Assembly: GCF_024758505.1 (NCBI RefSeq)
Contig: NZ_CP077970.1
Coordinates: 5,766,001-5,830,000 of the forward strand
Length of the DNA stretch: 64,000 nucleotides
Direction: 5' to 3'
Source of the DNA: Bradyrhizobium arachidis
Lineage (GTDB): Bacteria > Pseudomonadota > Alphaproteobacteria > Rhizobiales > Xanthobacteraceae
In this document: one piece after another, positions 1 through 64,000 of the stretch
Layout: each line of letters opens with the position of its first letter
Position numbering within the stretch: the first letter of the stretch is position 1
Made by a program: the position numbers and the translations under genes
The notes under the pieces: generated by a model
Database searches by the model: none
What the model was told of the DNA's origin: nothing
What the model saw: the letters and a program-made list of their open reading frames with translations, nothing else

Positions 1-758
1 GAGACGACCTCGCGTCCCTTGAACAGGCCGCGGGTGTTGCCTTCGCGCACGAGTTTGACGAGATCGGCGCCGAAGGTGACGTTGAGGATGGCCTCCGGAT
101 TGGCGGCGGCAACCGCCTGCACCACCGGACCCGCGTCGATCTTGCCCTGCGGCGGCCATTGCTCGTCGACCCACTGGATGTCCGGACGCTTCTCCGACAT
201 CAGCTTCTTGAACACGGCAACGGCGGACTGGCCGTATTCATAGTTCGGCGCGATCGTCGCCCAGCGTTTTGCCGGCAGCTTGCTGGCGGCTTCCACCAGC
301 ATCGCGGCCTGCATGTAGTTGGAGGGGCGCAGGCGGAAGGTGTATTTGTTGCCCTTCGACCAGGTGATGGCGTCCGTCAGCGGCTCGGCTGCGAGGAAGA
401 ACACTTTCTTCTGGTTGGCGAAGTCGCTGACGGCGAGGCCGATGTTGGAGAGGAACGTGCCCGCGAGCATGGCGACGCCTTCACTCGAGACCAGCTCATT
501 CGCGGCGGTCTGTGCATCGGCCGGCTTGCCGCTGTCGTCCTTGGAGACGACGACGAGCTTCTTGCCGTTGATGCCGCCGGCAGCGTTGATCTCCTCGACC
601 GCGAGTTGCCAGCCCTTGCGATAGGGTTCAGTGAAGGCCGGCAACAGCGAGTAGCTGTTGATCTCACCGATCTTGATCTCCTGCGCCATGGCCGACTGCG
701 CCATGCCGCCGGCCAGAAGCGCGAACGCCGCGCCGACAAAATAGTTTCTTGCTCGCAT
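1..758 (-). CDS. Branched-chain amino acid-type ABC transporter substrate-binding protein (3' end outside window)
   Basis: At least 252 residues are visible; the C terminus lies beyond base 1. The start at 758 is followed by a signal peptide (MRARNYF, hydrophobic core, cleavage near AMAQ-EIKIG). The mature protein shows the Peripla_BP_6 / LivJ pattern: KIGEINSYS start, then a GG-INGKK-segment and a KGNKYTFRLRPSN segment. It should bind a small carboxylated solute in the periplasm for an ABC importer, but no permease or ATPase is visible in the window. It is the last visible gene of a leftward operon, 22 bp after the AA_synth gene, so the ligand is probably linked to nicotinate or pyridine-derived acid catabolism. 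That link is inference; the family also serves amino acids, urea and aromatic acids. Confidence 0.85.
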   Translation of the reverse strand, partial: MRARNYFVGAAFALLAGGMAQSAMAQEIKIGEINSYSLLPAFTEPYRKGWQLAVEEINAAGGINGKKLVVVSKDDSGKPADAQTAANELVSSEGVAMLAGTFLSNIGLAVSDFANQKKVFFLAAEPLTDAITWSKGNKYTFRLRPSNYMQAAMLVEAASKLPAKRWATIAPNYEYGQSAVAVFKKLMSEKRPDIQWVDEQWPPQGKIDAGPVVQAVAAANPEAILNVTFGADLVKLVREGNTRGLFKGREVV

Positions 759-780
759 CCCAACCTCCACTTTCAAATGA

Positions 781-1365
781 TTATCGTAGACCGTCGTCGC
801 CTTTGACTTCCGCAACCGTCAATCCGCCGACACGCGGCAGCGGACGGCCGCTGTCGGTAACGGCAACCGCGACCATGATCTCATTGGCCCGCGGCGCATC
901 GTTGATCTGCACTTCCATTCCGTCAAAATGGCTGCGCACGAAGGCCGCGTCCTTGTGCCCCAAGGGAATGTCGAGCGTCGTGCCGGGTCCGCTGCGCTTT
1001 TTCGAGGACGGAATCAGCGCCGCACCCTTGCTCAAAACCTTGCGCACCGGCGCACCCATCTTGGGATGCAGGATTGCGGCTGCATGCTCCAGCTCGCCGT
1101 TCTCGCCGACGGCTGCGGCTTTGCCATAGCTCTGCACCTTTGCGCCATCGATGCCGAGCGCGGCCACCGCGCGCTTCGACAGGAGATCGCCGAGCTCCTC
1201 GCCGATCGCGATCAGCGGGGAAAGGTCTTCGACATATTTTCCGGCAAAGGGATTTTCGATTACGGCAATCGCAGCCGCGCGCCGCGTCGGCGGCGAAACC
1301 TGGCGGCCCATCTCCATCTGCGTCTCTTCGACGACGGTGACGATCTTGCGGATGATCGCGCTCAT
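781..1365 (-). CDS. Amino acid synthesis (AA_synth, DUF1185) family protein
   Basis: A 194-residue protein matching the AA_synth/DUF1185 family as I remember it, with the conserved opening IIRKIVTVVEET, a VIENPFAG motif near residue 36 and a HPKMGAP motif near residue 100. The family name comes from an old genetic association and its biochemical reaction is not established. It lies 15 bp after the UPF0280 gene and 22 bp before the binding-protein gene, so it is probably co-transcribed with 6-hydroxynicotinate reductase. Context suggests a step in nicotinate ring-fission product metabolism rather than amino acid biosynthesis, but the sequence alone does not show a catalytic motif. Confidence 0.8.
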   Translation of the reverse strand: MSAIIRKIVTVVEETQMEMGRQVSPPTRRAAAIAVIENPFAGKYVEDLSPLIAIGEELGDLLSKRAVAALGIDGAKVQSYGKAAAVGENGELEHAAAILHPKMGAPVRKVLSKGAALIPSSKKRSGPGTTLDIPLGHKDAAFVRSHFDGMEVQINDAPRANEIMVAVAVTDSGRPLPRVGGLTVAEVKGDDGLR

Positions 1366-1380
1366 GGCTGCTGTCCCTGT

Positions 1381-2280
1381 TCAGGCATGGATCGCGTTCT
1401 CCGCGATGCGTCGATACGAGCGTTTCGGCTCAATATCCTTGGTTCCGATGACGAGCATATCACCACAAAGCTGCAGGACGGCACCCTCGATCAATCCGCG
1501 ATCGAACAATTGTCGTGCACGTTCCGCGCCAGAATCCAGCGCGTCGCGAACCTCGTCCCGCGACAATGCGCCGACGTCGCGGGTGACGAGACGCGCGCCG
1601 AGATCGCTGTCGGGCTGGATGTCATTGGCGGGACACCGGCTGATGGCGGGATGTCCGGGCAGGTCGACGGTATTGGCGATGACGGTGGCCGCGGCATCCG
1701 CCTGCGACGCCGTTCGCGCCAGCACCGTCACGGCATCGGCAATGCCGAGCGAAAAGCTGCGGCCATGGCGGCCGCTCGTCGCAACCCCGCGCGCGGGATC
1801 GTCGGCATCGACGATCATTTTCCGCATCACCCCATCACGGTCCGGCCGGTCCATCAAGCCGACGGTGAACTGCTCGCCGGCTGAAAGGTGAATGGCGATA
1901 TCGCCGCCATTGTTGACATAGGCCTGATCGAGCATCGCGGCATTCAGCATTGCGCCCAGGATTTCCTCGGCGACGCTGCCGGCAACGGCGGCCATCGGCG
2001 TGATGAAACAATCCGCGGCAAAAGGCGCGACCGCGGCGTGCATCCGCCGCGCCACGACGCCCGTCAGCCGGCAAATCCCCGACGTCGCCGGCTTGCGCAA
2101 TTCGGTCAGTTCCGCACAGAGCGCGTCGAGCAGTCCGGCGAAGCGGCCGGCCGCGGCCTCATAGGCCGCGCGCACCTCGCCTCCGCGTCCCCTCGCCTCA
2201 ACGATCAGATCGATCGGACCATCCTGCAAATGCAGCCGCCGGCCATCAGACAGCAACGCGATTTGCGGGAGCCGCTTCAT
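1381..2280 (-). CDS. UPF0280 family protein
   Basis: A 299-residue protein of the UPF0280 type, an ApbE-like fold family of unknown activity. The start MKRLPQIALLSDG at 2280 overlaps the stop of 6-hydroxynicotinate reductase by four bases (ATGA), so translation of the two is coupled; the longer reading frame upstream of this start is only the antisense-frame continuation inside the neighbour. Features visible are a glycine-rich AAVAGSVAEEILGAM segment near residue 95, VNNGGDIAIHL near residue 118 (NGGD is typical of the family) and GVATSGRHGRSFSLG near residue 163. Relatives sit beside FMN or flavin-transfer and catabolic genes. Tight coupling to a flavin/iron-sulfur reductase suggests an accessory or metabolic role in the same pathway; no function is proven. 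Confidence 0.85.
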   Translation of the reverse strand: MKRLPQIALLSDGRRLHLQDGPIDLIVEARGRGGEVRAAYEAAAGRFAGLLDALCAELTELRKPATSGICRLTGVVARRMHAAVAPFAADCFITPMAAVAGSVAEEILGAMLNAAMLDQAYVNNGGDIAIHLSAGEQFTVGLMDRPDRDGVMRKMIVDADDPARGVATSGRHGRSFSLGIADAVTVLARTASQADAAATVIANTVDLPGHPAISRCPANDIQPDSDLGARLVTRDVGALSRDEVRDALDSGAERARQLFDRGLIEGAVLQLCGDMLVIGTKDIEPKRSYRRIAENAIHA

Positions 2281-3731
2281 GCGCGGCGCCCCGGAAGCGG
2301 CTGCTGCCACGGGACCTGGCGGACGTCGTCGCCGGCCTGCACCTCCGAGAGCGGCCGCACATAGTCCATGTGCCCGCCGAGCGCGGCGTAGTCGGACAGC
2401 GTCATCGTGAACTCGATCGGCGCGACCAGCGCCGGTGTCGGCACATAACCGAATGCGCCCGTCGGCATCTGCGTGACGTCGACCATGTAGGTAATGCCGC
2501 CGCCCGGCCAGACATAGACCGGCGCGCCGCCGCTGGTGACGCGCGTCAGCGCGTCCTTCACCGAACGCGTCAGCCGCACCGGATTGTCGGTGACGCCGGC
2601 ACGCAGCGAACCGCCAGCGCCGGCCATGAACAGCACCGTGCAGAGTGCGGGCTCGCAATTCTCCTGGATACGCTCGACCGAGAATTTCAGATCGGCAGGC
2701 ATCTCCGTCTCGACCGGCTTCAGGGCGTCGTCGAGCACGTAATAAGACGCATGCTCGCCAGTCGTGGAGACCATCAGCATGGTCAGCCCGGCCTTGGCTT
2801 CCTTGGCGTCGAACGGACCCAAAATCGCCAGCGGATCGGAAATGTTGGTGCCGCCCCATCCCGTGCCGGGATCGGCGACCTGGAAATAGCGGCCAGGCGT
2901 CGAACGCCGGCCCTTCATCTTGATGCCGGTATCGGCGATGTCCAGGAGCTTGCCGGCCTGGTGCTCGCTGAGCACGCCGGTGATGTGGTCATCGACCACG
3001 ACGACCTCGTCGACCTTGCCATGCCACTGCTTGGCGAACATGCCGATCGTGGCCGAGCCGCAGCCGACCCGCATGCGCTCTTCCTTCACGCCGTTGACGA
3101 TCGGCGACTGCCCCGCCTGCACCACCACGGTCGCGCCGCCGTCGATCGTGAGCTCGACCGCCTTGCAGTTGGAGAGGTCCATCAGCGTGTCGCAGGTGAC
3201 GCGGCCCTCCTTCTTGGAGCCGCCGGTCAGATGATGCACGCCGCCAAGCGACAGCATCTGCGAGCCGTATTCGCTGGTGGTGACGTGGCCGACCGCCTCA
3301 CCCTGCGCACGAACGGTCGCCGTCTCCGGGCCGAGATAGCGGTCGGTGTCGATTTTCACCTTGACGCCGCAATAGGAGAAGATGCCCTCGGTGACCACAG
3401 TGACCATGTCGACGCCATCGACCTCGGACGAGACGATGAACGGCGCAGGCTTATAGTCGGGATAGGTGGTGCCCGCGCCAATTGCAGTGACGAAGGTCGA
3501 GGGACCCTGGACGAGCTTGCCGTCCCAATCCTCGCTGCGGCTGAATGGCACCAGCTTGCCGCCCTGCGAGACCGTGCGTTCGAGAACGATGTGCGGATCG
3601 ACGCGGACGAGCTTGCCGTCCTGATTGGCGTAGCGGTCGCAAGCTCCCGCCGCGCCCGGCTTGATGTAGCACATCACCGGACAGGCATCGCAGCGGATCT
3701 TGTCGGTGACGGCGCTCGTCGTCTCGCTCAT
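2277..3731 (-). CDS. hnr: 6-hydroxynicotinate reductase
   Basis: A 484-residue protein resembling 6-hydroxynicotinate reductase, the enzyme that reduces 6-hydroxynicotinate to 1,4,5,6-tetrahydro-6-oxonicotinate using reduced ferredoxin-type electrons. The N terminus has a cysteine cluster (RCDACPVMCYIKPG...ACDRY) suited to an iron-sulfur cluster; a YCGVKVKIDTDR segment and several glycine-rich loops follow. The start MSETTS at 3731 is preferred; an in-frame ATG at 3767 would lie on the palindrome at 3767-3778. It heads a leftward operon with UPF0280, AA_synth and a binding protein and diverges from nicA. The reductive nicotinate route is described in Azorhizobium and Eubacterium barkeri; the pairing with nicAB here fits that route. 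Confidence 0.85.
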   Translation of the reverse strand: MSETTSAVTDKIRCDACPVMCYIKPGAAGACDRYANQDGKLVRVDPHIVLERTVSQGGKLVPFSRSEDWDGKLVQGPSTFVTAIGAGTTYPDYKPAPFIVSSEVDGVDMVTVVTEGIFSYCGVKVKIDTDRYLGPETATVRAQGEAVGHVTTSEYGSQMLSLGGVHHLTGGSKKEGRVTCDTLMDLSNCKAVELTIDGGATVVVQAGQSPIVNGVKEERMRVGCGSATIGMFAKQWHGKVDEVVVVDDHITGVLSEHQAGKLLDIADTGIKMKGRRSTPGRYFQVADPGTGWGGTNISDPLAILGPFDAKEAKAGLTMLMVSTTGEHASYYVLDDALKPVETEMPADLKFSVERIQENCEPALCTVLFMAGAGGSLRAGVTDNPVRLTRSVKDALTRVTSGGAPVYVWPGGGITYMVDVTQMPTGAFGYVPTPALVAPIEFTMTLSDYAALGGHMDYVRPLSEVQAGDDVRQVPWQQPLPGRRA

Positions 3732-3766
3732 GTGCAGGCGGCCCAGCAGATCACGGGGGCTTATCA

Positions 3767-3778
3767 TTCGTATACGAA
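3767..3778. promoter_or_regulatory. Putative GntR-type operator, hnr side
   Basis: TTCGTATACGAA is a perfect 12-bp palindrome 36 bp upstream of the chosen hnr start. It shares the pattern TTYGTRTACRAA with the element at 3920-3931. The GT...AC core resembles operators of GntR/FadR-type regulators. No gntR gene is visible in the window, so the regulator would be encoded elsewhere. Confidence 0.5.
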
Positions 3779-3918
3779 CGATGTTGCGCGCGATGCCGGA
3801 GGCTGTCAAGCGGCGCTGCGGCCGAAAAACGCGCGCTGCCGAATAAAACCTCATTTGCCTCCCGTCCCTGTCCACAAAGCGGGCATCCACGTTGCAGTGC
3901 GGCATGCGCCGCTTGCAC

Positions 3919-3932
3919 GTTTGTGTACAAAC
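3919..3932. promoter_or_regulatory. Putative GntR-type operator, nicA side
   Basis: GTTTGT-GT-ACAAAC is a 6-bp inverted repeat with a 2-bp centre, about 57 bp upstream of the nicA start. It matches the palindrome at 3767-3778 at 9 of 12 positions (TTYGTRTACRAA). Two copies of one rare palindrome in the same divergent gap favour a real operator pair. Confidence 0.5.
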
Positions 3933-3989
3933 GGTATCGTCACCATCGCGAATTCAGAGCGCGTGACGCGCTTGCGGCTGGGAGCAAGG

Positions 3990-4472
3990 ATGACGCAGAC
4001 ACCGATCCGCCTCACCGTGAACGGCAGGATCCACGACGTCTCGGCCGCTGCCGATACGCCGCTGCTTTACGTGCTGCGCAACGACCTCGCGCTCAACGGT
4101 CCGAAATATGGATGCGGCCTCGGCGAATGCGGCACCTGTACTGTCCTGATCGACGGCAGCGCAGCGCGCGCCTGCGTCATTCCGCTCAGTGGCTGCGCCG
4201 GGCGCGACATCGTGACGCTCGAAGGCCTCGGCACGCGCGAAAAACCCGATCCCGTGCAGCAGGCTTTTATCGACGAGCAGGCCGCGCAATGCGGCTACTG
4301 CCTCAACGGCATGATCATGACGACCAAGGCGCTACTCGCGATCAACGCGCGACCGACCGAGCGCGAGGCGCTTGAGGCGCTGCGCTACAATCTCTGCCGC
4401 TGCGGCACCCATGTCGAAATCTTGCGCGCGGTGATGCGCGCTTCGGGTCAGCTTGTCGAGGCCAGCGATTGA
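3990..4472 (+). CDS. nicA: Nicotinate dehydrogenase small subunit, (2Fe-2S)-binding
   Basis: A 160-residue iron-sulfur subunit of the xanthine oxidase family. The N-terminal plant-type cluster motif is seen as CGLGECGTC around residue 45, followed by a distal cysteine; the second [2Fe-2S] domain has CGYC near residue 103 and CRC near residue 139. It passes electrons from the molybdenum centre of the large subunit. The start at 3990 follows a good ribosome site (GGAGCAAGG), although the frame stays open far upstream. Its stop overlaps the nicB start (TGATG), so the subunits are translationally coupled. The partner architecture and the divergent 6-hydroxynicotinate reductase identify the substrate as nicotinate with fair confidence; isoquinoline or aldehyde oxidoreductases share the same subunit fold. 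Confidence 0.88.
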   Translation: MTQTPIRLTVNGRIHDVSAAADTPLLYVLRNDLALNGPKYGCGLGECGTCTVLIDGSAARACVIPLSGCAGRDIVTLEGLGTREKPDPVQQAFIDEQAAQCGYCLNGMIMTTKALLAINARPTEREALEALRYNLCRCGTHVEILRAVMRASGQLVEASD

Positions 4473-7400
4473 TGGCCTCCGATCCGCAGCAGGACACCGG
4501 GCGGCGATCCGGCTCGCTCGTCGTCATCCGCACGCTGGATGACGGCACGTCGGAGACGTTCATCCGCATCACCGCCGACGGTTCGGTCAGCGCCTATAAC
4601 GGCCATGTCGATCTCGGCACCGGCATCCGCACCGCGCTCGGCCAGATCGTCGCCGAAGAGTTGGATGTGTCCTTTGCACGCGTCGTGGTCGTGCTCGGAG
4701 ATACCGCCGTGGTGCCGAACCAGGGCGCAACGATAGCAAGCGAAACCATCCAGATCACCGCCGTGCCGCTCCGCAAGGCGGCGGCGCAGGCGCGACATTT
4801 CCTGATCGGACACGCCGCCGCGCGGCTCGACCTGCCGCTCGAAGATCTCATCATCGAGGACGGGCTGGTTCGCGGCAACGACAATCGCAGCGTCAGCTAC
4901 GGCGAGCTGATCGGCGACGACACCATCCGGCTCGAACTTGCCGACGACGTCAGGCTCAAGGCTGTCGGCGACTATGCGATCGTCGGCCAGTCAGTGCCAC
5001 GCGTCGACCTGCCCGCCAAGGCAACCGGCGAACTCACCTTCGTCCACGACATCCGCGTGCCCGGCATGCTGCATGGCCGCGTGGTGCGCCCGCCCTATGC
5101 CGGCGTCGATGCCGGGCCGTTCGTCGGCACCAGCCTGATCGCGGTCGACGAATCCTCGGTGCGCGACATTCCGGGCCTCGTTGCGGTCGTGCGCATCGGC
5201 GACTTCGTCGGCGTCGTTGCCGAGCGCGAGGAAAACGCGGTCCAGGCGGCCGAGCAGCTCAAGGTGAGCTGGAAGCCGACACCCACCCTGCCCGATCTCG
5301 CCGATCTCCAGAAAGCGTTGCGCGCGCATCCATCGACGCCGCGAACGCTGATCGACAAAGGCGATGTCGAGGCCGCGATCGGCGGTGCGGCGAAGCCGAT
5401 GCAGCGCACTTACGTGTGGCCCTACCAGATGCACGCCTCGATCGGGCCGTCCTGCTCGGTGGCCGACTTCGCGGACGGTCGCATCCGCGTCTGGTCCGGC
5501 ACGCAAAACCCGCACGTCCTGCGCACTGATCTTGCGACGCTGATCGAGCGGCCGGAGAGCGAGATCGAGGTCATCAGGCTCGAAGCGGCCGGATGTTACG
5601 GGCGCAACTGCGCCGACGACGTGAGCGCGGACGCGCTGCTGCTGTCGCGCGCGGTCGGCCGTCCCGTGCGCGTGCAGCTGACACGCGAGCAGGAGCATCT
5701 TTGGGAACCGAAGGGCACCGCCCAGCTCATCGACGTCAATGGCGGCCTGAACGCGGACGGCAGCGTCGCCGGCTACGACCTTGCGACGCGTTATCCCTCG
5801 AACGCCGCGCCGACGCTGGCGCTGCTGCTGACGGGACGGATTTCACCCAATCCTGAAGTGCTCCAGATGGGCGACCGCACAGCGATCCCTCCTTACGACT
5901 ACGATCACATGCGCGTCGTCGCGCATGACATGCCGCCGATCGTGCGCGCCTCCTGGTTTCGCGGCGTCTCGTCGCTGCCGAACACCTTTGCACATGAATC
6001 CTACATCGATGAGCTCGCCTCCGAGGCCGGTATCGATCCGATCGAATATCGCCTGCGCTATTTGAAGGACCAGCGCGCGATCGACCTCGTCAATGCCGTT
6101 GCCGAGCGCGCCGGCTGGACGCCGCGCCCGGAGCGGCAGGAGAAGGACGGCGACGTCGTGCAAGGCCGCGGCTTTGCCTATGCGCTCTATGTCCACAGCA
6201 AGTTTCCCGGCTACGGCGCGGCGTGGTCGGCCTGGATCGCCGACGTCGCGGTGAACAAGTCCACTGGCGATGTCAGCGTCACCCGCGTCGTCGCAGGGCA
6301 AGATTCCGGATTGATGATCAATCCCGATGGCGTGCGGCACCAGATCCAGGGCAACGTCATCCAGTCGACCAGCCGTGCCCTGATGGAAGAGGTGTCCTTT
6401 GAACGCGGCGCGGTGACGGCGCGCGAATGGGGCGCCTACCCGATCATCCCCTTCCCCGACGTGCCCAAAATCGACGTCCTGATGCTGCCGCGTCAGGATC
6501 AGCCGCCGCTCGGCGTCGGCGAGTCCGCCTCCGTGCCCAGCGCGGCAGCGATCGCGAACGCGATTTTTGACGCGACCGGCGTTCGCTTCCGCGAACCGCC
6601 GTTTACGCCCGAACGCATCTTGAAGGGATTGCGCGGGGACGTGCCGGCCCAACCGCAAGCCTTGGCGGCGCCGGCTGCCACGCGACCACCGCGCATCTGG
6701 CAAAATCCCTTCGCCAAGCGCACCAGCTTGTTCGCAACCATCGCCGCGCTTTGCACCGCCGCGATCGGGATCGGCGCCGCGATGCTGCCGGGACGTGCGA
6801 TCGCGCCGATCGCGCGGCCGGATGCGTCGGTCTATTCCGCTGCGACGATCGCGCGCGGCGCGCAACTGGCCGCGCTCGGCAATTGCGCGGAATGTCATAC
6901 CGGTCTCGGCGGCGCCGTGAATGCGGGCGGCCGTGCGCTGGAAACGCCGTTCGGCACGATCTACGCGACCAATATCACGCCCGATGTCGAGACCGGCATC
7001 GGCGCGTGGTCCTATCCCGCCTTCGAGCGCGCGATGCGCGAGGGGTTGCACCGTGATGGCCGGCAGCTCTATCCCGCCTTTCCCTACCCGCACTTCGCGA
7101 AAACGAGCGATGCCGACCTGCAATCGCTCTACGCCTATCTGATGGCGCAGCCCGCGGTGCGCGCGACAACGCCTGCGAACACGCTTCAATTCCCGTTCAA
7201 TCTGCGTCCGCTGCTGGCGGGCTGGAATGCGCTGTTCCTCCGCACCGGCGAGCTCAAGCCTGATCCGACCAAATCGGAGCTGTGGAATCGCGGCGCCTAT
7301 CTGGTCGAAGGCCTCGGCCATTGCAGCGCCTGTCACTCGCCGCGCAATGCGCTCGGCGCCGAGCAGCGCAACGCTTATCTCGCCGGCGGCTTTGCGGAAG

Positions 7401-8020
7401 GCTGGGAGGCGCCAGCACTGACCTCGCTGTCGCAGGCGCCGATCCCCTGGAGCGAGGACGAGCTTTTCGCTTACCTGCGCACCGGCCAATCGCGATACCA
7501 CGGCGTGGCGGCAGGCCCCATGGCGCCGATCGTGCGCGATCTCGCGGCGCTGCCCGATCAGGACATCCGCGCCATGGCCGTGTATCTCGGCTCGTACAAC
7601 GACACCGCGGTCGACGCCTCCGCAGCGAGCGCGCTCGCCACCAGGCTGGAGTCTGCAACGCAAGTCACCACCGCCTCCTTGCCCGGCGCGCGGCTCTATC
7701 AGGGCGCCTGCGCCGTCTGCCACGAGGTCGGCGGTCTGCCGCTGTTCGGCAGCCGTCCCTCGCTTGCGCTCAACAGCAATCTGCACAGCGCGACATCGGA
7801 CAATCTGGTGCAGATCATCCTGCACGGCATCTCCGAGCCTGTTACGAGCGACCTCGGCTACATGCCCGCGTTCAAGAACAGCATGAGCGACGCGCAGCTC
7901 GAGGAACTCGTCACCTTCCTGCGCAAGCAGTTCGCGCCGGACAAGCCGGCGTGGACGGGTGTGAGGGAGACCATCGCGCGCATCCGGGGAGCACACGAGG
8001 CTGCTAGATCGACCCGCTGA
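4472..8020 (+). CDS. nicB: Nicotinate dehydrogenase large subunit: molybdopterin domain fused to triheme cytochrome c
   Basis: An 1182-residue protein. Residues 1 to about 735 form the molybdenum-binding xanthine oxidase-type part ([18 protein letters not shown] near 45, [18 protein letters not shown] near 685). A membrane-spanning segment follows near 752-775, then a cytochrome tail with three CXXCH heme sites: CAECH at 805, CSACH at 951 and CAVCH at 1080. This matches the NicB design known from Pseudomonas putida, where nicotinate is hydroxylated to 6-hydroxynicotinate and electrons leave through the hemes to the respiratory chain rather than to NAD or oxygen. The anchored tail places heme transfer on the periplasmic side. 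ATG at 4472 overlaps the nicA stop. The 3' end overlaps the convergent MBL-fold gene by 17 bp. Confidence 0.9.
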
Positions 8021-8996
8021 AATGGGCTTCGGCCTCAAGCCTCAGCCGGTCCGGCGTGTCGATGTAGCGCGGTGAATAATGAAAGGTGGTGAGCCGCTTG
8101 ACGCCCGCCTTGCGCGCGAGCCTGCCCGCTTGCGCAGCCGTGAGATGGCAGCGGCGCGCCGCGATCTCGGCGTCCGCCTCGGCGAATGCGGCTTCGATGT
8201 GCAGATGATCGGCCTCTCGAGCCAAGGTGAGGATGGCCTCGACATTGGCCGCCGTGAAGCGGACATCTGTGACATAGACAATTCGTTCGCCAGGCGCGAC
8301 TTTCAGCGCGTGCTGCTTCAATTCGCCGAGCGGAACCGCGCGGTCTGCTCCGACCTCGATCGGCGTATCATCATCAGCCCCGCGTCGTACTGCCTGTTTG
8401 GCGGCATTAAGCCAAGGACCGACCGGCACACCGAGATGCTCGAGCCCGCTCGTCCAGACATTGACCCGTACCTGCTCCTGGAGCGCGAAGGCCAGACAGG
8501 GAATGCCGTGATCCAGGGTGCATGCCTCGATCGAAACATCGGCATCGGCGAATACTCTTCCGTGGAGCTGCGGCTGTCCATCGGCACGCGCGGACTGAAA
8601 CCCGCGCTGCGCAGCGAAGCTGGTCCATTCGCCGAGCAGGCCGTCCCGGAATTCGGCGGCCAGGATCGTGAAATCGGCCGAGCTCTCATCGAGCAGGTTC
8701 CAGCTATAACCCGCGAGCTTTGCACCGATACCTTCGATCAGACCCGGCGGTCCGACGATCCGCAATGTGCCTGACTGGTGCAGCTTGAAGCGCAACAGCT
8801 GGTCGAAACCTGAAAAATGATCCATGTGGCGGTGACTGACGAAGACGTCCGTCACGCGCAACAACTCGCGCGTCGACAAACTGGAGAGATCGCCGAGGTC
8901 GAACAGCATTGCGCGGCGGCCGAACTGGAAATCGATGAACAGTCCGGGATCGCCAAAAGGTTCGTTGATCAGCCGAGGTTGGACAAGTCTAGTCAC
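8004..8996 (-). CDS. MBL-fold metallohydrolase (ribonuclease Z-like)
   Basis: A 330-residue metallo-beta-lactamase-fold protein with the metal-binding motif [10 protein letters not shown] near residue 54 and a late TDVRFT segment plus TTFHYSPRY near the end, which supply further ligands. The layout is like RNase Z / arylsulfatase-type hydrolases, but it is not the housekeeping tRNase Z by obvious signature, so the substrate is unknown. The best start is a GTG at 8996. The gene is convergent with nicB and overlaps its end by 17 bp, and lies 51 bp downstream of an MFS gene on the same strand, so it could be in a two-gene unit with it. Confidence 0.8.
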
Positions 8997-9047
8997 GGCC
9001 TCATGCTAGACCAATCTCGCTATTTCTTCACCTCCGTCAACGAGAGC

Positions 9048-10289
9048 CTATCTGGCATTGGCCGCCGCATGAACCGGCCACAGATCCGCCCGCCAATGCA
9101 GCGTGATCGCCAGCATCAGGACGAGGCCGCTCAGCGCATAGAGCGTTCCCGTCGTGGCGAAGCCGAACAGGTCGATCAGGCTGCCGGCCGCGAGCAGGCC
9201 CAGCGGCATGCCGTAGATCACCATCATGCGCACGCCCATGACGCGCCCGCGCAAATGCTCGCTGACCGAGCGCATCAGGATTACGGCGACCGAGATCATG
9301 GAGAGACTTTGCGAAAAACCCGCGAGGAACAGGCAGACCATCGCGATTGGAACGCTCTTGAGCTGCACGAAGACGAGCAGCGCCGCATACCAGGCGGCGG
9401 TCGCGCCGATCATCAGGCGCGCCACGCGCAGGCCCGTGACGAAGCTGAGCGCCATCGATCCCGCAAGCGAACCGGTCGCAAAGCTCGCCGAGAGATAGCC
9501 GAGCCCGGTCTGGTCCGTGGCGTAGATCTCCCGCGCGACATAGGCCAACAGGCCGCCGGTGAGCGGAAAGGCCGTCAGGTTGACCAGGAAGGCGACCAGC
9601 ATCGCCGCACGCACTTGCGGCGTGGTCCAGACATGGGCGAGCCCTTCCTTCAGGTCAGCGAACGGCGAGCGCAGCGCAAACGCCTCACCCACCACCGCCG
9701 CGCGCACCTTCTTTGGAAGCTTGATGCACAGCGTCAGGAAAGTGCCGACGAGGTAGAGGCTCATGATCGCGACATAGACCGGGCCGATGCCGAGTGCGGC
9801 GAACAGCCCTGCTCCGCTCAGCGCACCGGCAATGCGCGCCGTATCCTGCGTGGTACGCGAGGTGCTGATCGCGCCGATCAGAAGCTCCGGCGGCATCACA
9901 TCGGCAACCAGCGCACCGCGCACGCCGAGGTCCGAGGGGCGGATCATGCCCATGATCGACACGATGATCATGACATAGGCCGGCGTCAGGTGCCCCGTCA
10001 GGGCCAGCGTCATCAACGTCCCCGAGAGCACGGCGTAGGCCGCGCGCATCATCGCCAGCAGATCGCGATGACCGATGCGGTCACCGATCACACCGAACAT
10101 CGGCGCAATCAGGGTGCCTACGAAGTTGAGCGACGCAAGCACGGTGAGCAGCAGCACCGAGCCGGTCTCGACCAGGATGTACCAGCCGAGAACGAGCGTC
10201 TCCATCTCGAACGCCCAGGAGGTGAGCAGATCGGCGGGCCACTGAAAACGGTAATTGCGGATGCGGAAGGGCCGCGCAAATCCACTCAA
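9048..10289 (-). CDS. MFS transporter (EntS-like, MFS_3)
   Basis: A 413-residue, strongly hydrophobic protein with about twelve membrane segments. The FGVIGDRIGHRDLL segment near residue 66 is the loop 2-3 motif of major facilitator proteins and the overall pattern is that of the EntS-like drug or siderophore exporters. It should act in the inner membrane by proton antiport; the substrate cannot be read from sequence. The start is taken as a TTG at 10289 because later methionines would remove the first membrane segment; no clear ribosome site is seen, so the start is uncertain. Confidence 0.8.
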   Translation of the reverse strand: MSGFARPFRIRNYRFQWPADLLTSWAFEMETLVLGWYILVETGSVLLLTVLASLNFVGTLIAPMFGVIGDRIGHRDLLAMMRAAYAVLSGTLMTLALTGHLTPAYVMIIVSIMGMIRPSDLGVRGALVADVMPPELLIGAISTSRTTQDTARIAGALSGAGLFAALGIGPVYVAIMSLYLVGTFLTLCIKLPKKVRAAVVGEAFALRSPFADLKEGLAHVWTTPQVRAAMLVAFLVNLTAFPLTGGLLAYVAREIYATDQTGLGYLSASFATGSLAGSMALSFVTGLRVARLMIGATAAWYAALLVFVQLKSVPIAMVCLFLAGFSQSLSMISVAVILMRSVSEHLRGRVMGVRMMVIYGMPLGLLAAGSLIDLFGFATTGTLYALSGLVLMLAITLHWRADLWPVHAAANAR

Positions 10290-10727
10290 TGCGCAACAAC
10301 GCTCGTCATGGCGTCCATCCTTCCCCGGCTTCTTGTTAAGACTCGATTTACCGGTTTACGCCTGCCCTGACCAGCCCTTGAGAACATCCTTGCCATGCGC
10401 CGCCGACGGTCCCGGCATCTCCGATTGCTCGCCGCCGGCCGGACGCCGATTCGAGGCTCCGTTCAGGGCCTCCATCGAGATTTCCATGGACGCCGGCAGG
10501 CGCCGGATTCGACCTGTTCTTGGATTGGTAAACGAGAGCTTAACGAGGCCGCGGCGCGAGCATCTGCCGGCGCCGAAAGGCCGGCTTTCATGCATGTTTT
10601 TCCTGTGCATGCAGCCCGACGGCGTTCTGTCTCGTGAAATTGTCGCAGATTTAACGAACCGCCCACCCGGGTCGCTTAACCGTTTGTCCAGTGACCGCCG
10701 CGCATAGTCGGGGTCAAACCCTCGCTC
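10290..10727. other. Intergenic region, 438 bp
   Basis: No confident gene. It separates the leftward MFS gene from the rightward HerA-like gene and should hold promoters for both. A leftward frame at 10356-10487 (about 43 codons, high GC at third positions) lacks a ribosome site and was not called. TTAAC-containing stretches occur at about 10651 and 10676, near the start of the HerA-like gene. Confidence 0.5.
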
Positions 10728-12485
10728 GTGTCAGGTTCATTCATCGTGTCATCCTTTGGACGTGTGATTTCGGTACGCGGATCGCTCGCCCGGGTCGGGC
10801 TTCTGGCGGAAAGCCGGATGGCGGTCTCGGAAGTTCGGGCCACCGTCGGGCGCTTCGTCAGCATCCGCTCCGCAAGCTCGATCATCGTAGCCATGATCAC
10901 CGAGGTCTCGTGCGAGAACCTCGCCACCTCCGACAACTTCATCGCCATCGCCTCCGTCGATCTGCTCGGCGAAATCCTCAACGCGAACGACAAGCCGAAA
11001 TTCCAGCGTGGCGTCACCAACTACCCGACCATCGGCGACGCCGTCGACCTGATCACCAGCCAGGAGCTGCGTACCATCTACGCGCCGACCGGCTCCGACC
11101 AGATCAATGTCGGCTTCCTGCAGCAGGACCGTTCGGTCGTCGCCTATGTCGACATCGAGGAGATGCTCTCCAAGCATTTTGCGGTGCTGGGATCGACCGG
11201 CGTCGGCAAATCGACCGGCGTGTCGCTCCTCCTCAACGAGATCCTCAAGGCGCGGCCGAACCTGCGCATCTTCCTGCTCGACGTCCACAACGAATACGGC
11301 CGCTGCTTCGGTGACCGCGCGCTGGTGCTCAACCCGCGAAACCTGAAGCTGCCGTTCTGGCTGTTCAACTTCGAGGAAATCGTCGACGTGCTGTTCGGCG
11401 GCCGCGCCGGCGTGCCCGAAGAGCTCGACATCCTCGCCGAAGTGATCCCGCTTGCGAAGGGCGTCTACACCCAGTACCAGAACGCCGACCGCATCGGTTT
11501 GAAGCGCATCGATCCCAAGCAGATCGGCTACACCGTCGACACGCCGGTGCCGTATCGCCTGGTCGACCTGTTGTCGCTGATCGACGAGCGCATGGGCAAG
11601 CTGGAAAACCGCTCCTCGCGCATCATCTATCACAAGCTGATCTCGCGCATCGAGGCCGTGCGCAACGATCCGCGCTACGCCTTCATGTTCGACAACGCCA
11701 ATGTCGGCGGCGACACCATGGCCGAGGTGATCAGCCATCTGTTCCGCCTGCCCGCCAACGGCAAGCCGATGACCGTGATGCAGCTCGCCGGCTTCCCGGC
11801 TGAAGTCATCGATTCCGTCGTCTCGGTCCTCTGCCGCATGGCCTTCGATTTCGGCCTGTGGAGCGACGGCGTCTCGCCGCTGCTGTTCGTCTGCGAGGAA
11901 GCGCACCGCTACGCCTCCGCCGACCGCAATATCGGCTTCGGCCCGACCCGCAAGGCGGTGTCGCGCATCGCCAAGGAAGGCCGCAAATACGGCGTCTACC
12001 TCGGGCTCATCACCCAGCGCCCGGCCGAGCTCGACGCCACCATCATCTCCCAGTGCAACACGCTGTTCACGATGCGTCTTGCCAACGACCGCGACCAGGC
12101 GCTGCTGCGCGCCGCGGTGTCGGATGCGGCCGCGAACCTGTTGTCCTTCGTGCCCTCGCTCGGCACCCGTGAGGTGTTGGCGTTCGGCGAAGGCGTCGCC
12201 CTTCCAACGCGGCTGCGCTTCAAGGAGGTGCCGCCGCACCAACTGCCGCGCGGCGAGGCCACCATCAGCAGCGTTCCCTCGATGACCGCCGGTCACGACA
12301 TGCATTTCGTCAGTGCCGTGCTCGAGCGCTGGCGCGGCGCCACCTCGCAGCGCGACGTGCCGAACGACCCGGTCTTCTCGGCACCGCCCGCAAAGACGCT
12401 CTCGCCCGTCGAAGCGCCGATGCTGCAGCCCTCGATGGGGCTGGACCCCGACCGCTTCTCGCTCTTGAAGAAGCCGCTGCGGTAA
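10728..12485 (+). CDS. HerA-like ATP-binding protein (DUF87 helicase)
   Basis: A 585-residue ATPase. An N-terminal beta-barrel (HAS-barrel) of about 140 residues precedes the Walker A motif GSTGVGKST near residue 158; Walker B is LLFVCEEAHRY near residue 388, with the late arginine-containing FTMRLANDRDQ segment of FtsK/HerA ATPases near residue 450. HerA proteins are hexameric DNA-translocating motors, in archaea paired with the nuclease NurA for end resection. No NurA, SIR2 or other partner gene lies alongside, so its bacterial role here is open. Start codon GTG at 10728 or the in-frame GTG at 10746 are both possible. Confidence 0.85.
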   Translation: MSGSFIVSSFGRVISVRGSLARVGLLAESRMAVSEVRATVGRFVSIRSASSIIVAMITEVSCENLATSDNFIAIASVDLLGEILNANDKPKFQRGVTNYPTIGDAVDLITSQELRTIYAPTGSDQINVGFLQQDRSVVAYVDIEEMLSKHFAVLGSTGVGKSTGVSLLLNEILKARPNLRIFLLDVHNEYGRCFGDRALVLNPRNLKLPFWLFNFEEIVDVLFGGRAGVPEELDILAEVIPLAKGVYTQYQNADRIGLKRIDPKQIGYTVDTPVPYRLVDLLSLIDERMGKLENRSSRIIYHKLISRIEAVRNDPRYAFMFDNANVGGDTMAEVISHLFRLPANGKPMTVMQLAGFPAEVIDSVVSVLCRMAFDFGLWSDGVSPLLFVCEEAHRYASADRNIGFGPTRKAVSRIAKEGRKYGVYLGLITQRPAELDATIISQCNTLFTMRLANDRDQALLRAAVSDAAANLLSFVPSLGTREVLAFGEGVALPTRLRFKEVPPHQLPRGEATISSVPSMTAGHDMHFVSAVLERWRGATSQRDVPNDPVFSAPPAKTLSPVEAPMLQPSMGLDPDRFSLLKKPLR

Positions 12486-12571
12486 GGCCTGCGACGACTC
12501 CAGGCGATGTCGCCATCGCGAAAGCGTTCGCAGAGGCTTTCGTGGGCTTGACTTCGCAACGAGCTGTTTGC

Positions 12572-14383
12572 TCACGCGTCCTGGGTTGCGACTTTGCCCT
12601 CTCCCGGCCCGGCACCGGTCGACGCCGCGGGGCTGTTACGGTGCGCCACCGCGAAGATCTCCAACGTCCCGTCATAACCCTTGATCCGTTGTTCTCCGAG
12701 CGACACGAGCGGGATACTGTCCGCTACGCTTTCGGCAACAATCGAATCAGCCAAAATCTGCGCGTCCTTGGCGAGGCTGCACAGCCGGGACGCCAAATTG
12801 ACGACACTCCCCACGGCGGTGTAGTCGAGCCGACCCTCGTAGCCAACGGTTCCGACCGTCGCCGGCCCCATCGCAATGCCGATGCCGAAACCGAGGGCGT
12901 GGCCGGCGGCGCACCATCTGCCGGCGATGGACTGCACCGCCGCCTGGAGATCGATGGCGAGCTGAACGGCCTGGTTCGCAGGCTTCTGGCAGGCAACCGG
13001 TGCATTGACGAGAAGCATGAAGCCGTCTCCCGCAAACTTGGTCAGCGTCGCCTCATGGCGGGTCGTGACGGCCCCGACCGCCTCATAGTATTCGCGCAGC
13101 ACGGCCATGATGACATCCGGTCCGGCCCGCGTGGAGAAAGCGGTAAAGCCGCGCAGATCACCAAAGACCGCGACGATTTCACGTCGCTGGCCTTCGAGCA
13201 ATCCGTCGGAGTGCTCGACCAGCTCGGCGACTTGTGGCGCAAGGAATTGCTTCAATCTGTCGATCCTCGCAGATTTTTGCTGCGAGATCGTCAACTCGGA
13301 TGCCATCTCATTGAAGCGGACGGCCAACTGCTCCAGTTCATCGCCGCTGGAGAGCTTGATCCGATGGTCGAATTGTCCGCTCCCAATTCGCTCAACGCCC
13401 TCCTCCAGTTGCGTGATGGGCCCGGACATCCGGTGCGCACGCCAGTAGGCGAGCGCGAGCGCGATCAGCACGCCGAGCACGATGAGGACCGCCGAACGCC
13501 ATAGCGCCGCGCGAATTGATGCGAACGCTTCCGTGACCGGCTGCATTGCAATCACGGTCCAGCCGACGTCGGCGGCTTGCACCGAGAGGGCGACAATCGG
13601 ACTGCCTCTGAATGTAGTCAGAACCGCACCCCCGCTCGTGCTGCCGAGCAAGTGCTTGATTCGACCGAAATCTGCGGAGCCGGCCCGCCCCCGCAGAACC
13701 ATGCTGATGTCTGGATGAGCAATCAGGTGACCGGAATCGTCGACCACGATGGCATAGCCGGTCTTTCCGATTCTAATGGCGGCAATGACATCCCAGATCA
13801 GCTTGAGATTCACCTCGGCCACGGCAAATCCGGCAGCGGGAAGGTTTCCAGCAACAGCGATCCTCATGTAAGGCTCGGAATCGTGCTGATATTCGAGAGG
13901 GCCGTACCAGACCTTGTTGGCACGCGCGCCTATGACGGCCGGATCAGCGGACATATCGATGCCGCGGCTCATCCTGTTGAGACGCAACCTCGAGACGAAG
14001 ACCCGTTCCGAACCGGTCTCGTCAAGCAACGAAACAGAAGCGATCGCGGGCACCTGCTGGAGCAGACGCTGCGCGTCCATCTTGTGACGGCCATCATCGT
14101 CTTGCCCCCATGGAAACTGGACCGTCCATCCGAGCTGATCGCGAAGTCCATCGGTGAACGCCTCTATCCTGTCCGCCGCCGAACGGGCCTCGACCCGAAG
14201 GACCTCGCTGATCTGCCGGCGCTGGTCTCGATAGCCGAACGACGCCTCCACGACCGCGCCGAGCAAGAGAGGCACGACCGCCGCAACGAACAGGGTCGCG
14301 AAGTACTTGCAAAACAGCGACCGGCGCGGGCGCGTCTCCCTACCTCCAGCCGGCAGAAAAGATTGTGGTTTGACCTCCGACAT
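12572..14383 (-). CDS. Membrane-bound class III adenylate cyclase with extracytoplasmic sensor and HAMP domain
   Basis: A 603-residue protein: transmembrane segment near 28-48, a Cache-like periplasmic sensor to about 285, a second membrane segment near 288-308, a HAMP linker to about 360 and a class III nucleotide cyclase domain from about 395. Catalytic residues look intact: metal aspartates in FGDLRGFT and FAGDGFM, an adenine-selecting lysine in TKFAGD, and the Asn/Arg pair in NLASRL. It should make cyclic AMP in response to an external ligand. The gene lies 7 bp after a binding-protein gene on the same strand, suggesting that this protein provides or presents the ligand. Confidence 0.9.
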   Translation of the reverse strand: MSEVKPQSFLPAGGRETRPRRSLFCKYFATLFVAAVVPLLLGAVVEASFGYRDQRRQISEVLRVEARSAADRIEAFTDGLRDQLGWTVQFPWGQDDDGRHKMDAQRLLQQVPAIASVSLLDETGSERVFVSRLRLNRMSRGIDMSADPAVIGARANKVWYGPLEYQHDSEPYMRIAVAGNLPAAGFAVAEVNLKLIWDVIAAIRIGKTGYAIVVDDSGHLIAHPDISMVLRGRAGSADFGRIKHLLGSTSGGAVLTTFRGSPIVALSVQAADVGWTVIAMQPVTEAFASIRAALWRSAVLIVLGVLIALALAYWRAHRMSGPITQLEEGVERIGSGQFDHRIKLSSGDELEQLAVRFNEMASELTISQQKSARIDRLKQFLAPQVAELVEHSDGLLEGQRREIVAVFGDLRGFTAFSTRAGPDVIMAVLREYYEAVGAVTTRHEATLTKFAGDGFMLLVNAPVACQKPANQAVQLAIDLQAAVQSIAGRWCAAGHALGFGIGIAMGPATVGTVGYEGRLDYTAVGSVVNLASRLCSLAKDAQILADSIVAESVADSIPLVSLGEQRIKGYDGTLEIFAVAHRNSPAASTGAGPGEGKVATQDA

Positions 14384-14391
14384 CTCGAACT
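14383..14391 (-). other. Seven-base junction between binding-protein and cyclase genes
   Basis: The stop of the binding-protein gene is separated from the cyclase ATG by only seven bases, leaving no room for a promoter. The two genes should be on one message. Confidence 0.7.
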
Positions 14392-15362
14392 CAGGCGATC
14401 ACCTTGTTGGCACGGAACAGGATGGAGGACGTATCCAGTTGAACGCCGAGGCGCCTCGCTGTCTTCAGATTGATTGCCAGCTCGAATTTTTCGGGCCGCA
14501 TCACCGGTAGAGTGGCAGGATCTTCCCCACGCAGGATCCGGTCGGCATAGCTGGCAAGCCAATAATAGGTCGCTCGCTGGTTGGCGCCGTAGCTCAAGAG
14601 GCCGCCGGCTTCACAATATTCGCACCAACCAAACATCGAAGGCAGCCGATGCGCGAGCGCAAGCGCGGCAATGCTCGCCCGATGCACCATCGTCACGGCA
14701 TCAGGAAACACAAGCATCGCGTCAGCAACCACACCGGCCGCTGTCCGAAGCGCGCTGTCCAGCTCGCGTGCGCCGAAGAAGGGAATATAGACCGGATCAA
14801 TCCCCAGCCCATTGCACGCCTGCATTGTCGCACGCCACTCCGATGGCTCCCCAGGGTGATCAGTGTTAGAGAGGACTGCGAGCTTGCGAACCTTCGGGTA
14901 AATGTCCTTCAGCAGTTCGACGCGCTTGCCCGCCAGTTCCAGCGAGAGAAATGTAGCACCGGTGAAGTTGGTGCCGGGTTGCGCGAGGCTCTTGACCACG
15001 CCCAGCGCGACCGGGTCGCCGCTCAAGGCAAACAGAACGGGAACCTCAGTGACCGCAGTCATCGCGCGCGTCGCAGGCCCACTGGACACGACGAGGTCTG
15101 CGTCGCCGCGCCTCAATTCTGAAATGAATTCGCGCAAGGCTTGCGGATTTCCGGGTGAACAGCACGTCTCGAAGATGACGTTCTTGCCTTCGACATATCC
15201 GGTCGCGCGCAACCCTTCCCGGAAGCCATCCAGGAATGGGTCCGGTTCTGTCGCCGTGGAGACCCACAAGATGCGAAAGACCTTCCGCGCCTCCTGCGCT
15301 TGCGCTACGAGTGGCCACGCCACCGCTCCGCCGGCCAGGCGGATGAAATCCCGTCGTCTCAT
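14391..15362 (-). CDS. ABC-type substrate-binding protein (ABC_sub_bind, PF04392-like), Tat-exported
   Basis: A 323-residue protein that begins MRRRDFIRLAGGAVAWPL, a twin-arginine signal, so it is exported folded. The body follows the PF04392 family (GYVEGKNV near residue 54, GDPVALGVVKSLAQPG near 115, LPVMRPEKFELAINLKTA near 285). No permease or ATPase gene adjoins it; instead the next gene, 7 bp on, is a membrane adenylate cyclase. I infer a receptor role, feeding ligand status to the cyclase, rather than import. Confidence 0.85.
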   Translation of the reverse strand: MRRRDFIRLAGGAVAWPLVAQAQEARKVFRILWVSTATEPDPFLDGFREGLRATGYVEGKNVIFETCCSPGNPQALREFISELRRGDADLVVSSGPATRAMTAVTEVPVLFALSGDPVALGVVKSLAQPGTNFTGATFLSLELAGKRVELLKDIYPKVRKLAVLSNTDHPGEPSEWRATMQACNGLGIDPVYIPFFGARELDSALRTAAGVVADAMLVFPDAVTMVHRASIAALALAHRLPSMFGWCEYCEAGGLLSYGANQRATYYWLASYADRILRGEDPATLPVMRPEKFELAINLKTARRLGVQLDTSSILFRANKVIA

Positions 15363-15897
15363 GTGTGCACCACTTGATGTACGGGCGGCCCGCTGAACGG
15401 TTAATTGTCGGCCGCTTTGAATGTCCCATGCCCGTCAGACATTGCCGACAGCGGAACAAACCTTTGATCCCGGCGCTCTCGCTCAACTGGCTCCGCCGCA
15501 ATCGCCCGGTCCATTATTGGTCAACGGGAGCGGCCTTCAGGACGTCATGGGCGAGCAGATTTTGCCTTGAGAACAGCTTGATTTTTTCTTGAGATAAACA
15601 GCAATCGCGATGGGTACGTCAGGAACGATGACCCACCATTGGCTTACGCCGTGCGGGCTGCATGTTGGCTGACAGCCAGACAGCCAACCGCCCGCGTGAG
15701 ATTAGTCCTCTCGGGACAAGATTGGTTCAGTGACGGAGATGTCTAAGCCGGCAGGAGCGGACTGCTCATTCGGGTCTGGCGCATAGCACCACTTTACATC
15801 TCATTCAAGCGGTTGAATTAATCCGCCTTTAGACCCCAGGACTTCACCCTGTAGCCGTGAGCCGAGGAACACGGCTATCCGGGAGGCGCGTTTCGCG
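15363..15897. other. Intergenic region, 535 bp
   Basis: No gene seen. The left part should hold the promoter of the leftward binding-protein/cyclase pair; the right part should hold that of the rightward zinc-ribbon gene. An 8-bp inverted repeat with a 10-bp loop (TAGCCGTG ... CACGGCTA, 15852-15877) lies 20 bp before that gene and could be a leader hairpin. The middle (about 15580-15840) is less GC-rich than the surroundings. Confidence 0.45.
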
Positions 15898-16152
15898 ATG
15901 GATGACAAGGTCAGGATCCGCTGTCCCAACTGCACCCGCCTGTTCAGGGACCGCGCGCAACGCATCAGGGACGGTTACCAGGTCAATTGCGAGCACTGCG
16001 CGCGTCTCATCACCTTCACCCGCGACACCGAAGACCCGTTCATGCGGCGGACGATGAAGCTCGCGCGGGAGACGCGGCTGGCGCTCGAGGCCAAGGTGAC
16101 CGCCGAGCGCGCGGCGTCGGCTGCGGCGGCACGAAGCCAGCGCGAATATTGA
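15898..16152 (+). CDS. Small zinc-ribbon protein (MJ0042-like), copy 1
   Basis: An 84-residue protein starting MDDKVRIRCPNCTRLFRDRAQRIRDG. Two CXXC pairs (CPNC near residue 9, CEHC near 31) form a zinc ribbon of the MJ0042 type, followed by a charged, alanine-rich helical tail. A GGGAGG ribosome site precedes the ATG. Its sister lies 242 bp downstream. Function unknown; nucleic acid or protein binding is plausible for a zinc ribbon. Confidence 0.75.
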   Translation: MDDKVRIRCPNCTRLFRDRAQRIRDGYQVNCEHCARLITFTRDTEDPFMRRTMKLARETRLALEAKVTAERAASAAAARSQREY

Positions 16153-16394
16153 ACGAGGACACGGGCCGGCGGCGTTCGCCCATCTGCCGGACAGGCGATA
16201 CCTCGGCCGCGGAAGAGCCGTCGGTGAGACATCCTTAACCGAGATTCCCCGGAAGCCGCGACAACGCGCCGTCGGTCGCCGTCTATTGGTCAGTTTCTTA
16301 GGGCTCGACGTGTTGGCTCGTCGAATCCGGCTTCGGCATTTGCCTGGTGTCGCCACCGATCGCTTTCGAAGCTGCCTATTGCGAAGTCAACGCC

Positions 16395-16685
16395 ATGGAC
16401 GACCAGGTTCAAGTCCGCTGCAAACGCTGCAAGAACGTCTTTCGCGAGCGTGCCCGGCGCATGCAGAACGGCTATTCGCGGCAATGTCCGAGCTGCGAGG
16501 TCGTGCTGTTCTTCGAGGAGGACTCCCCCGACCAGGACATCAAGCGCGCCATGAAGTCGGCGCGGAAGATGCGCAAGGATTTGAGAGAAGCCGAAGCGGT
16601 CCAGATGACGACCACATCGTCGGCGCGGCGCCGCGCGCGCAGCTATGGCGGCCGACAGGAGGCTGCCGAGGAAGAAGACAGCTAA
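16395..16685 (+). CDS. Small zinc-ribbon protein (MJ0042-like), copy 2
   Basis: A 96-residue paralogue of the preceding protein. It opens MDDQVQVRCKRCKNVFRERARRMQ, aligned with copy 1 in the MDD-VR-RC--C---FR-RA start, with the second pair CPSC near residue 34. The tail is basic then acidic (EEAEEEDS-like end). ATG at 16395 is chosen over an earlier in-frame start because it aligns exactly with copy 1. Function unknown. Confidence 0.72.
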   Translation: MDDQVQVRCKRCKNVFRERARRMQNGYSRQCPSCEVVLFFEEDSPDQDIKRAMKSARKMRKDLREAEAVQMTTTSSARRRARSYGGRQEAAEEEDS

Positions 16686-16771
16686 CAAGGCTTCCGCGCA
16701 ACGCTTTGCGCGGGCTTGCGCGTTCGATTATGGTTCCGGGATCGTTTTACGCCTGATCCGGAACTTTCAGC

Positions 16772-17353
16772 ATGTCCCAGCCATCGTCAAAACGTTTTCC
16801 CGCGCCCGCCCTCAATGCGTTGCCGGAGGATATCCGCACGCGGCTCGTCGCCGTGCAGGAGAAGAGCGGTTTTGTGCCGAACGTGTTCCTGTCGCTGGCC
16901 TATCGCCCGGACGAGTTCCGCGCCTTCTTCGCCTATCACGACACGCTGATGGAGAAGGACTCCGGGCTCAGCAAGGCCGAGCGCGAGATGATCGTGGTGG
17001 CGACCTCGGCCGCCAACCAGTGCCAGTATTGCGTGATCGCGCATGGCGCGATCCTGCGCATCCGCGCCAAGAACCCGCTGATCGCGGACCAGGTCGCCGT
17101 CAACTACCGCAAGGCCGACATCACGCCGCGGCAGAAGGCGATGCTCGACTTTGCCATGAAGGTCTCGGCCGACGCGCAACGCATATCCGAGGAGGATTTT
17201 GCGGCACTCGCCCCGCACGGGTTCAGCGACGACGACATCTGGGACATCGCCGCAATCTCGGCCTTCTTCGCGCTGTCGAACCGGATGGCGAATTTTACGG
17301 GCATGCGGCCGAACGACGAATTCTATCTGATGGGGCGCCTGCCGAAGCAGTGA
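16772..17353 (+). CDS. Peroxidase-related enzyme of the AhpD/carboxymuconolactone decarboxylase family
   Basis: A 193-residue AhpD-like protein. The redox pair C84-X-X-C87 sits in the NQCQYCVIAHGA segment, with the histidine three residues on, as in AhpD-type alkylhydroperoxidases. It likely reduces peroxides in the cytoplasm with a thiol cofactor. The length and the late NRMANFTGMRPNDEFY segment fit the uncharacterised peroxidase-related subgroup (TIGR01926 type). It is followed 32 bp on by an ASCH-domain gene on the same strand. Confidence 0.85.
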   Translation: MSQPSSKRFPAPALNALPEDIRTRLVAVQEKSGFVPNVFLSLAYRPDEFRAFFAYHDTLMEKDSGLSKAEREMIVVATSAANQCQYCVIAHGAILRIRAKNPLIADQVAVNYRKADITPRQKAMLDFAMKVSADAQRISEEDFAALAPHGFSDDDIWDIAAISAFFALSNRMANFTGMRPNDEFYLMGRLPKQ

Positions 17354-17385
17354 GCCGTTCGCGGCAACGACAATGCAGCGCCCCC

Positions 17386-17802
17386 ATGAGCAAGTCTGTT
17401 CCTGAACGCTATCAGCACCTCCGCACTTTCGCATTCGGCGACAGCCCGGCGCTGGCCGACGAACTGCTCGAGCTCGTGATCAAGGGCATGAAGACGGCGA
17501 CGTGCAGCACGGAAGACGAGCCGAACACATCGTCCCCCGGCGAGCAGTGGGTCGTGCTCGATGGTCGCGGCGAACCCCGCTGCGTGATCGAGACCCTTGA
17601 GGTGACGTATCGGCGCTACAACGAGGTCGATGCCGGCTTCGCATACGATGAGGGCGAAGGCGACCGCAGCCTTGTCCATTGGCGCGCGGCGCACCAAAGA
17701 TATTTCGGCCGTCTCGGGCGCTTCAGCGAGGACATGATGCTGATGTGCGAACGCTTTCGCCTGGTCGAGGTTTTTGGCGATCTCCCGACCCCGCAACGCT
17801 GA
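17386..17802 (+). CDS. ASCH domain-containing protein
   Basis: A 138-residue protein of the ASCH superfamily, an RNA-binding fold related to PUA. Recognisable segments are the KGMKTATCS core near residue 32, GEQWVVLDGRGEPRCVIET near 50 and the EGEGDRSLVHWRAAH stretch near 88. ASCH proteins have been linked to RNA processing and in some cases to amidohydrolase activity on modified nucleosides, but the role of this one is unknown. It probably shares a transcript with the preceding peroxidase-related gene. Confidence 0.82.
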   Translation: MSKSVPERYQHLRTFAFGDSPALADELLELVIKGMKTATCSTEDEPNTSSPGEQWVVLDGRGEPRCVIETLEVTYRRYNEVDAGFAYDEGEGDRSLVHWRAAHQRYFGRLGRFSEDMMLMCERFRLVEVFGDLPTPQR

Positions 17803-17901
17803 TGCTCACCATGCTGACAGGGTGCTGGCAGCAGGCCCCGCCTACAGTTCAGCATTCGCGCCGGCGAGACGACACTGCAGCGAAACAGGGGAAGTGTGGC
17901 C

Positions 17902-18327
17902 ATGACGAACCGAAGCGGCGGATGCGCCTGTGGCGCGATCCGATTCACGATCAACGCCCCACTGATGAACGTCGGCGTCTGCCACTGCACCGATTGCCAA
18001 AAGGCGTCGGGCGGCGGACCGAACTATGTCGCGCTTGCGCCGAAGACGTCCCTCTCGGTCACCAAAGGCGAGGCCAAGACCTATTTCAGCAAGGGCGACA
18101 GCGGCGAAGATGTGGGGCGCGCCTTCTGTCCGGACTGCGGGACTCCGTTATGGAGCCTGCCTCCCCATGCGCCGTTCCTGACCGTCAAGCTGGGTGCGCT
18201 CGATCATAATGCCGACCTGACGCCGGCGCTGCATCTCTACACGGCCTCCGCGCCGCCGTGGCATCTCATGCACGAGGGGCGGCCGACCTTCCCCAAGATG
18301 CCGCCGTTTCCACCTCCCGGCGCATGA
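17902..18327 (+). CDS. GFA family protein (zinc-binding, formaldehyde-activating enzyme-like)
   Basis: A 141-residue protein with the zinc-ligand pattern of the Gfa family: GGCACGAIRF near residue 9, CHCTDCQKASGG near 32 and AFCPDCGTPLW near 75. Gfa was described as speeding glutathione-formaldehyde adduct formation, but most relatives have no proven activity. ATG at 17902 is preferred over the GTG at 17896 because the AGGGGAAG ribosome site is then correctly spaced. Confidence 0.85.
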   Translation: MTNRSGGCACGAIRFTINAPLMNVGVCHCTDCQKASGGGPNYVALAPKTSLSVTKGEAKTYFSKGDSGEDVGRAFCPDCGTPLWSLPPHAPFLTVKLGALDHNADLTPALHLYTASAPPWHLMHEGRPTFPKMPPFPPPGA

Positions 18328-18394
18328 GCGACTGCCGCTGAGGCCTGTTCCGGACGTACCGCTGCTGCGCTGCTTGCGGCGGCGGTCGACTGCG

Positions 18395-18550
18395 TTAGTG
18401 CTTCTCCATCAACGGGAGCACCGGGGCAAAACGTTCGGAGAACGTCGCTGCCTTGGCGTCGCGAGCTGCGGCAAGCGAGGCCGAAATGAAAGTGTGAAAC
18501 CCTAGTGCGGCGACCGCGAGCAAGGCGGCGGCGAAGACCAGATGGCGCAT
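18395..18550 (-). CDS. Small membrane-anchored or secreted protein, 51 residues
   Basis: A short gene: ATG at 18550, stop at 18395, preceded by a very strong ribosome site (AGGAGGGAGG). The product starts MRHLVFAAALLAVAALGFHTF, a single membrane anchor or signal peptide, and ends in a short soluble tail rich in Ala, Arg and Phe. It is convergent with the GFA gene. No family recognised. Confidence 0.55.
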   Translation of the reverse strand: MRHLVFAAALLAVAALGFHTFISASLAAARDAKAATFSERFAPVLPLMEKH

Positions 18551-18867
18551 TCCTCCCTCCTTCTGAGGCTCGACTACCGCAAAGGATGGAACGGCTTTGT
18601 TTCAGGACCTTTTCGTGCGGCCGGAAAATGATTTCGCTCAAGAGACTGTGATGAGGTCCGGTTCGTGCAGCCGCGTGCGGCAACGAGGTCGGCATACCTC
18701 CGTATAGCCCGCTCATCACTTGTTATGCCCTGCGCATAGGCTCGTACAATTGAGCGGCGGCGAGAGGCTCTTATGCTCGAAGACTAGTCCAAAGTGACGC
18801 ATGAACGGCGCGAACGCCACTCTCGAACAGCGCGACCAACAATGCAGGGTCTCTAAGGAACACTCAA
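18551..18867. other. Intergenic region, 317 bp, between divergent small genes
   Basis: No gene seen. A TTGTTA (18720-18725) and TACAAT (18745-18750) pair, 19 bp apart, could be a sigma-70-like promoter for the 51-residue gene at 18868, though the spacing is long and the distance to the gene is about 117 bp. Confidence 0.35.
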
Positions 18868-19023
18868 ATGAACGTCGTCATTCAGAAGCACAATGGCCTC
18901 TGGCACCTCATGGTCGGGTCATGTCAGATCCGCACGCCTTTCCTGGAAACACAGGATCGCGAGCTGGTCGTGAATTACGCCCGGCGCGCCTACCCCGGCG
19001 CCAGGATCTTCCAGCGCGACTGA
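18868..19023 (+). CDS. Small conserved-looking cytoplasmic protein, 51 residues
   Basis: ATG at 18868 follows an AAGGA ribosome site with good spacing. The 51-residue product opens MNVVIQKHNGLWHLMVGSCQ and closes with VNYARRAYPGARIFQRD. It has the look of a compact beta-beta-alpha domain, loosely like DUF2188, but I do not claim membership. It converges with the ParB-like gene 14 bp away. Function unknown. Confidence 0.55.
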   Translation: MNVVIQKHNGLWHLMVGSCQIRTPFLETQDRELVVNYARRAYPGARIFQRD

Positions 19024-19037
19024 TGTGAGCGCTGCGC

Positions 19038-19658
19038 CTAATCTTCAGCCGGGCCGCACCAACCGGGCAGATAGATCGCATCCTTACTCTTGGCAGCAGA
19101 AAGCCCCCTTTCAACCGCCTTGTCGAAATCGGCGTCGACCGCCTTGCGCGACAGCTTGCGGCGCAGGAAGTCGGCCCACAGGAATTCGGAGAACGGCGTG
19201 GTATCCTTGGCGAAGCCACCCATGCGGCGCAGTTCGCCGGCGAGGCTGCGGAACGGATCGTCCTTGAGATCGGCGACCGATTTCGGCAGGTCCTTGAAAT
19301 GCCGCCGCTCGCCCTTGGCGTCGTAAGGATAGACCCAGCGCTTGTTGTCCATCACGCCCCAGAAGGCGTCGCGTTCGACCATGGTGAGATCGCCGACCAG
19401 CGTCACCAGCACGTCCTTGACGCCTTCGTCGTGCAGCGCGCGGGCGAGATGATGATGATCGATCACGTAGTAGCGTTCGTCGGGGCCGCGCACGACGGGA
19501 ATCATGTGCTTGCCGAGCAGATCGGCCTGCTTCTTCCTGTCGTGCTCGCGCCAGCGCTTGCGCTTCTCCTTCACCTCGCGCATGCCGACCGTCATCTGCG
19601 TCGGACGCAGCGACAGGATCGACACCGGATGAACTCTTGGCTCGCGCATGTTGGTCAT
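19038..19658 (-). CDS. ParB-like nuclease-domain protein (ParBc_2 type)
   Basis: A 206-residue protein with an N-terminal ParB-like domain of the ParBc_2 kind: RVHPVSILSLRPTQMTVGM at the start and a YVIDHHHLARALHDEG segment near residue 65, which replaces the GERR-type box of chromosomal ParB. It lacks a helix-turn-helix, so it is not a partition protein. Relatives of this family are of unknown function; a nucleotide-binding or nuclease-like role is possible. It stands alone between small unrelated genes. Confidence 0.75.
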   Translation of the reverse strand: MTNMREPRVHPVSILSLRPTQMTVGMREVKEKRKRWREHDRKKQADLLGKHMIPVVRGPDERYYVIDHHHLARALHDEGVKDVLVTLVGDLTMVERDAFWGVMDNKRWVYPYDAKGERRHFKDLPKSVADLKDDPFRSLAGELRRMGGFAKDTTPFSEFLWADFLRRKLSRKAVDADFDKAVERGLSAAKSKDAIYLPGWCGPAED

Positions 19659-19875
19659 GGTCGGATGGCCCCTCGCCTGGTTGCATTGGTCGCTGTCGCG
19701 TCGTTTCGATTATGCCATGGCTGAAACGGTTGAGACGAGCCTGGACGGCGTTTTTGCGCCGCAACTCTCCGGCATTTTCGCCCGCCGTCACACGCCAATG
19801 TTGCGCAGAATTTTCTGCAACGCGCGGGCGCCGTGTGCTATCTAAAATTTGCTGCTTCGGAGCTGATCTTCGCGC

Positions 19876-20223
19876 ATGAAAACCGAGCGCCCCACAATTC
19901 CGGATAGCGAGCACCGGGTGCTCCAGTTCAGGCCCCGCACCTCGCCCCAGCCGCGGGCCCTGCGGGGTATCGGGACGGTGCAGCCGATGCGCGCCGAGGT
20001 CCAGGCGGAACCGCTCGACCTGTCGCGTTACGAGCAGCCGCGCGAACAGCCCGACGACTTCCGCCACCGCATGCTTGCCAATATCGCGGCACTCGCCTTC
20101 ACGATCGCGCTGACCGCGATCGGGATTTGGCTCGCGGTCAGCATCGCCGACCTGCGCCGGACCCAGGATTGCGTCCTGATGGGCCGCCGCGACTGCGTGA
20201 AGATCACGACGCCGCATCTTTAG
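19876..20223 (+). CDS. Hypothetical single-pass membrane protein
   Basis: A 115-residue protein with a proline- and arginine-rich cytoplasmic N terminus (about 65 residues), one membrane helix near residues 70-92 (MLANIAALAFTIALTAIGIW) and a short tail with a C-X(8)-C pair (DCVLMGRRDC). No family recognised. Codon use is like its neighbours. The next 286 bp before acpXL carry a repeat element. Confidence 0.6.
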   Translation: MKTERPTIPDSEHRVLQFRPRTSPQPRALRGIGTVQPMRAEVQAEPLDLSRYEQPREQPDDFRHRMLANIAALAFTIALTAIGIWLAVSIADLRRTQDCVLMGRRDCVKITTPHL

Positions 20224-20283
20224 GCGTTCTGGCGGCCCCGGGCGGCCGCCCAATACCCCCGGCCGGAGGCCGATTCTTGTTTT

Positions 20284-20334
20284 GACGCGTTTTCTTCACG
20301 CGAACCGGGGGTCCACTTCGCTGGAAAACGCTTT
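20284..20334. repeat. Interspersed palindromic repeat, GCGTTTTC family
   Basis: GCGTTTTC (20287-20294) and GAAAACGC (20324-20331) bracket TTCACGCGAACCGGG...CCACTTCGCT. This arrangement matches a short repeat I recall as widespread between genes of Bradyrhizobium. It lies in the gap upstream of acpXL. Confidence 0.6.
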
Positions 20335-20509
20335 GGCCCTAGCCTTCCCCAGCCCTGTCCGGCTCCATTGAACTCAGGGCGGCGCTCCGATATACGGGCA
20401 CACGACCCGGCCAGAGGGACTCTCAGGGCATCACTCGGGGCGCGATGCCCGCCCACCGTACCACTCTGGAAAATCTGAAAAATACCCGCAATATATCAAA
20501 GGCTTAGTG

Positions 20510-20797
20510 ATGTCCTCTACATTCGATCAGGTCGCCACGATCATCGCTGAAACCTGCGACATCCCGCGCGACACGATCACGCCGGATAGCCACGCCATCG
20601 ACGATCTCGGCATCGACAGCCTGGATTTCCTGGACATCGCATTTGCGATCGACAAGCAGTTCGGAATCAAGCTGCCGCTGGAGAAGTGGACCCAGGAGGT
20701 CAACGACGGCAAGGCGACCACCGAGCAGTATTTCGTGCTGAAGAACCTGTGCGCGCGCATCGACGAATTGGTTGCGGCCAAGGGCGCGAGCGCCTAA
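20510..20797 (+). CDS. acpXL: Acyl carrier protein AcpXL, for very-long-chain fatty acids of lipid A
   Basis: A 95-residue acyl carrier protein. The phosphopantetheine attachment serine is Ser37 in [10 protein letters not shown]. It is longer than the housekeeping AcpP and has the AcpXL-type C-terminal extension ([14 protein letters not shown], then [12 protein letters not shown]). It carries the growing C26-C28 hydroxylated chain that is later placed on lipid A of the outer membrane. ATG at 20510 is preferred to a GTG one codon earlier. It is the first gene of the acpXL-fabZXL-fabF2XL-fabF1XL-lpxXL run; in rhizobia this lipid affects membrane stability and symbiosis. Confidence 0.93.
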
Positions 20798-20807
20798 TCG
20801 CGCAGCC

Positions 20808-21278
20808 ATGCAACTCGAATACTTCCATCTGATCGACCGCATCGTCGACCTCAAGGTCGACGAGAAGAAGGTCGTCGTCGAAGCCCAGGTTCCGCAAGAG
20901 AGCACCATCTTCGAGGGGCACTTCCCGGGCTATCCCCTGATGCCCGGCGTGCTGCTGATCGAATCGATGGCGCAGGCCTCGGGCTGGCTGCTGCTGGGCG
21001 TGCTGAAGTTCGAGCGGATGCCGATTCTCGCCGCCGTGAAGGAAGCCAAGGTGCGCGGCTCGGTCTTCCCGGGCGACCTCATGAGCATCGAGGCCACGGT
21101 CGCCCATGAGGGCTCGGGCTACGCGATGACCGAGGCCAAGATCCGGGTCAACGGCAAGCTGCGTGCGAACTCGACGCTCACCTTCACGCTGATCCCCTTC
21201 CCCAATGCGGATATGCGCGCCTTCATGGACACGGTCGCCAAGCGCGTCGGATTTCCGCAACAGGCGGTATCGCCATGA
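20808..21278 (+). CDS. fabZXL: 3-hydroxyacyl-ACP dehydratase of the VLCFA pathway
   Basis: A 156-residue hotdog-fold dehydratase. The FEGHFPGYPLMPGVLLIESMAQ stretch near residue 35 contains the catalytic histidine and the glutamate of FabZ-type enzymes (H in GHFPG, E in LIESMAQ). It removes water from the 3-hydroxyacyl chain on AcpXL. ATG at 20808 lies 10 bp after the acpXL stop. Its stop overlaps an ATG (21275) that opens a five-codon reading frame before fabF2XL. Confidence 0.92.
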   Translation: MQLEYFHLIDRIVDLKVDEKKVVVEAQVPQESTIFEGHFPGYPLMPGVLLIESMAQASGWLLLGVLKFERMPILAAVKEAKVRGSVFPGDLMSIEATVAHEGSGYAMTEAKIRVNGKLRANSTLTFTLIPFPNADMRAFMDTVAKRVGFPQQAVSP

Positions 21279-21288
21279 CTGAATCGAC

Positions 21289-22491
21289 ATGACTGACACC
21301 GCCTCGAAGCCCGGCCAGACCGAAGTCTGGATCACCGGCATTGGACTTGCGACCTCGCTCGGCGAAGGGCTCGATGCGAATTGGGCCGCGCTCGGCGAGC
21401 GCCGCGTCAATGTCGACGACAAGGGCTTTGCGCCCTACATCGTCCACCCCCTGATGCCGGTGACCCTGGACGCCCAGATCCCGAAGAAGGGCGACCAGCG
21501 GCAGATGGAAGCCTGGCAGCGCATCGGCACCTATGCCGCGGGCCTGGCGCTGGATTCCGCGGGTATCAAGGGCAATAAAGACATCCTCTCCAAGATCGAC
21601 ATGGTGGTTGCCGCCGGTGGCGGCGAGCGCGACCTGTCGGTCGATACCGGCGTGCTCAATGCCGAGGCCAAAGGCAACAACGCCCCCGGCTTCCTCAACG
21701 AGCGGCTGATGAGCGATTTGCGCCCGACGCTGTTCCTGGCGCAGCTCTCCAACCTGCTCGCCGGCAACATCGCCATCGTGCACGGCGTCTGCGGCACCTC
21801 GCGCACCTTCATGGGCGAAGAGGTCGCGGGTGCCGACGCAATGCGGATCGCGCTGGCGCGGATCATGTCCGGCGAAAGCGATATCGCGCTGGTCGGCGGC
21901 TCGCATAATGGCGAGCGCAAGGACCTGCTGGTGCTCTACGAATTCGGCGACTTCAACCTGAAGGACAAGTTCGCCCCCGTCTGGGCGCGCAAGGACCATG
22001 CAGGTTTTGCGCTCGGCTCGGCCGGCGCGTTCCTGGTGCTGGAATCCAGGGCGCATGCGGAAGCGCGCGGTGCAAAGCCGTTCGCAAGGCTCACCAACGT
22101 CGTTGCCGATCTCGCCCGGCGCAAGCAGCCCGGCGATATGGCAGCGACCCTGGAGAAGCTCTGGGCGAAGCTGCCGACCCGCGCGGGCAAGGGCGCAATC
22201 ATTACCGGCGCGACCGGTGCCGAGCCCGCGACGTCGGAAGAACGGAGCTTCCTCGGCAAGCATGCCGACTTCCCGGTGCGGGCCACCGGCACGATGTTCG
22301 GCCATACGATGGAGACGCAGTTCCCGCTCGGGATCGCGCTGGCTGCGCTGGCGCTGTCGCGGGGGGCGTTGTTTCCGCCCAACGATTCGACCGGGCTCGA
22401 GATTGAAATGACCGACAAACCGACCCAGATTGTGGTGGTGGGGGCCGGTCACTGGCGCGGCGAAGGCATGGCGCTGGTGGAAGCCGTCTAG
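21289..22491 (+). CDS. fabF2XL: Beta-ketoacyl-ACP synthase of the VLCFA pathway, FabF2XL type
   Basis: A 400-residue ketosynthase. The nucleophile is Cys168 in HGVCGTSRT and a late histidine is kept in GTMFGHTMETQ near residue 342. The first active-site histidine, expected in an NAHGTST segment, is not present: the corresponding region reads ITGATGAEPATSEE. This suggests altered catalysis or a chain-length-factor-like role paired with FabF1XL. Position in the cluster supports the XL assignment. ATG at 21289 follows a mini reading frame that overlaps fabZXL. Confidence 0.85.
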   Translation: MTDTASKPGQTEVWITGIGLATSLGEGLDANWAALGERRVNVDDKGFAPYIVHPLMPVTLDAQIPKKGDQRQMEAWQRIGTYAAGLALDSAGIKGNKDILSKIDMVVAAGGGERDLSVDTGVLNAEAKGNNAPGFLNERLMSDLRPTLFLAQLSNLLAGNIAIVHGVCGTSRTFMGEEVAGADAMRIALARIMSGESDIALVGGSHNGERKDLLVLYEFGDFNLKDKFAPVWARKDHAGFALGSAGAFLVLESRAHAEARGAKPFARLTNVVADLARRKQPGDMAATLEKLWAKLPTRAGKGAIITGATGAEPATSEERSFLGKHADFPVRATGTMFGHTMETQFPLGIALAALALSRGALFPPNDSTGLEIEMTDKPTQIVVVGAGHWRGEGMALVEAV

Positions 22492-22517
22492 GGCGAGAAA
22501 TCGCTTTTGCTCTTTGT

Positions 22518-22559
22518 TCGAGCATGATCTTTCCGGACGCTTTTCCGGATCATGCTCGA
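22518..22559. repeat. Palindromic repeat, GAGCATGATC family
   Basis: TCGAGCATGATC (22518-22529) pairs with GATCATGCTCGA (22548-22559): a perfect 12-bp inverted repeat around CTTTCCGGACGCTTTTCCG-type sequence. It sits inside the operon between fabF2XL and fabF1XL. A related copy lies at 52353-52399. It could form an mRNA hairpin affecting the downstream gene. Confidence 0.75.
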
Positions 22560-22577
22560 GGGACAAGTGGGGAAAAC

Positions 22578-23855
22578 ATGACTGCACCACGCGACAAGCT
22601 CGGACGTCCGATCGTCGTCGTCACCGGCATGGGCATCATGACGTCGCTCGGCGCCGGCAAGGCCGACAACTGGGCCAAGCTCGTGGCCGGCGAATCCGGC
22701 ATCCGCACCATCACGCGCTTTCCGATCGACGGCCTGAAGACTACGATGGCCGGCACGGTCGATTTCGTCACCGTCGATCCGTTCTCCTCCACCGGACTTT
22801 CCGAGCGGATGGCCGAGATCGTCACGCAGGAAGCGCTCGAGCAGGCCGGCATCGGCGCCAAGGGCGACTTCCCGGGCCCCCTCTTCCTGGCGGTCGCGCC
22901 GGTCGAGGTCGAATGGCCGCAGCGCCGCGAGCTCGGCCGCGCCGTCGGCAAGCAGGATTTTGACTACAACGATCTCCTGCGCATTTCCGGCGGCGGCAAA
23001 TACGCCGACTTCCATCACCGCTTCATGTTCGGCTCGGTTGCAGCCCACCTCGCCGAGTCCTTCGGCACCAAGGGTTCGCCGATCTCGCTGTCGACGGCCT
23101 GTGCGTCCGGCGCGACCTCGATCCAGCTCGGCGTCGAGGCGATCCGCCGCGGCGAGACCGACGCTGCGCTGTGCGTTGCAACCGACGGCACGGTCAATCC
23201 GGAAGCGCTGGTGCGCTTCTCGCTGCTCTCTGCGCTCTCGACCCAGAACGATCCGCCGCAGGCCGCCTCAAAGCCGTTCTCCAAGAACCGCGACGGCTTT
23301 GTCATGGCTGAAGGCGCCGGCGCCCTCGTGCTCGAAAGCTACGAGGCAGCGGTGGCGCGCGGCGCAAAGATCCTCGGCGTGGTCGCCGGCTGCGGCGAGC
23401 TCACCGATTCCTTCCATCGCACCCGCTCCTCGCCCGATGGCAAGCCGGCGATCGGCTGCGTGCTGAAGACGCTGGCGGATGCCGGCATGGCGCCCGAGCA
23501 GATCGATCACATCAACGCCCACGGCACCTCGACGCCCGAAAACGACAAGATGGAATATCTGGCGACCAACGCGGTGTTCGGTGAGCACACCTCGAAGATC
23601 CCGGTGACGTCGAACAAGTCGGCGGTCGGCCACACCATCTCTGCGGCCGGTGCCGTCGAGGCCATCTTCTCGCTGCTGACGCTGGAGCATCAGCGCATCC
23701 CGCCGACCCTCAACTATGAGAACCCGGATCCGGCGATCCTGTTCGACGTCGTCGGCAACAAGGCGCGCGATGCTCGCGTCACCGCCGTGATGTCGAACTC
23801 GTTCGGCTTCGGCGGCCAGAACGCCTCGCTGATCCTGACGCGCGAGCCGGCGTAA
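22578..23855 (+). CDS. fabF1XL: Beta-ketoacyl-ACP synthase of the VLCFA pathway, FabF1XL type
   Basis: A 425-residue KAS II-type condensing enzyme with a complete active site: Cys175 in STACASGAT, histidine in HINAHGTSTP near residue 318, histidine in NKSAVGHTISAAG near 354, and the NSFGFGGQNAS C-terminal motif. It extends the AcpXL-bound chain with malonyl units. ATG at 22578 is chosen over an earlier in-frame start (22524), which lies within the palindrome. The gap to fabF2XL holds the repeat at 22518-22559. The next gene is lpxXL, with no dehydrogenase between. Confidence 0.92.
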   Translation: MTAPRDKLGRPIVVVTGMGIMTSLGAGKADNWAKLVAGESGIRTITRFPIDGLKTTMAGTVDFVTVDPFSSTGLSERMAEIVTQEALEQAGIGAKGDFPGPLFLAVAPVEVEWPQRRELGRAVGKQDFDYNDLLRISGGGKYADFHHRFMFGSVAAHLAESFGTKGSPISLSTACASGATSIQLGVEAIRRGETDAALCVATDGTVNPEALVRFSLLSALSTQNDPPQAASKPFSKNRDGFVMAEGAGALVLESYEAAVARGAKILGVVAGCGELTDSFHRTRSSPDGKPAIGCVLKTLADAGMAPEQIDHINAHGTSTPENDKMEYLATNAVFGEHTSKIPVTSNKSAVGHTISAAGAVEAIFSLLTLEHQRIPPTLNYENPDPAILFDVVGNKARDARVTAVMSNSFGFGGQNASLILTREPA

Positions 23856-23874
23856 GCCGGCCGCTCTCTCGTCC

Positions 23875-24810
23875 ATGAACCGCCTGCTCCTTCGTACCAA
23901 GGCGCGCCTGCGCGACGCCCTCAAGCCGCTGGGCGACGCCGCAGTCGGCGGGCTGACGATCGCGCTGTTGCGCACGACGCGCTATTTCGACCCGGACAAG
24001 ACCGCCGATTTCTTCGGCCGCGCCGCGCATTTCATCGGCCGTCGCCTGCGCGAGGATCGCATCGGCCGCGAGAATTTGACGGCGGCGTTCCCTGAGAAAT
24101 CGCCGGAAGAGATCGAAAAAATTCTCACCGGCGTCTGGCACAATCTCGGCCGCATCGGCGCCGAGTTCGCCCATCTCGATCACATCTGGGACTACGACGT
24201 CGATCATCCGGACAAGCCGAGCCGCATCGAGTTCGGCGCGCGCACGAAACAGCTGTTCGACGGCCTGCGCGACGACGGCAAGCCGGCGATCTTCTTTGCC
24301 AGCCATACCGGCAACTGGGAAATTCCGGCGCTCGGCGCAGTCGCCCACGGGCTCGACTGCGCGATCCTGTTCCGCAGGCCGAACAGCGAGGCCGCCGACC
24401 GTGCCATCGAGAAGACGCGCGCGGTGAAGATGGGCACGCTGGTCGCAGCCGGGCGCGATGCGCCGCTCAAGCTCGGCCAGGCGCTTCAGAACGGCCAGCA
24501 CGTCGCCATGCTGGTCGACCAATGGTTCGGCAATGGCGTCGAGGTCACCTTCTTCGGCCGCAAGACCAAGGCCAATCCGACGCTGGCGCGCCTCGTCCGC
24601 CAGGTCGAATGCCCGATCCACGGCGTGCGCATCATCCGCCTGCCCAACCACCGCTTTCGCGCCGAGCTCACCGAAGAGGTCAAGCCGGTGCGCGATGCCG
24701 ACGGCAATATCGACATCCAGGGCACGATGCAGGCGGTGACGTCGGTGATCGAAGGCTGGGTGCGCGAATATCCGGACCAGTGGCTGTGGCTGCACCGGAG
24801 ATGGCGGTAG
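23875..24810 (+). CDS. lpxXL: Lipid A VLCFA acyltransferase LpxXL
   Basis: A 311-residue LpxL-type acyltransferase. The catalytic H-X4-E motif is His144 and Glu149 in SHTGNWE; MLVDQWFGNGVEVTFFGR near residue 210 is the second conserved block. The enzyme transfers the very long hydroxylated chain from AcpXL to lipid A at the inner membrane. Gene position, 19 bp after fabF1XL, supports the XL form over the ordinary lauroyltransferase. No hydrophobic anchor of full strength is visible at the N terminus. Confidence 0.9.
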   Translation: MNRLLLRTKARLRDALKPLGDAAVGGLTIALLRTTRYFDPDKTADFFGRAAHFIGRRLREDRIGRENLTAAFPEKSPEEIEKILTGVWHNLGRIGAEFAHLDHIWDYDVDHPDKPSRIEFGARTKQLFDGLRDDGKPAIFFASHTGNWEIPALGAVAHGLDCAILFRRPNSEAADRAIEKTRAVKMGTLVAAGRDAPLKLGQALQNGQHVAMLVDQWFGNGVEVTFFGRKTKANPTLARLVRQVECPIHGVRIIRLPNHRFRAELTEEVKPVRDADGNIDIQGTMQAVTSVIEGWVREYPDQWLWLHRRWR

Positions 24811-24812
24811 TT

Positions 24813-24899
24813 CGTCATTGCGAGGAGCCCTTGCGACGAAGCAATCCAGAGTGTCACCGCGGATGCATTCTGGATTGCTTCGCTGCGCTCGCAATGACG
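24813..24899. repeat. Palindromic repeat, GTCATTGCGAG family, copy 1
   Basis: CGTCATTGCGAG at the left and CTCGCAATGACG at the right enclose GAAGCAATCCAG and TTCTGGATTGCTTC arms. The element fills the gap between the convergent lpxXL and the binding-protein gene, where it could act as a two-way terminator. A near copy is at 40668-40746. Confidence 0.8.
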
Positions 24900-24909
24900 G
24901 GCGTGGCGC

Positions 24910-26019
24910 CTACCGCCCCGTCTTCACCTTGGTCCACAGCCGATTGATAACGCGCTGGGTCGCCGGCTCACGCGCCGTGATGACGAACAGCTTTGCGAGC
25001 GTCGCTTCGTCCGGATAGATGTTCTTGTCGTTCAAAATCTTCGGATCGACCAGCTTCTGGCTCGCCAGATTGCCGTTGGCGTAGGACAGGAAGTCCGAGT
25101 TCTTGGCAGCGACGTCCGGGCGGTAGAGATAGTTGATCAGCTCGTAGGCTTCCTTGACGTTCTTGGCATCCGCGGGGATCGCGAGATTGTCGAAGAACAT
25201 CTGCGCGCCCTCCTTGGGGATCGCGTAGCCGATCTCGATGTCGCTCTTGGCTTCAGCCGCGCGGGCGCGCGCCTGCATGATGTCGCCGGACCAGCCGACC
25301 ACGAAGCAGATCTCGCCGGTCGCAAGCGCGCTCAGATACTCCGACGAGTGAAATTTTCGCACCGACGGGCGCACCTTGGCGACGGCGTCGGCGGCCTTCT
25401 CCAGGTCGGCCTGCTTGGTCGAGTTCGGATCGAGCCCAAGCCAGCTCAGTGCCGCCGGAAAGATGTCGTCGGCGGAGTCGAGCATGTGGACGCCGCAATC
25501 CCTGAACTTTGCGAGGTTCTCCGGCTTGAAGACGATGTCCCAGCTATCGATCTTCGCGTCAGGCCCGAGGATCTCCCTCACCTTCTTGACGTTGTAGCCG
25601 ATGCCCGTCGTGCCCCACATGTAGTTGGCGGCGTAGACGTTGCCGGGATCGTAGATCGCAAGGCGCTGCGTTACGACCGGCCAGGCATTGGCCAAGTTCG
25701 GCAGCTTCGACTTGTCGAGCTTCTGGAAGATGTTGGCCTTGATCTGGCGCTGCAGGAAATAGGCCGTGGGCACCACGACATCATAGCCGGACTTGCCGGC
25801 CATCAGGCGCGTCTCCAGCGTCTCGTTGGCATCAAAAGTGTCGTAGACGACCTTGATGCCGGTCTCCTTGGTGAAGGTCTCCAGGACCTCCGGCGCCATG
25901 TAGTTCGACCAGTTGTAGAAGTTGACGACGCGTTCCTCCGCATCAGCGGCTCGCGGTAGCAACGCCAGGGCTGCCGCGATCGCGATCGCAAAACGGAACC
26001 TGCTGACGTCAGTCGTCAT
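24910..26019 (-). CDS. Polyamine-type ABC transporter substrate-binding protein (PotF-like)
   Basis: A 369-residue periplasmic binding protein with a signal peptide ending near AADAEE. The mature part opens RVVNFYNWSNYMAPEVLETF, the hallmark of spermidine/putrescine binding proteins, and shows MWGTTGIGYN near residue 135. It should capture a polyamine in the periplasm. No permease gene is nearby. ATG at 26019 follows a GAGGTAGGTG ribosome site; the preceding aminotransferase ends at 26023, so the pair is tightly coupled. An amine binding protein beside an aminotransferase suggests polyamine or amino acid use, which is inference. Confidence 0.87.
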   Translation of the reverse strand: MTTDVSRFRFAIAIAAALALLPRAADAEERVVNFYNWSNYMAPEVLETFTKETGIKVVYDTFDANETLETRLMAGKSGYDVVVPTAYFLQRQIKANIFQKLDKSKLPNLANAWPVVTQRLAIYDPGNVYAANYMWGTTGIGYNVKKVREILGPDAKIDSWDIVFKPENLAKFRDCGVHMLDSADDIFPAALSWLGLDPNSTKQADLEKAADAVAKVRPSVRKFHSSEYLSALATGEICFVVGWSGDIMQARARAAEAKSDIEIGYAIPKEGAQMFFDNLAIPADAKNVKEAYELINYLYRPDVAAKNSDFLSYANGNLASQKLVDPKILNDKNIYPDEATLAKLFVITAREPATQRVINRLWTKVKTGR

Positions 26020-26022
26020 CAC

Positions 26023-27204
26023 CTACCTCTTGCGTCTGTGCACCGCGTCCGACAGCCGCTCCAATGCGGTGTCGAGCGTCTCGTCCTTCTTGGCAAAGCA
26101 GAAGCGCACCACCGACGTCACCGGGTCCTTCTCGTAGAACGCCGACACCGGGATCGCCGCGACCTTGTAGTCTTTCACGATGCGCCAGCAGAAATCGGTA
26201 TCGCTCTCGTTGAGACCGAGCGGCGACAGATCGACGGTGAGAAAGTAGGTGCCCTGCGATTTCAGGACGGGGAAGCCGAGGCTCTCCAGCCCGCGTGTGA
26301 GCCGATCCCGGCTCCGCGCCAGATCCTTGCGCATGGTCGTGAAGTAGTCGTCCGGCTTGCCGAGCCCATAGGCCACCGCGGCCTGGAGATTGGGCGCGGT
26401 GGTGAAGGTCAGGAACTGGTGCACCTTGGCGGCCACCCGCAGCAGGGGCGGCGCGGCGCAGACGAAGCCGACCTTCCAGCCCGTCAGCGAAAAGATCTTT
26501 CCGGCCGAGCCGACCTTGATGGTGCGGTCGCGCATGCCGGGGATGGTGATGAGCGGGATGTGCTTGTGCTCGTCGAAGGTGACGTGCTCCCAGACCTCGT
26601 CGCAGATCGCGATGACGTCGAACTCCTGACAGTAGCGCGCCAACAATTCGAGGTCTTCGCGGGGATAGACGACGGCGGACGGATTCAAGGGATTGTTGAA
26701 CAGCACCGCCTTGGTCTTTGAATTGAAGACGCTTTTCAGCATGTCCTCGTTGAGCCGCCAATGCGGCGGCTCGAGCCGCACCAGGCGCGGAATGCCACCG
26801 GCCTGGCGGATGATCGGCAGGTAGGAATCATAGACCGGCTGGAAGCAGACGACCTCGTCGCCGGGCTGGACCACGGCGAGGATCGCCGAGGTCAAAGCCT
26901 CGGTGCCGCCAGAGGTCACCATCACCTCGCTCATCGGATCGAGCTTCAGACCGTGCCAGTGTCCGTAGTGGGTCGCGATGGCCTGCCGCAACTCCGGAAT
27001 GCCCATCATCGACGGGTACTGGTTGTACCCGTTCACCGAGGCGTCGGCGGCGGCGCGGCGGATGTCTTCGGGACCGGGATCGTCGGGAAAGCCCTGGCCG
27101 AGATTGATCGCGGCATTGTCGCGCGCGGCCTGCGACATCGCCTCGAAGATGGTGACCGGCAGGTTCGCGAAGACCGGGTTCAGGGACGAGATCTTGGAGC
27201 TCAT
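26023..27204 (-). CDS. Class I/II pyridoxal phosphate aminotransferase
   Basis: A 393-residue fold-type I aminotransferase. The cofactor lysine lies in VGSAGKIFSLTGWK near residue 236, with NLGQGFPD near the start, an NNPLNPS motif near 170 and ICDEVWEH near 200. The pattern is that of YbdL-like methionine or kynurenine/glutamine aminotransferases, but substrate specificity cannot be read. It lies between a rhodanese gene (6 bp upstream) and the PotF-like gene, all leftward, as one likely operon. Confidence 0.88.
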   Translation of the reverse strand: MSSKISSLNPVFANLPVTIFEAMSQAARDNAAINLGQGFPDDPGPEDIRRAAADASVNGYNQYPSMMGIPELRQAIATHYGHWHGLKLDPMSEVMVTSGGTEALTSAILAVVQPGDEVVCFQPVYDSYLPIIRQAGGIPRLVRLEPPHWRLNEDMLKSVFNSKTKAVLFNNPLNPSAVVYPREDLELLARYCQEFDVIAICDEVWEHVTFDEHKHIPLITIPGMRDRTIKVGSAGKIFSLTGWKVGFVCAAPPLLRVAAKVHQFLTFTTAPNLQAAVAYGLGKPDDYFTTMRKDLARSRDRLTRGLESLGFPVLKSQGTYFLTVDLSPLGLNESDTDFCWRIVKDYKVAAIPVSAFYEKDPVTSVVRFCFAKKDETLDTALERLSDAVHRRKR

Positions 27205-27210
27205 CGGCGA

Positions 27211-27537
27211 TCAGCCGCCCACCTTGGTCGGCAGCCCCGCGGCCTTCCAGCCCAAAATGCCGCCCGCGAGATGCTTGTCGTAAGGCAGGCCGGCAGCTTG
27301 CGCGGCGAGCGACGCCGTCACCGAGCGCTTGCCGGAGCGGCAGGCGAACACGACCTGCTTGCCTTGCGGATCGGGGATCGCCTTCGGGTCGAAGGTCGAA
27401 AGCGGAACCACGACGCCAGAGGGATAGGCTTCCGCGGCGACCTCGTTCGGCTCGCGAACGTCGACCAGCAGAAAACGTCCTTCGTCAATGCCCTTGGAGA
27501 CCTCGTCCGGGGTCAGATCCTGCACCTGGTTTGCCAT
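27211..27537 (-). CDS. Rhodanese-like domain protein
   Basis: A single-domain 108-residue rhodanese. The persulfide-forming residue is Cys66 in FACRSGKRS, the standard active-site loop, and LLVDVREPNE near residue 23 is the conserved first block. It moves sulfane sulfur in the cytoplasm. A strong GGGAGGATGAA site precedes the ATG at 27537. First gene of the leftward rhodanese-aminotransferase-binding protein run. Confidence 0.9.
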   Translation of the reverse strand: MANQVQDLTPDEVSKGIDEGRFLLVDVREPNEVAAEAYPSGVVVPLSTFDPKAIPDPQGKQVVFACRSGKRSVTASLAAQAAGLPYDKHLAGGILGWKAAGLPTKVGG

Positions 27538-27683
27538 TTCATCCTCCCACGATCGGGCTTTGCGCCGAGCCGTCCCGGCCGGCCGCAACCTCGCCTCTCG
27601 GCCCGCGAAAATCAAGCGCTACAAAGGCTTGAGAGGCAAGGCGCAACTTAAACCTAAATCGTAAGCGGGCCTAATCGCCGCGT

Positions 27684-29612
27684 TCAGATCGTCACCTGCG
27701 TGCCGACCTCGACGACGCGCCCGCTCGGGATCTGGAAATAGTCGGTGGCGTCGTTGGCCGAGCGGCTCAGCGAGATGAAGAGCCGGTCCTGCCAGCGCGG
27801 CATGCCGGAATGGGCGGCGGGCTTCAACGCCCTCCGCGACAGGAAGAACGAGGTCGACATGATGTCGAACTGCCAGCCGAGCTTTCGCGCGATCGCCAGC
27901 GCCTTGGGTACATTGGGCGACTCCATGAAGCCGAACTTCAGCGTCACTTTGGAGAAGGTCGGGCTGACCTGTTCGAGCTTCACCCGCTCGGCCGGATCGA
28001 TGCGCGGGGTCTGCGCGGTCTCGATGGTGAGAATGACATTCTTCTCATGCAGCACTTTATAGTGCTTCAGACTATGCATGAGCGCGGTCGGGGCGCTGAG
28101 CGGATCGCTGGTCAGGAACACGGCCGTGCCGGGCACCCGCTGCGGCGGTCGCTTCTCCAGCATGGCCACGAGGTCGGCGAGCGGGAATTCGAGCTTGCGC
28201 GACTTCTCGAACAGGAGCCGGCTGCCGCGGCGCCACGTGTACATCAGCATGATCATAAGCGAGCCGAGCGCCAGCGGCACCCAGCCGCCCTCGAACACCT
28301 TGAGCAGGTTGGCGGCGAGGAAGGTCAGGTCCAGGAACAGGAACGGCGCGATCAGCACAGCGGCCGCAAGCGGCGACCAGCGCCAGACCTTCCAGATCAC
28401 GACAAAGCCCATCATGGCCGTGACCACCATGGTGCCGGTCACGGAGATGCCGTAGGCCGAGGCCAGCGCGCTCGAAGAGCGGAACAGCAGCACCATCATG
28501 ATCACCGCAACCAGCAGCAACTGGTTGATACGCGGGATGAAGATCTGGCCGGAATGCGCTTCAGAGGTATGGCGAATTTCAAATCGCGGCAGCAGACCGA
28601 GCTGGATCGCCTGGCGCGTCAGCGAATAGGCGCCGGTGATGACGGCCTGGCTCGCGATGACGGTGGCGATGGTGGCAAGCACGACCATTCCGCCACGGAA
28701 CCAGCCTTGCGGGAAGAGCTGGAAGAACGGGCTCTCGATCGCCTTGGGGTCGGCCAGCACAAGCGCACCCTGCCCCAGATAATTCAGCGCCAGCGACGGC
28801 AGCACGATGAACAGCCAGGCGGTCTGGATCGGCCGCTTGCCGAAATGGCCGAGGTCGGCATAGAGCGCCTCCGCACCGGTCACGGCCAGGAACACCGCGC
28901 CTAACGTGACGAAACCGATGATGCCGTGGTGGAGCATGAAGGACACCGCGTAGAGCGGGTTCAGCGCCAGCAGCACCTGGGGCTGATGCATGATCGGGCC
29001 GATCGCCGCGAGCGCGATCACGGCAAACCAGACGCACATGATCGGGCCGAAGAAGGCGGCAACGCTGGCCGTGCCGCGTGATTGCACGGCGAAAAGGCCG
29101 AGCAGGATCACCACAGTCAGCGGAACAATGTAAGGCTCGAACGTCAGCGTGACGTCCTTCATGCCTTCGAGGGCCGACAGCACCGAGACTGCCGGCGTGA
29201 TCACCGCGTCGCCATAGAACAGTGCGCCGGAAATGATGCCGAGCAGGACGATGACCGGCCCGCGTGTACCGAGGGCGCGCTGGGCGAGCGCCATCAGGGC
29301 GAGCGTGCCGCCCTCGCCGTTGTTGTCGGCGCGCAGCAGGATCACGACGTATTTCAGCGTCACCACGACGACGAGCGCCCAGAGGATCATCGAGATCACC
29401 CCGAGCACGGCGGCCTGCGTGGGAGCCCCTTCCATGCCCGATGCCGCCGTCACCGCCTCGCGGAACGCGTAGAGCGGGCTGGTGCCGATATCGCCATAGA
29501 CGACCCCGATGCTGCCGAGCGTCAGGGCGCCAAAACCGGCCGTGGTGTGGGCTTCGCCATGCCCATTGGCCGCCACCGTTTCCGGGACGGGAATCGCGAT
29601 GTCACTTGTCAT
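27684..29612 (-). CDS. kup: Kup-type potassium uptake protein, copy 1
   Basis: A 642-residue KUP transporter: twelve predicted membrane helices in the first two thirds ([18 protein letters not shown] near residue 28, [17 protein letters not shown] near 120) and a soluble C-terminal domain. It brings in potassium with protons. The start MTSDIAIP at 29612 is favoured for family length, although the frame is open to a GTG at 29645. A second kup gene follows upstream on the same strand, 141 bp away, with very similar C-terminal sequence, including the shared final [17 protein letters not shown] block. Confidence 0.9.
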
Positions 29613-29753
29613 GGGAGAGACTGATGGCCTCAAAAAATGCTTCACTGCACAATGGCAGAAGCGCGCGCGGGCTTATAGTCCTGCGCTACCGGCATAGCCT
29701 AGCGCGATTCTGGGTCTTTGCCATGCAAAATTCGCATAAGTCCGCCGTTTCGG

Positions 29754-31652
29754 TCAGATAGTGACCTGCGTTCCGACTTCAACCACCCGTCCGGTCGGGA
29801 TCTGGAAATAATCGGTGGCGTCATTGGCGGACCGGCTCAGCGCGATGAACAGGTGATCCTGCCAGAGCGGCATGCCTGATTGCGCAGAGGCCTTCAGCGA
29901 CCGGCGCGACACGAAGAACGACGTCGACATGATGTCGAACTGCCAGCCCTGCTTGCGCGCGATCGCCAGCGCCTTCGGCACGTTGGGCTGCTCCATGAAG
30001 CCGAACCGCAAACGCACCTTGGAGAACTTTTCGCTGATCTTCTCCATGCGGAACCGTTCCGACAGATCGACCCGCGGTGTCTGCGCGGTCTCGATGGTCA
30101 GGACCACGTTGTGCTCGTGCAGCACCTTGTTGTGCTTGAGATTGTGCAGCAACGCCGTCGGCACGAAGGACGGATCGCTGGTGAGGAACACGGCCGTGCC
30201 CTTCACGATATGCGGCGGCCGCTTCTCGAGGCTCTTGATGAGATCGTCGAGCGGGACCTCGATCTTGCGCGTCTTCTGCACCAGGATTCCGGAGCCGCGC
30301 CGCCAGGTCCATATCGTCCCCACCATGACCGCACCGAACAGCAGCGGCACCCAGGCGCCTTCCAGAAGCTTGAGCAGGTTGGCGCTGAAGAAGGTCATGT
30401 CGACCACGACGAGCGGCAGGATCACGGCGGCCGCAGTCGCGGCACGCCAATTCCACAACTTCCAGATCACGATGAAGCCCATGACGCCGTCAGCCACCAT
30501 GGTGGTGGACACCGCGATGCCATAGGCCGAAGCGAGATTGCTCGGGGTGTGGAACAACAGCACCAGCAGCATTACGCCGATCAGGAGCAGCCGGTTGACC
30601 CGCGGCAGATAGATCTGACCGGCATGGGATTCGGAGGTGTAGCGCACCTCGAAGCGCGGCAAGAGGCCAAGCTGCACCGCTTGATAGACCAGCGAATAGG
30701 CGCCGGTGATCACCGCCTGGCTTGCGATCACGGTGGCCGCGGTCGCCAGCCCCACCAGCGGCAGCACGAGCTTCTCGGGCACCATGCGATAGAAGGAATT
30801 GTCGAGCGTGCTGGGATCGGACAGCACCAGCGCGCCCTGCCCAAAGTAGTTGATCAGCAGAGCGGGCAGCACGAAGAACATCCAGGCCGACTGGATCGGC
30901 TTGCGGCCGAAATGGCCGAGATCGGCATAGAGCGCCTCGCCGCCGGTCACCGCCAGGAACACCGCACCGAGCGTCACGAGCCCGATGGTGCCGTGCGACA
31001 ACAGGAATTGAAGCCCATAATAGGGATTGATCGCCGCCAGCACGGACGGATCGTCGGCGATGTGAACGGCGCCCATCGCCGCAATCACGGTGAACCAGAC
31101 AATCATCACCGGTCCGAAGGCGGACGCCACCAGCGCCGTGCCCTTGCTCTGGACCGCGAACAGCAGCGCCAGGATGAGGACCGTGAGCGGCACGACGTAG
31201 TGTTCGAGCGCGGGAGCCGCGAGTTTCAAGCCGTCGACCGCCGACAGCACCGAAATCGCCGGCGTGATCATGGAATCGCCGATGAACATGGAGGCGCCAA
31301 CCACGCCGAGCGCGAGCAGGAACCAGGGACGCCGTCCCAGCGCGCGCTGGCCCAGCGCCATCAGAGAGAGCGTGCCGCCTTCCCCGTTATTGTCGGCGCG
31401 CAGCAGCAGCAGGACGTATTTGGTGGTGACGACGATCAGCAGCGCCCACAGGATCAGCGAGAGCACGCCGAGCACGATGACGCGCGACACCCCTTCGCCA
31501 TGGGCCGCACCCTTGACAGCCTCGTGAAACGCGTAGAGCGGCGAAGTGCCGATGTCGCCGAAGACAACGCCGATGCTCCCGAGGGTGAGGCCCCAGAAAC
31601 TCGAGGTGACCGTCCCCTCCTGGCCGTCGGTCGTGGTGATGCTGGCCGTCAT
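29754..31652 (-). CDS. kup: Kup-type potassium uptake protein, copy 2
   Basis: A 632-residue paralogue of the downstream kup. Same landmarks: [21 protein letters not shown] near the N terminus, [17 protein letters not shown] near residue 128 and a near-identical C terminus. The two arose by tandem duplication and then diverged mainly in the N-terminal tail and some helices. Multiple kup copies are usual in the bradyrhizobia I know of; different affinity or pH range may explain retention. Confidence 0.9.
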
Positions 31653-31832
31653 CGTTGGTGGAAAACGCTGCTTCCCTGATTTTGATCCGCGCGCGTTTGG
31701 ACGGTTCTCGGCCGCAGGTCAAGGGACCACCATAGCAGGCGCGTTCCGGCGCGCTGTGACGCAGAGGCCACGTTCGGCTAGGGGCGACGAAATGTCCTCA
31801 GGTAAAATGGTAGTGGAAAAAATCGAGGAGAT

Positions 31833-32663
31833 TCAGGGCTTCAGATTAGGCGGCAGCGGCGGGTCCTCGCGCATCAGCGTGATGGTCACGCGCCGGTTGG
31901 CGGCCAGCGACGGATCGTCGGGAAACAGCGGCTGGGTGTCCGCCTTGCCCGATACCGAGAAGACGTGCGAGGGCGGCAGCCCTTCCCGCTCGAGGATCTG
32001 GCGCACGGCGTTGGCGCGATCGGACGACAGGTCGAAGGCGCCGTAGTCGCTGCGGTTCGGCACGTAGCCGGCCGCGGTATGACCGGCGATCGACACGCGC
32101 AATGGCGTCGCCTTGAGTGGGACCGCGAGCTTCTCGATCAGGCGGCGCGTGCGATCGTAAGGCACCTTGGAGCCGTCGGGAAACATCGAACGACCGTCCT
32201 GGTCCACGATCTCGAGGTTGAGCCCCTGCTTGGTCTCCTCGAACATGATGTGCTTGGACATCTCGGTGAGTTCCGGCATGTCCTGCAAGGCTTGGCGTAG
32301 CGAGGCTGCGGCGAGCGCGAATTCGCGGTCGACCTTGATCTTGGCGCCCGACTTGCGGTCGCGGTCCTGCTGGTCAGGCGTCGGCGTGTTGGAGGCGTCC
32401 TCGGGCTGGATGTGATCGACGTTCTTCAGCTTGGGACGCGTCGGCAGGCCGTCGGACTCGATGATGCCGGCGTAGCGCGCCTCGCTCTGCACGCCGAAAG
32501 CGTCGCGCATCGAGCCTGCGACGATCTTGAGCTTGTTGGCGTCCTGCGTCGAGAACGCGACGAGCATCACGAAGAAGCTCATCATCAGGCCCATCAGGTC
32601 GGCGAAGGTCACGAACCAGCCGTGACCGCCTCCGTGCGCATCGCCGCGTTTCTTCTTGGCCAT
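31833..32663 (-). CDS. motB: Flagellar motor stator protein MotB
   Basis: A 276-residue MotB. The single membrane helix carries the essential proton-conducting Asp22 in WFVTFADLMGLMMSFFVMLVAF. A linker of about 120 residues precedes an OmpA-like peptidoglycan-binding domain (AGHTAAG near residue 195, LSSDRANAVRQIL near 215, ANRRVTITL near the end). The gene lies 24 bp after motA. No other flagellar genes are in the window. A TolR/ExbD relative is excluded by the OmpA domain. Confidence 0.9.
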   Translation of the reverse strand: MAKKKRGDAHGGGHGWFVTFADLMGLMMSFFVMLVAFSTQDANKLKIVAGSMRDAFGVQSEARYAGIIESDGLPTRPKLKNVDHIQPEDASNTPTPDQQDRDRKSGAKIKVDREFALAAASLRQALQDMPELTEMSKHIMFEETKQGLNLEIVDQDGRSMFPDGSKVPYDRTRRLIEKLAVPLKATPLRVSIAGHTAAGYVPNRSDYGAFDLSSDRANAVRQILEREGLPPSHVFSVSGKADTQPLFPDDPSLAANRRVTITLMREDPPLPPNLKP

Positions 32664-32687
32664 GATTCAAACCCCCGGTGCGCGGCG

Positions 32688-33461
32688 TCAGGCCGGGACC
32701 GGTTCACCCTCGCCGTGGCGATGCTTCTCGGGCAGGTAGGCGAGCAGCATTTCGCGCACCAGGGTCGGGCTCTTGGAGTCGCGGATCATCAAAATGCCGT
32801 CGATGATGAGCGTGCGGTTGGTTTCCTCGTCCAGCAGCTTGCCGTGCAGCTTGTCGGCGATCGGCAGACAGAACAGGTTCGCGACCAGCGCGCCGTAGAG
32901 CGTCGCGAGCAGCGCGGTCGCCATGAACGGGCCGAGCTTGGAGGGGTCGGTCATGTTGGCGAACATCTGCACCATGCCGATCAGCGTGCCGATCATGCCG
33001 AAGGCCGGGGCGCAGTCGCCGATGGCGCGGTAGATCTTGCTGCCCTCGTCCAGATGCATGAGGAAGTTGTCGCGGTCGCGCTCGAGATTGTCGCGGATGA
33101 AGTCGAGGTCATAGCCGTCGGCGACGTAGCGGATGCCCTTGGCGAGGAACGGCTCGTCGGTCTCGACCTTTTCCAGACCAACCGGGCCCTGCTTGCGCGC
33201 GATCTCGGCGATGCGGGCGAGTTCGTCGACGAGCTCGTGGGCCGACAGGCGGCTCATGGTGAAGGCGAACTTTGCGCCGAGCGGCAGGCCGTGCAGCAGC
33301 GAGGAGAGCGGAAAGCGGATCATGGTGGCGGAGATCGAGCCGCCGAAGATGATGATCATGGCATGTTCAGAGATGAACATGTGGAGGTCGCCGCCCATGA
33401 AGATCATCGCGGTGATGACGATGATGCCTGCGATCAGGCCAACGCTCGTCATGATATCCAT
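32688..33461 (-). CDS. motA: Flagellar motor stator protein MotA
   Basis: A 257-residue MotA with four membrane helices. The conserved late segment is RAIGDCAPAFGMIGTLIGMVQMF near residue 145, and GPFMATALLATLYGALVANLFCLPIA follows. The cytoplasmic loop between helices 2 and 3 has charged residues for FliG contact. ATG at 33461 is favoured, as GGAG lies 8 bp upstream; the frame can be extended by a TTG at 33473. Forms a stator with MotB. Confidence 0.92.
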   Translation of the reverse strand: MDIMTSVGLIAGIIVITAMIFMGGDLHMFISEHAMIIIFGGSISATMIRFPLSSLLHGLPLGAKFAFTMSRLSAHELVDELARIAEIARKQGPVGLEKVETDEPFLAKGIRYVADGYDLDFIRDNLERDRDNFLMHLDEGSKIYRAIGDCAPAFGMIGTLIGMVQMFANMTDPSKLGPFMATALLATLYGALVANLFCLPIADKLHGKLLDEETNRTLIIDGILMIRDSKSPTLVREMLLAYLPEKHRHGEGEPVPA

Positions 33462-33772
33462 GGGAAACTCCAACGCTTACCCGAACGACCATCCGTCCTG
33501 GATGGTGATGCAGCCCACCGGCGCACCGCCCCGGAGGAACCCTAAATGGCTGCCATTAAAGACGCGTAAAGGTTAAACGCGGCCTGCCCCGCTCCGGCCA
33601 CATCGCAGCGCTCGCCGCGCAGGCGAATTGCCGGCAAGGGACGGCGATCTCAACACTCTGCTAACCATTTACGGGGCCGGACCCGTAGAGCACCGTGTCC
33701 CTGCGGCAACGCGTGCTTGTGTGTTTGGGGAACGTAGCTGCCGCGCTCGTTGTTTCCTCACAGAGGCACACG
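33462..33772. other. Intergenic region, 311 bp, motA promoter side and unknown membrane protein promoter side
   Basis: No gene seen. Two TTAACC-like segments stand out: CGTAAAGGTTAA at 33565-33576 (leftward TTAACCTTTACG) and CTAACCATTTACG at 33661-33673 (rightward). They resemble the TTAACCAT half-site proposed for CtrA in rhizobiales. Confidence 0.4.
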
Positions 33773-34123
33773 ATGTCTGTCTTCAGTCCCCATCGGATCC
33801 GTCAAAACGCTCCCTCGTGGGAGCCCTTTGGAATGTTGCTGCTGTTCTGCCTTCTCACCGCGGTCCCCGCAATTCTGATGCTGCATACGCTCGAACCGGA
33901 GCTCGTGCTCCCCGCGCTCAGCGGCCTGCTCTTCGGGGAAGCCTTGATCGCCGCGATCGTGGCGCGTCTGATCCACGCGCCCGGAAGCACGGCTGACGTA
34001 ACCTGGTGGGATTTTGCCGGCGCATTCACTTTGATCGGTTGCGCCGCTGCGGTCTTCGGCGAGCCGGACCAGGCTGCCCTGTTCCTGGAGGCCGAGCAGC
34101 GCCCGGCCCCGCGACCCAGTTAG
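33773..34123 (+). CDS. Hypothetical membrane protein
   Basis: A 116-residue hydrophobic protein with about three membrane helices (near residues 18-38, 45-68 and 77-95). ATG at 33773 has a GAGG ribosome site seven bases upstream. The C-terminal tail is short and charged. It converges with the RraA-like gene. No family recognised. Confidence 0.6.
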   Translation: MSVFSPHRIRQNAPSWEPFGMLLLFCLLTAVPAILMLHTLEPELVLPALSGLLFGEALIAAIVARLIHAPGSTADVTWWDFAGAFTLIGCAAAVFGEPDQAALFLEAEQRPAPRPS

Positions 34124-34143
34124 ATGACGGCCAGCCGGCGCCG

Positions 34144-34863
34144 TCAGTGAATCTCCGCCGAACGCTTCAGCGCGGCCTTCAGCTTCTCCAGCGAGAAGTC
34201 GGGGCTGCGCGCGATCTCCAGGATCGGCGTCTCGCGGCGGCCGCAGAGCTCGGCAGCCTCCGGGAGCTTCGCGGCGACGTCGAGCGGAATGACGATCGCG
34301 CCGTGCTGGTCGGCGTGGATCAAATCGTCGGACTTCACGGTCATGCCGGCAACGCGCACCTCGCCGCCGAAGCTTTCCGCATGCACCCAGGCATGCGACG
34401 GGCCGATCGAGCCGGCGAGCGCCTGGAAGCCCGGGGCCCATTGCGGGATGTCGCGGATCGAGCCGTCGGTGATGACGCCGAGACAGCCGAGCGCCTTGTG
34501 CACGTTGCTCTGCACCTCGCCCCAGAACGCGCCGTAGCCGACGTCATGGCCGTCGATGTCCTGGATCACCGAGATGCGCGGACCGTGGCCGGTGCCGACA
34601 TACTCGTAATATTCTATGCGGCGCCTGGACTGCTCTTCCGCCGGGAGCGAGGATTTCAGCACCGAGCGGATCGCGACCGTGCGCGCATAGCCGACGATCG
34701 GCGGCAGATCGGGAAACGGACAGACGAGCTGCTTGGTGGTGTAGCCGATCAGACGGCGCTCCGGCGCGACGATCTCCATGGCATTGCAGATCGTCGGCGT
34801 GTCGTAGCGGCCCAAAGCCTCGAGGACGGAAGCTGGCAGCGGCCCGGATGCGGTATCAGTCAC
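34144..34863 (-). CDS. RraA family protein (aldolase-like, formerly called dimethylmenaquinone methyltransferase)
   Basis: A 239-residue RraA-fold protein. The active-site signature GCLGVITDGSIRDIPQW near residue 140 matches the DG-IRD motif of 4-hydroxy-4-methyl-2-oxoglutarate aldolases. Such proteins split pyruvate-derived aldols or act as RNase E regulators; the motif favours an aldolase or related lyase. GTG at 34863 with a GGGGAGAG site seven bases upstream is preferred over the longer frame to 34914. Confidence 0.82.
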   Translation of the reverse strand: MTDTASGPLPASVLEALGRYDTPTICNAMEIVAPERRLIGYTTKQLVCPFPDLPPIVGYARTVAIRSVLKSSLPAEEQSRRRIEYYEYVGTGHGPRISVIQDIDGHDVGYGAFWGEVQSNVHKALGCLGVITDGSIRDIPQWAPGFQALAGSIGPSHAWVHAESFGGEVRVAGMTVKSDDLIHADQHGAIVIPLDVAAKLPEAAELCGRRETPILEIARSPDFSLEKLKAALKRSAEIH

Positions 34864-35024
34864 GGCGTTCTCTCCCCTATTGGCCGCGGCTGTTCGCAAG
34901 CGCCGCAGACCCAAGGCGATATAGCCGAGATCGGGCGTCAGCCCAACGCGCGCGTCTTCATGGCAGATATCCGCGAGAGCTGCTCATAGCAGCCCTAAGG
35001 GGCGCGCTGGCGCAAAGTGGCGGA

Positions 35025-35681
35025 TCAGTCCGTCCGCGCCGGCGAGCCAGTCGCTCGCCCCCAGTCCGGCAACTTGGCCTGCGTCAATAGCGCCATCGAC
35101 GGAAGGCTGAACAGTGCGGACATCGCCTGCTTGTCCTTGAGGTAAAGCACCAGGGCCTTGTCGTCCGCGACCTGCTTGACGGAATAGACCTTCTCAATCC
35201 CCTCAATCAGCTTCCTGGAGTTGGTTCCGTCGGCCGCGACCGCCACAAGAGCAACGTTCGTATCCCTGTCGCCAACGATATGGAACGCGCCCACGGCCGT
35301 TCGCGCCTCCGCCACTCTGTCGAACATCCAATGGCTGCCGAGGATTTGCTGACCCGTGCCCTCGAACAGCCACCGGCTCTCGTTCGTCAAGATGTTCACG
35401 AACAGCACGTTGACATCGGAGCCATCACCATAGGATTGCCCGCGGTGCAACAAAGCTTCCACATAGGGTGTCCCCGTAATCACGCGCGGCGGCAGCAGGA
35501 GAAACCTGTTTGCTACGGCATCCCGCTCACCAACGTTGGTGACCCGGCGAGCGCGCATGTGGTCGTAGACGATTGTCGCAGCGGCAAAAAAGACGGACAG
35601 GACGAGAAGGACTGCAACCGTCGCAATTGCGATTGCATTGAACCGCCAGACCCGTCGGAAGAAGCGATCGCTCCGCCCCAC
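35025..35681 (-). CDS. Hypothetical membrane-anchored periplasmic protein
   Basis: A 218-residue protein with one N-terminal membrane helix (FNAIAIATVAVLLVLSVFFA near residue 15) and a soluble domain with beta-propeller-like repeats of short strands (WLFEGTGQQILGSHWMFD, VGDRDTNVALVAVAADG). The GTG at 35681 has an AAGGAAG ribosome site; the ORF continues upstream only because it is open in the neighbouring gene. It follows pssA by 37 bp. Function unknown. Confidence 0.65.
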   Translation of the reverse strand: MGRSDRFFRRVWRFNAIAIATVAVLLVLSVFFAAATIVYDHMRARRVTNVGERDAVANRFLLLPPRVITGTPYVEALLHRGQSYGDGSDVNVLFVNILTNESRWLFEGTGQQILGSHWMFDRVAEARTAVGAFHIVGDRDTNVALVAVAADGTNSRKLIEGIEKVYSVKQVADDKALVLYLKDKQAMSALFSLPSMALLTQAKLPDWGRATGSPARTD

Positions 35682-35718
35682 AATGACTTCCTTTATGGCA
35701 GCTATCGGTGAGCGCCGA

Positions 35719-36600
35719 CTAATGCAGCCGTTCAGGCCGATCGTCGTGCGGGGCTTCCGGCACGTTGGGCGCCATGGCCTGCGATGTTGTCGCAGCCGAT
35801 GCCGCTTCGGACGGCGCAGGCGCTCCAACTGCCGCTGCGCGCGCCTGCTTCTGATACGACCTCCAGCCGAGCGGCAGGCTCAGCAGATACAGCACCGTGC
35901 CGGCCGAGAGGATGTGCCAGGGATAGCTGATCAGGAGCGCGATGAAAAAGATCACCGCCACGAACACCGGCAGCACCAGCTCCGGCGGCACCCGCATCCG
36001 CATGCTCTTGCCGGAGAACACCGGCAGGCGCGACACCATGAGGAAGGCAATCAGCAGCGTGTAGCCGGCCGTCAGGGCCGCGGGCCAGCGTCCGAGATCG
36101 AGGAACGCCGCGTAGATCGGCAACATCACGGTGATCGCGCCGGCCGGCGCCGGCATCCCCGTGAAGTAGTTGGCGGCAAAGGCCGGCTTGTTGGGATCGT
36201 CGATGCTCGCGTTGAAGCGTGCGAGCCGGAGACACATGGCGATCGCGAACACCATGGCCGCGATCCAGCCCGCATTGCGCAGCTCATGCAGCTGCCAGAA
36301 ATACAGCATCAGGCCCGGCGCTACGCCGAAATTGACGAAGTCGGCGAGGCTGTCGAGCTCGGCGCCGAATTTGGACTGCCCCTTGATCATCCGCGCGATG
36401 CGGCCATCGATGCCGTCGAGCGCCGCCGCGAACACGATCGCGTAGACGGCGAGCGTCATCCGCCCCTCGATCGACAGCCGGATCGCCGTCAGGCCGGCGC
36501 AGATCGCCAGCAGCGTGATGACATTGGGCACCAGCATCCGCACCGGGATCGGGCGGAAGCGCCGGCGGCGCTCGGGATTCCTGAAATCGTAGGGCGTCAT
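35719..36600 (-). CDS. pssA: CDP-diacylglycerol--serine O-phosphatidyltransferase
   Basis: A 293-residue integral membrane enzyme with the complete CDP-alcohol phosphotransferase motif DGIDGRIARMIKGQSKFGAE-LDSLAD near residue 65, all four aspartates present, and about seven membrane helices. It joins serine to CDP-diacylglycerol to make phosphatidylserine. ATG at 36600 is used. The tail after residue 240 is alanine-rich and probably disordered. It lies 100 bp downstream of psd, which acts on its product. Confidence 0.93.
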   Translation of the reverse strand: MTPYDFRNPERRRRFRPIPVRMLVPNVITLLAICAGLTAIRLSIEGRMTLAVYAIVFAAALDGIDGRIARMIKGQSKFGAELDSLADFVNFGVAPGLMLYFWQLHELRNAGWIAAMVFAIAMCLRLARFNASIDDPNKPAFAANYFTGMPAPAGAITVMLPIYAAFLDLGRWPAALTAGYTLLIAFLMVSRLPVFSGKSMRMRVPPELVLPVFVAVIFFIALLISYPWHILSAGTVLYLLSLPLGWRSYQKQARAAAVGAPAPSEAASAATTSQAMAPNVPEAPHDDRPERLH

Positions 36601-36700
36601 GGCTTTGGCCTCACTCCCCACGAGATATAGCAAGCCGCGGGCGGCTCCGCCAATGTGGCGGAACCCATCCTTTGGGCGATGTCAGGGATGGACCGAATGG

Positions 36701-37399
36701 TTAATTGACGCGATAGGTCCGCGCCAGGTCGTCCGAGGCCAGGTCGGCCAGCACCGTTTCGCCGGCAATCGCGGTCTGCCCTTCCGAGACCAGAGCCCTG
36801 GAGCCGACCGGCAAATAGACGTCGAGCCGCGAGCCGAATCGGATCAGGCCAAAACGCTCGCCGGCGCCGAGCGACTGTCCCTCCTTGACGAAGCAGACGA
36901 TGCGCTTGGCCACGAGGCCGGCGATCTGGACCACGCCGATCCGACCTTGGGGCGTCGAGATGACGAGCGAATTGCGCTCATTGTCCTCGCTCGCCTTGTC
37001 GAGCTCGGCGTTGATGAACAGGCCGGGCCGGTAGGCGATGCGATCCACCCTGCCCGCCATCGGGCTGCGGTTCACATGGCAGTTGAAGACGCTCATGAAG
37101 ACGGAGATGCGCGGCAGCGGCTTGTCGCCCAGCCCCAATTCCGCGGGCGGCAGCGCCATCGTGATCATCGACACCCGGCCGTCAGCCGGCGAGACGACCA
37201 GTCCGTCGCGGATCGGCGTGACGCGCGCGGGGTCGCGGAAGAACAGCGCACACCACACGGTGAGGATGGTGCCGATCCACCCGAGCGGCGACCAGAGCCA
37301 GAACAGGGCGAGGCTCGCCAGCGCAAAGCCGCCGATGAAGGGATAGCCTTCCTTGTGGATCGGCGGAATCTGCCGTTGGATCGAATCGAGAATGGACAT
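36701..37399 (-). CDS. psd: Phosphatidylserine decarboxylase proenzyme
   Basis: A 232-residue short-type (PSD-A) decarboxylase. Self-cleavage between Gly189 and Ser190 in RFGSRLDVY would produce the pyruvoyl cofactor. The [12 protein letters not shown] block near residue 100 is conserved. It makes phosphatidylethanolamine, the main zwitterionic phospholipid. The pair psd-pssA is a standard rhizobial arrangement; an Atm1-type exporter gene lies 57 bp upstream on the same strand. Confidence 0.93.
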
Positions 37400-37456
37400 C
37401 GCTATCTGCCGCCAGGGTTGATGGCGCGTGGACAGCCCCCGCGCGCCGGGAGAGCT

Positions 37457-39445
37457 TTAGGCCAGACCGGGGGCCGCCGACAAGGTCACTTCCGCGGCCG
37501 CAGGGGTCGTCAGGGCGTCGTCGACCGGCGGGGGCTCGCGGTTCGGCGCCTCGTTGGCGTCGTCCATCCTGGCGAGCTTTTCGCGTGCGGCTTCCGCTTC
37601 GCGCTGCCGGTTCCACATGCTGGCGTAAAGGCCGCCCATGGCGAGCAGTTGCGCATGCGTGCCGCGCTCGGCGATGCGGCCCTGCTCGAGCACGATGATC
37701 TCGTCCGCGCCGACGATGGTCGAGAGGCGGTGCGCGATCACGAGCGAGGTGCGGTTCTTCGAGACACGATCGAGCGCGCCCTGGATCTCGTGCTCGGTGT
37801 GGCTGTCGAGCGCCGAGGTCGCCTCGTCGAGCACCAGGATCGGCGGCGCCTTCAGCACGGTGCGCGCAATCGCCACGCGCTGCTTCTCGCCGCCCGACAG
37901 TTTCAGGCCGCGCTCGCCGACCTGCGTCTCATAACCCTTGGGCGCCATGCGGATGAAATGGTCGATCTGGGCGAGTCGCGCCGCCTCCTCCACCACGGCA
38001 TCGCTTGCACCCCAGCGGCCGTAGCGGATGTTGTAGCGGATGGTGTCGTTGAACAGTACGGTGTCCTGGGGCACCATGCCGATCGCGGCGCGGAGCGAAC
38101 CTTGCGTGACGTCGCGGATGTCCTGGCCGTCGATCAGGATTTTTCCGCCGGAGATGTCGTAGAGCCGGAATAGCAGTCGCGAGATCGTCGATTTGCCGGC
38201 ACCGGAGGGACCGACAATCGCGACCGTCTTGCCGGCCGGCACCTCGAAACTGATCCCCTTGAGGATTGGCCGCGTCGTCTCATAGGCAAAGCGGACGTCC
38301 TCGAACCGCACGGTGCCTGCCGAGACCGTCAGCGGCCTTGCGTTTGGACTGTCCTTGATCTCGGGATCGCGCCCGAGCACGCCAAACATCTTCTCGATGT
38401 CGATGATCGCCTGCTTGATCTCGCGATAGACCATGCCCATGAAATTGAGGGGCTGGTAGAGCTGGATCATCATGGCGTTGATCAGCACGAAATCGCCGAC
38501 GGTGTTGTGCCCGTTGCGCACGCCGATGGCGCACATCAGCATGGTCGCGGTCAGCCCCATCGTGAAGATCACCGCCTGCCCGGTGTTGAGCACCGCGAGC
38601 GAGGTGTAGGTCTTCACGCTCGCCTCTTCGTAGCGCTCCACCGAGCGGTCGTAGCGCTGGGCCTCGCGTGTCTCGGCGCCGAAATATTTCACGGTCTCGT
38701 AGTTGAGGAGCGAGTCGATCGCCTTGGTGTTCGCCTCGGTGTCGGAATCGTTCATCTTGCGGCGGATGCCGATCCGCCACTCCGTCGCGATGTAGGTGTA
38801 GTACATGTAGACGACGACGGTGATCAGCGTCGCCACCACGTAGCGCCAGTCGAACTGCCAGAACAAGACGCCCATCAGCAGCGAGACCTCGACGATGGTC
38901 GGGATCAACTGCAGGATCACCATGCGCACGATGACCTCAATGCCCTCGCGTCCGCGCTCGAGCACACGCGTCAACCCGCCGGTCTTGCGCTCCAGATGGA
39001 AGCGCAGCGACAATTCGTGCATGTGCACGAAGGTGCGGTAGGCGAGCTTGCGCACCGCATGCATGGCGACGCGGGCAAAAATGCCATCGCGCCATTGCGT
39101 GAGCACGGCCATCAGGATACGCGTTGCGCCATAGCTCGCGGTGAGCAGCAGAGGCGAGGCGATCACCCAGAAGTGCCAGTTGTCCGCCGCCACCGGCGCG
39201 GTGTTGGCGCCTGTCAGCGCGTCGGTCGCCCATTTGAAGGTGAACGGCACCACCAGCGTCGCGAGCTTGGCGACGAGCAGCAGCACCATCGACCAGACCA
39301 CGCGCATCTTCAGGTCAGCGCGATCGCTCGGCCAGATATAGGGCCACAGATGCGCGAGCGTCCCGAACAGCGTTGCCTTCTCCAGCGACGTACCGGCGGG
39401 ATCCGGCGCGTCGCCGCCGCCGTGAGACGAGTGAGGGTGAGCCAT
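37457..39445 (-). CDS. Atm1-type ABC exporter (half transporter, ATP-binding and permease)
   Basis: A 662-residue half-size exporter with six membrane helices followed by an ATPase domain: Walker A GPSGAGKST near residue 433, signature LSGGEKQR near 535, Walker B ILVLDEATSALD near 557. The N-terminal half (TFKWATDALTG, ERGREGIEVIVRM) matches Atm1/HMT-type proteins that export glutathione-linked metals or sulfur species from the cytoplasm. ATG at 39445 has AAGG seven bases upstream. It is the first leftward gene before psd. Confidence 0.88.
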   Translation of the reverse strand: MAHPHSSHGGGDAPDPAGTSLEKATLFGTLAHLWPYIWPSDRADLKMRVVWSMVLLLVAKLATLVVPFTFKWATDALTGANTAPVAADNWHFWVIASPLLLTASYGATRILMAVLTQWRDGIFARVAMHAVRKLAYRTFVHMHELSLRFHLERKTGGLTRVLERGREGIEVIVRMVILQLIPTIVEVSLLMGVLFWQFDWRYVVATLITVVVYMYYTYIATEWRIGIRRKMNDSDTEANTKAIDSLLNYETVKYFGAETREAQRYDRSVERYEEASVKTYTSLAVLNTGQAVIFTMGLTATMLMCAIGVRNGHNTVGDFVLINAMMIQLYQPLNFMGMVYREIKQAIIDIEKMFGVLGRDPEIKDSPNARPLTVSAGTVRFEDVRFAYETTRPILKGISFEVPAGKTVAIVGPSGAGKSTISRLLFRLYDISGGKILIDGQDIRDVTQGSLRAAIGMVPQDTVLFNDTIRYNIRYGRWGASDAVVEEAARLAQIDHFIRMAPKGYETQVGERGLKLSGGEKQRVAIARTVLKAPPILVLDEATSALDSHTEHEIQGALDRVSKNRTSLVIAHRLSTIVGADEIIVLEQGRIAERGTHAQLLAMGGLYASMWNRQREAEAAREKLARMDDANEAPNREPPPVDDALTTPAAAEVTLSAAPGLA

Positions 39446-39652
39446 ACGAAGCCTTGGGGCCAAAACCTTGGCGACCCGCCGGATGCGGGCTGCGTTGCGA
39501 TTAGCGATTTTCGCCCGTCATATAGAGACTTCTGGTCGCGAGCGCACCCCGCCAGGTGTCTATTCCCTCATTGTTTGTCGTCGTTTACCGGTAGATTCCC
39601 GGTTACCGGCGAATCACCGATTGGACTTGACGCCCTTTCGCTGCAATGCATC

Positions 39653-40267
39653 ATGGCACCAATGAGCACTCTCAAAACCGTCTGCGTCTATTGCGGCTCC
39701 GGCCCCGGAACCAATCCCCTCTTCATCGAAGCCGCGAAGGCGTTCGGCAAAGCGCTTGCCGACAACGGCGTCCGCCTGGTCTATGGCGGCGGCGCGGTCG
39801 GCCTGATGGGCGCAGTCGCCGACGCCGTGCTCGACCATGGCGGCCTGGTCACCGGCATCATCCCGGACTTCCTGCGCAAGCGCGAGCACGCCTTGAGCCG
39901 CGTGCAGGAGATGATCGTCACGCCCGACATGCACGAGCGCAAGCGGCTGATGTTCGAGCGCTCCGATGCGTTCGTCGCGCTGCCCGGCGGCGTCGGCACG
40001 CTGGAAGAGCTGGTCGAGCAACTGACCTGGAAACAACTCGGACGCCACGCCAAGCCGGTACTGCTCGCCAATATCGACGGCTTCTGGGAGCCCTTGTTCT
40101 CGCTGCTGTCGCATATGCGCCAGACCCAGTTCATCCGCGCCGGCTTCACGGTCGACATCCTCAAGGCCGATCGCGTCGAGGAGATCCTGCCCAAGCTGAA
40201 GACGGCTGCGGCGCAGGTCGCCGAGGCGGAGAAAAAGCTCGCGCCGGAAGTTGCGCACAAGCTGTAG
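39653..40267 (+). CDS. LOG family protein, cytokinin-type nucleotide phosphoribohydrolase
   Basis: A 204-residue Rossmann-like LOG protein with the paired motifs CVYCGSGPG near residue 11 and PGGVGTLEE near 117; these release a base from a nucleoside 5'-monophosphate. In plants and some bacteria the product is an active cytokinin; in others the family only trims nucleotides. The start is either the ATG at 39653 or the one at 39662; neither has a strong ribosome site. Confidence 0.85.
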   Translation: MAPMSTLKTVCVYCGSGPGTNPLFIEAAKAFGKALADNGVRLVYGGGAVGLMGAVADAVLDHGGLVTGIIPDFLRKREHALSRVQEMIVTPDMHERKRLMFERSDAFVALPGGVGTLEELVEQLTWKQLGRHAKPVLLANIDGFWEPLFSLLSHMRQTQFIRAGFTVDILKADRVEEILPKLKTAAAQVAEAEKKLAPEVAHKL

Positions 40268-40270
40268 AGA

Positions 40271-40648
40271 TCAGTCAGCCGGAAACGTAACGGCCTCGAT
40301 CCGGTTGCCGTCGGGATCGACGATGAAGGCCGCATAGTAACGCACGCGATCATGCGGGCGGATGCCCGGCGCACCGTCGGACGCACCGCCCGCAGCAAGC
40401 GCCGCCGCGTGAAACGCATCGACGTCAGCCGTGGTCTTCGCGCGCAGGCAGATGTGCACTCCGCTCTCGGGCGGAACGCGCGGCATGCCGGCGCGCAGGT
40501 TGATCCAGAATTCAGGATAGGCCTTGCCGAAGCCGACCGTCGCCGGCCGCGTCACGAGGCGGATGAGGCCGAGGGTCGCAAGCGTCGCCTCGTAGAAGCG
40601 CGCGGAGCGTTCGAGCTCGCTGACCCCGACGGAGATGTGGTCGATCAT
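40271..40648 (-). CDS. VOC family protein (glyoxalase-like)
   Basis: A 125-residue vicinal oxygen chelate fold protein with the opening MIDHISVGVSELERSARFYEATL and the late IVDPDGNRIEAV block; both are typical of glyoxalase/bleomycin-resistance proteins. It may bind a metal and a small electrophile, but no substrate can be named. The ATG at 40648 has a GGGGAGCAA site. It ends 3 bp from the convergent LOG gene. Confidence 0.85.
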   Translation of the reverse strand: MIDHISVGVSELERSARFYEATLATLGLIRLVTRPATVGFGKAYPEFWINLRAGMPRVPPESGVHICLRAKTTADVDAFHAAALAAGGASDGAPGIRPHDRVRYYAAFIVDPDGNRIEAVTFPAD

Positions 40649-40667
40649 TTGCTCCCCTGTCTCCCCC

Positions 40668-40746
40668 GTCATTGCGAGCGCAGCGAAGCAATCCAGGGCC
40701 GTCTCCGCGGAAAGATTCTGGATTGCTTCGCTGCGCTCGCAATGAC
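40668..40746. repeat. Palindromic repeat, GTCATTGCGAG family, copy 2, with 29-bp perfect arms
   Basis: Positions 40668-40696 are exactly inverted at 40718-40746 (29 of 29 bp), spaced by 21 bp. It starts 20 bp before the ATG of the leftward VOC gene and ends 23 bp from the stop of cimA. Copy 1 is at 24813-24899. Such perfect arms are unusual for an old element and may show recent mobilisation or repair. Confidence 0.85.
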
Positions 40747-40769
40747 AGCGTTTGTGGCTGCGTCCTGCC

Positions 40770-42368
40770 CTACGCCGGCGCGCCCGACTTCACGAGCTTG
40801 TAGATCACCGAATCCATCAGCGCCTGGAACGAGGCGTCGATGATGTTCGGCGAGACCCCGACCGTCGTCCAGTTGTCGCCGTTCTCGTCCTCGCTCTCGA
40901 TCAACACGCGCGTGACCGCGCCGGTGCCGCCATTGAGGATACGCACGCGGTAGTCGATCAGCTTCAGGCCCTCGATGTACTTCTGGTATTTTCCGAGGTC
41001 CTTGCGCAGGGCCACGTCGAGCGCGTTGACGGGGCCGTTGCCTTCCGCCGCCGAGATCAGCCGCTCGCCGGCGACGTCGACCTTGACCACCGCAAGCGCG
41101 ACAGTGACGCGCTCGCCGAGCGCGTTGTAGCGCTGCTCGACATTGACGTCGAACTGCTCGACCTTGAAATATTCCGGCACTTTTCCGAGCGTGCGGCGCG
41201 CCAGGAGATCGAACGAGGCGTTGGCGGATTCATAGGCAAAGCCTGCGGCTTCGCGCTCTTTCAATTCCTCGACCAGCCGCGTCAGTTTTGGATCGCTCTT
41301 CTCGTAAGCGATGCCGGCGCGGTCGAGCTCGGCGATCACGTTGGAGCGGCCTGCCTGGTCTGACACCAGCACCTTGCGATGATTGCCGACGAGCTCCGGC
41401 AAGACGTGCTCATAGGTCTGGGGATCCTTGAGCACGGCGGAAGCGTGAATGCCGGTCTTGGTGACGAAGGCGCTTTCGCCGACATAGGCCGCGTGGCGGT
41501 TCGGCGCGCGGTTCAGCATGTCATCGAGCGTGCGCGAGACCTTGACGAGGCCTGCGAGCTTCTCCGCGGTGACGCCGATCTCGAAGGCGTCGGAAAACTC
41601 TTTCTTCAGCTTGAGCGTCGGGATCAGCGAGCAGAGATTGGCGTTGCCGCAGCGCTCGCCGAGGCCGTTGAGCGTGCCCTGGATCTGCCGCACGCCGGCA
41701 CGCACCGCGGCGAGCGAATTCGCCACCGCCTGCTCGGTGTCGTTATGGGCGTGGATACCGACGTGATCGCCCGGGATCTGCTTGAGCACGTCGGTGACGA
41801 TGGTCTCGACCTCGTGCGGCATGGTGCCGCCATTGGTGTCGCACAGCACCACCCAGCGCGCACCGGCATCATAGGCAGCCTTCGCACAGGCCAGCGCGAA
41901 GGAAGGATCTTCCTTGTAGCCGTCGAAAAAATGCTCGCAGTCGAGCATCACCTCGCGCCCCGCGGCCTTCGCCGCCGCGACGCTGTCGCGGATCGAGGCG
42001 AGGTTTTCCTCTTTCGTCGTCTCGAGGGCGACGCGCACCTGATAGGCGGAGGATTTTGCCACGAAGCAGATCGCATCGGCCTTGGCTTCCAAGAGCGCGG
42101 CGACGCCGGGATCGTTCGACACCGAGCGTCCCGCCCGTCGCGTCATGCCGAAGGCGGTGAAGCGCGCGTGATCGAGCTTTGGCTTGCTTGCGAAGAATTC
42201 GCTGTCGAGCGGATTGGCGCCGGGATAGCCGCCCTCGACATAGTCGATGCCGAGGTCGTCGAGCATCGAGGCGATCACCTGCTTGTCTGTCAGCGTGAAG
42301 TCGACGCCATTGGTCTGCGCGCCGTCGCGCAGCGTGGTGTCGAACAGATAGAGGCGCTCCTTGCTCAT
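40770..42368 (-). CDS. cimA: (R)-citramalate synthase
   Basis: A 532-residue member of the DRE-TIM metallolyase family. FDTTLRDGAQTNGV near residue 9 is the substrate/metal motif, GIHAHNDTEQAVANS near 205 supplies the HXH metal ligands, and a C-terminal regulatory domain runs from about 390. It condenses pyruvate with acetyl-CoA to (R)-citramalate, the first step of a threonine-independent isoleucine route. The length and RDGAQT (not RDGEQ) favour CimA over LeuA. ATG at 42368 overlaps the stop of the GNAT gene, with GGGAG upstream. It is last in the cysS-led operon. Confidence 0.9.
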   Translation of the reverse strand: MSKERLYLFDTTLRDGAQTNGVDFTLTDKQVIASMLDDLGIDYVEGGYPGANPLDSEFFASKPKLDHARFTAFGMTRRAGRSVSNDPGVAALLEAKADAICFVAKSSAYQVRVALETTKEENLASIRDSVAAAKAAGREVMLDCEHFFDGYKEDPSFALACAKAAYDAGARWVVLCDTNGGTMPHEVETIVTDVLKQIPGDHVGIHAHNDTEQAVANSLAAVRAGVRQIQGTLNGLGERCGNANLCSLIPTLKLKKEFSDAFEIGVTAEKLAGLVKVSRTLDDMLNRAPNRHAAYVGESAFVTKTGIHASAVLKDPQTYEHVLPELVGNHRKVLVSDQAGRSNVIAELDRAGIAYEKSDPKLTRLVEELKEREAAGFAYESANASFDLLARRTLGKVPEYFKVEQFDVNVEQRYNALGERVTVALAVVKVDVAGERLISAAEGNGPVNALDVALRKDLGKYQKYIEGLKLIDYRVRILNGGTGAVTRVLIESEDENGDNWTTVGVSPNIIDASFQALMDSVIYKLVKSGAPA

Positions 42369-42880
42369 TGCGACGCTCCCGACGCGGGCGAGGCACCGAG
42401 CGTCTTCTTCATGGTGGTATTGGCGAGCCATTCGTCGTTGACGGTGACGCTGTTGCGCTGTTGGGCGACGTAGCCGCGCTTGGCGAAAAAACCCTGGGCG
42501 GTGTCGCTGGCATCGACCGTGAGGCTGGTCGCGCCGCGGCCGCCGGCGAGCTTCTCCAGCGCATCGACCAGCATCGTGGCGACGCCCTGCCCGGCCACGC
42601 TCGGGTGCACATAGAGCATGCGGATGTGGTCCTTGCCGCGCAGCGAGGCAAAGCCCACCGGCGAATTCTGCACCGTTGCGATCAGCGTCAGGTCGGCGGC
42701 GAGCCGTTTGCCGAATTCAGCCTCGTCCTCGGCCACCGCAATCCAGGCTTCCTGCTGCGCCTCGCTATAGTCGTCGCCGGTCAGCTCCTCGATCGCCGCG
42801 GCGAAAATTGCAGTGAGCATCGGCACGTCGCTCGGCAGGAACGGTCGCATCGCGGGTTTTGGCAAACTCTGTCCCATCAT
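42365..42880 (-). CDS. GNAT family N-acetyltransferase
   Basis: A 171-residue GNAT with the acetyl-CoA-binding RMLYVHPSVAGQGVATML segment near residue 90 (Q/R-X-X-G-X-G/A pattern QGVA) and a FFAKRGYVAQQRN block near 135. It acetylates an unknown amine. The start is ATG at 42880, or in-frame GTGs at 42886 and 42889 that would overlap the small gene upstream. Its stop overlaps the cimA start by four bases. Confidence 0.82.
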   Translation of the reverse strand: MMGQSLPKPAMRPFLPSDVPMLTAIFAAAIEELTGDDYSEAQQEAWIAVAEDEAEFGKRLAADLTLIATVQNSPVGFASLRGKDHIRMLYVHPSVAGQGVATMLVDALEKLAGGRGATSLTVDASDTAQGFFAKRGYVAQQRNSVTVNDEWLANTTMKKTLGASPASGASQ

Positions 42881-42882
42881 CG

Positions 42883-42992
42883 TCACCACATGCCGTACAG
42901 CTTCAGCGCCAGCGCAAGCGCGCCGGCGAGCAGCAGGATCTTGAGCGCGATGTAATAGAGCCAGTGCCTGGGAAACGGCGTGTCGGGTCGCT

Positions 42993-42996
<4 letters not shown>
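42883..42996 (-). CDS. 37-residue membrane protein between cysS and a GNAT gene
   Basis: ATG at 42996 lies in ATGA overlap with the cysS stop (42993) and has a GGGAG ribosome site inside cysS. The product is [15 protein letters not shown] followed by one membrane helix ([20 protein letters not shown]). It is too short to be called by most gene finders, but coupling on both sides argues that it is translated. Function unknown; it could stabilise or anchor a partner. Confidence 0.6.
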
Positions 42997-44381
<1,385 letters not shown>

Positions 44382-44668
44382 ATGGATACCCATCGGCTGT
44401 TGGCCGGGCGTCCAGGGCTCTCAATGTGTTTTGAGAAAAGACGGCTCCAGCCAGCGAATCGCTAGCTCGTAATCTCGCGGCAAATGCCACAAATGGCGAG
44501 GAGACCGTTCATGCGGAACATATGGGCCAGAGAGGGGCTCGCCGTCAAGTCAGCCGCGAAAAAGCCGCTTTCTCTGCCCAAACGCGCCCCGCCCGCCTTC
44601 AGGGTTAATCATCCTTAACCTTTTGAGTTTATTCGTCTGCGGGCGGTTCCTCTCATTCTCGGTGCACC

Positions 44669-44974
44669 ATGCGATCCCTTCTCGCGCCCGTTCTCTGCAC
44701 CTTCATCGTCGCGGCTTCGGCCGCGTCGGCCGAGACCCGCGTCTTCATCATTGCCAACCAGGCCGACGGCTACGGCGTCGACCAGTGCCTGGCCAAGGGT
44801 GACAAGTGCGGCGCGCATGCCGCCCGTGCCTATTGCCAGTCACGCGATTTTGCCCAGGCCTCGGCCTATCGCCGGATCGATCCCGACGAAATTACCGGGT
44901 CCGTCCCCAAATCCGGCGCAAACTGCTCCCATGGCCATTGCGAGGACTACGTCGCAATCACCTGCCAGCGCTGA
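44669..44974 (+). CDS. Small secreted cysteine-containing protein
   Basis: A 101-residue protein with a signal peptide (MRSLLAPVLCTFIVAASAASA-ET). The mature part has six cysteines (CLAKGDKC, YCQSR, NCSHGHCEDY, TCQ), suggesting disulfides in the periplasm. It follows a GGTTAATCATCCTTAACC segment about 40 bp upstream. No family recognised. Confidence 0.65.
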   Translation: MRSLLAPVLCTFIVAASAASAETRVFIIANQADGYGVDQCLAKGDKCGAHAARAYCQSRDFAQASAYRRIDPDEITGSVPKSGANCSHGHCEDYVAITCQR

Positions 44975-45092
44975 ATTCTCTCGGAACTGGTAGGCTTTAA
45001 GGCCACACCTGCGCCCCGAAACGACGTGACGATGTCAGAAGAAGCGGGTATTGGAGGGCGCGCACGGACCACGCGGCCGTGACATCGCTAGA

Positions 45093-46277
45093 ATGGCGGA
45101 TATGCCGGAATTTTTGTCTCTCTCTCGTACTCGTCCCATGCTTGCTTGCGCCGTGCTGCTCAGCACGCTCGCGCTCGGCACGTCCGCCTTCGCGCAGGCC
45201 GGTCCTCCCGGAACGCCGCCGCCGGGCGCCGCCGCCCCGGCCGGCAATCCGATGTGCGCACGGCTCGAGGGCCAGCTCGCCGCGCTCGATCGCGGCGGCA
45301 GCAGCGATCCCGCCAAGGACGAGCAGATCCGCCGCTACCAGGATTCGGCGACCCGGCAGCAGGCTGAGCTCGACCGCGTCACCGTGCAGGCCAAGCGCAT
45401 GGGCTGCGAAAGCTCAGGCTTCTTCTCGCTGTTCAGCGGCCAGTCGGCGCAATGCGGTCCGGTCAACACCCAGATCCAGCAGATGCGCGCCAATCTCGAC
45501 CAGATCACCACCAATCTCGAGCGGCTGCGCTCCGGCGGCCCCGGCGGGTTCAGCCCCGAACGCGACAACCAGCGCCGCTCGGTGCTGCTGGCGCTCGCAC
45601 AGAACAATTGCGGCCCGCAATATGCCAATGCCGCGCAGTCGCAAGGCCCCGGCAACTTCCTGACCAATCTGTTCGGCGGCGGCAACAACAACGCCAATCC
45701 CGCCGGTGCACCGCTCGGCGATCTCGGCCCGCCATCCGGCACCTATCGCACGGTGTGCGTGCGCACCTGCGACGGCGCCTATTTCCCGGTCTCATTCGCG
45801 ACCGTGGCGGCCCGCTTCCCCGATGACGAGAAGGCCTGCAAGGCGCTGTGCCCGGCAACGGAAGCCGCCCTCTATGCCTATCGCAACCCCGGCGAGGACA
45901 TGAACGCGGCGGTCTCGGTCAGCGGTCAGCCCTACACGGCGCTGCCCAACGCGTTCAAATTCCGCAGCGCGTTCGACCCGTCCTGCTCGTGCAAGGCGGC
46001 GGGCCAGAGCTGGGCGGACGCGCTCAAGTCGGCCGACGACAAGGCCGCCGTCGAGCAGCAGGGCGACATCATCGTCACCGAGGAGAGCGCGAAGAAGATG
46101 CAGCAGCGGCAGCTCACCAAGGGTGCGCCTGCCAACGCCAAGAAGGGTGCAACGGTGCCGCCGACCGCGACCAACGCACCGGCGACGCCTCCTCCGGCCG
46201 ACACCGCGGCGACGCCGTCGGAAAACAAGCCGATCCGCTCGGTCGGCCCGACCTTCATTCCGCAGCAGCAGAAGTAG
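45093..46277 (+). CDS. DUF2865 domain-containing secreted protein
   Basis: A 394-residue protein with a signal peptide ending near TSAFAQAG, a glutamine-rich helical section (residues 80-160, likely coiled coil), then the DUF2865 region with TVCVRTCDGAYFPVSFAT near residue 225 and five further cysteines. The tail is proline-, alanine- and threonine-rich. It is probably periplasmic. DUF2865 is common in rhizobia and of unknown role. ATG at 45093 or 45102. Confidence 0.8.
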   Translation: MADMPEFLSLSRTRPMLACAVLLSTLALGTSAFAQAGPPGTPPPGAAAPAGNPMCARLEGQLAALDRGGSSDPAKDEQIRRYQDSATRQQAELDRVTVQAKRMGCESSGFFSLFSGQSAQCGPVNTQIQQMRANLDQITTNLERLRSGGPGGFSPERDNQRRSVLLALAQNNCGPQYANAAQSQGPGNFLTNLFGGGNNNANPAGAPLGDLGPPSGTYRTVCVRTCDGAYFPVSFATVAARFPDDEKACKALCPATEAALYAYRNPGEDMNAAVSVSGQPYTALPNAFKFRSAFDPSCSCKAAGQSWADALKSADDKAAVEQQGDIIVTEESAKKMQQRQLTKGAPANAKKGATVPPTATNAPATPPPADTAATPSENKPIRSVGPTFIPQQQK

Positions 46278-46316
46278 GCCGTTACTCGCGGCCGCTAGGT
46301 GCGGCCGTTTCACTTG

Positions 46317-47225
46317 TTACTGCTCGCCCTCGCGGCTCCAGGGGAAAAGATTGGCCGGAAAGTCCGCTGCGTAGCGCCTTCCCTTCGGCGGCGGTGGCAG
46401 CTCGTCCGGTGGATTCGGATTCGGCTCGACCACCCGCCGATAGAGGTGCCAGGTGGCATGGCCGAGCACCGGCAGAACGACAGCGAGACCGACAAAAAGT
46501 GGTAGCGAGCCGATCACGAGCAGCGCTGCCACGATGAGGCCCCAGCCGGCCATCGCAACCGGATTCGCCGCCACCACTCGGAGCGACGTGCGGATCGCAT
46601 CGATCGCAGTCGCATGCCGGTCGAGCATCAACGGAAATGCCACGACGCTGATGCACAAGGCCACAACCGCAAACAGGAAGCCGACACCACAACCGACGAT
46701 GATGAGCGACCAGCCTTCCGGTGTCGTCAGCACGCGCGTTGCGAAGTCGGGAATGGTTGCGGCCGCCGCGTGACCGAAGATCGTGACGTAGATTGCGTTC
46801 GCGACACCGATCCAGGCCCCGAACAGGACGAGCAGGAGCAGCCCGAGCTCAAGCATGGCGCCGAACGACGGTGCACGCAGGACCTTGATCGCGTCCCATG
46901 CATCGACCTCCTCGCCGCGCTCGCGGCGACGGCTGAGTTCGTAGAGACCGATCGCGGCAAAAGGGCCGATCAAGGCAAACCCGGCGGCCAGCGGAAACAA
47001 TAGCGGCAGAACCGAATAGCCGAGAACCATCCTGAACAGGACGAGACCGAGAACGGGATAAATCACGCACACGACGAGCGCGTGACTCGGCATCGCCTGG
47101 AAATCCTCCCAACCCAGGCGCAGCGCCTCGGTCAGGTCGGACAAGCGGATCTTGCGAACGGGATAGGAGGCCGATTCGCCGAATACGTGCCGTCTGATGA
47201 TGTCGTGGGAGTACAGAGTGGCCAT
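46317..47225 (-). CDS. DUF2189 domain-containing membrane protein
   Basis: A 302-residue protein with about six membrane helices and the DUF2189 opening VRKIRLSDLTEALRLGWEDF near residue 23. A GGGAGGG ribosome site precedes the ATG at 47225. The family often occurs near cytochrome c oxidase genes; here the coxMNOP-like operon starts 551 bp away in the other direction. Function unknown, but a link to the oxidase is worth testing. Confidence 0.82.
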   Translation of the reverse strand: MATLYSHDIIRRHVFGESASYPVRKIRLSDLTEALRLGWEDFQAMPSHALVVCVIYPVLGLVLFRMVLGYSVLPLLFPLAAGFALIGPFAAIGLYELSRRRERGEEVDAWDAIKVLRAPSFGAMLELGLLLLVLFGAWIGVANAIYVTIFGHAAAATIPDFATRVLTTPEGWSLIIVGCGVGFLFAVVALCISVVAFPLMLDRHATAIDAIRTSLRVVAANPVAMAGWGLIVAALLVIGSLPLFVGLAVVLPVLGHATWHLYRRVVEPNPNPPDELPPPPKGRRYAADFPANLFPWSREGEQ

Positions 47226-47776
47226 GAACGGACCCTCCCGTGCTGAAAATCGCGGTTCGATAACACGCGCTTTCCAGCCACGCGTGTCCGCCTGACGAGC
47301 GGGAAACGCGAGGGGTCGAGTACGGCAACCCAGGTTCAGCGAAACGAGCCTGGCCGGACGGAACCCGTCGCGACCTGCCTCGCAAGCTTAACGCGCACGG
47401 GGCACGGGTGCACTCACGGTTCGGTGAATGGTGCATCTGCACGGATACGTGCATTGCATCACCGAAGACGCCGCCACCCAATATGCGCATCTGATGCTTT
47501 GCCGATTTGCCGGGCGATGGCAACGCCCACGCCAGGTCAGCACGCCTACATGCTCTATTGACGGCGGATTAGGCTGGTACCATTTTAGACGCAGACGCCC
47601 TTAAGTCCGATGAGATTGTGGTCGCGAGCGTTCTCTTGATTTCGCGACCAGTGGAATGGGCGAGGCAAAGGCCGGCGATGGCATAGATCCCAGCCGAGAA
47701 AGGCCAGCCATCGCGACAGACATGAGCTCCGCCCTGGATTCGTATCCGTAGCCTTCAATGGCAAGGATGGATCAGG
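47226..47776. other. Intergenic region, 551 bp, upstream of the cytochrome oxidase operon
   Basis: No gene supported. It should contain the promoters for the leftward DUF2189 gene and the rightward oxidase operon. I looked for FNR/FixK (TTGAT-N4-ATCAA) and sigma-54 sites and found none that were complete. A large antisense frame ends in this gap but is a shadow of the oxidase genes. Confidence 0.5.
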
Positions 47777-48610
47777 ATGGCTGTCGCACTGATACTGCTT
47801 CTGGTCGCGATCGGCTCGGTGCTGTTCCACCTCTACAGCCCGTGGTGGTGGACGCCGATCGCCACGAACTGGAGCTACATTGATCACACGATCAACATCA
47901 CCTTCTGGATCACCGGGTTCGTCTTCGTCGCGGTGATCGCGTTCATGGCCTATTGCGTCTTTCGCTTTCACCACAAGGAAGGACGACAGGCCGACTACAA
48001 TCCCGAAAACAAGCGACTTGAATGGTGGCTCAGCGTCGGGACCGGGATCGGCGTCGCCGCCATGTTGGCGCCCGGCCTGATCGTCTGGCACCAGTTCGTG
48101 ACGGTGCCGGCAGACGCGACCGAAATCGAGGTCATGGGCCAGCAATGGCAGTGGAGCTTCCGTTTGCCGGGGAAGGACGGCCGACTGGGCACGTCCGACG
48201 TGCGCAACATCAGTCCTGAAAATCCGTTGGGGCTCAATCGCGAGGATCCGCATGGCCAGGACGACGTCGTGATCGAGAACGGCGACCTGCATCTTCCGAT
48301 CGGAAAGCCGGTCAAGGTCTTGCTCCGCTCGGTCGATGTCCTGCACGATTTCTATGTACCCGAGTTCCGGGCGAAGATGGATATGGTTCCGGGCATGGTC
48401 ACTTATTTCTGGATCAGGCCGATCCGAACCGGGACCTTCGACGTTCTCTGCGCGGAGCTTTGTGGCGCAGCTCACTACCAGATGCGGGCCAAGGTGATCG
48501 TCGACGAGGAGAGCGACTATCACGCCTGGCTGGAGCAGCAGAAGACGTTTGCAGAATTGTCGGGCCGAAGCGCCGTTGTAAGGGCGACCTACAAATCCGG
48601 CGGCAAATAG
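47777..48610 (+). CDS. coxM: Cytochrome c oxidase subunit II (CoxM-type)
   Basis: A 277-residue subunit II with two N-terminal membrane helices and a cupredoxin domain. The dinuclear copper site is intact: C225, E227, C229, H233 and M236 in CAELCGAAHYQM, with another ligand in VLHDFYVPEF near residue 194. It accepts electrons from cytochrome c, so the enzyme is not a quinol oxidase. No covalent heme motif is present. First gene of the oxidase operon; gene symbol follows the Bradyrhizobium coxMNOP naming by order and composition. Confidence 0.88.
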   Translation: MAVALILLLVAIGSVLFHLYSPWWWTPIATNWSYIDHTINITFWITGFVFVAVIAFMAYCVFRFHHKEGRQADYNPENKRLEWWLSVGTGIGVAAMLAPGLIVWHQFVTVPADATEIEVMGQQWQWSFRLPGKDGRLGTSDVRNISPENPLGLNREDPHGQDDVVIENGDLHLPIGKPVKVLLRSVDVLHDFYVPEFRAKMDMVPGMVTYFWIRPIRTGTFDVLCAELCGAAHYQMRAKVIVDEESDYHAWLEQQKTFAELSGRSAVVRATYKSGGK

Positions 48611-48688
48611 GAAAGGCCGCTGCGAAGATAGATCGGGCGCCGTGAAAGCTAGTCGCTGCCCCGAGGGAGACGACCGAGGAGGTACTCT

Positions 48689-50458
48689 ATGGTCGATATT
48701 CCATATGACAGGACGATTCCGCCTGCCGAAGTGCCTGATGTCGAGCTCTATCATCCGAAGAGCTGGCTGACGCACTATGTATTTTCGCAGGACGCAAAAA
48801 TCATCGCCATCCAGTACTCGCTGACGGCGTCGGCCATCGGGCTGGTGGCCCTTGTGCTGTCCTGGCTGATGCGGCTGCAACTGGGATTCCCCGGCACATT
48901 CTCCTTCATCGACGCCAATCAGTACCTGCAGTTCATCACCATGCACGGCATGATCATGGTGATCTACCTGCTCACCGCTTTGTTCCTCGGAGGCTTCGGC
49001 AACTACCTGATCCCGCTGATGGTCGGTGCGCGGGACATGGTCTTCCCCTACGTCAACATGCTGAGCTACTGGGTCTACCTGCTCGCAGTCCTGGTGCTGG
49101 CCTCGACATTCTTCGTGCCCGGCGGCCCCACCGGCGCCGGCTGGACGCTGTATCCGCCGCAGGCAATTCTCTCCGGCACGCCCGGACAGGATTGGGGCAT
49201 CGTTCTGATGCTGGCCTCGCTGATCCTGTTCATCATCGGCTTCACCATGGGCGGGCTGAACTATGTGGTGACCGTGCTCCAGGCGCGCACCCGCGGCATG
49301 ACGTTGATGCGCCTGCCTTTGACGGTGTGGGGCATCTTCACCGCCACCATCATGGCGCTGCTGGCCTTCCCTGCGCTGTTCGTCGGCTCGGTGATGTTGT
49401 TGCTTGACCGTCTGCTGGGTACCAGCTTCTTCATGCCCGCCCTCGTCGAGATGGGCCAGCAGAGCAAATATGGCGGTGGCAGCCCGCTCCTGTTCCAGCA
49501 TCTGTTCTGGTTCTTCGGCCACCCCGAAGTCTATATCGTCGCCCTGCCTGCCTTCGGCATCGTCTCTGACCTCATCAGCACGCATGCGCGAAAGAACATT
49601 TTTGGCTATCGCATGATGGTCTGGGCCATCGTGGCGATCGGCGCGCTGAGCTTCGTCGTGTGGGCGCACCACATGTATGTGAGCGGCATGTATCCCTATT
49701 TCGGGTATTTCTTCGCCACCACGACGCTGATCATCGCCATCCCGACCGCCATCAAGGTCTACAACTGGGTGCTGACCCTGTGGCGTGGCGACATCCATCT
49801 CACGGTGCCGATGCTGTTCGCCCTCGGCTTCATCATCACCTTCGTGAACGGCGGTCTCACCGGCCTGTTCCTCGGCAACGTCGTCGTCGACGTGCCCCTG
49901 TCGGATACCATGTTCGTCGTCGCGCATTTCCACATGGTGATGGGCGTCGCGCCAATCATGGTCGTGCTGGGGGCGATCTATCATTGGTACCCGAAGGTCA
50001 CTGGGCGAATGTTGAACGACGTGCTCGGGAAGTTTCACTTCTGGGTCACGTTCCTCGGCGCCTACCTGATCTTCTTCCCCATGCATTATCTCGGATTGCT
50101 CGGCGTTCCGCGCCGCTACTTCGAGCTCGGCGACACGGCGTTCATCCCGTCGTCGGCCCACTCGCTGAATGCCTTCATCACCGTGGTGGCCTTGACGGTG
50201 GGCTTTGCCCAGATGGTGTTCCTGTTCAATCTGGTCTGGAGCCTGTTCGAGGGCAAGCCCTCAGGTGGCAATCCGTGGCGGGCGACGTCGCTGGAGTGGC
50301 AGACGCCGGAGACGCCGCCAGGGCACGGCAATTGGGGCAAGGAGCTCCCGATCGTCTATCGCTGGGCCTATGACTACAGCGTGCCGGGTGCTGCGCAGGA
50401 CTTCATTCCGCAGAACCAGCCGCCCACGACGCGGACCGTTCAGGGAGCTGCTTCGTGA
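48689..50458 (+). CDS. coxN: Cytochrome c oxidase subunit I (CoxN-type)
   Basis: A 589-residue heme-copper oxidase subunit I with about twelve helices. Heme and copper ligands are seen in MHGMIMVIYLLT near residue 87, the cross-linked His/Tyr pair in FFGHPEVYIVALP near 274, WAHHMYVSGMYPY near 325 and HFHMVMGVAP near 414. The GHPEVY glutamate marks the D-channel of A1-type oxidases. It reduces oxygen and pumps protons. A good GAGGAGGT ribosome site precedes the ATG. Confidence 0.92.
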   Translation: MVDIPYDRTIPPAEVPDVELYHPKSWLTHYVFSQDAKIIAIQYSLTASAIGLVALVLSWLMRLQLGFPGTFSFIDANQYLQFITMHGMIMVIYLLTALFLGGFGNYLIPLMVGARDMVFPYVNMLSYWVYLLAVLVLASTFFVPGGPTGAGWTLYPPQAILSGTPGQDWGIVLMLASLILFIIGFTMGGLNYVVTVLQARTRGMTLMRLPLTVWGIFTATIMALLAFPALFVGSVMLLLDRLLGTSFFMPALVEMGQQSKYGGGSPLLFQHLFWFFGHPEVYIVALPAFGIVSDLISTHARKNIFGYRMMVWAIVAIGALSFVVWAHHMYVSGMYPYFGYFFATTTLIIAIPTAIKVYNWVLTLWRGDIHLTVPMLFALGFIITFVNGGLTGLFLGNVVVDVPLSDTMFVVAHFHMVMGVAPIMVVLGAIYHWYPKVTGRMLNDVLGKFHFWVTFLGAYLIFFPMHYLGLLGVPRRYFELGDTAFIPSSAHSLNAFITVVALTVGFAQMVFLFNLVWSLFEGKPSGGNPWRATSLEWQTPETPPGHGNWGKELPIVYRWAYDYSVPGAAQDFIPQNQPPTTRTVQGAAS

Positions 50459-51162
50459 GCGCTATTATCCTTTTCCTGGCGGTGATCGCGGTCATTGTCG
50501 GATGGTGGCTTTCGCAGCAACGACTGACGGCCAAGCCCTGGCTGGAGGAAGGTCCGATCGGTGACTTCGACGGCACGGGCGCAATGACCTGGCCGGCAGC
50601 GAAGGTCGGGCTTGGCGTGTTTCTCGCCGTCGCCGGTTCGCTGTTCACGCTCTTCATCAGCGCCTATTCAATGCGCATGAACGTGGTGGACTGGCGGGCC
50701 CTGCCGGTACCGAAGGTGCTGTGGTTCAACACGGGCGTGCTGGTCTTGAGCAGCGTCGCGCTGCAATGGGCGTACGTCGCCGCGCGTCGGAACGACATCG
50801 ACGGCGTCATCGTTGGCCTGCTCGCCGGCGGAGCGTCGGCAATCACGTTCCTCGCGGGCCAGCTCCTGGCATGGCAACAGCTGGGCGCCGCGGGCTATTT
50901 CGTGGCGTCCAATCCGGCCAATTCGTTCTTCTACATGATCACTGCGGTGCACGGGCTGCATCTGACCGGCGGCCTCGTGGCGCTCGGCAGAACCACGGCC
51001 CGGGCGTGGCGAAATAATGCTGCGACGGCCGAGCTGCGTCTGGGCGTCGAGCTTTGCGCCATCTACTGGCATTTCCTGCTGCTGGTCTGGCTGGTCCTGC
51101 TCGGCCTGCTGACGGGCTGGACGGACGATTTCGTCGACATCTGTCGCCAGTTGCTGCGCTAG
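50455..51162 (+). CDS. coxO: Cytochrome c oxidase subunit III, first copy (CoxO-type)
   Basis: A 235-residue membrane protein. Start GTG at 50455 overlaps the subunit I stop, with GGGAG upstream. It shows a subunit III-like core (ANSFFYMITAVHGLHLTGGLVALG near residue 160 and ELCAIYWHFLLLVWLVLLGLL near 200). About seven helices. A second, different subunit III gene follows 15 bp on. Confidence 0.85.
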   Translation: MSAIILFLAVIAVIVGWWLSQQRLTAKPWLEEGPIGDFDGTGAMTWPAAKVGLGVFLAVAGSLFTLFISAYSMRMNVVDWRALPVPKVLWFNTGVLVLSSVALQWAYVAARRNDIDGVIVGLLAGGASAITFLAGQLLAWQQLGAAGYFVASNPANSFFYMITAVHGLHLTGGLVALGRTTARAWRNNAATAELRLGVELCAIYWHFLLLVWLVLLGLLTGWTDDFVDICRQLLR

Positions 51163-51177
51163 GGAGGACGAAACCAG

Positions 51178-51900
51178 ATGGCCGAAACTGCACTGACGAA
51201 TACAGGACAAGGCGCTGGGCGGCTTCCGGGCTGGCCAGGCATAGCCGCCGACTGGGCGTCCGATCAGCGCGCCTTCAAGAACGTGTCCTGGGGCAAGGCC
51301 ATGATGTGGATCTTCCTCCTCAGCGACACCTTCATCTTCAGTTGCTTCCTGCTCTCCTACATGACGGCGCGGATGTCGACGACCGTGCCGTGGCCCAATC
51401 CCAGCGAAGTCTTCGCCCTCAACATCGCCGGCCAGCACATTCCGCTGATCTTGATCGCCATCATGACCTTTGTCCTGATCAGCAGCAGCGGCACGATGGC
51501 GATGGCCGTCAATTTCGGCTACCGGCGCGATCGTGTCAGAACCGCAGCCTTGATGGTGGTCACGGCAGCCTTCGGCGCGACCTTCGTCGGAATGCAGGCC
51601 TTCGAATGGACCAAGCTGATCATGGAGGGCGTCCGGCCCTGGGGCAATCCGTGGGGTGCGCCGCAGTTTGGTGCGAGCTTCTTCATGATCACCGGCTTCC
51701 ACGGCACCCACGTGACGATCGGTGTGATCTTCCTGATCGCCATTGCGCGGAAGGTCTTGCGCGGCGACTTCGACGTCGAGAGGCGCGGCTTCTTCACGAG
51801 CCGCAAGGGGTATTACGAGATCGTCGAGATCATGGGCCTGTACTGGCACTTCGTCGATCTCGTGTGGGTATTCATCTTTGCATTCTTCTATCTTTGGTGA
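51178..51900 (+). CDS. coxP: Cytochrome c oxidase subunit III, second copy (CoxP-type)
   Basis: A 240-residue heme-copper oxidase subunit III with GKAMMWIFLLSDTFIFSCFL near residue 40, MITGFHGTHVTIGVIFLIA near 176 and the terminal EIMGLYWHFVDLVWVFIF block. An AGGGAGGA site precedes the ATG. It is only distantly like the first subunit III, so both may be present in one enzyme or in alternative assemblies. Confidence 0.88.
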   Translation: MAETALTNTGQGAGRLPGWPGIAADWASDQRAFKNVSWGKAMMWIFLLSDTFIFSCFLLSYMTARMSTTVPWPNPSEVFALNIAGQHIPLILIAIMTFVLISSSGTMAMAVNFGYRRDRVRTAALMVVTAAFGATFVGMQAFEWTKLIMEGVRPWGNPWGAPQFGASFFMITGFHGTHVTIGVIFLIAIARKVLRGDFDVERRGFFTSRKGYYEIVEIMGLYWHFVDLVWVFIFAFFYLW

Positions 51901-51909
51901 GGTCAGCGC

Positions 51910-52302
51910 ATGACAAATGCTGCGGTACACATGGAAGGACAGCTCCACGCTCCGGCGCATGGCGCAGTCGCAACGGGAGCCGTTCACGCCAAGGGCCAAC
52001 AGCACCCGATCAAGCTCTACCTCGTGGTCTGGGGCTGGTTGTTCGTCCTCAGCACGTGCTCCTACCTCGTCGACTATTTTGGCCTGCACGGCTATCTCAG
52101 GTGGTCGCTGATCCTGCTGTTCATGATCTTGAAGGCCGGCCTGATCGTCGCGGTCTTCATGCACATGGCGTGGGAGCGGCTGGCCCTGGCCTATGCCATT
52201 CTGCTGCCGCCGATCGCGGTGATGGTATTCGTCGCGATCATGGTGCTGGAATCCGAATACACGCACTTCCTGCGGGTGCTGTTCTTCGCAACCCCGTCGT
52301 AA
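51910..52302 (+). CDS. Cytochrome c oxidase subunit IV family protein
   Basis: A 130-residue protein with three membrane helices in the pattern of the CyoD/CoxIV family (YLVVWGWLFVLSTCSYLVDYF near residue 36; KAGLIVAVFMHMAWERLALAY near 78). The N-terminal tail is histidine-rich (HMEGQLHAPAHG). Likely an assembly or stability subunit of the same oxidase. Its stop codon lies inside a palindromic element. Confidence 0.88.
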   Translation: MTNAAVHMEGQLHAPAHGAVATGAVHAKGQQHPIKLYLVVWGWLFVLSTCSYLVDYFGLHGYLRWSLILLFMILKAGLIVAVFMHMAWERLALAYAILLPPIAVMVFVAIMVLESEYTHFLRVLFFATPS

Positions 52303-52399
52303 AGCGCGATGGCTTTACGTTGAATCGTCATCGCGCTTTAGCTTCTTGTTTGAGCATGATCTTTTCGGAAAACCGCTGCGCACTTTTCCGGATCATGCT
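52300..52399. repeat. Compound palindromic repeat at the end of the oxidase operon
   Basis: Two inverted repeats in tandem: TAAAGCGCGATG (52300-52311) with CATCGCGCTTTA (52329-52340), and AGCATGATC (52353-52361) with GATCATGCT (52391-52399), the latter containing CGGAAAA/TTTTCCG arms. The first begins on the stop codon of the subunit IV gene. It probably ends transcription between the convergent oxidase and nadE genes. The second half matches the repeat at 22518-22559. Confidence 0.75.
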
Positions 52400-52428
52400 T
52401 TAGGGCCCTTCGCGCAAGAGGCCGCGGG

Positions 52429-54186
52429 TCAGCCCTCGAACGCGTCGGTCGAGGCGCGGCCGCCGCGCGAGACCAGTGTCTCGTCGGGCGCGGGCAAGGG
52501 CCCGCCTGTGTCGCGGAAGCGATTAGTGATGGGATAGCGGCGGTCGCGGCCAAAATTCTTCCGCGTCACCTTCACGCCGGGCGCAGCCTGCCGGCGCTTG
52601 TATTCGGCGATGTTGAGGAGATGGTCGATGCGCGCGACTATCTCGCGCTCGAAGCCGGCAGCGACGATCGCCTCCAGCGGCTCCTCGCGCTCGACCAGGC
52701 GTTCGAGCACCGCATCGAGCACGTCATAGGGCGGCAGCGAATCCTGATCGGTCTGGTTCTCGCGCAGCTCCGCCGTCGGCGGACGCGTGATGATGTCGGG
52801 CGGAATGATCTCGCCTGACGGCCCGAGCGCGTCGTCCGGCTTCCATTCATTGCGCAACGCTGCGAGCCGAAAAACCTGCGTCTTGTAGATGTCCTTGATC
52901 GGATTGAAGCCGCCGTTCATGTCGCCATAGAGCGTGGCGTAGCCGACCGACATTTCGGACTTGTTGCCCGTCGTGACCACCATCAGCCCGGTCTTGTTGG
53001 AGATCGCCATCAACAGCGTGCCGCGGGTGCGGGCCTGGAGATTCTCCTCGGTGATATCGGGCGGCAGGTTCTTGAAGATGTCGGAGAGGATGGTCTCAAA
53101 ACCGTTCACGGCGTCGGTGATCGGCAGCACCTCGTAGCGCAGCCCGAGATGGCCCGCGAGCTCGCCGGCATCGGCGATCGAACTATGCGCGGTGTAGCGA
53201 TAGGGCAGCATCACGCCATGGACCTGATCGGCGCCGAGCGCGTCGACGGCGATGGCCGCACACAGCGCGGAGTCGATGCCGCCGGAGATGCCGAGCAGCA
53301 CGCCGGGAAAGCCGTTCTTGCCGACATAGTCGCGCAGGCCGAGCACGCAAGCCGCATAGTCCGCCTTGTCGCCCTCGGGCAATTGCGCGACCGGACCGGT
53401 GCAGCGCCAGTCGTCGCCGTGCTTGGTGAAGTGCAGCGTGGTTACGGTCTCCGCGAACGCGGGCAGTTGCGCGGCGAGCGAGAGATCGCCGTTGAGCGCG
53501 AACGAAGCACCGTCGAACACGAGTTCGTCCTGGCCGCAGATTTGGTTGAGATAGACCAGCGGCAGGCCGCTCTCGGTCACGCGTGCGACTGCGACCGACA
53601 GGCGCACATCGCCCTTGTCGCGTGCATAGGGTGAGGCGTTGGGCACCAAAATGATCTCAGCGCCGGTCTCGGCCAGCGTCTCGACGACGTTCTCGTAGTC
53701 CTCGGATTCTTCCAGCCAGATGTCCTCGCAGATCGGCACGCCGATCCGAACGCCGCAAACGGTCACCGGGCCCGCCGCAGGGCCGCGCGCGAACAGGCGC
53801 TTCTCGTCGAACACGCCGTAGTTCGGCAGATTGCATTTGAAGCGCAGCGAGGCGATGCGGCCGCCGTCGAGCAGCGCGCAGGCATTGTAGAGTTTTTCGT
53901 CCTCGACCCAGGGCGTGCCGATCAACATGGCCGGACCGCCATCGGCGGTCTCGCGCGCAAGCTCCTCGATCGCGGCGCGGCAGGCCGCCTGGAAGGCGGG
54001 CTTGAGCACGAGATCTTCCGGCGGATAGCCGGAGATGAACAATTCCGGAAACAGCACGAGATCAGCGCCGTCGGCTACTGCCTGCGCGCGCGCCTCGCGC
54101 GCCTTGGCGACATTGCCTGCGATGTCGCCCACCGTCGGATTGAGTTGAGCGAGTGCGACCGAGAAGTTTGAGGCGCGTTCGCTCAT
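52429..54186 (-). CDS. nadE: Glutamine-dependent NAD(+) synthetase
   Basis: A 585-residue two-domain enzyme. The N-terminal nitrilase-like amidase has the E-K-C elements, seen as ELFISGYPPEDL near residue 48 and VPICEDIW near 150; the C-terminal synthetase has the P-loop GISGGIDSALCAA near residue 299. It converts deamido-NAD to NAD with ammonia from glutamine. ATG at 54186, 4 bp after dgkA, ends the leftward operon that begins with aroH. Confidence 0.93.
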   Translation of the reverse strand: MSERASNFSVALAQLNPTVGDIAGNVAKAREARAQAVADGADLVLFPELFISGYPPEDLVLKPAFQAACRAAIEELARETADGGPAMLIGTPWVEDEKLYNACALLDGGRIASLRFKCNLPNYGVFDEKRLFARGPAAGPVTVCGVRIGVPICEDIWLEESEDYENVVETLAETGAEIILVPNASPYARDKGDVRLSVAVARVTESGLPLVYLNQICGQDELVFDGASFALNGDLSLAAQLPAFAETVTTLHFTKHGDDWRCTGPVAQLPEGDKADYAACVLGLRDYVGKNGFPGVLLGISGGIDSALCAAIAVDALGADQVHGVMLPYRYTAHSSIADAGELAGHLGLRYEVLPITDAVNGFETILSDIFKNLPPDITEENLQARTRGTLLMAISNKTGLMVVTTGNKSEMSVGYATLYGDMNGGFNPIKDIYKTQVFRLAALRNEWKPDDALGPSGEIIPPDIITRPPTAELRENQTDQDSLPPYDVLDAVLERLVEREEPLEAIVAAGFEREIVARIDHLLNIAEYKRRQAAPGVKVTRKNFGRDRRYPITNRFRDTGGPLPAPDETLVSRGGRASTDAFEG

Positions 54187-54190
54187 GGCT

Positions 54191-54544
54191 CTAAATCAGT
54201 CCCAGCCGTTCGACGATGGCAAAGATCCAGAACGCGCCGGCCATCAGGAGCGCGACGCCGACGGCGGCCGAGCCCATGTCCTTGACCTGCCCGATCTGCT
54301 TGTCGTGCTCCATGGTGAGGCGATCGGCGAGCTTTTCCACCGACGTGTTGAGCAGCTCCACCACCAGCACGAACGCAACCGCACAGACCAACTCCACCGC
54401 ACGCATCGTGGTCGCGCCGATGAACCACGCCAATGGCACAGAGAGGAGGAGCGCAAAAATCTCCTCGCGGATGGCCTGCTCCGAGCGCAGCGCAAAGGCC
54501 AGACCGTTCCGCGAATTGATCGTGGCCTTCCAGAGCCGCAGCAA
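54191..54544 (-). CDS. dgkA: Diacylglycerol kinase (DgkA)
   Basis: A 117-residue, three-helix integral membrane kinase. VELLNTSVEKLADRL near residue 62 and KDMGSAAVGVALL near 88 are the conserved blocks. It phosphorylates diacylglycerol, recycling lipid by-products. The start appears to be a TTG at 54544, 4 bp after the aroH stop. The tight join to an aromatic pathway gene and nadE looks like operon packing rather than shared pathway. Confidence 0.9.
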   Translation of the reverse strand: MLRLWKATINSRNGLAFALRSEQAIREEIFALLLSVPLAWFIGATTMRAVELVCAVAFVLVVELLNTSVEKLADRLTMEHDKQIGQVKDMGSAAVGVALLMAGAFWIFAIVERLGLI

Positions 54545-54548
54545 GGTC

Positions 54549-55937
54549 TTAAAGGCCCGCTGCGGCCGGCATCGGCTTGGCCTTGCCCGCGCGCTCCTGC
54601 TTCAACAGCTCGGCGATCAGGAAGGCCATGTCGATCGATTGCTCGGCATTGAGGCGGGGATCGCAGACCGTGTGGTAGCGGTCGTTGAGATCCTCGTCCG
54701 TGATGGCGCGCGCGCCGCCGAGACACTCGGTCACATCCTGGCCCGTCATCTCCAGATGCACGCCGCCGGCATGCGTGCCTTCGGCGGCATGGATCGCGAA
54801 GAACGATTTGACCTCGGACAGGATGCGGTCGAACGGCCGCGTCTTGTAGCCGGTCGTGGAGGTGATGGTGTTGCCGTGCATGGGATCGCAGGACCAGATC
54901 ACTGCCCTGCCCTCGCGCTGCACGGCGCGGATCATGCCGGGCAGATGCTCGCCGACCTTGTCGGCGCCGAAGCGGCCGATCAGCGTCAGCCGGCCCGGCT
55001 CGTTGTCCGGATTGAGCACGTCGATCAGCTTCAACAGCTCGTCGGCCTTCAGCGAAGGGCCGCACTTCAACCCGATGGGGTTCTTGATGCCGCGGAAATA
55101 TTCGATATGGCCGTGATCGAGCTGGCGGGTGCGGTCGCCGATCCAGATCATGTGGCCCGAGGTCGCGTACCAGTCGCCGGTCGTGGAATCGACGCGGGTC
55201 ATGGCCTGCTCGTAGCCGAGCAGCAGCGCCTCGTGGCTGGTGTAGAAGTCGGTCGCGCGGAGCTCAGGATGGGCCTCGAGATCGAGGCCGCAGGCGCGCA
55301 TGAAGTTGAGCGCATCGGAGATGCGGTCGGCCAATTCCTTGTAACGGCGGGACTGCGGGGAGTCCTTGAGGAAGCCGAGCATCCACTGATGCACGCTGCC
55401 GAGATTGGCGTAGCCGCCGGTTGCAAACGCGCGCAGCAGGTTCAGCGTCGCGGCCGACTGCCGATAGGCCATCAACTGGCGCTGCGGATCGGGCACGCGC
55501 GCTTCCTTGGTGAAGGCGATATCGTTGACGATGTCGCCGCGATAGCTCGGCAGCTCGATACCGTTCAGCTTCTCCGTCGGCGACGATCGTGGCTTTGCGA
55601 ACTGGCCGGCGATGCGGCCGACCTTCACCACGGGGACCGCGCCGGCATAGGTCAGCACGACCGCCATCTGGAGCAGGACGCGGAAGAAATCGCGGATGTT
55701 GTTGGCGCCGTGCTCGGCAAAGCTCTCGGCACAGTCGCCGCCCTGGAGCAGGAAGGCCTCCCCGGCCGCAACGCGCGCCAGTGCCTTTTTCAGGTTGCGC
55801 GCCTCGCCCGCGAACACCAGCGGCGGGAAGGTCGCAAGCTGCGCCTCGACGTCGGCCAACGCCTTGGCGTCGGGATAGTCCGGTACTTGCAGCACCGGCT
55901 TGCTGCGCCAGCTTTCGGGCGTCCACCGCTCGGACAT
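54549..55937 (-). CDS. 3-deoxy-7-phosphoheptulonate synthase, class II
   Basis: A 462-residue class II (plant-type) DAHP synthase. Conserved segments are [15 protein letters not shown] near residue 57, GQFAKPRS near 108 and [10 protein letters not shown] near 286. It condenses phosphoenolpyruvate and erythrose 4-phosphate in the first step of the shikimate route. A GGAGAGG site precedes the ATG at 55937. Confidence 0.93.
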
Positions 55938-56116
55938 CGCATCCTCTCCGTAGGCAAAAACCGCAACTCAATCTATAGGTTGCGGAGGGCCGCCTTATAC
56001 ACAGGCCGTGAACCGACCGCCAGTTGTAAATCCGTTTGCCAGCTCAAGCCCTTGCGGCGAAAGCCAAATTCGCATTTGCTAGAGCGCTCGGCATTTCTCT
56101 GGGATATCCGCTGCCC

Positions 56117-57013
56117 ATGGACGCGGCACTCGACGACGTTTTTGTTGACGATATTACCTTCCCCGCGACGGACGGCTATGCGCTGGCCGGCAGCCTGTTC
56201 CTGCCGCGCGCCACCAAGCGCCATGCCGTCCTGATCAGTTCGGCGACCGCGGTGCCCCGCAAGATCTATCGCGGTTTTGCCTCCTACCTCGCCCATCGCG
56301 GCTGCGCGGTGCTCACCTACGATTATCGCGGCATCGGCGACTCCCGGCAGCAGGCGATGGTCGGCTACAACCAGCCGAAATCGCTGGTCGGCTTCAAGGC
56401 CTCGATGTCGGACTGGGCGGCGCTCGACGCCGCCGCCGCCGTGCGCTGGATGCGCGAGCGCTATCATGGACTGCCGCTCGCCTATATCGGCCACTCCTTC
56501 GGCGGCCAGGCGCTCGGGCTGATCGAGAACAACAGCGAGATCGCGCGTGCGGCGTTCGTGGCCTCCCAGGCCGGGACCTGGAAATTGATGACGCCGCCGG
56601 AGAATTATCGCGTCTTCGCGCTGATGAACCTTGTCGGCGTGCCGATCAGCCGCTTGCTCGGCTATGCGCCGGGTTGGCTCGGGATCGGCGAAGATCTGCC
56701 GCAAGGCGTCTTCCTGCAATGGGCCGAATGGGTGAGCAGCCCGCGCTACCTCTTCGATTCCAAGCTGCCGGCGTTGCAGAATTTCGCGAAGTACAAGGGC
56801 GAGCTGCGGGCGCTGTCGTTCACCGACGATCCCTGGGCGACGCGCTCGGCGGTCGAGCTGCTCTGCTCCGGCTTCACCGCAATCAAGCCCGAGGTGCTGT
56901 CGGTGCGGCCCGCCGATGTCGGGATTGCGAAGATCGGCCATTTCGGCTTCTTCCGCCCCGAGCACCGCGACACGCTCTGGCGCGGCGTCGCGGAGTGGAT
57001 CCAGGGGGAGTGA
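56117..57013 (+). CDS. Alpha/beta hydrolase
   Basis: A 298-residue alpha/beta hydrolase with the nucleophile elbow GHSFGG near residue 130, an RGIGDSR loop near 72 and a late GHFGFFRPEH segment that holds the catalytic histidine near residue 275. The substrate is not evident. ATG at 56117 is used because the earlier frame lacks coding character. Confidence 0.8.
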   Translation: MDAALDDVFVDDITFPATDGYALAGSLFLPRATKRHAVLISSATAVPRKIYRGFASYLAHRGCAVLTYDYRGIGDSRQQAMVGYNQPKSLVGFKASMSDWAALDAAAAVRWMRERYHGLPLAYIGHSFGGQALGLIENNSEIARAAFVASQAGTWKLMTPPENYRVFALMNLVGVPISRLLGYAPGWLGIGEDLPQGVFLQWAEWVSSPRYLFDSKLPALQNFAKYKGELRALSFTDDPWATRSAVELLCSGFTAIKPEVLSVRPADVGIAKIGHFGFFRPEHRDTLWRGVAEWIQGE

Positions 57014-57028
57014 GGGTCGCTACGCTCC

Positions 57029-57292
57029 CTAGCGGATGATGGTCGTCAGCGACGAATAGCGTTTGGTGCGCTTGGCTTCGCTCGGGAAGAACTGCGCGAA
57101 CATATCGTCGACGCGGGCCGCCGGCGTGATGTCGCTCGCAAAGCGAAATTCCTTTGCACGCGGCGCATAGAAGGCGCTGTCGTAGTACGCGTTGTCGAAA
57201 CGTGAATCGCCCGCGCCGAAGAATGCATCGGACACGAACAGCAGCCCCAGCATCGCCACCACAGCAATGGTGGCTTCCCTATAGTCAGGCAT
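57029..57292 (-). CDS. Small single-pass membrane protein, tandem copy A
   Basis: An 87-residue protein: ATG at 57292 with GGGGGG upstream, one N-terminal membrane helix (TIAVVAMLGLLFVSDAFF), then a soluble periplasmic-looking domain (NAYYDSAFYAPRAKEFRFAS) and the ending RYSSLTTIIR. It shares the helix-then-FYAPR layout and the terminal RYSSLTTI with copy B at 57452-57709. The DNA upstream of both is also alike. Function unknown. Confidence 0.7.
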   Translation of the reverse strand: MPDYREATIAVVAMLGLLFVSDAFFGAGDSRFDNAYYDSAFYAPRAKEFRFASDITPAARVDDMFAQFFPSEAKRTKRYSSLTTIIR

Positions 57293-57304
57293 TGAATGCC
57301 CCCC

Positions 57305-57410
57305 AGCTTTTCGGGAAGCATGCACGCACCTCGCCAAGGCCAGGTTTAAGGCTGCGCGTCATTTGTCCGGAAAGTTGTTCGCCGGTCAGCGAATTGTCTA
57401 AAACTTTAGC
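57305..57410. repeat. Duplicated upstream segment, copy A
   Basis: This stretch (TTTTCGGGAAGCATGCACG ... AGGTTTAAGG ... ATTTGTCCGGA ... TTTTAGCG-like end) aligns along its length with 57721-57827. It precedes the small membrane gene at 57029 and probably contains its promoter. Confidence 0.7.
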
Positions 57411-57451
57411 GAATGCGGCGTGTGGCTGAAACCCGGCCGGCTCAGCGCCGA

Positions 57452-57709
57452 TCAGCGCACGATCGTCGTCAGAGATGAATAGCGCCGGGCGGGCTTTGAG
57501 GTTTGAGGCGGGAATTGCGCGAAGGCGTCGCGGACGCGTATCGCCGGCGGTGTGTAACTGGCAATGCGAACCTCAGTCGATCGCGGCGCGTAGAACGAGC
57601 GGTCGAAATAGACCTCGTCAAAACGGCCGGGGATGAACAATGCGTCGCAGACGAACAGGAGCGCGTACACGCCCGTCACCGCAACGACGATCTCCTTGAG
57701 AACTGACAT
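57452..57709 (-). CDS. Small single-pass membrane protein, tandem copy B
   Basis: An 85-residue paralogue of the gene at 57029. Shared features: hydrophobic N terminus (VVAVTGVYALLFVCDALF), the FDRSFYAPRSTEVRIAS block and the ending RYSSLTTIVR. ATG at 57709. Its upstream 105 bp closely match those of copy A, pointing to tandem duplication including the promoter. Function unknown. Confidence 0.7.
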   Translation of the reverse strand: MSVLKEIVVAVTGVYALLFVCDALFIPGRFDEVYFDRSFYAPRSTEVRIASYTPPAIRVRDAFAQFPPQTSKPARRYSSLTTIVR

Positions 57710-57720
57710 GCCGACGCCCC

Positions 57721-57827
57721 ACCCTTTTCGGGAAGGATGCACGGCGGCCGCAAAGGCCTGGTTTAAGGTTGCGGGCGATTTGTCCGGAGGGTTGGCCGGG
57801 CGTCGGTGAATTGCAGACAATTTTAGC
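57721..57827. repeat. Duplicated upstream segment, copy B
   Basis: The partner of 57305-57410, preceding the paralogous gene at 57452. Identity remains strongest in CTTTTCGGGAAG, GGTTTAAGG, ATTTGTCCGGA and TTTAGCGA, which may mark conserved promoter or operator positions. Confidence 0.7.
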
Positions 57828-57844
57828 GATCAACTTTCGACCGC

Positions 57845-58843
57845 TCAGCGCTGTTCGCCAGAGAATGCGCCCCGCAACCCTGACAGGCGGTCGAGTGCGG
57901 CCTGCGGCAATGGCCCCTTTTCGACCGCGGCCAGCGCGTCATCGAACTGTTGTGACGTCGCCATGCCGACGAGGATCGTGCCCATGGCGGGGTGCGAGAG
58001 CGCAAACCGCGTGGCGGCTTCGGTGAGGGTCGCGGCGTACCCCTCCTCCACGAGCGGCATCAGACGGCGTGCGCGATCGACATCGGCTTCGTAGCTCATG
58101 GCCGAACCGATCGGCTCCGGTGCCGGACCGGCAACCGGGTGACGTTCGGCCGAACCCGACAGTGCACCGCCGGCAAGCACGCGAATTCCCACGACGCCAA
58201 CGCCGGCCGCATCGGTGTGATCGAACAATTTTCCGTAGTCGTGCGCCGGATAGTTCGCCGGCAATGCGTTCGCGGCGGATGGATTGAGCATGTTGTAGAC
58301 GATTTGTGCGCTATCGAAGGCGCCAGTATCGATTACCTGATGCAGCGCCGCCGTGTCGCCCAAAGCCGTAATCCCGAGGTAACGGATTTTCCCCTGCTGA
58401 CGCAGACGCTGAAAGGCCGGGATCACGTCGTCCAAAACCTGACCGACGTTCAGCGCCGATCCGCCTCCTGTCCCGGTGATGGGATTGTGCAGGTGGAAGA
58501 TGTCGACCCGGTCGAGGCCCAGTCGCGACAGGCTCCCTTCCAGCGACTTCGCGACGGCATCGGCAGTGCCGCCGAGTTCACCGGGCAGCAGTCGGACTTT
58601 TGTGCCGACGACCACATCCGCCGGCCTCAACTTTCGCAAGATACGGCCGAGGTTTTTCTCCGACTCGCCATCACCGTACAGCACCGCGGTGTCAAAGTAG
58701 TTCACGCCGGCAGCGATCGCCCGCGCGACCGTGCGCTCCTGATCGGTGGGATCGCCGCGAACCATCAGTCCGCCCACCGCGCCGCAGCCGAAGCCCAGCA
58801 CCGAGACCTCCATGCCCGTGCGTCCAAAGACCCTCGTCTGCAT
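57845..58843 (-). CDS. Aldo/keto reductase
   Basis: A 332-residue aldo/keto reductase. Catalytic tetrad candidates are Asp and Tyr in NYFDTAVLYGDG near residue 48, Lys in VVGTKV near 78 and His in FHLHNP near 115. It likely reduces an aldehyde or ketone with NADPH. ATG at 58843 has a GGGAG site. The gene is divergent from the ModE-like gene, 103 bp apart. Confidence 0.88.
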   Translation of the reverse strand: MQTRVFGRTGMEVSVLGFGCGAVGGLMVRGDPTDQERTVARAIAAGVNYFDTAVLYGDGESEKNLGRILRKLRPADVVVGTKVRLLPGELGGTADAVAKSLEGSLSRLGLDRVDIFHLHNPITGTGGGSALNVGQVLDDVIPAFQRLRQQGKIRYLGITALGDTAALHQVIDTGAFDSAQIVYNMLNPSAANALPANYPAHDYGKLFDHTDAAGVGVVGIRVLAGGALSGSAERHPVAGPAPEPIGSAMSYEADVDRARRLMPLVEEGYAATLTEAATRFALSHPAMGTILVGMATSQQFDDALAAVEKGPLPQAALDRLSGLRGAFSGEQR

Positions 58844-58946
58844 CGCGTCACTCCCGCAACGTCCGCTCTGGATATTACCCCGCCTCTGCTTGTTCGCCAT
58901 GGGCAAGAGTGGCAGTCTCGCTGGCAGGAATCCCAAGAGACCCGCC

Positions 58947-59321
58947 ATGCCGCGCGCAAGCGCCAAACCGCTTCCCCAATTGAGCGTCCGGATCGACCTC
59001 GACGCAGAGGACCGGATCGGGCCGGGAAAGATCCAGCTCCTGGAGCAGATTCGCGAGCACGGCTCGATCTCGGCCGCCGGGCGCGCCATGGACATGTCCT
59101 ACAAGCGCGCCTGGGATCTGGTGGACGAGATCAACCGCATCTGCGGGCATCCCGTGGTCGAGCCGCAGGCCGGTGGCAAGAATGGCGGTGGCGCGATGCT
59201 GACCCCGTTCGGCGCGGGGCTCATCGCGCGCTACCGCAAGATCGAGCGCGACGCCGCACGCGCGGTACGCAAGGAATTGATGGCGCTCAGAAGCGATATC
59301 GGACGGTCGCGCAAGGCCTGA
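58947..59321 (+). CDS. ModE-like molybdenum-type transcriptional regulator, DNA-binding domain only
   Basis: A 124-residue winged-helix protein. The segment IQLLEQIREHGSISAAGRAM then SYKRAWDLVDEIN, and later GGKNGGGAMLTPFGAGLI, is characteristic of the DNA-binding domain of ModE. The C-terminal molybdate-binding (TOBE/Mop) domains are absent, so either another protein senses molybdate or this domain responds differently. It converges on the gene at 59337, whose start carries a Mo-box-like palindrome. ATG at 58947 is preferred by domain boundary. Confidence 0.82.
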   Translation: MPRASAKPLPQLSVRIDLDAEDRIGPGKIQLLEQIREHGSISAAGRAMDMSYKRAWDLVDEINRICGHPVVEPQAGGKNGGGAMLTPFGAGLIARYRKIERDAARAVRKELMALRSDIGRSRKA

Positions 59322-59336
59322 TGCCGCCGGTCGACG

Positions 59337-59714
59337 CTAGTTCGGCCGCCCCCTCGCCTCAGCTACCGGCTGGACCAGCGCCTCGGCGAGCAGGTTCTGC
59401 TCCGCTGCCGGAATCGAGAACCGGACCTTGAAACCGTCTTCCGTCTCCAGCGTCATGATGCGCTGGGCGTTGTCGGTCGACTGCTCCAGCACCCATGAGG
59501 CCAGCGGATAGGCGTAACGCAGGCTCTGGTCGCCATAGCGCGCCTTCAGCGCTCTCTCCAGAAGACCCGGCAACGTCATGATCAGCGCGCCGACCTGGTT
59601 GAGCGAAACCTGCACGGCGGCAGGATTGCCGGTGGTGTCCTCGAAACCCAGCGAGATCGCGCCGCCGTCGGGAGCCACCTCGCAGGTGGTGAGCGCCTTG
59701 ACAGTGATTTCCAT
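59337..59714 (-). CDS. Uncharacterised protein with Mo-box-like element at its start
   Basis: A 125-residue soluble protein opening MEITVKALTTCEVAPDGGAIS, with a VQVSLNQVGALIMTLPGLLERAL helix-rich middle. No family recognised. ATG at 59714 has an AAGGGAA ribosome site. The perfect inverted repeat at 59726-59755 overlaps the ribosome site's edge, so a bound repressor would block the gene. It ends 16 bp from the ModE-like gene. Confidence 0.7.
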   Translation of the reverse strand: MEITVKALTTCEVAPDGGAISLGFEDTTGNPAAVQVSLNQVGALIMTLPGLLERALKARYGDQSLRYAYPLASWVLEQSTDNAQRIMTLETEDGFKVRFSIPAAEQNLLAEALVQPVAEARGRPN

Positions 59715-59725
59715 TCCAACGTTCC

Positions 59726-59755
59726 CTTCGCTATATCTTCGTAGATATAGCGAAG
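59726..59755. promoter_or_regulatory. Putative Mo-box (ModE operator)
   Basis: CTTCGCTATATCT, four bases (TCGT), then its exact inverse AGATATAGCGAAG: 13-bp arms without mismatch. Inside lies CGCTATAT-N8-ATATAGCG, the same layout and spacing as known ModE sites. It lies 11 bp upstream of the start of the gene at 59337-59714. Confidence 0.75.
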
Positions 59756-59920
59756 TCAGACTATTCGAGGTCGAAAGCAAGGTCCAGTCGTCTTCGTTTG
59801 GAAGCCCTCAAATCCAACCCGACGCGCCGTCTCATGACGGAATCGTGACCAATCGGCTCAGCGCGTCATCGACGGCAGAGGCTACACTCCCCTCCCGAAT
59901 ATCCGACATGGTGGCGGCAA

Positions 59921-60451
59921 ATGAGATTGATCCTTCTCGCGATTGTCCTCCTGGTACCCGGTTTCAGCCGGGCCGAAACGCCGTACGCGGGCATGCAGAC
60001 CCGGCAGGTCAAAGCCCTGTCGGATCAGCAGATCGCCGACCTCCGCGCGGGGCGCGGAATGGGGTTGGCGCTGGCAGCAGAGCTCAACGGCTATCCGGGG
60101 CCTTCGCACGTGCTGGAGCTGGCGGATCAATTGGCGCTCAGGCCCGATCAACACGCCAAGGTGCAGGACATGTTCGCTGCGATGAAATCCGAGACCACGC
60201 CGATCGGACGCAAGCTCGTCGACGAGGAGAGCGAGCTCGATGAGCAGTTCGCCGGGAAGACGATCAATCCGGATAGTCTCAGATCAGCGACCACTGCGAT
60301 CGCGAAGACGCAAGGCGAGCTTCGCGAGGCGCATCTGAAGTATCATCTGCTGACGTACGCTGTGCTCGACGAGACGCAGCTCGCGAAATACGCCGAGCTG
60401 CGCGGCTACGCGGGCGCTGCCCCGACGCGGCACCATCACCATCAGAAATAG
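59921..60451 (+). CDS. Small secreted protein with Spy/CpxP-like layout and histidine tail
   Basis: A 176-residue protein with a signal peptide (ILLAIVLLVPGFSRAET). The helical mature part contains DLRAGRGMGLALAAELNGYPGP near residue 45 and ends RHHHHQK. The layout recalls periplasmic metal-resistance sensors of the Spy/CpxP kind, with possible metal binding by the tail. Divergent from the Mo-box gene. Confidence 0.7.
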   Translation: MRLILLAIVLLVPGFSRAETPYAGMQTRQVKALSDQQIADLRAGRGMGLALAAELNGYPGPSHVLELADQLALRPDQHAKVQDMFAAMKSETTPIGRKLVDEESELDEQFAGKTINPDSLRSATTAIAKTQGELREAHLKYHLLTYAVLDETQLAKYAELRGYAGAAPTRHHHHQK

Positions 60452-60482
60452 ACCCTGCATCGCGCCGCGACTGCACGACGCC

Positions 60483-61124
60483 TTACAGGCTCGCGATAAC
60501 AGGCGCGAGCTCGAGCGAGCCGCGATAGATCATGTCGAAGGCGACATAGAGGATGATGGCGAGGCCGACATAGGCGATCCAGCGCTGCTTCTGGAGCAGC
60601 CGGCCGAGGAAGTCGGCGGCGACGCCCATCAGCGCGACCGACAGCAACAGGCCAAACGCGAGGATGAAGGGATGCTCGCGCGCAGCCCCCGCAACCGCCA
60701 GCACGTTGTCGAGCGACATCGAGACGTCGGCGGCAATGATCTGCATCGCAGCCTGGCGGAACGTCTTGCGCGGCGCGGGAGCCGAGCACGATCCGCCCCC
60801 GGCATGGCTGAAGGCCAACTCATGGCCGGACGCCGCCTGCTCGCGCAGCTCACGCCACATCTTCCAGCACACCCAGAGCAACAGCACGCCGCCGGCAAGC
60901 AGCAGGCCGAGCACCTGGAGCAGTTGGGTTGCGACGCCGGCAAAGGCGATGCGCAGCACCGTCGCGGCAGCGATGCCGACGATGATGGCGCGCCGGCGCT
61001 GGTCGGCCGGAAGGCCCGCGGCGGCAAGGCCGATGACGACGGCATTATCGCCGGCGAGTACGAGATCGATCAGAATAACCTGAAGCAGCGCGGTGAGCGC
61101 ATCGGCGGTGAAGAATTCGATCAT
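60483..61124 (-). CDS. TerC family membrane protein (YjbE-like)
   Basis: A 213-residue protein with about seven helices. Conserved segments are LVLAGDNAVVIGLA near residue 22 and DVSMSLDNVLAVAG near 136, each with the acidic residue typical of TerC-type proteins, which handle metals such as manganese. Its ATG (61124) overlaps the stop of the 120-residue gene upstream, so they are coupled. Confidence 0.88.
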   Translation of the reverse strand: MIEFFTADALTALLQVILIDLVLAGDNAVVIGLAAAGLPADQRRRAIIVGIAAATVLRIAFAGVATQLLQVLGLLLAGGVLLLWVCWKMWRELREQAASGHELAFSHAGGGSCSAPAPRKTFRQAAMQIIAADVSMSLDNVLAVAGAAREHPFILAFGLLLSVALMGVAADFLGRLLQKQRWIAYVGLAIILYVAFDMIYRGSLELAPVIASL

Positions 61125-61483
61125 GACTTGTCATTGGGCGGCGGCGAAGGCGCGAGCCATTCCGGCTTGCGACGCTCGATCCAGTCGAGCGCCTTCGAGC
61201 GCGATGCGCGCAGCGCCGGCACGTCTTCGGCCAGCAGCGCGAGGCCAAGGGGAAGCATCCAGATGCCCAGCACGGGCAGGAACGACAGCACGCCGCCAGC
61301 AATCAGCAGCGCGCCCGAGGGAATCCTGACCCAGCGGTTGGATGGCTTGAGCAGATATTTCACGGTGCCGCTGACACGCGGCGGCAGCCGTCCGACGAGC
61401 GCATCAAGGCGCTGATCGCCGCCGGCGGGTTCGCCGGCATCGCTCGCGCGCGATTGCGTACGGTCGTCGGAAACTGTGGTCAT
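61121..61483 (-). CDS. Small membrane protein of the terB-terC operon
   Basis: A 120-residue protein with a variable N terminus and two membrane helices around RIPSGALLIAGGVLSFLPVLGIWMLPLGLALLAED near residues 53-88, a PGPGW-like hairpin seen in transmembrane proteins of this size. Overlaps terC-like start (ATGA) and terB-like stop. Function unknown. Confidence 0.7.
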   Translation of the reverse strand: MTTVSDDRTQSRASDAGEPAGGDQRLDALVGRLPPRVSGTVKYLLKPSNRWVRIPSGALLIAGGVLSFLPVLGIWMLPLGLALLAEDVPALRASRSKALDWIERRKPEWLAPSPPPNDKS

Positions 61484-61953
61484 GTCGTATCTCCGGAGAC
61501 AGGCTGCTGGTCGGAAACGCGGCGCGCCGTCACAGGTTTCGCGCGCGGCAGCACCAGTGTGAGCAGGCGCAAAAGCTTGATTGCCTGCACTTCGTGCGGA
61601 TGCACGTCGTCATCGGCGGCTGCGACGCGTTCCGACAGATCGACCAGGTGCGAGGCGATGGCGAGATCGGAGACCGGACGCAGCGTGTCGATCACGACAT
61701 TGGCAAAATCCGGCCGGTCGAGCCGGTCGGCCAACTCGTCGAACATCGCTTCGAGCCGCTGCTCGTCGATATGCGGCGCCAGCGCGCGATCCCTGATGAA
61801 GCGGATCACCTCGTCGCGCTCGACGGATGCGACGCGGCGATCGGCCACGGCCACCAGCGCGCCGGCAATCACCAGCGCCGCGGCGGCTTGTTCATGAAGG
61901 CTGGAAGGGTCGGTGATCTCGCCCAGGATCGGGCTGAGGTCTCGGTCGGGCAT
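61480..61953 (-). CDS. TerB family tellurite resistance-like protein
   Basis: A 157-residue all-helical protein of the TerB type (AAALVIAGALVAVADRRVASVERDEVIRFI near residue 25; ADDDVHPHEVQAIKLL near 115), with acidic residues that may bind metal. ATG at 61953 has a GAGGAGC site. First of a coupled three-gene leftward operon with a small membrane protein and a TerC-like protein; the set suggests envelope metal or oxyanion stress handling. Confidence 0.8.
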   Translation of the reverse strand: MPDRDLSPILGEITDPSSLHEQAAAALVIAGALVAVADRRVASVERDEVIRFIRDRALAPHIDEQRLEAMFDELADRLDRPDFANVVIDTLRPVSDLAIASHLVDLSERVAAADDDVHPHEVQAIKLLRLLTLVLPRAKPVTARRVSDQQPVSGDTT

Positions 61954-62250
61954 CGTGTTGCTCCTCAACTTGCGACTTACCGCGCTTGGGAGCCTTGGGA
62001 TGGACGGCCGGACGGCATTGCAAAGACACGTTGCAGGAGCCCTTCGAACAGCCAATCCCACGCAACCTTGCGCGGAACAGGTCATCCGACATCGCGAGGG
62101 TGGCCGAACAGGGTTCGACGTCCTCGCCAGAGGGGCCCGGATTCTGTCGTTGTGAGAGATAAAGTGCAGGCAGACGGAATCAAGACGGCGGGGCTGCGAC
62201 CAGCAGCCGCGGGAACTCGTTCCACACTAACATGCAGGAAACCAGGCTGA

Positions 62251-62898
62251 TCAACGCAGCTTCGTTGCGTCCCCTGCCCGTGCATCCCGCTTCGACTCTT
62301 TCTCCAGCATCAGCCGCATGGCATCGGTCCACGCGGAAATCAGGCGCTCGCGGCGTGCAGCCGAGCTTCGCAAATTCTCGGAGACCGCCAATCCGCGCAC
62401 GAAGTGCTGGGTCAGCGCGACCATGTCGTCATAGGAGTGCGATACGGCCCATGGCTTGAACAGATCCGCCGACACGCGATCGCTCTCTCCCCGCGCCGCA
62501 CGCTCGGCCGAGATCAAGGCTTGCTTCAGGGGCCGGTCCGTCCGCGAAACGGTCCACAGCTCCAATTCGGCGAGATGCGCGGGCTGCCGGCCAGCGTAGG
62601 CCAGCGCGCTCACCGCCGCGCGAAGCGGATCGTCAAGTTCCGAGCCAACGGCTCGCGAGGATGCGACGGCGCGTTCATTGCGCTTGACGAGTTCGGCGAC
62701 ACTCGCCGCAAGCAGCGCGGCATGGGTGGGAAAGTGATGCAGCAGCGCACCGCGGCTCACGCCCGTGCGACGCTGGACCGCCAGCGTCGTCGTTCCGGCG
62801 ACGCCGAGCTCGATCAGGCATTCGACGGCCGCGTCGAGCAGCCGCTGGCGCATCGCGGGGCCGTCCCGGTCGGCCCGGGCCTGTCGTTTCGGTCTCAT
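62251..62898 (-). CDS. TetR family transcriptional regulator
   Basis: A 215-residue TetR regulator with the N-terminal helix-turn-helix ALECLIELGVAGTTT-like stretch (LLDAAVECLIELGVAGTTTLAVQRRTGVSRGALLHHFPTHAAL segment, residues about 20-62). The C-terminal ligand domain is unassigned. It is divergent from a crotonase gene and the 83-bp gap holds two matching operators, so it probably controls both genes. Confidence 0.9.
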   Translation of the reverse strand: MRPKRQARADRDGPAMRQRLLDAAVECLIELGVAGTTTLAVQRRTGVSRGALLHHFPTHAALLAASVAELVKRNERAVASSRAVGSELDDPLRAAVSALAYAGRQPAHLAELELWTVSRTDRPLKQALISAERAARGESDRVSADLFKPWAVSHSYDDMVALTQHFVRGLAVSENLRSSAARRERLISAWTDAMRLMLEKESKRDARAGDATKLR

Positions 62899-62910
62899 CG
62901 GCGCTCTCCA

Positions 62911-62928
62911 ACAGTCAGCGTTGACTGT
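62911..62928. promoter_or_regulatory. Putative TetR operator 1
   Basis: ACAGTCA-GCGT-TGACTGT, a perfect 7-4-7 inverted repeat, 12 bp upstream of the TetR gene. The same pattern recurs 33 bp away (about three helical turns). Confidence 0.7.
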
Positions 62929-62940
62929 AGCAGGCGGGAT

Positions 62941-62964
62941 GTTACCGTCAACTCTGACTGTAAC
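62941..62964. promoter_or_regulatory. Putative TetR operator 2
   Basis: GTTACCGTCA-ACTC-TGACTGTAAC, a 10-4-10 inverted repeat with one mismatch, sharing ACNGTCA-N4-TGACTGT with operator 1. It lies 17 bp upstream of the crotonase gene. Confidence 0.7.
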
Positions 62965-62981
62965 GAACCGAGGACCGAGCC

Positions 62982-63878
62982 ATGCCCGATTTTTCGACCC
63001 TGACGATCGCGCCCGATGCCAAAGCTCCGCGCGTGGCGCGGCTGCTCCTCAACCGGCCGGAAAGGTTGAACGCCATCAACAACCAGACGCCGCGCGAAAT
63101 CCGCGCCGCGATCGAATGGGTCCAGGACAATGACGATATCCACGTGATCGTCATCGAAGGCGCCGGCAAGGGATTTTGCGGCGGCTACGACCTCGTCGCC
63201 TCAGCGGAAAGCATGACCGACCATCCATGCCAGCAGGAGCGCTTTCCCTGGGACCCGCTCGTCGACTATGCGGCGATGAAGCGCAACACCGAGGACTTCA
63301 TGAGCCTGTGGCGTTGCTCCAAGCCGACAATCGCCAAGATTCACGGCCACGCGGTGGCCGGAGGCAGCGACATCGCGCTGTGCTGCGACCTCATCGTGAT
63401 GGCCGACGATGCCAAGATCGGCTACATGCCGACGCGGGTGTGGGGATGTCCGACAACGGCAATGTGGACGTTCCGGCTGGGACCAACCCGCGCCAAGCAG
63501 TTGATGTTCACCGGCGACGTTATCGACGGCCGCACAGCCGCGGAATGGGGGCTCGCCAATCAGGCGGTCCCTCTCGCCGAGCTCGAGGCTGCCGCCATGA
63601 AGCTCGCACAACGCATCGCCGGCGTGCCGCGAAGCCACCTCGCCATGCACAAGATGGTGGTCAACCAGGTGATGCTCAACATGGGGCTGGAGCAGACGCA
63701 GATGCTGGCCACCGTGTTTGACGGCATCTCACGCCACAATCCGGAAGGATTGTGGTTCCGCCGCTATGCGCAGGCAAATGGTTTCAAGGCCGCGGTCGAA
63801 TGGCGTGACAGCGGACGGCCCATTCCCGAGGGCGACGAGGCACGCGAGGAAATCCGCAGGCTGGGCGGGGCAACGTAA
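62982..63878 (+). CDS. Crotonase/enoyl-CoA hydratase family protein
   Basis: A 298-residue crotonase with the oxyanion-hole segments [12 protein letters not shown] near residue 60 and [16 protein letters not shown] near 122. The usual catalytic glutamate region reads [12 protein letters not shown], so hydratase activity is not assured; isomerase, hydrolase or decarboxylase chemistry is possible. Divergent TetR regulator and operators suggest substrate-induced expression, perhaps for a CoA-linked acid. Confidence 0.88.
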
Positions 63879-63891
63879 GAGCTGCGCTGTC

Positions 63892-64000
63892 CTACTCCGC
63901 CGCCTGACGCACGTGACGCGCGGTCGGGGTGCGCATGGTGACGAGCTCTTCGGCTGCGGTCGGATGCAGCGCGACGGTGGCGTCGAAATCGGCCTTGGTC
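63892..64000 (-). CDS. gor: Glutathione-disulfide reductase, C-terminal end (5' part outside window)
   Basis: Only the last 36 codons are visible. The sequence [15 protein letters not shown] is the conserved C-terminal helix of glutathione reductase, with the HP pair that donates the catalytic histidine in the dimer. It ends RHVRQAAE. The gene runs leftward from beyond base 64000. Confidence 0.85.

Follow-up and report, generated by a model that had tools for sequence, protein, structure and literature searches.

A conserved Mo-box-type palindrome beside a short ModE-type regulator in Bradyrhizobium, a predicted operator of an uncharacterised gene and, in relatives, of molybdenum-free dehydrogenases

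The window, a stretch of 64,000 nucleotides from the Bradyrhizobium arachidis genome, carries a gene for a short ModE-type DNA-binding protein (58947-59321, plus strand), an uncharacterised gene of 125 codons convergent with it (59337-59714, minus strand), and, just upstream of the latter, a 30-bp perfect palindrome (59726-59755) that we predict to be a ModE operator from its core match, uniqueness and conservation. The anatomy of this site, its uniqueness, its conservation, its promoter position in relatives, its co-occurrence with modE and the other genes that bear it were computed. From these we infer how binding, repression, signal and physiological purpose may fit together. The protein encoded at 58947-59321 would be a ModE(S)-type repressor, that is, the ModE winged-helix domain minus the two Mop (molybdate-binding) domains. 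As long as the cell has ample molybdenum cofactor (or molybdate), a dimer of this protein would sit on the Mo-box at 59729-59752, covering the -10 promoter region of the convergent gene and keeping that gene off; a shortage of cofactor would cause the repressor to leave the box, and the 125-residue protein would be made. In relatives, the same switch would also free NAD(P)-dependent aldehyde dehydrogenases and a metal-free NAD-formate dehydrogenase, which could stand in for molybdenum-dependent aldehyde and formate oxidoreductases. We consider it reasonably probable that ModE(S) represses in this way while cofactor is plentiful, and that shortage relieves the repression for molybdenum-free backup enzymes and the 125-residue protein.

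Read directly from the sequence, the palindrome is CTTCGCTATATCT-TCGT-AGATATAGCGAAG, two perfect 13-bp arms around a 4-nt centre, and within it lies the Mo-box core CGCTATAT-N8-ATATAGCG (59729-59752). A preliminary description of this DNA had thus reported the 30-bp element, its perfect arms and its N8 layout correctly. It had also placed the element at the ribosome site of the 125-residue gene; since there are 11 nt between the palindrome and the ATG, the palindrome does no more than touch the Shine-Dalgarno region, and the placement holds only to that extent. The E. coli ModE consensus is ATCGNTATATA-N6-TATATANCGAT (PMC545781), and the window Mo-box agrees with it in core letters and spacing. 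Symmetry alone is mildly unusual: when the window was shuffled 12 times with its dinucleotides preserved, one perfect palindrome with arms of at least 13 arose. Symmetry is thus modest evidence, and the weight therefore rests on the match to the ModE consensus. With spacers of 6-10 allowed, a ModE-consensus site occurs a single time in the 9.43-Mb genome (9,429,272 bases, one contig), and no other site at 0 or 1 mismatch was found in the whole genome. At up to three mismatches the genome equals background, with 37 and 33 matches versus 32 and 37 for a reversed control pattern. That reversed pattern was matched in 25 of 117 genomes of the genus (once per strand at most), so that lone exact boxes far from the genes discussed here can be chance. 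Two thresholds are used below for calling a box: 12-14 of the 14 core letters for the orthologue loci, the relatives in other families, the formate dehydrogenase (FDH) loci and the 13/14 boxes between short-chain dehydrogenase (SDR) and aldehyde dehydrogenase (ALDH) genes; and a stricter test of 12 of 13 letters for the upstream counts of ALDH, DUF2478, SDR, GATase and HTH-PBP_like genes, for the survey of modE flanks and for Aureimonas.

A profile search of the named genome collection yielded 50 named loci with an orthologue of the 125-residue gene, and the box is present in all 50 of them, which makes coincidence untenable. The preliminary description had assigned a Mo-box to this uncharacterised neighbour and had proposed checking whether the palindrome is conserved with orthologues; the assignment is supported and the check was passed, with box, gene and modE co-occurring. 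Bradyrhizobium stands in the titles of all these loci but one, which bears the label 'Frankia sp. RB7' (L088, JAUEPE010000057.1); that record is of Bradyrhizobium-type sequence with 84% protein identity and a similar neighbourhood, and is probably mislabelled or contaminated. Across the 50 loci the box starts 39-50 nt upstream of the aligned gene start and keeps 14/14 core letters in 43 loci, 13/14 in six and 12/14 in one. As many as 44 distinct box sequences are represented; the 14 core positions are near-invariant at 1.76-2 bits, and the spacer and near flanks mostly fall below 1 bit. Of the genes that bear the box, the 125-residue gene does so most constantly; on this comparison of sequences, the box is a conserved operator and predicted ModE site.

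The position of the box in relatives is that of a likely promoter element. Exactly 17 nt before the TATATC in the left half-site there is a CTGGAC element whose positions are each conserved at 80-88%, and a 17-nt spacing of such elements is sigma-70 promoter geometry, so that in relatives a protein bound to the box would cover the -10 element. In the window sequence and its closest relative the CTGGAC (-35) element is lost or diverged; the likely -10 element of the window, TATATC at 59744-59749, which on the minus strand falls in the left half of the box, is therefore called by analogy. The same palindrome could instead work at the RNA level, as a hairpin that governs translation of the 125-residue gene, given that the window transcript has a strong predicted fold (-23.9 kcal/mol, z -3.24) and that the palindrome adjoins the Shine-Dalgarno region. 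Such a stem should keep its pairing; yet among the 50 loci the third core position is complementary to its partner in 20%, where base composition would give 14%, and the flank pairs, outer and inner, are complementary in 10-54%, even though the core letters hardly vary. Pairing is thus not kept at the positions that the ModE consensus leaves free, which favours a DNA operator over an RNA stem and makes the hairpin scarcely credible.

The 124-residue protein, the predicted regulator of the box, scores 95.2 bits (E 1.9e-27) against TIGR00637 (ModE_repress), 3 bits below the curated cut-off of 98.5, which no TIGR00637 match in the 117 genus genomes attains. It also matches PF00126 (27.2 bits), PDB 2ijl (E 1.5e-29) and, over residues 24-99, E. 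coli ModE 1b9m (E 2e-14). The protein ends at residue 124 and consists of the DNA-binding domain only, without C-terminal Mop domains. A search of the whole genome for the Mop domain (TIGR00638) gave no match at E<=0.001, the same model being positive in 5 of 14 control genomes. The earlier identification of a ModE-type regulator without molybdate-binding domains is upheld by these scores. It had been suggested further that the sensor is missing or split: it is missing in that no Mop domain was found, as is expected of ModE(S), and the idea of a split sensor fares poorly, as discussed below. This is the single ModE domain in its genome, where three other TIGR00637 matches reach at most 27 bits and, judging from score and length, are probably LysR-type proteins. 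The genome has modABC, with modA at C1:9118926 (197 bits), and no Mo-box was found there, the best candidate in the 3.7-kb modA locus matching 10 of 14 letters at any spacing of 4-12. We have therefore filed the protein as of ModE(S) type with a different regulon, and not as a repressor of molybdate transport; its sequence places it, as a predicted regulator of the box, with the short ModE proteins. Divergent to modE, the window encodes an aldo/keto reductase (57845-58843, minus strand; PF00248, 146 bits), and in syntenic relatives this slot is taken by an HTH-PBP_like regulator and a 495-528-aa aldehyde dehydrogenase.

The open reading frame of the 125-residue protein was taken from its ATG, and 15 bp separate its stop codon from that of modE. 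The protein has no Pfam or NCBIfam match worth naming and no PDB relative by sequence, while its homologues number 957 at E<=1e-3 and 1636 with a profile. An AlphaFold2 model made with 101 sequences (mean pLDDT 80.5, pTM 0.47) predicts a tandem beta-beta-beta-alpha repeat, for which structure matches are weak and mixed, comprising PUR repeats, COMMD, Rtt106, ModG and the di-Mop part of ModE. If the protein were a diverged molbindin-like partner that supplies the metal sense to the short ModE, the sensor would be split between the two genes. This is highly improbable: the ModG and di-Mop structure scores are tied with those of PUR repeats, COMMD and Rtt106 PH domains and lie below the trust level of the tool, the strands that follow the helix come in another order than in Mop, TIGR00638 matches nothing in the genome and no Pfam family is hit, and 27 of the 66 genus genomes with modE lack the 125-residue gene. 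A cryptic metal-sensor role of the protein is likewise possible but unlikely. A paralogue family 34-38% identical to the protein (L253-L257) is found without the box, often near genes that by eye resemble O6-alkylguanine-DNA alkyltransferase.

The short ModE and the box keep company well beyond the window. A modE-like gene was found in the fetched flank of 44 of the 50 orthologue loci, downstream and convergent in every case and within 150 nt in 17; two of the six other loci had less than 3.2 kb of flank to inspect. Among the 117 genus genomes, the exact box is present in 41, the 125-residue gene in 41 (counting fragments only in G034 and G048 and a weak match only in G013) and both in 37. With modE defined as a TIGR00637 match of at least 89.4 bits, it is present in 66 genomes, including 40 of the 41 with the box and 39 of the 41 with the gene. 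Fisher tests, which ignore shared ancestry, give p values of 2.1e-21 for box and gene, 1.8e-12 for modE and box, and 6.2e-11 for modE and gene. Neither the exact box nor the 125-residue gene was found in 23 of the 66 modE genomes, and three modE-only neighbourhoods that were read (L147, L148, L151) contain no box of at least 12/14. At one locus (L259, G046:C1:2010000-2022000), where neither gene nor box was seen, modE is kept (90% identical) and the adjoining PBP_like regulator looks truncated, so that the regulon appears to be decaying there. Relatives of the 125-residue protein were detected in 8 of 297 genomes of the order, five of these outside the genus. Two of them represent two other families: in G226 (35% identity) a 14/14 box stands immediately before the gene and a ModE (66%) is convergent with it, arranged as in the window, and in G372 (42%) the gene is accompanied by a 13/14 box, a ModE (53%) and an aldehyde dehydrogenase in divergent orientation. 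G265 (41% identity) has an 11/14 match, and no box was found in G280 or at the weak match in G171.

In relatives, aldehyde dehydrogenase genes also bear the box. A divergent gene for a 469-aa aldehyde dehydrogenase (PF00171) lies beyond the box in 26 of the 50 loci; the box is upstream of it in 26 of 26, at 38-42 nt from the aligned start in 25, compared with 0 of 26 in a downstream control. This neighbourhood survey dropped ALDH matches below 60% identity, SDR matches below 50% and any match covering less than 60% of the query. DUF2478 (PF10649) occurs in 26 loci, mostly behind the 469-aa enzyme, and has the box directly upstream in three of them, as do five of nine GATase loci. By the stricter test, the box was found upstream of ALDH528 in none of 18 loci, of the HTH-PBP_like gene in none of 20, of ALDH498 in one of 14 and of SDR in one of 15. 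At 13/14 letters, a box lies between divergent SDR and 498-aa ALDH genes, 35-40 nt before the latter, in G001, G024, G031, G049, G098 and G113, which are modE genomes without the 125-residue gene or an exact box. In G101 the box between the same two genes is 14/14, and TupA/TupB-like genes lie no more than about 5 kb from modE. Further boxes precede additional aldehyde dehydrogenases. In Aureimonas sp. AU20, there are candidate sites, a 12/13 match before an ALDH-DUF779 pair and 11/13 matches before modA and one more gene.

A 360-aa regulator that combines an HTH domain with PBP_like (PF12727) is found near the box in many relatives, which raises the question of whether it, and not the short ModE, binds the site. 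Its HTH is ModE-like, scoring 46.5 bits against TIGR00637, and one member was shown to have PBP_like; the box lies just behind the regulator's gene, before GATase or ALDH475 genes, in 5 of 20 loci. The genome of the window nevertheless has the box and no such protein among its TIGR00637 matches, and the 43-52-bit long-ORF matches that we take as this protein are absent in 12 of 41 box genomes, as against one of 41 for a strong short ModE. Binding by this regulator is thus very unlikely, and the short ModE is the better candidate. Two further arrangements were noted. In L196, L201, L213, L219 and L220, a 360-365-aa ModE-like HTH protein, possibly a one-component regulator of the molybdate/tungstate type, is followed by a Mo-box and then by a GATase-type gene. 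In eight genomes, a gene for a 334-aa beta-propeller (SMP-30/strictosidine-synthase-like), remote from modE, has a conserved box of CGCTATATACTATCGTATATATCG type some 120 nt ahead of it (L192, L193, L195, L197, L200, L216, L218 and L221).

NAD-formate dehydrogenase is the second type of enzyme associated with the box, and is its partner outside the genus. Its relatives, 67-100% identical, occur in 34 of the 297 genomes of the order, and 30 of the 40 places listed were read. In six of these 30 loci, from four families, a LysR gene in the same direction as FDH is preceded by a box of at least 12/14, some 1.2 kb upstream of FDH; when FDH loci were shuffled in 2-base blocks, a box arose in 1 of 150. 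The remaining 24 loci have no box at this threshold, nor do five of six named plasmid FDH loci. On a plasmid of Azospirillum sp. B510, a candidate 13/14 box lies 64 nt before a gene series encoding a ModA-like SBP, DUF2478, LysR, NAD-FDH and NifQ, and the NAD-FDH member scores 714 bits against NF005750 (cut-off 329). The same plasmid has a second 13/14 Mo-box-like site (L310 8207), immediately before the gene for the ATP-binding protein of an ABC transporter. In one genome, the NAD-formate dehydrogenase gene contains an in-frame TAG (L280, G191:C2:34360-35559).

Neither the aldehyde dehydrogenase nor the NAD-FDH family uses molybdenum, and the presence of the same site before such enzymes in relatives suggests, at the level of sequence, an emergency switch for cofactor exhaustion. 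In the genome of the window itself the box occurs only at the 125-residue gene, no orthologue of the 469-aa enzyme was found (best match 58%) and no NAD-FDH was detected at the set threshold; the purpose of sparing cofactor through molybdenum-free enzymes is therefore inferred from relatives. The compact two-gene pair of the preliminary description is accordingly a fair picture of the window but not of most relatives, where the pair is a member of a box-bearing set of molybdenum-free dehydrogenases. One could also read the short ModE as a local regulator of aldehyde and formate metabolism that binds the operator and is unresponsive to molybdenum or cofactor. The genome without a detected Mop domain, the modABC genes without a box, and a set of box-bearing genes in relatives made up largely of aldehyde and formate dehydrogenases would all suit that view. 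The context, on the other hand, is one of molybdenum or tungsten: a ModA-like SBP gene is present in 4 of the 50 loci and is next downstream of the 125-residue gene in 3, TupA/TupB-like genes lie close to modE in G101, and ModA-like and NifQ genes are part of the Azospirillum series, so that several neighbours look Mo/W-related. Short ModE proteins are, moreover, reported to sense cofactor status. We regard a purely local regulator as rather unlikely and prefer repression that follows the cofactor.

As a wider generalisation, finely balanced and offered tentatively, the short ModE of Hyphomicrobiales may govern a cofactor-sparing regulon, in which one type of Mo-box restrains NAD-dependent aldehyde dehydrogenases, NAD-FDH with its LysR gene, DUF2478 and the 125-residue family, all to be released when cofactor fails. 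The known roles of ModE concern molybdate uptake, molybdenum enzymes and alternative nitrogenases; in the present case, a ModE-type site is found at the promoters of an unnamed family and of molybdenum-free dehydrogenases in several families of the order. The use of molybdenum-free isoenzyme switching in the oxidation of aldehydes and formate, and its reach to an unnamed protein family, look new, and no report of either was found in the open literature searched. Molybdenum represses metal-free formate dehydrogenase in methylotrophs, and we know of no regulator behind this effect. If our proposal is true, it names one as a testable candidate, makes the 125-residue family a new molybdenum-starvation protein, provides a context for this unnamed family, whose homologous database entries number more than 1600, carries the cofactor-sparing switching of isoenzymes over to the oxidation of aldehydes and formate, and bears on rhizobia, where nitrogenase shares the molybdenum.

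Among the closest known systems is ModE(S) of Agrobacterium tumefaciens (Atu2564), which Hoffmann et al. are said to have described in 2016 and which reportedly represses modABC via Mo-boxes and follows molybdenum-cofactor status. PDB 2ijl, a 135-aa protein named 'Molybdenum-binding transcriptional repressor', presumably derives from Agrobacterium. The window protein resembles ModE(S) in its short form, in its match to 2ijl and in Mo-box-type sites, which Agrobacterium reportedly shares; it differs in that modABC, the reported Agrobacterium target, has no box here, the sites lying before the 125-residue gene and, in relatives, before molybdenum-free dehydrogenases. Full-length E. coli ModE (1b9m/1o7l) shares with our system the winged helix, aligned over residues 24-99, and, by its consensus (PMC545781), the core and spacing of the site; unlike it, the window protein lacks the tandem Mop domains and there is no box before modABC. 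The single-DNA-binding-domain ModE of Desulfovibrio (PMC545781) is likewise a DNA-binding domain whose sensing is unexplained, whereas its site is CGGTCACG-N14-CGTGACCG and precedes molybdate transport operons. That source also presents the repression of cofactor-free alternatives by a cofactor as a general strategy (PMC545781). A functional parallel would be with Rhodobacter capsulatus MopA/MopB and Azotobacter ModE, which repress the activators of alternative, molybdenum-free nitrogenases (PMC6925177, PMC9542535). In both settings, Mo-boxes would hold molybdenum-free isoenzymes off while molybdenum is present (PMC6925177, PMC9542535). The targets are where they part: nitrogenase activators in those bacteria (PMC6925177, PMC9542535), and here aldehyde and formate dehydrogenases together with the 125-residue protein.
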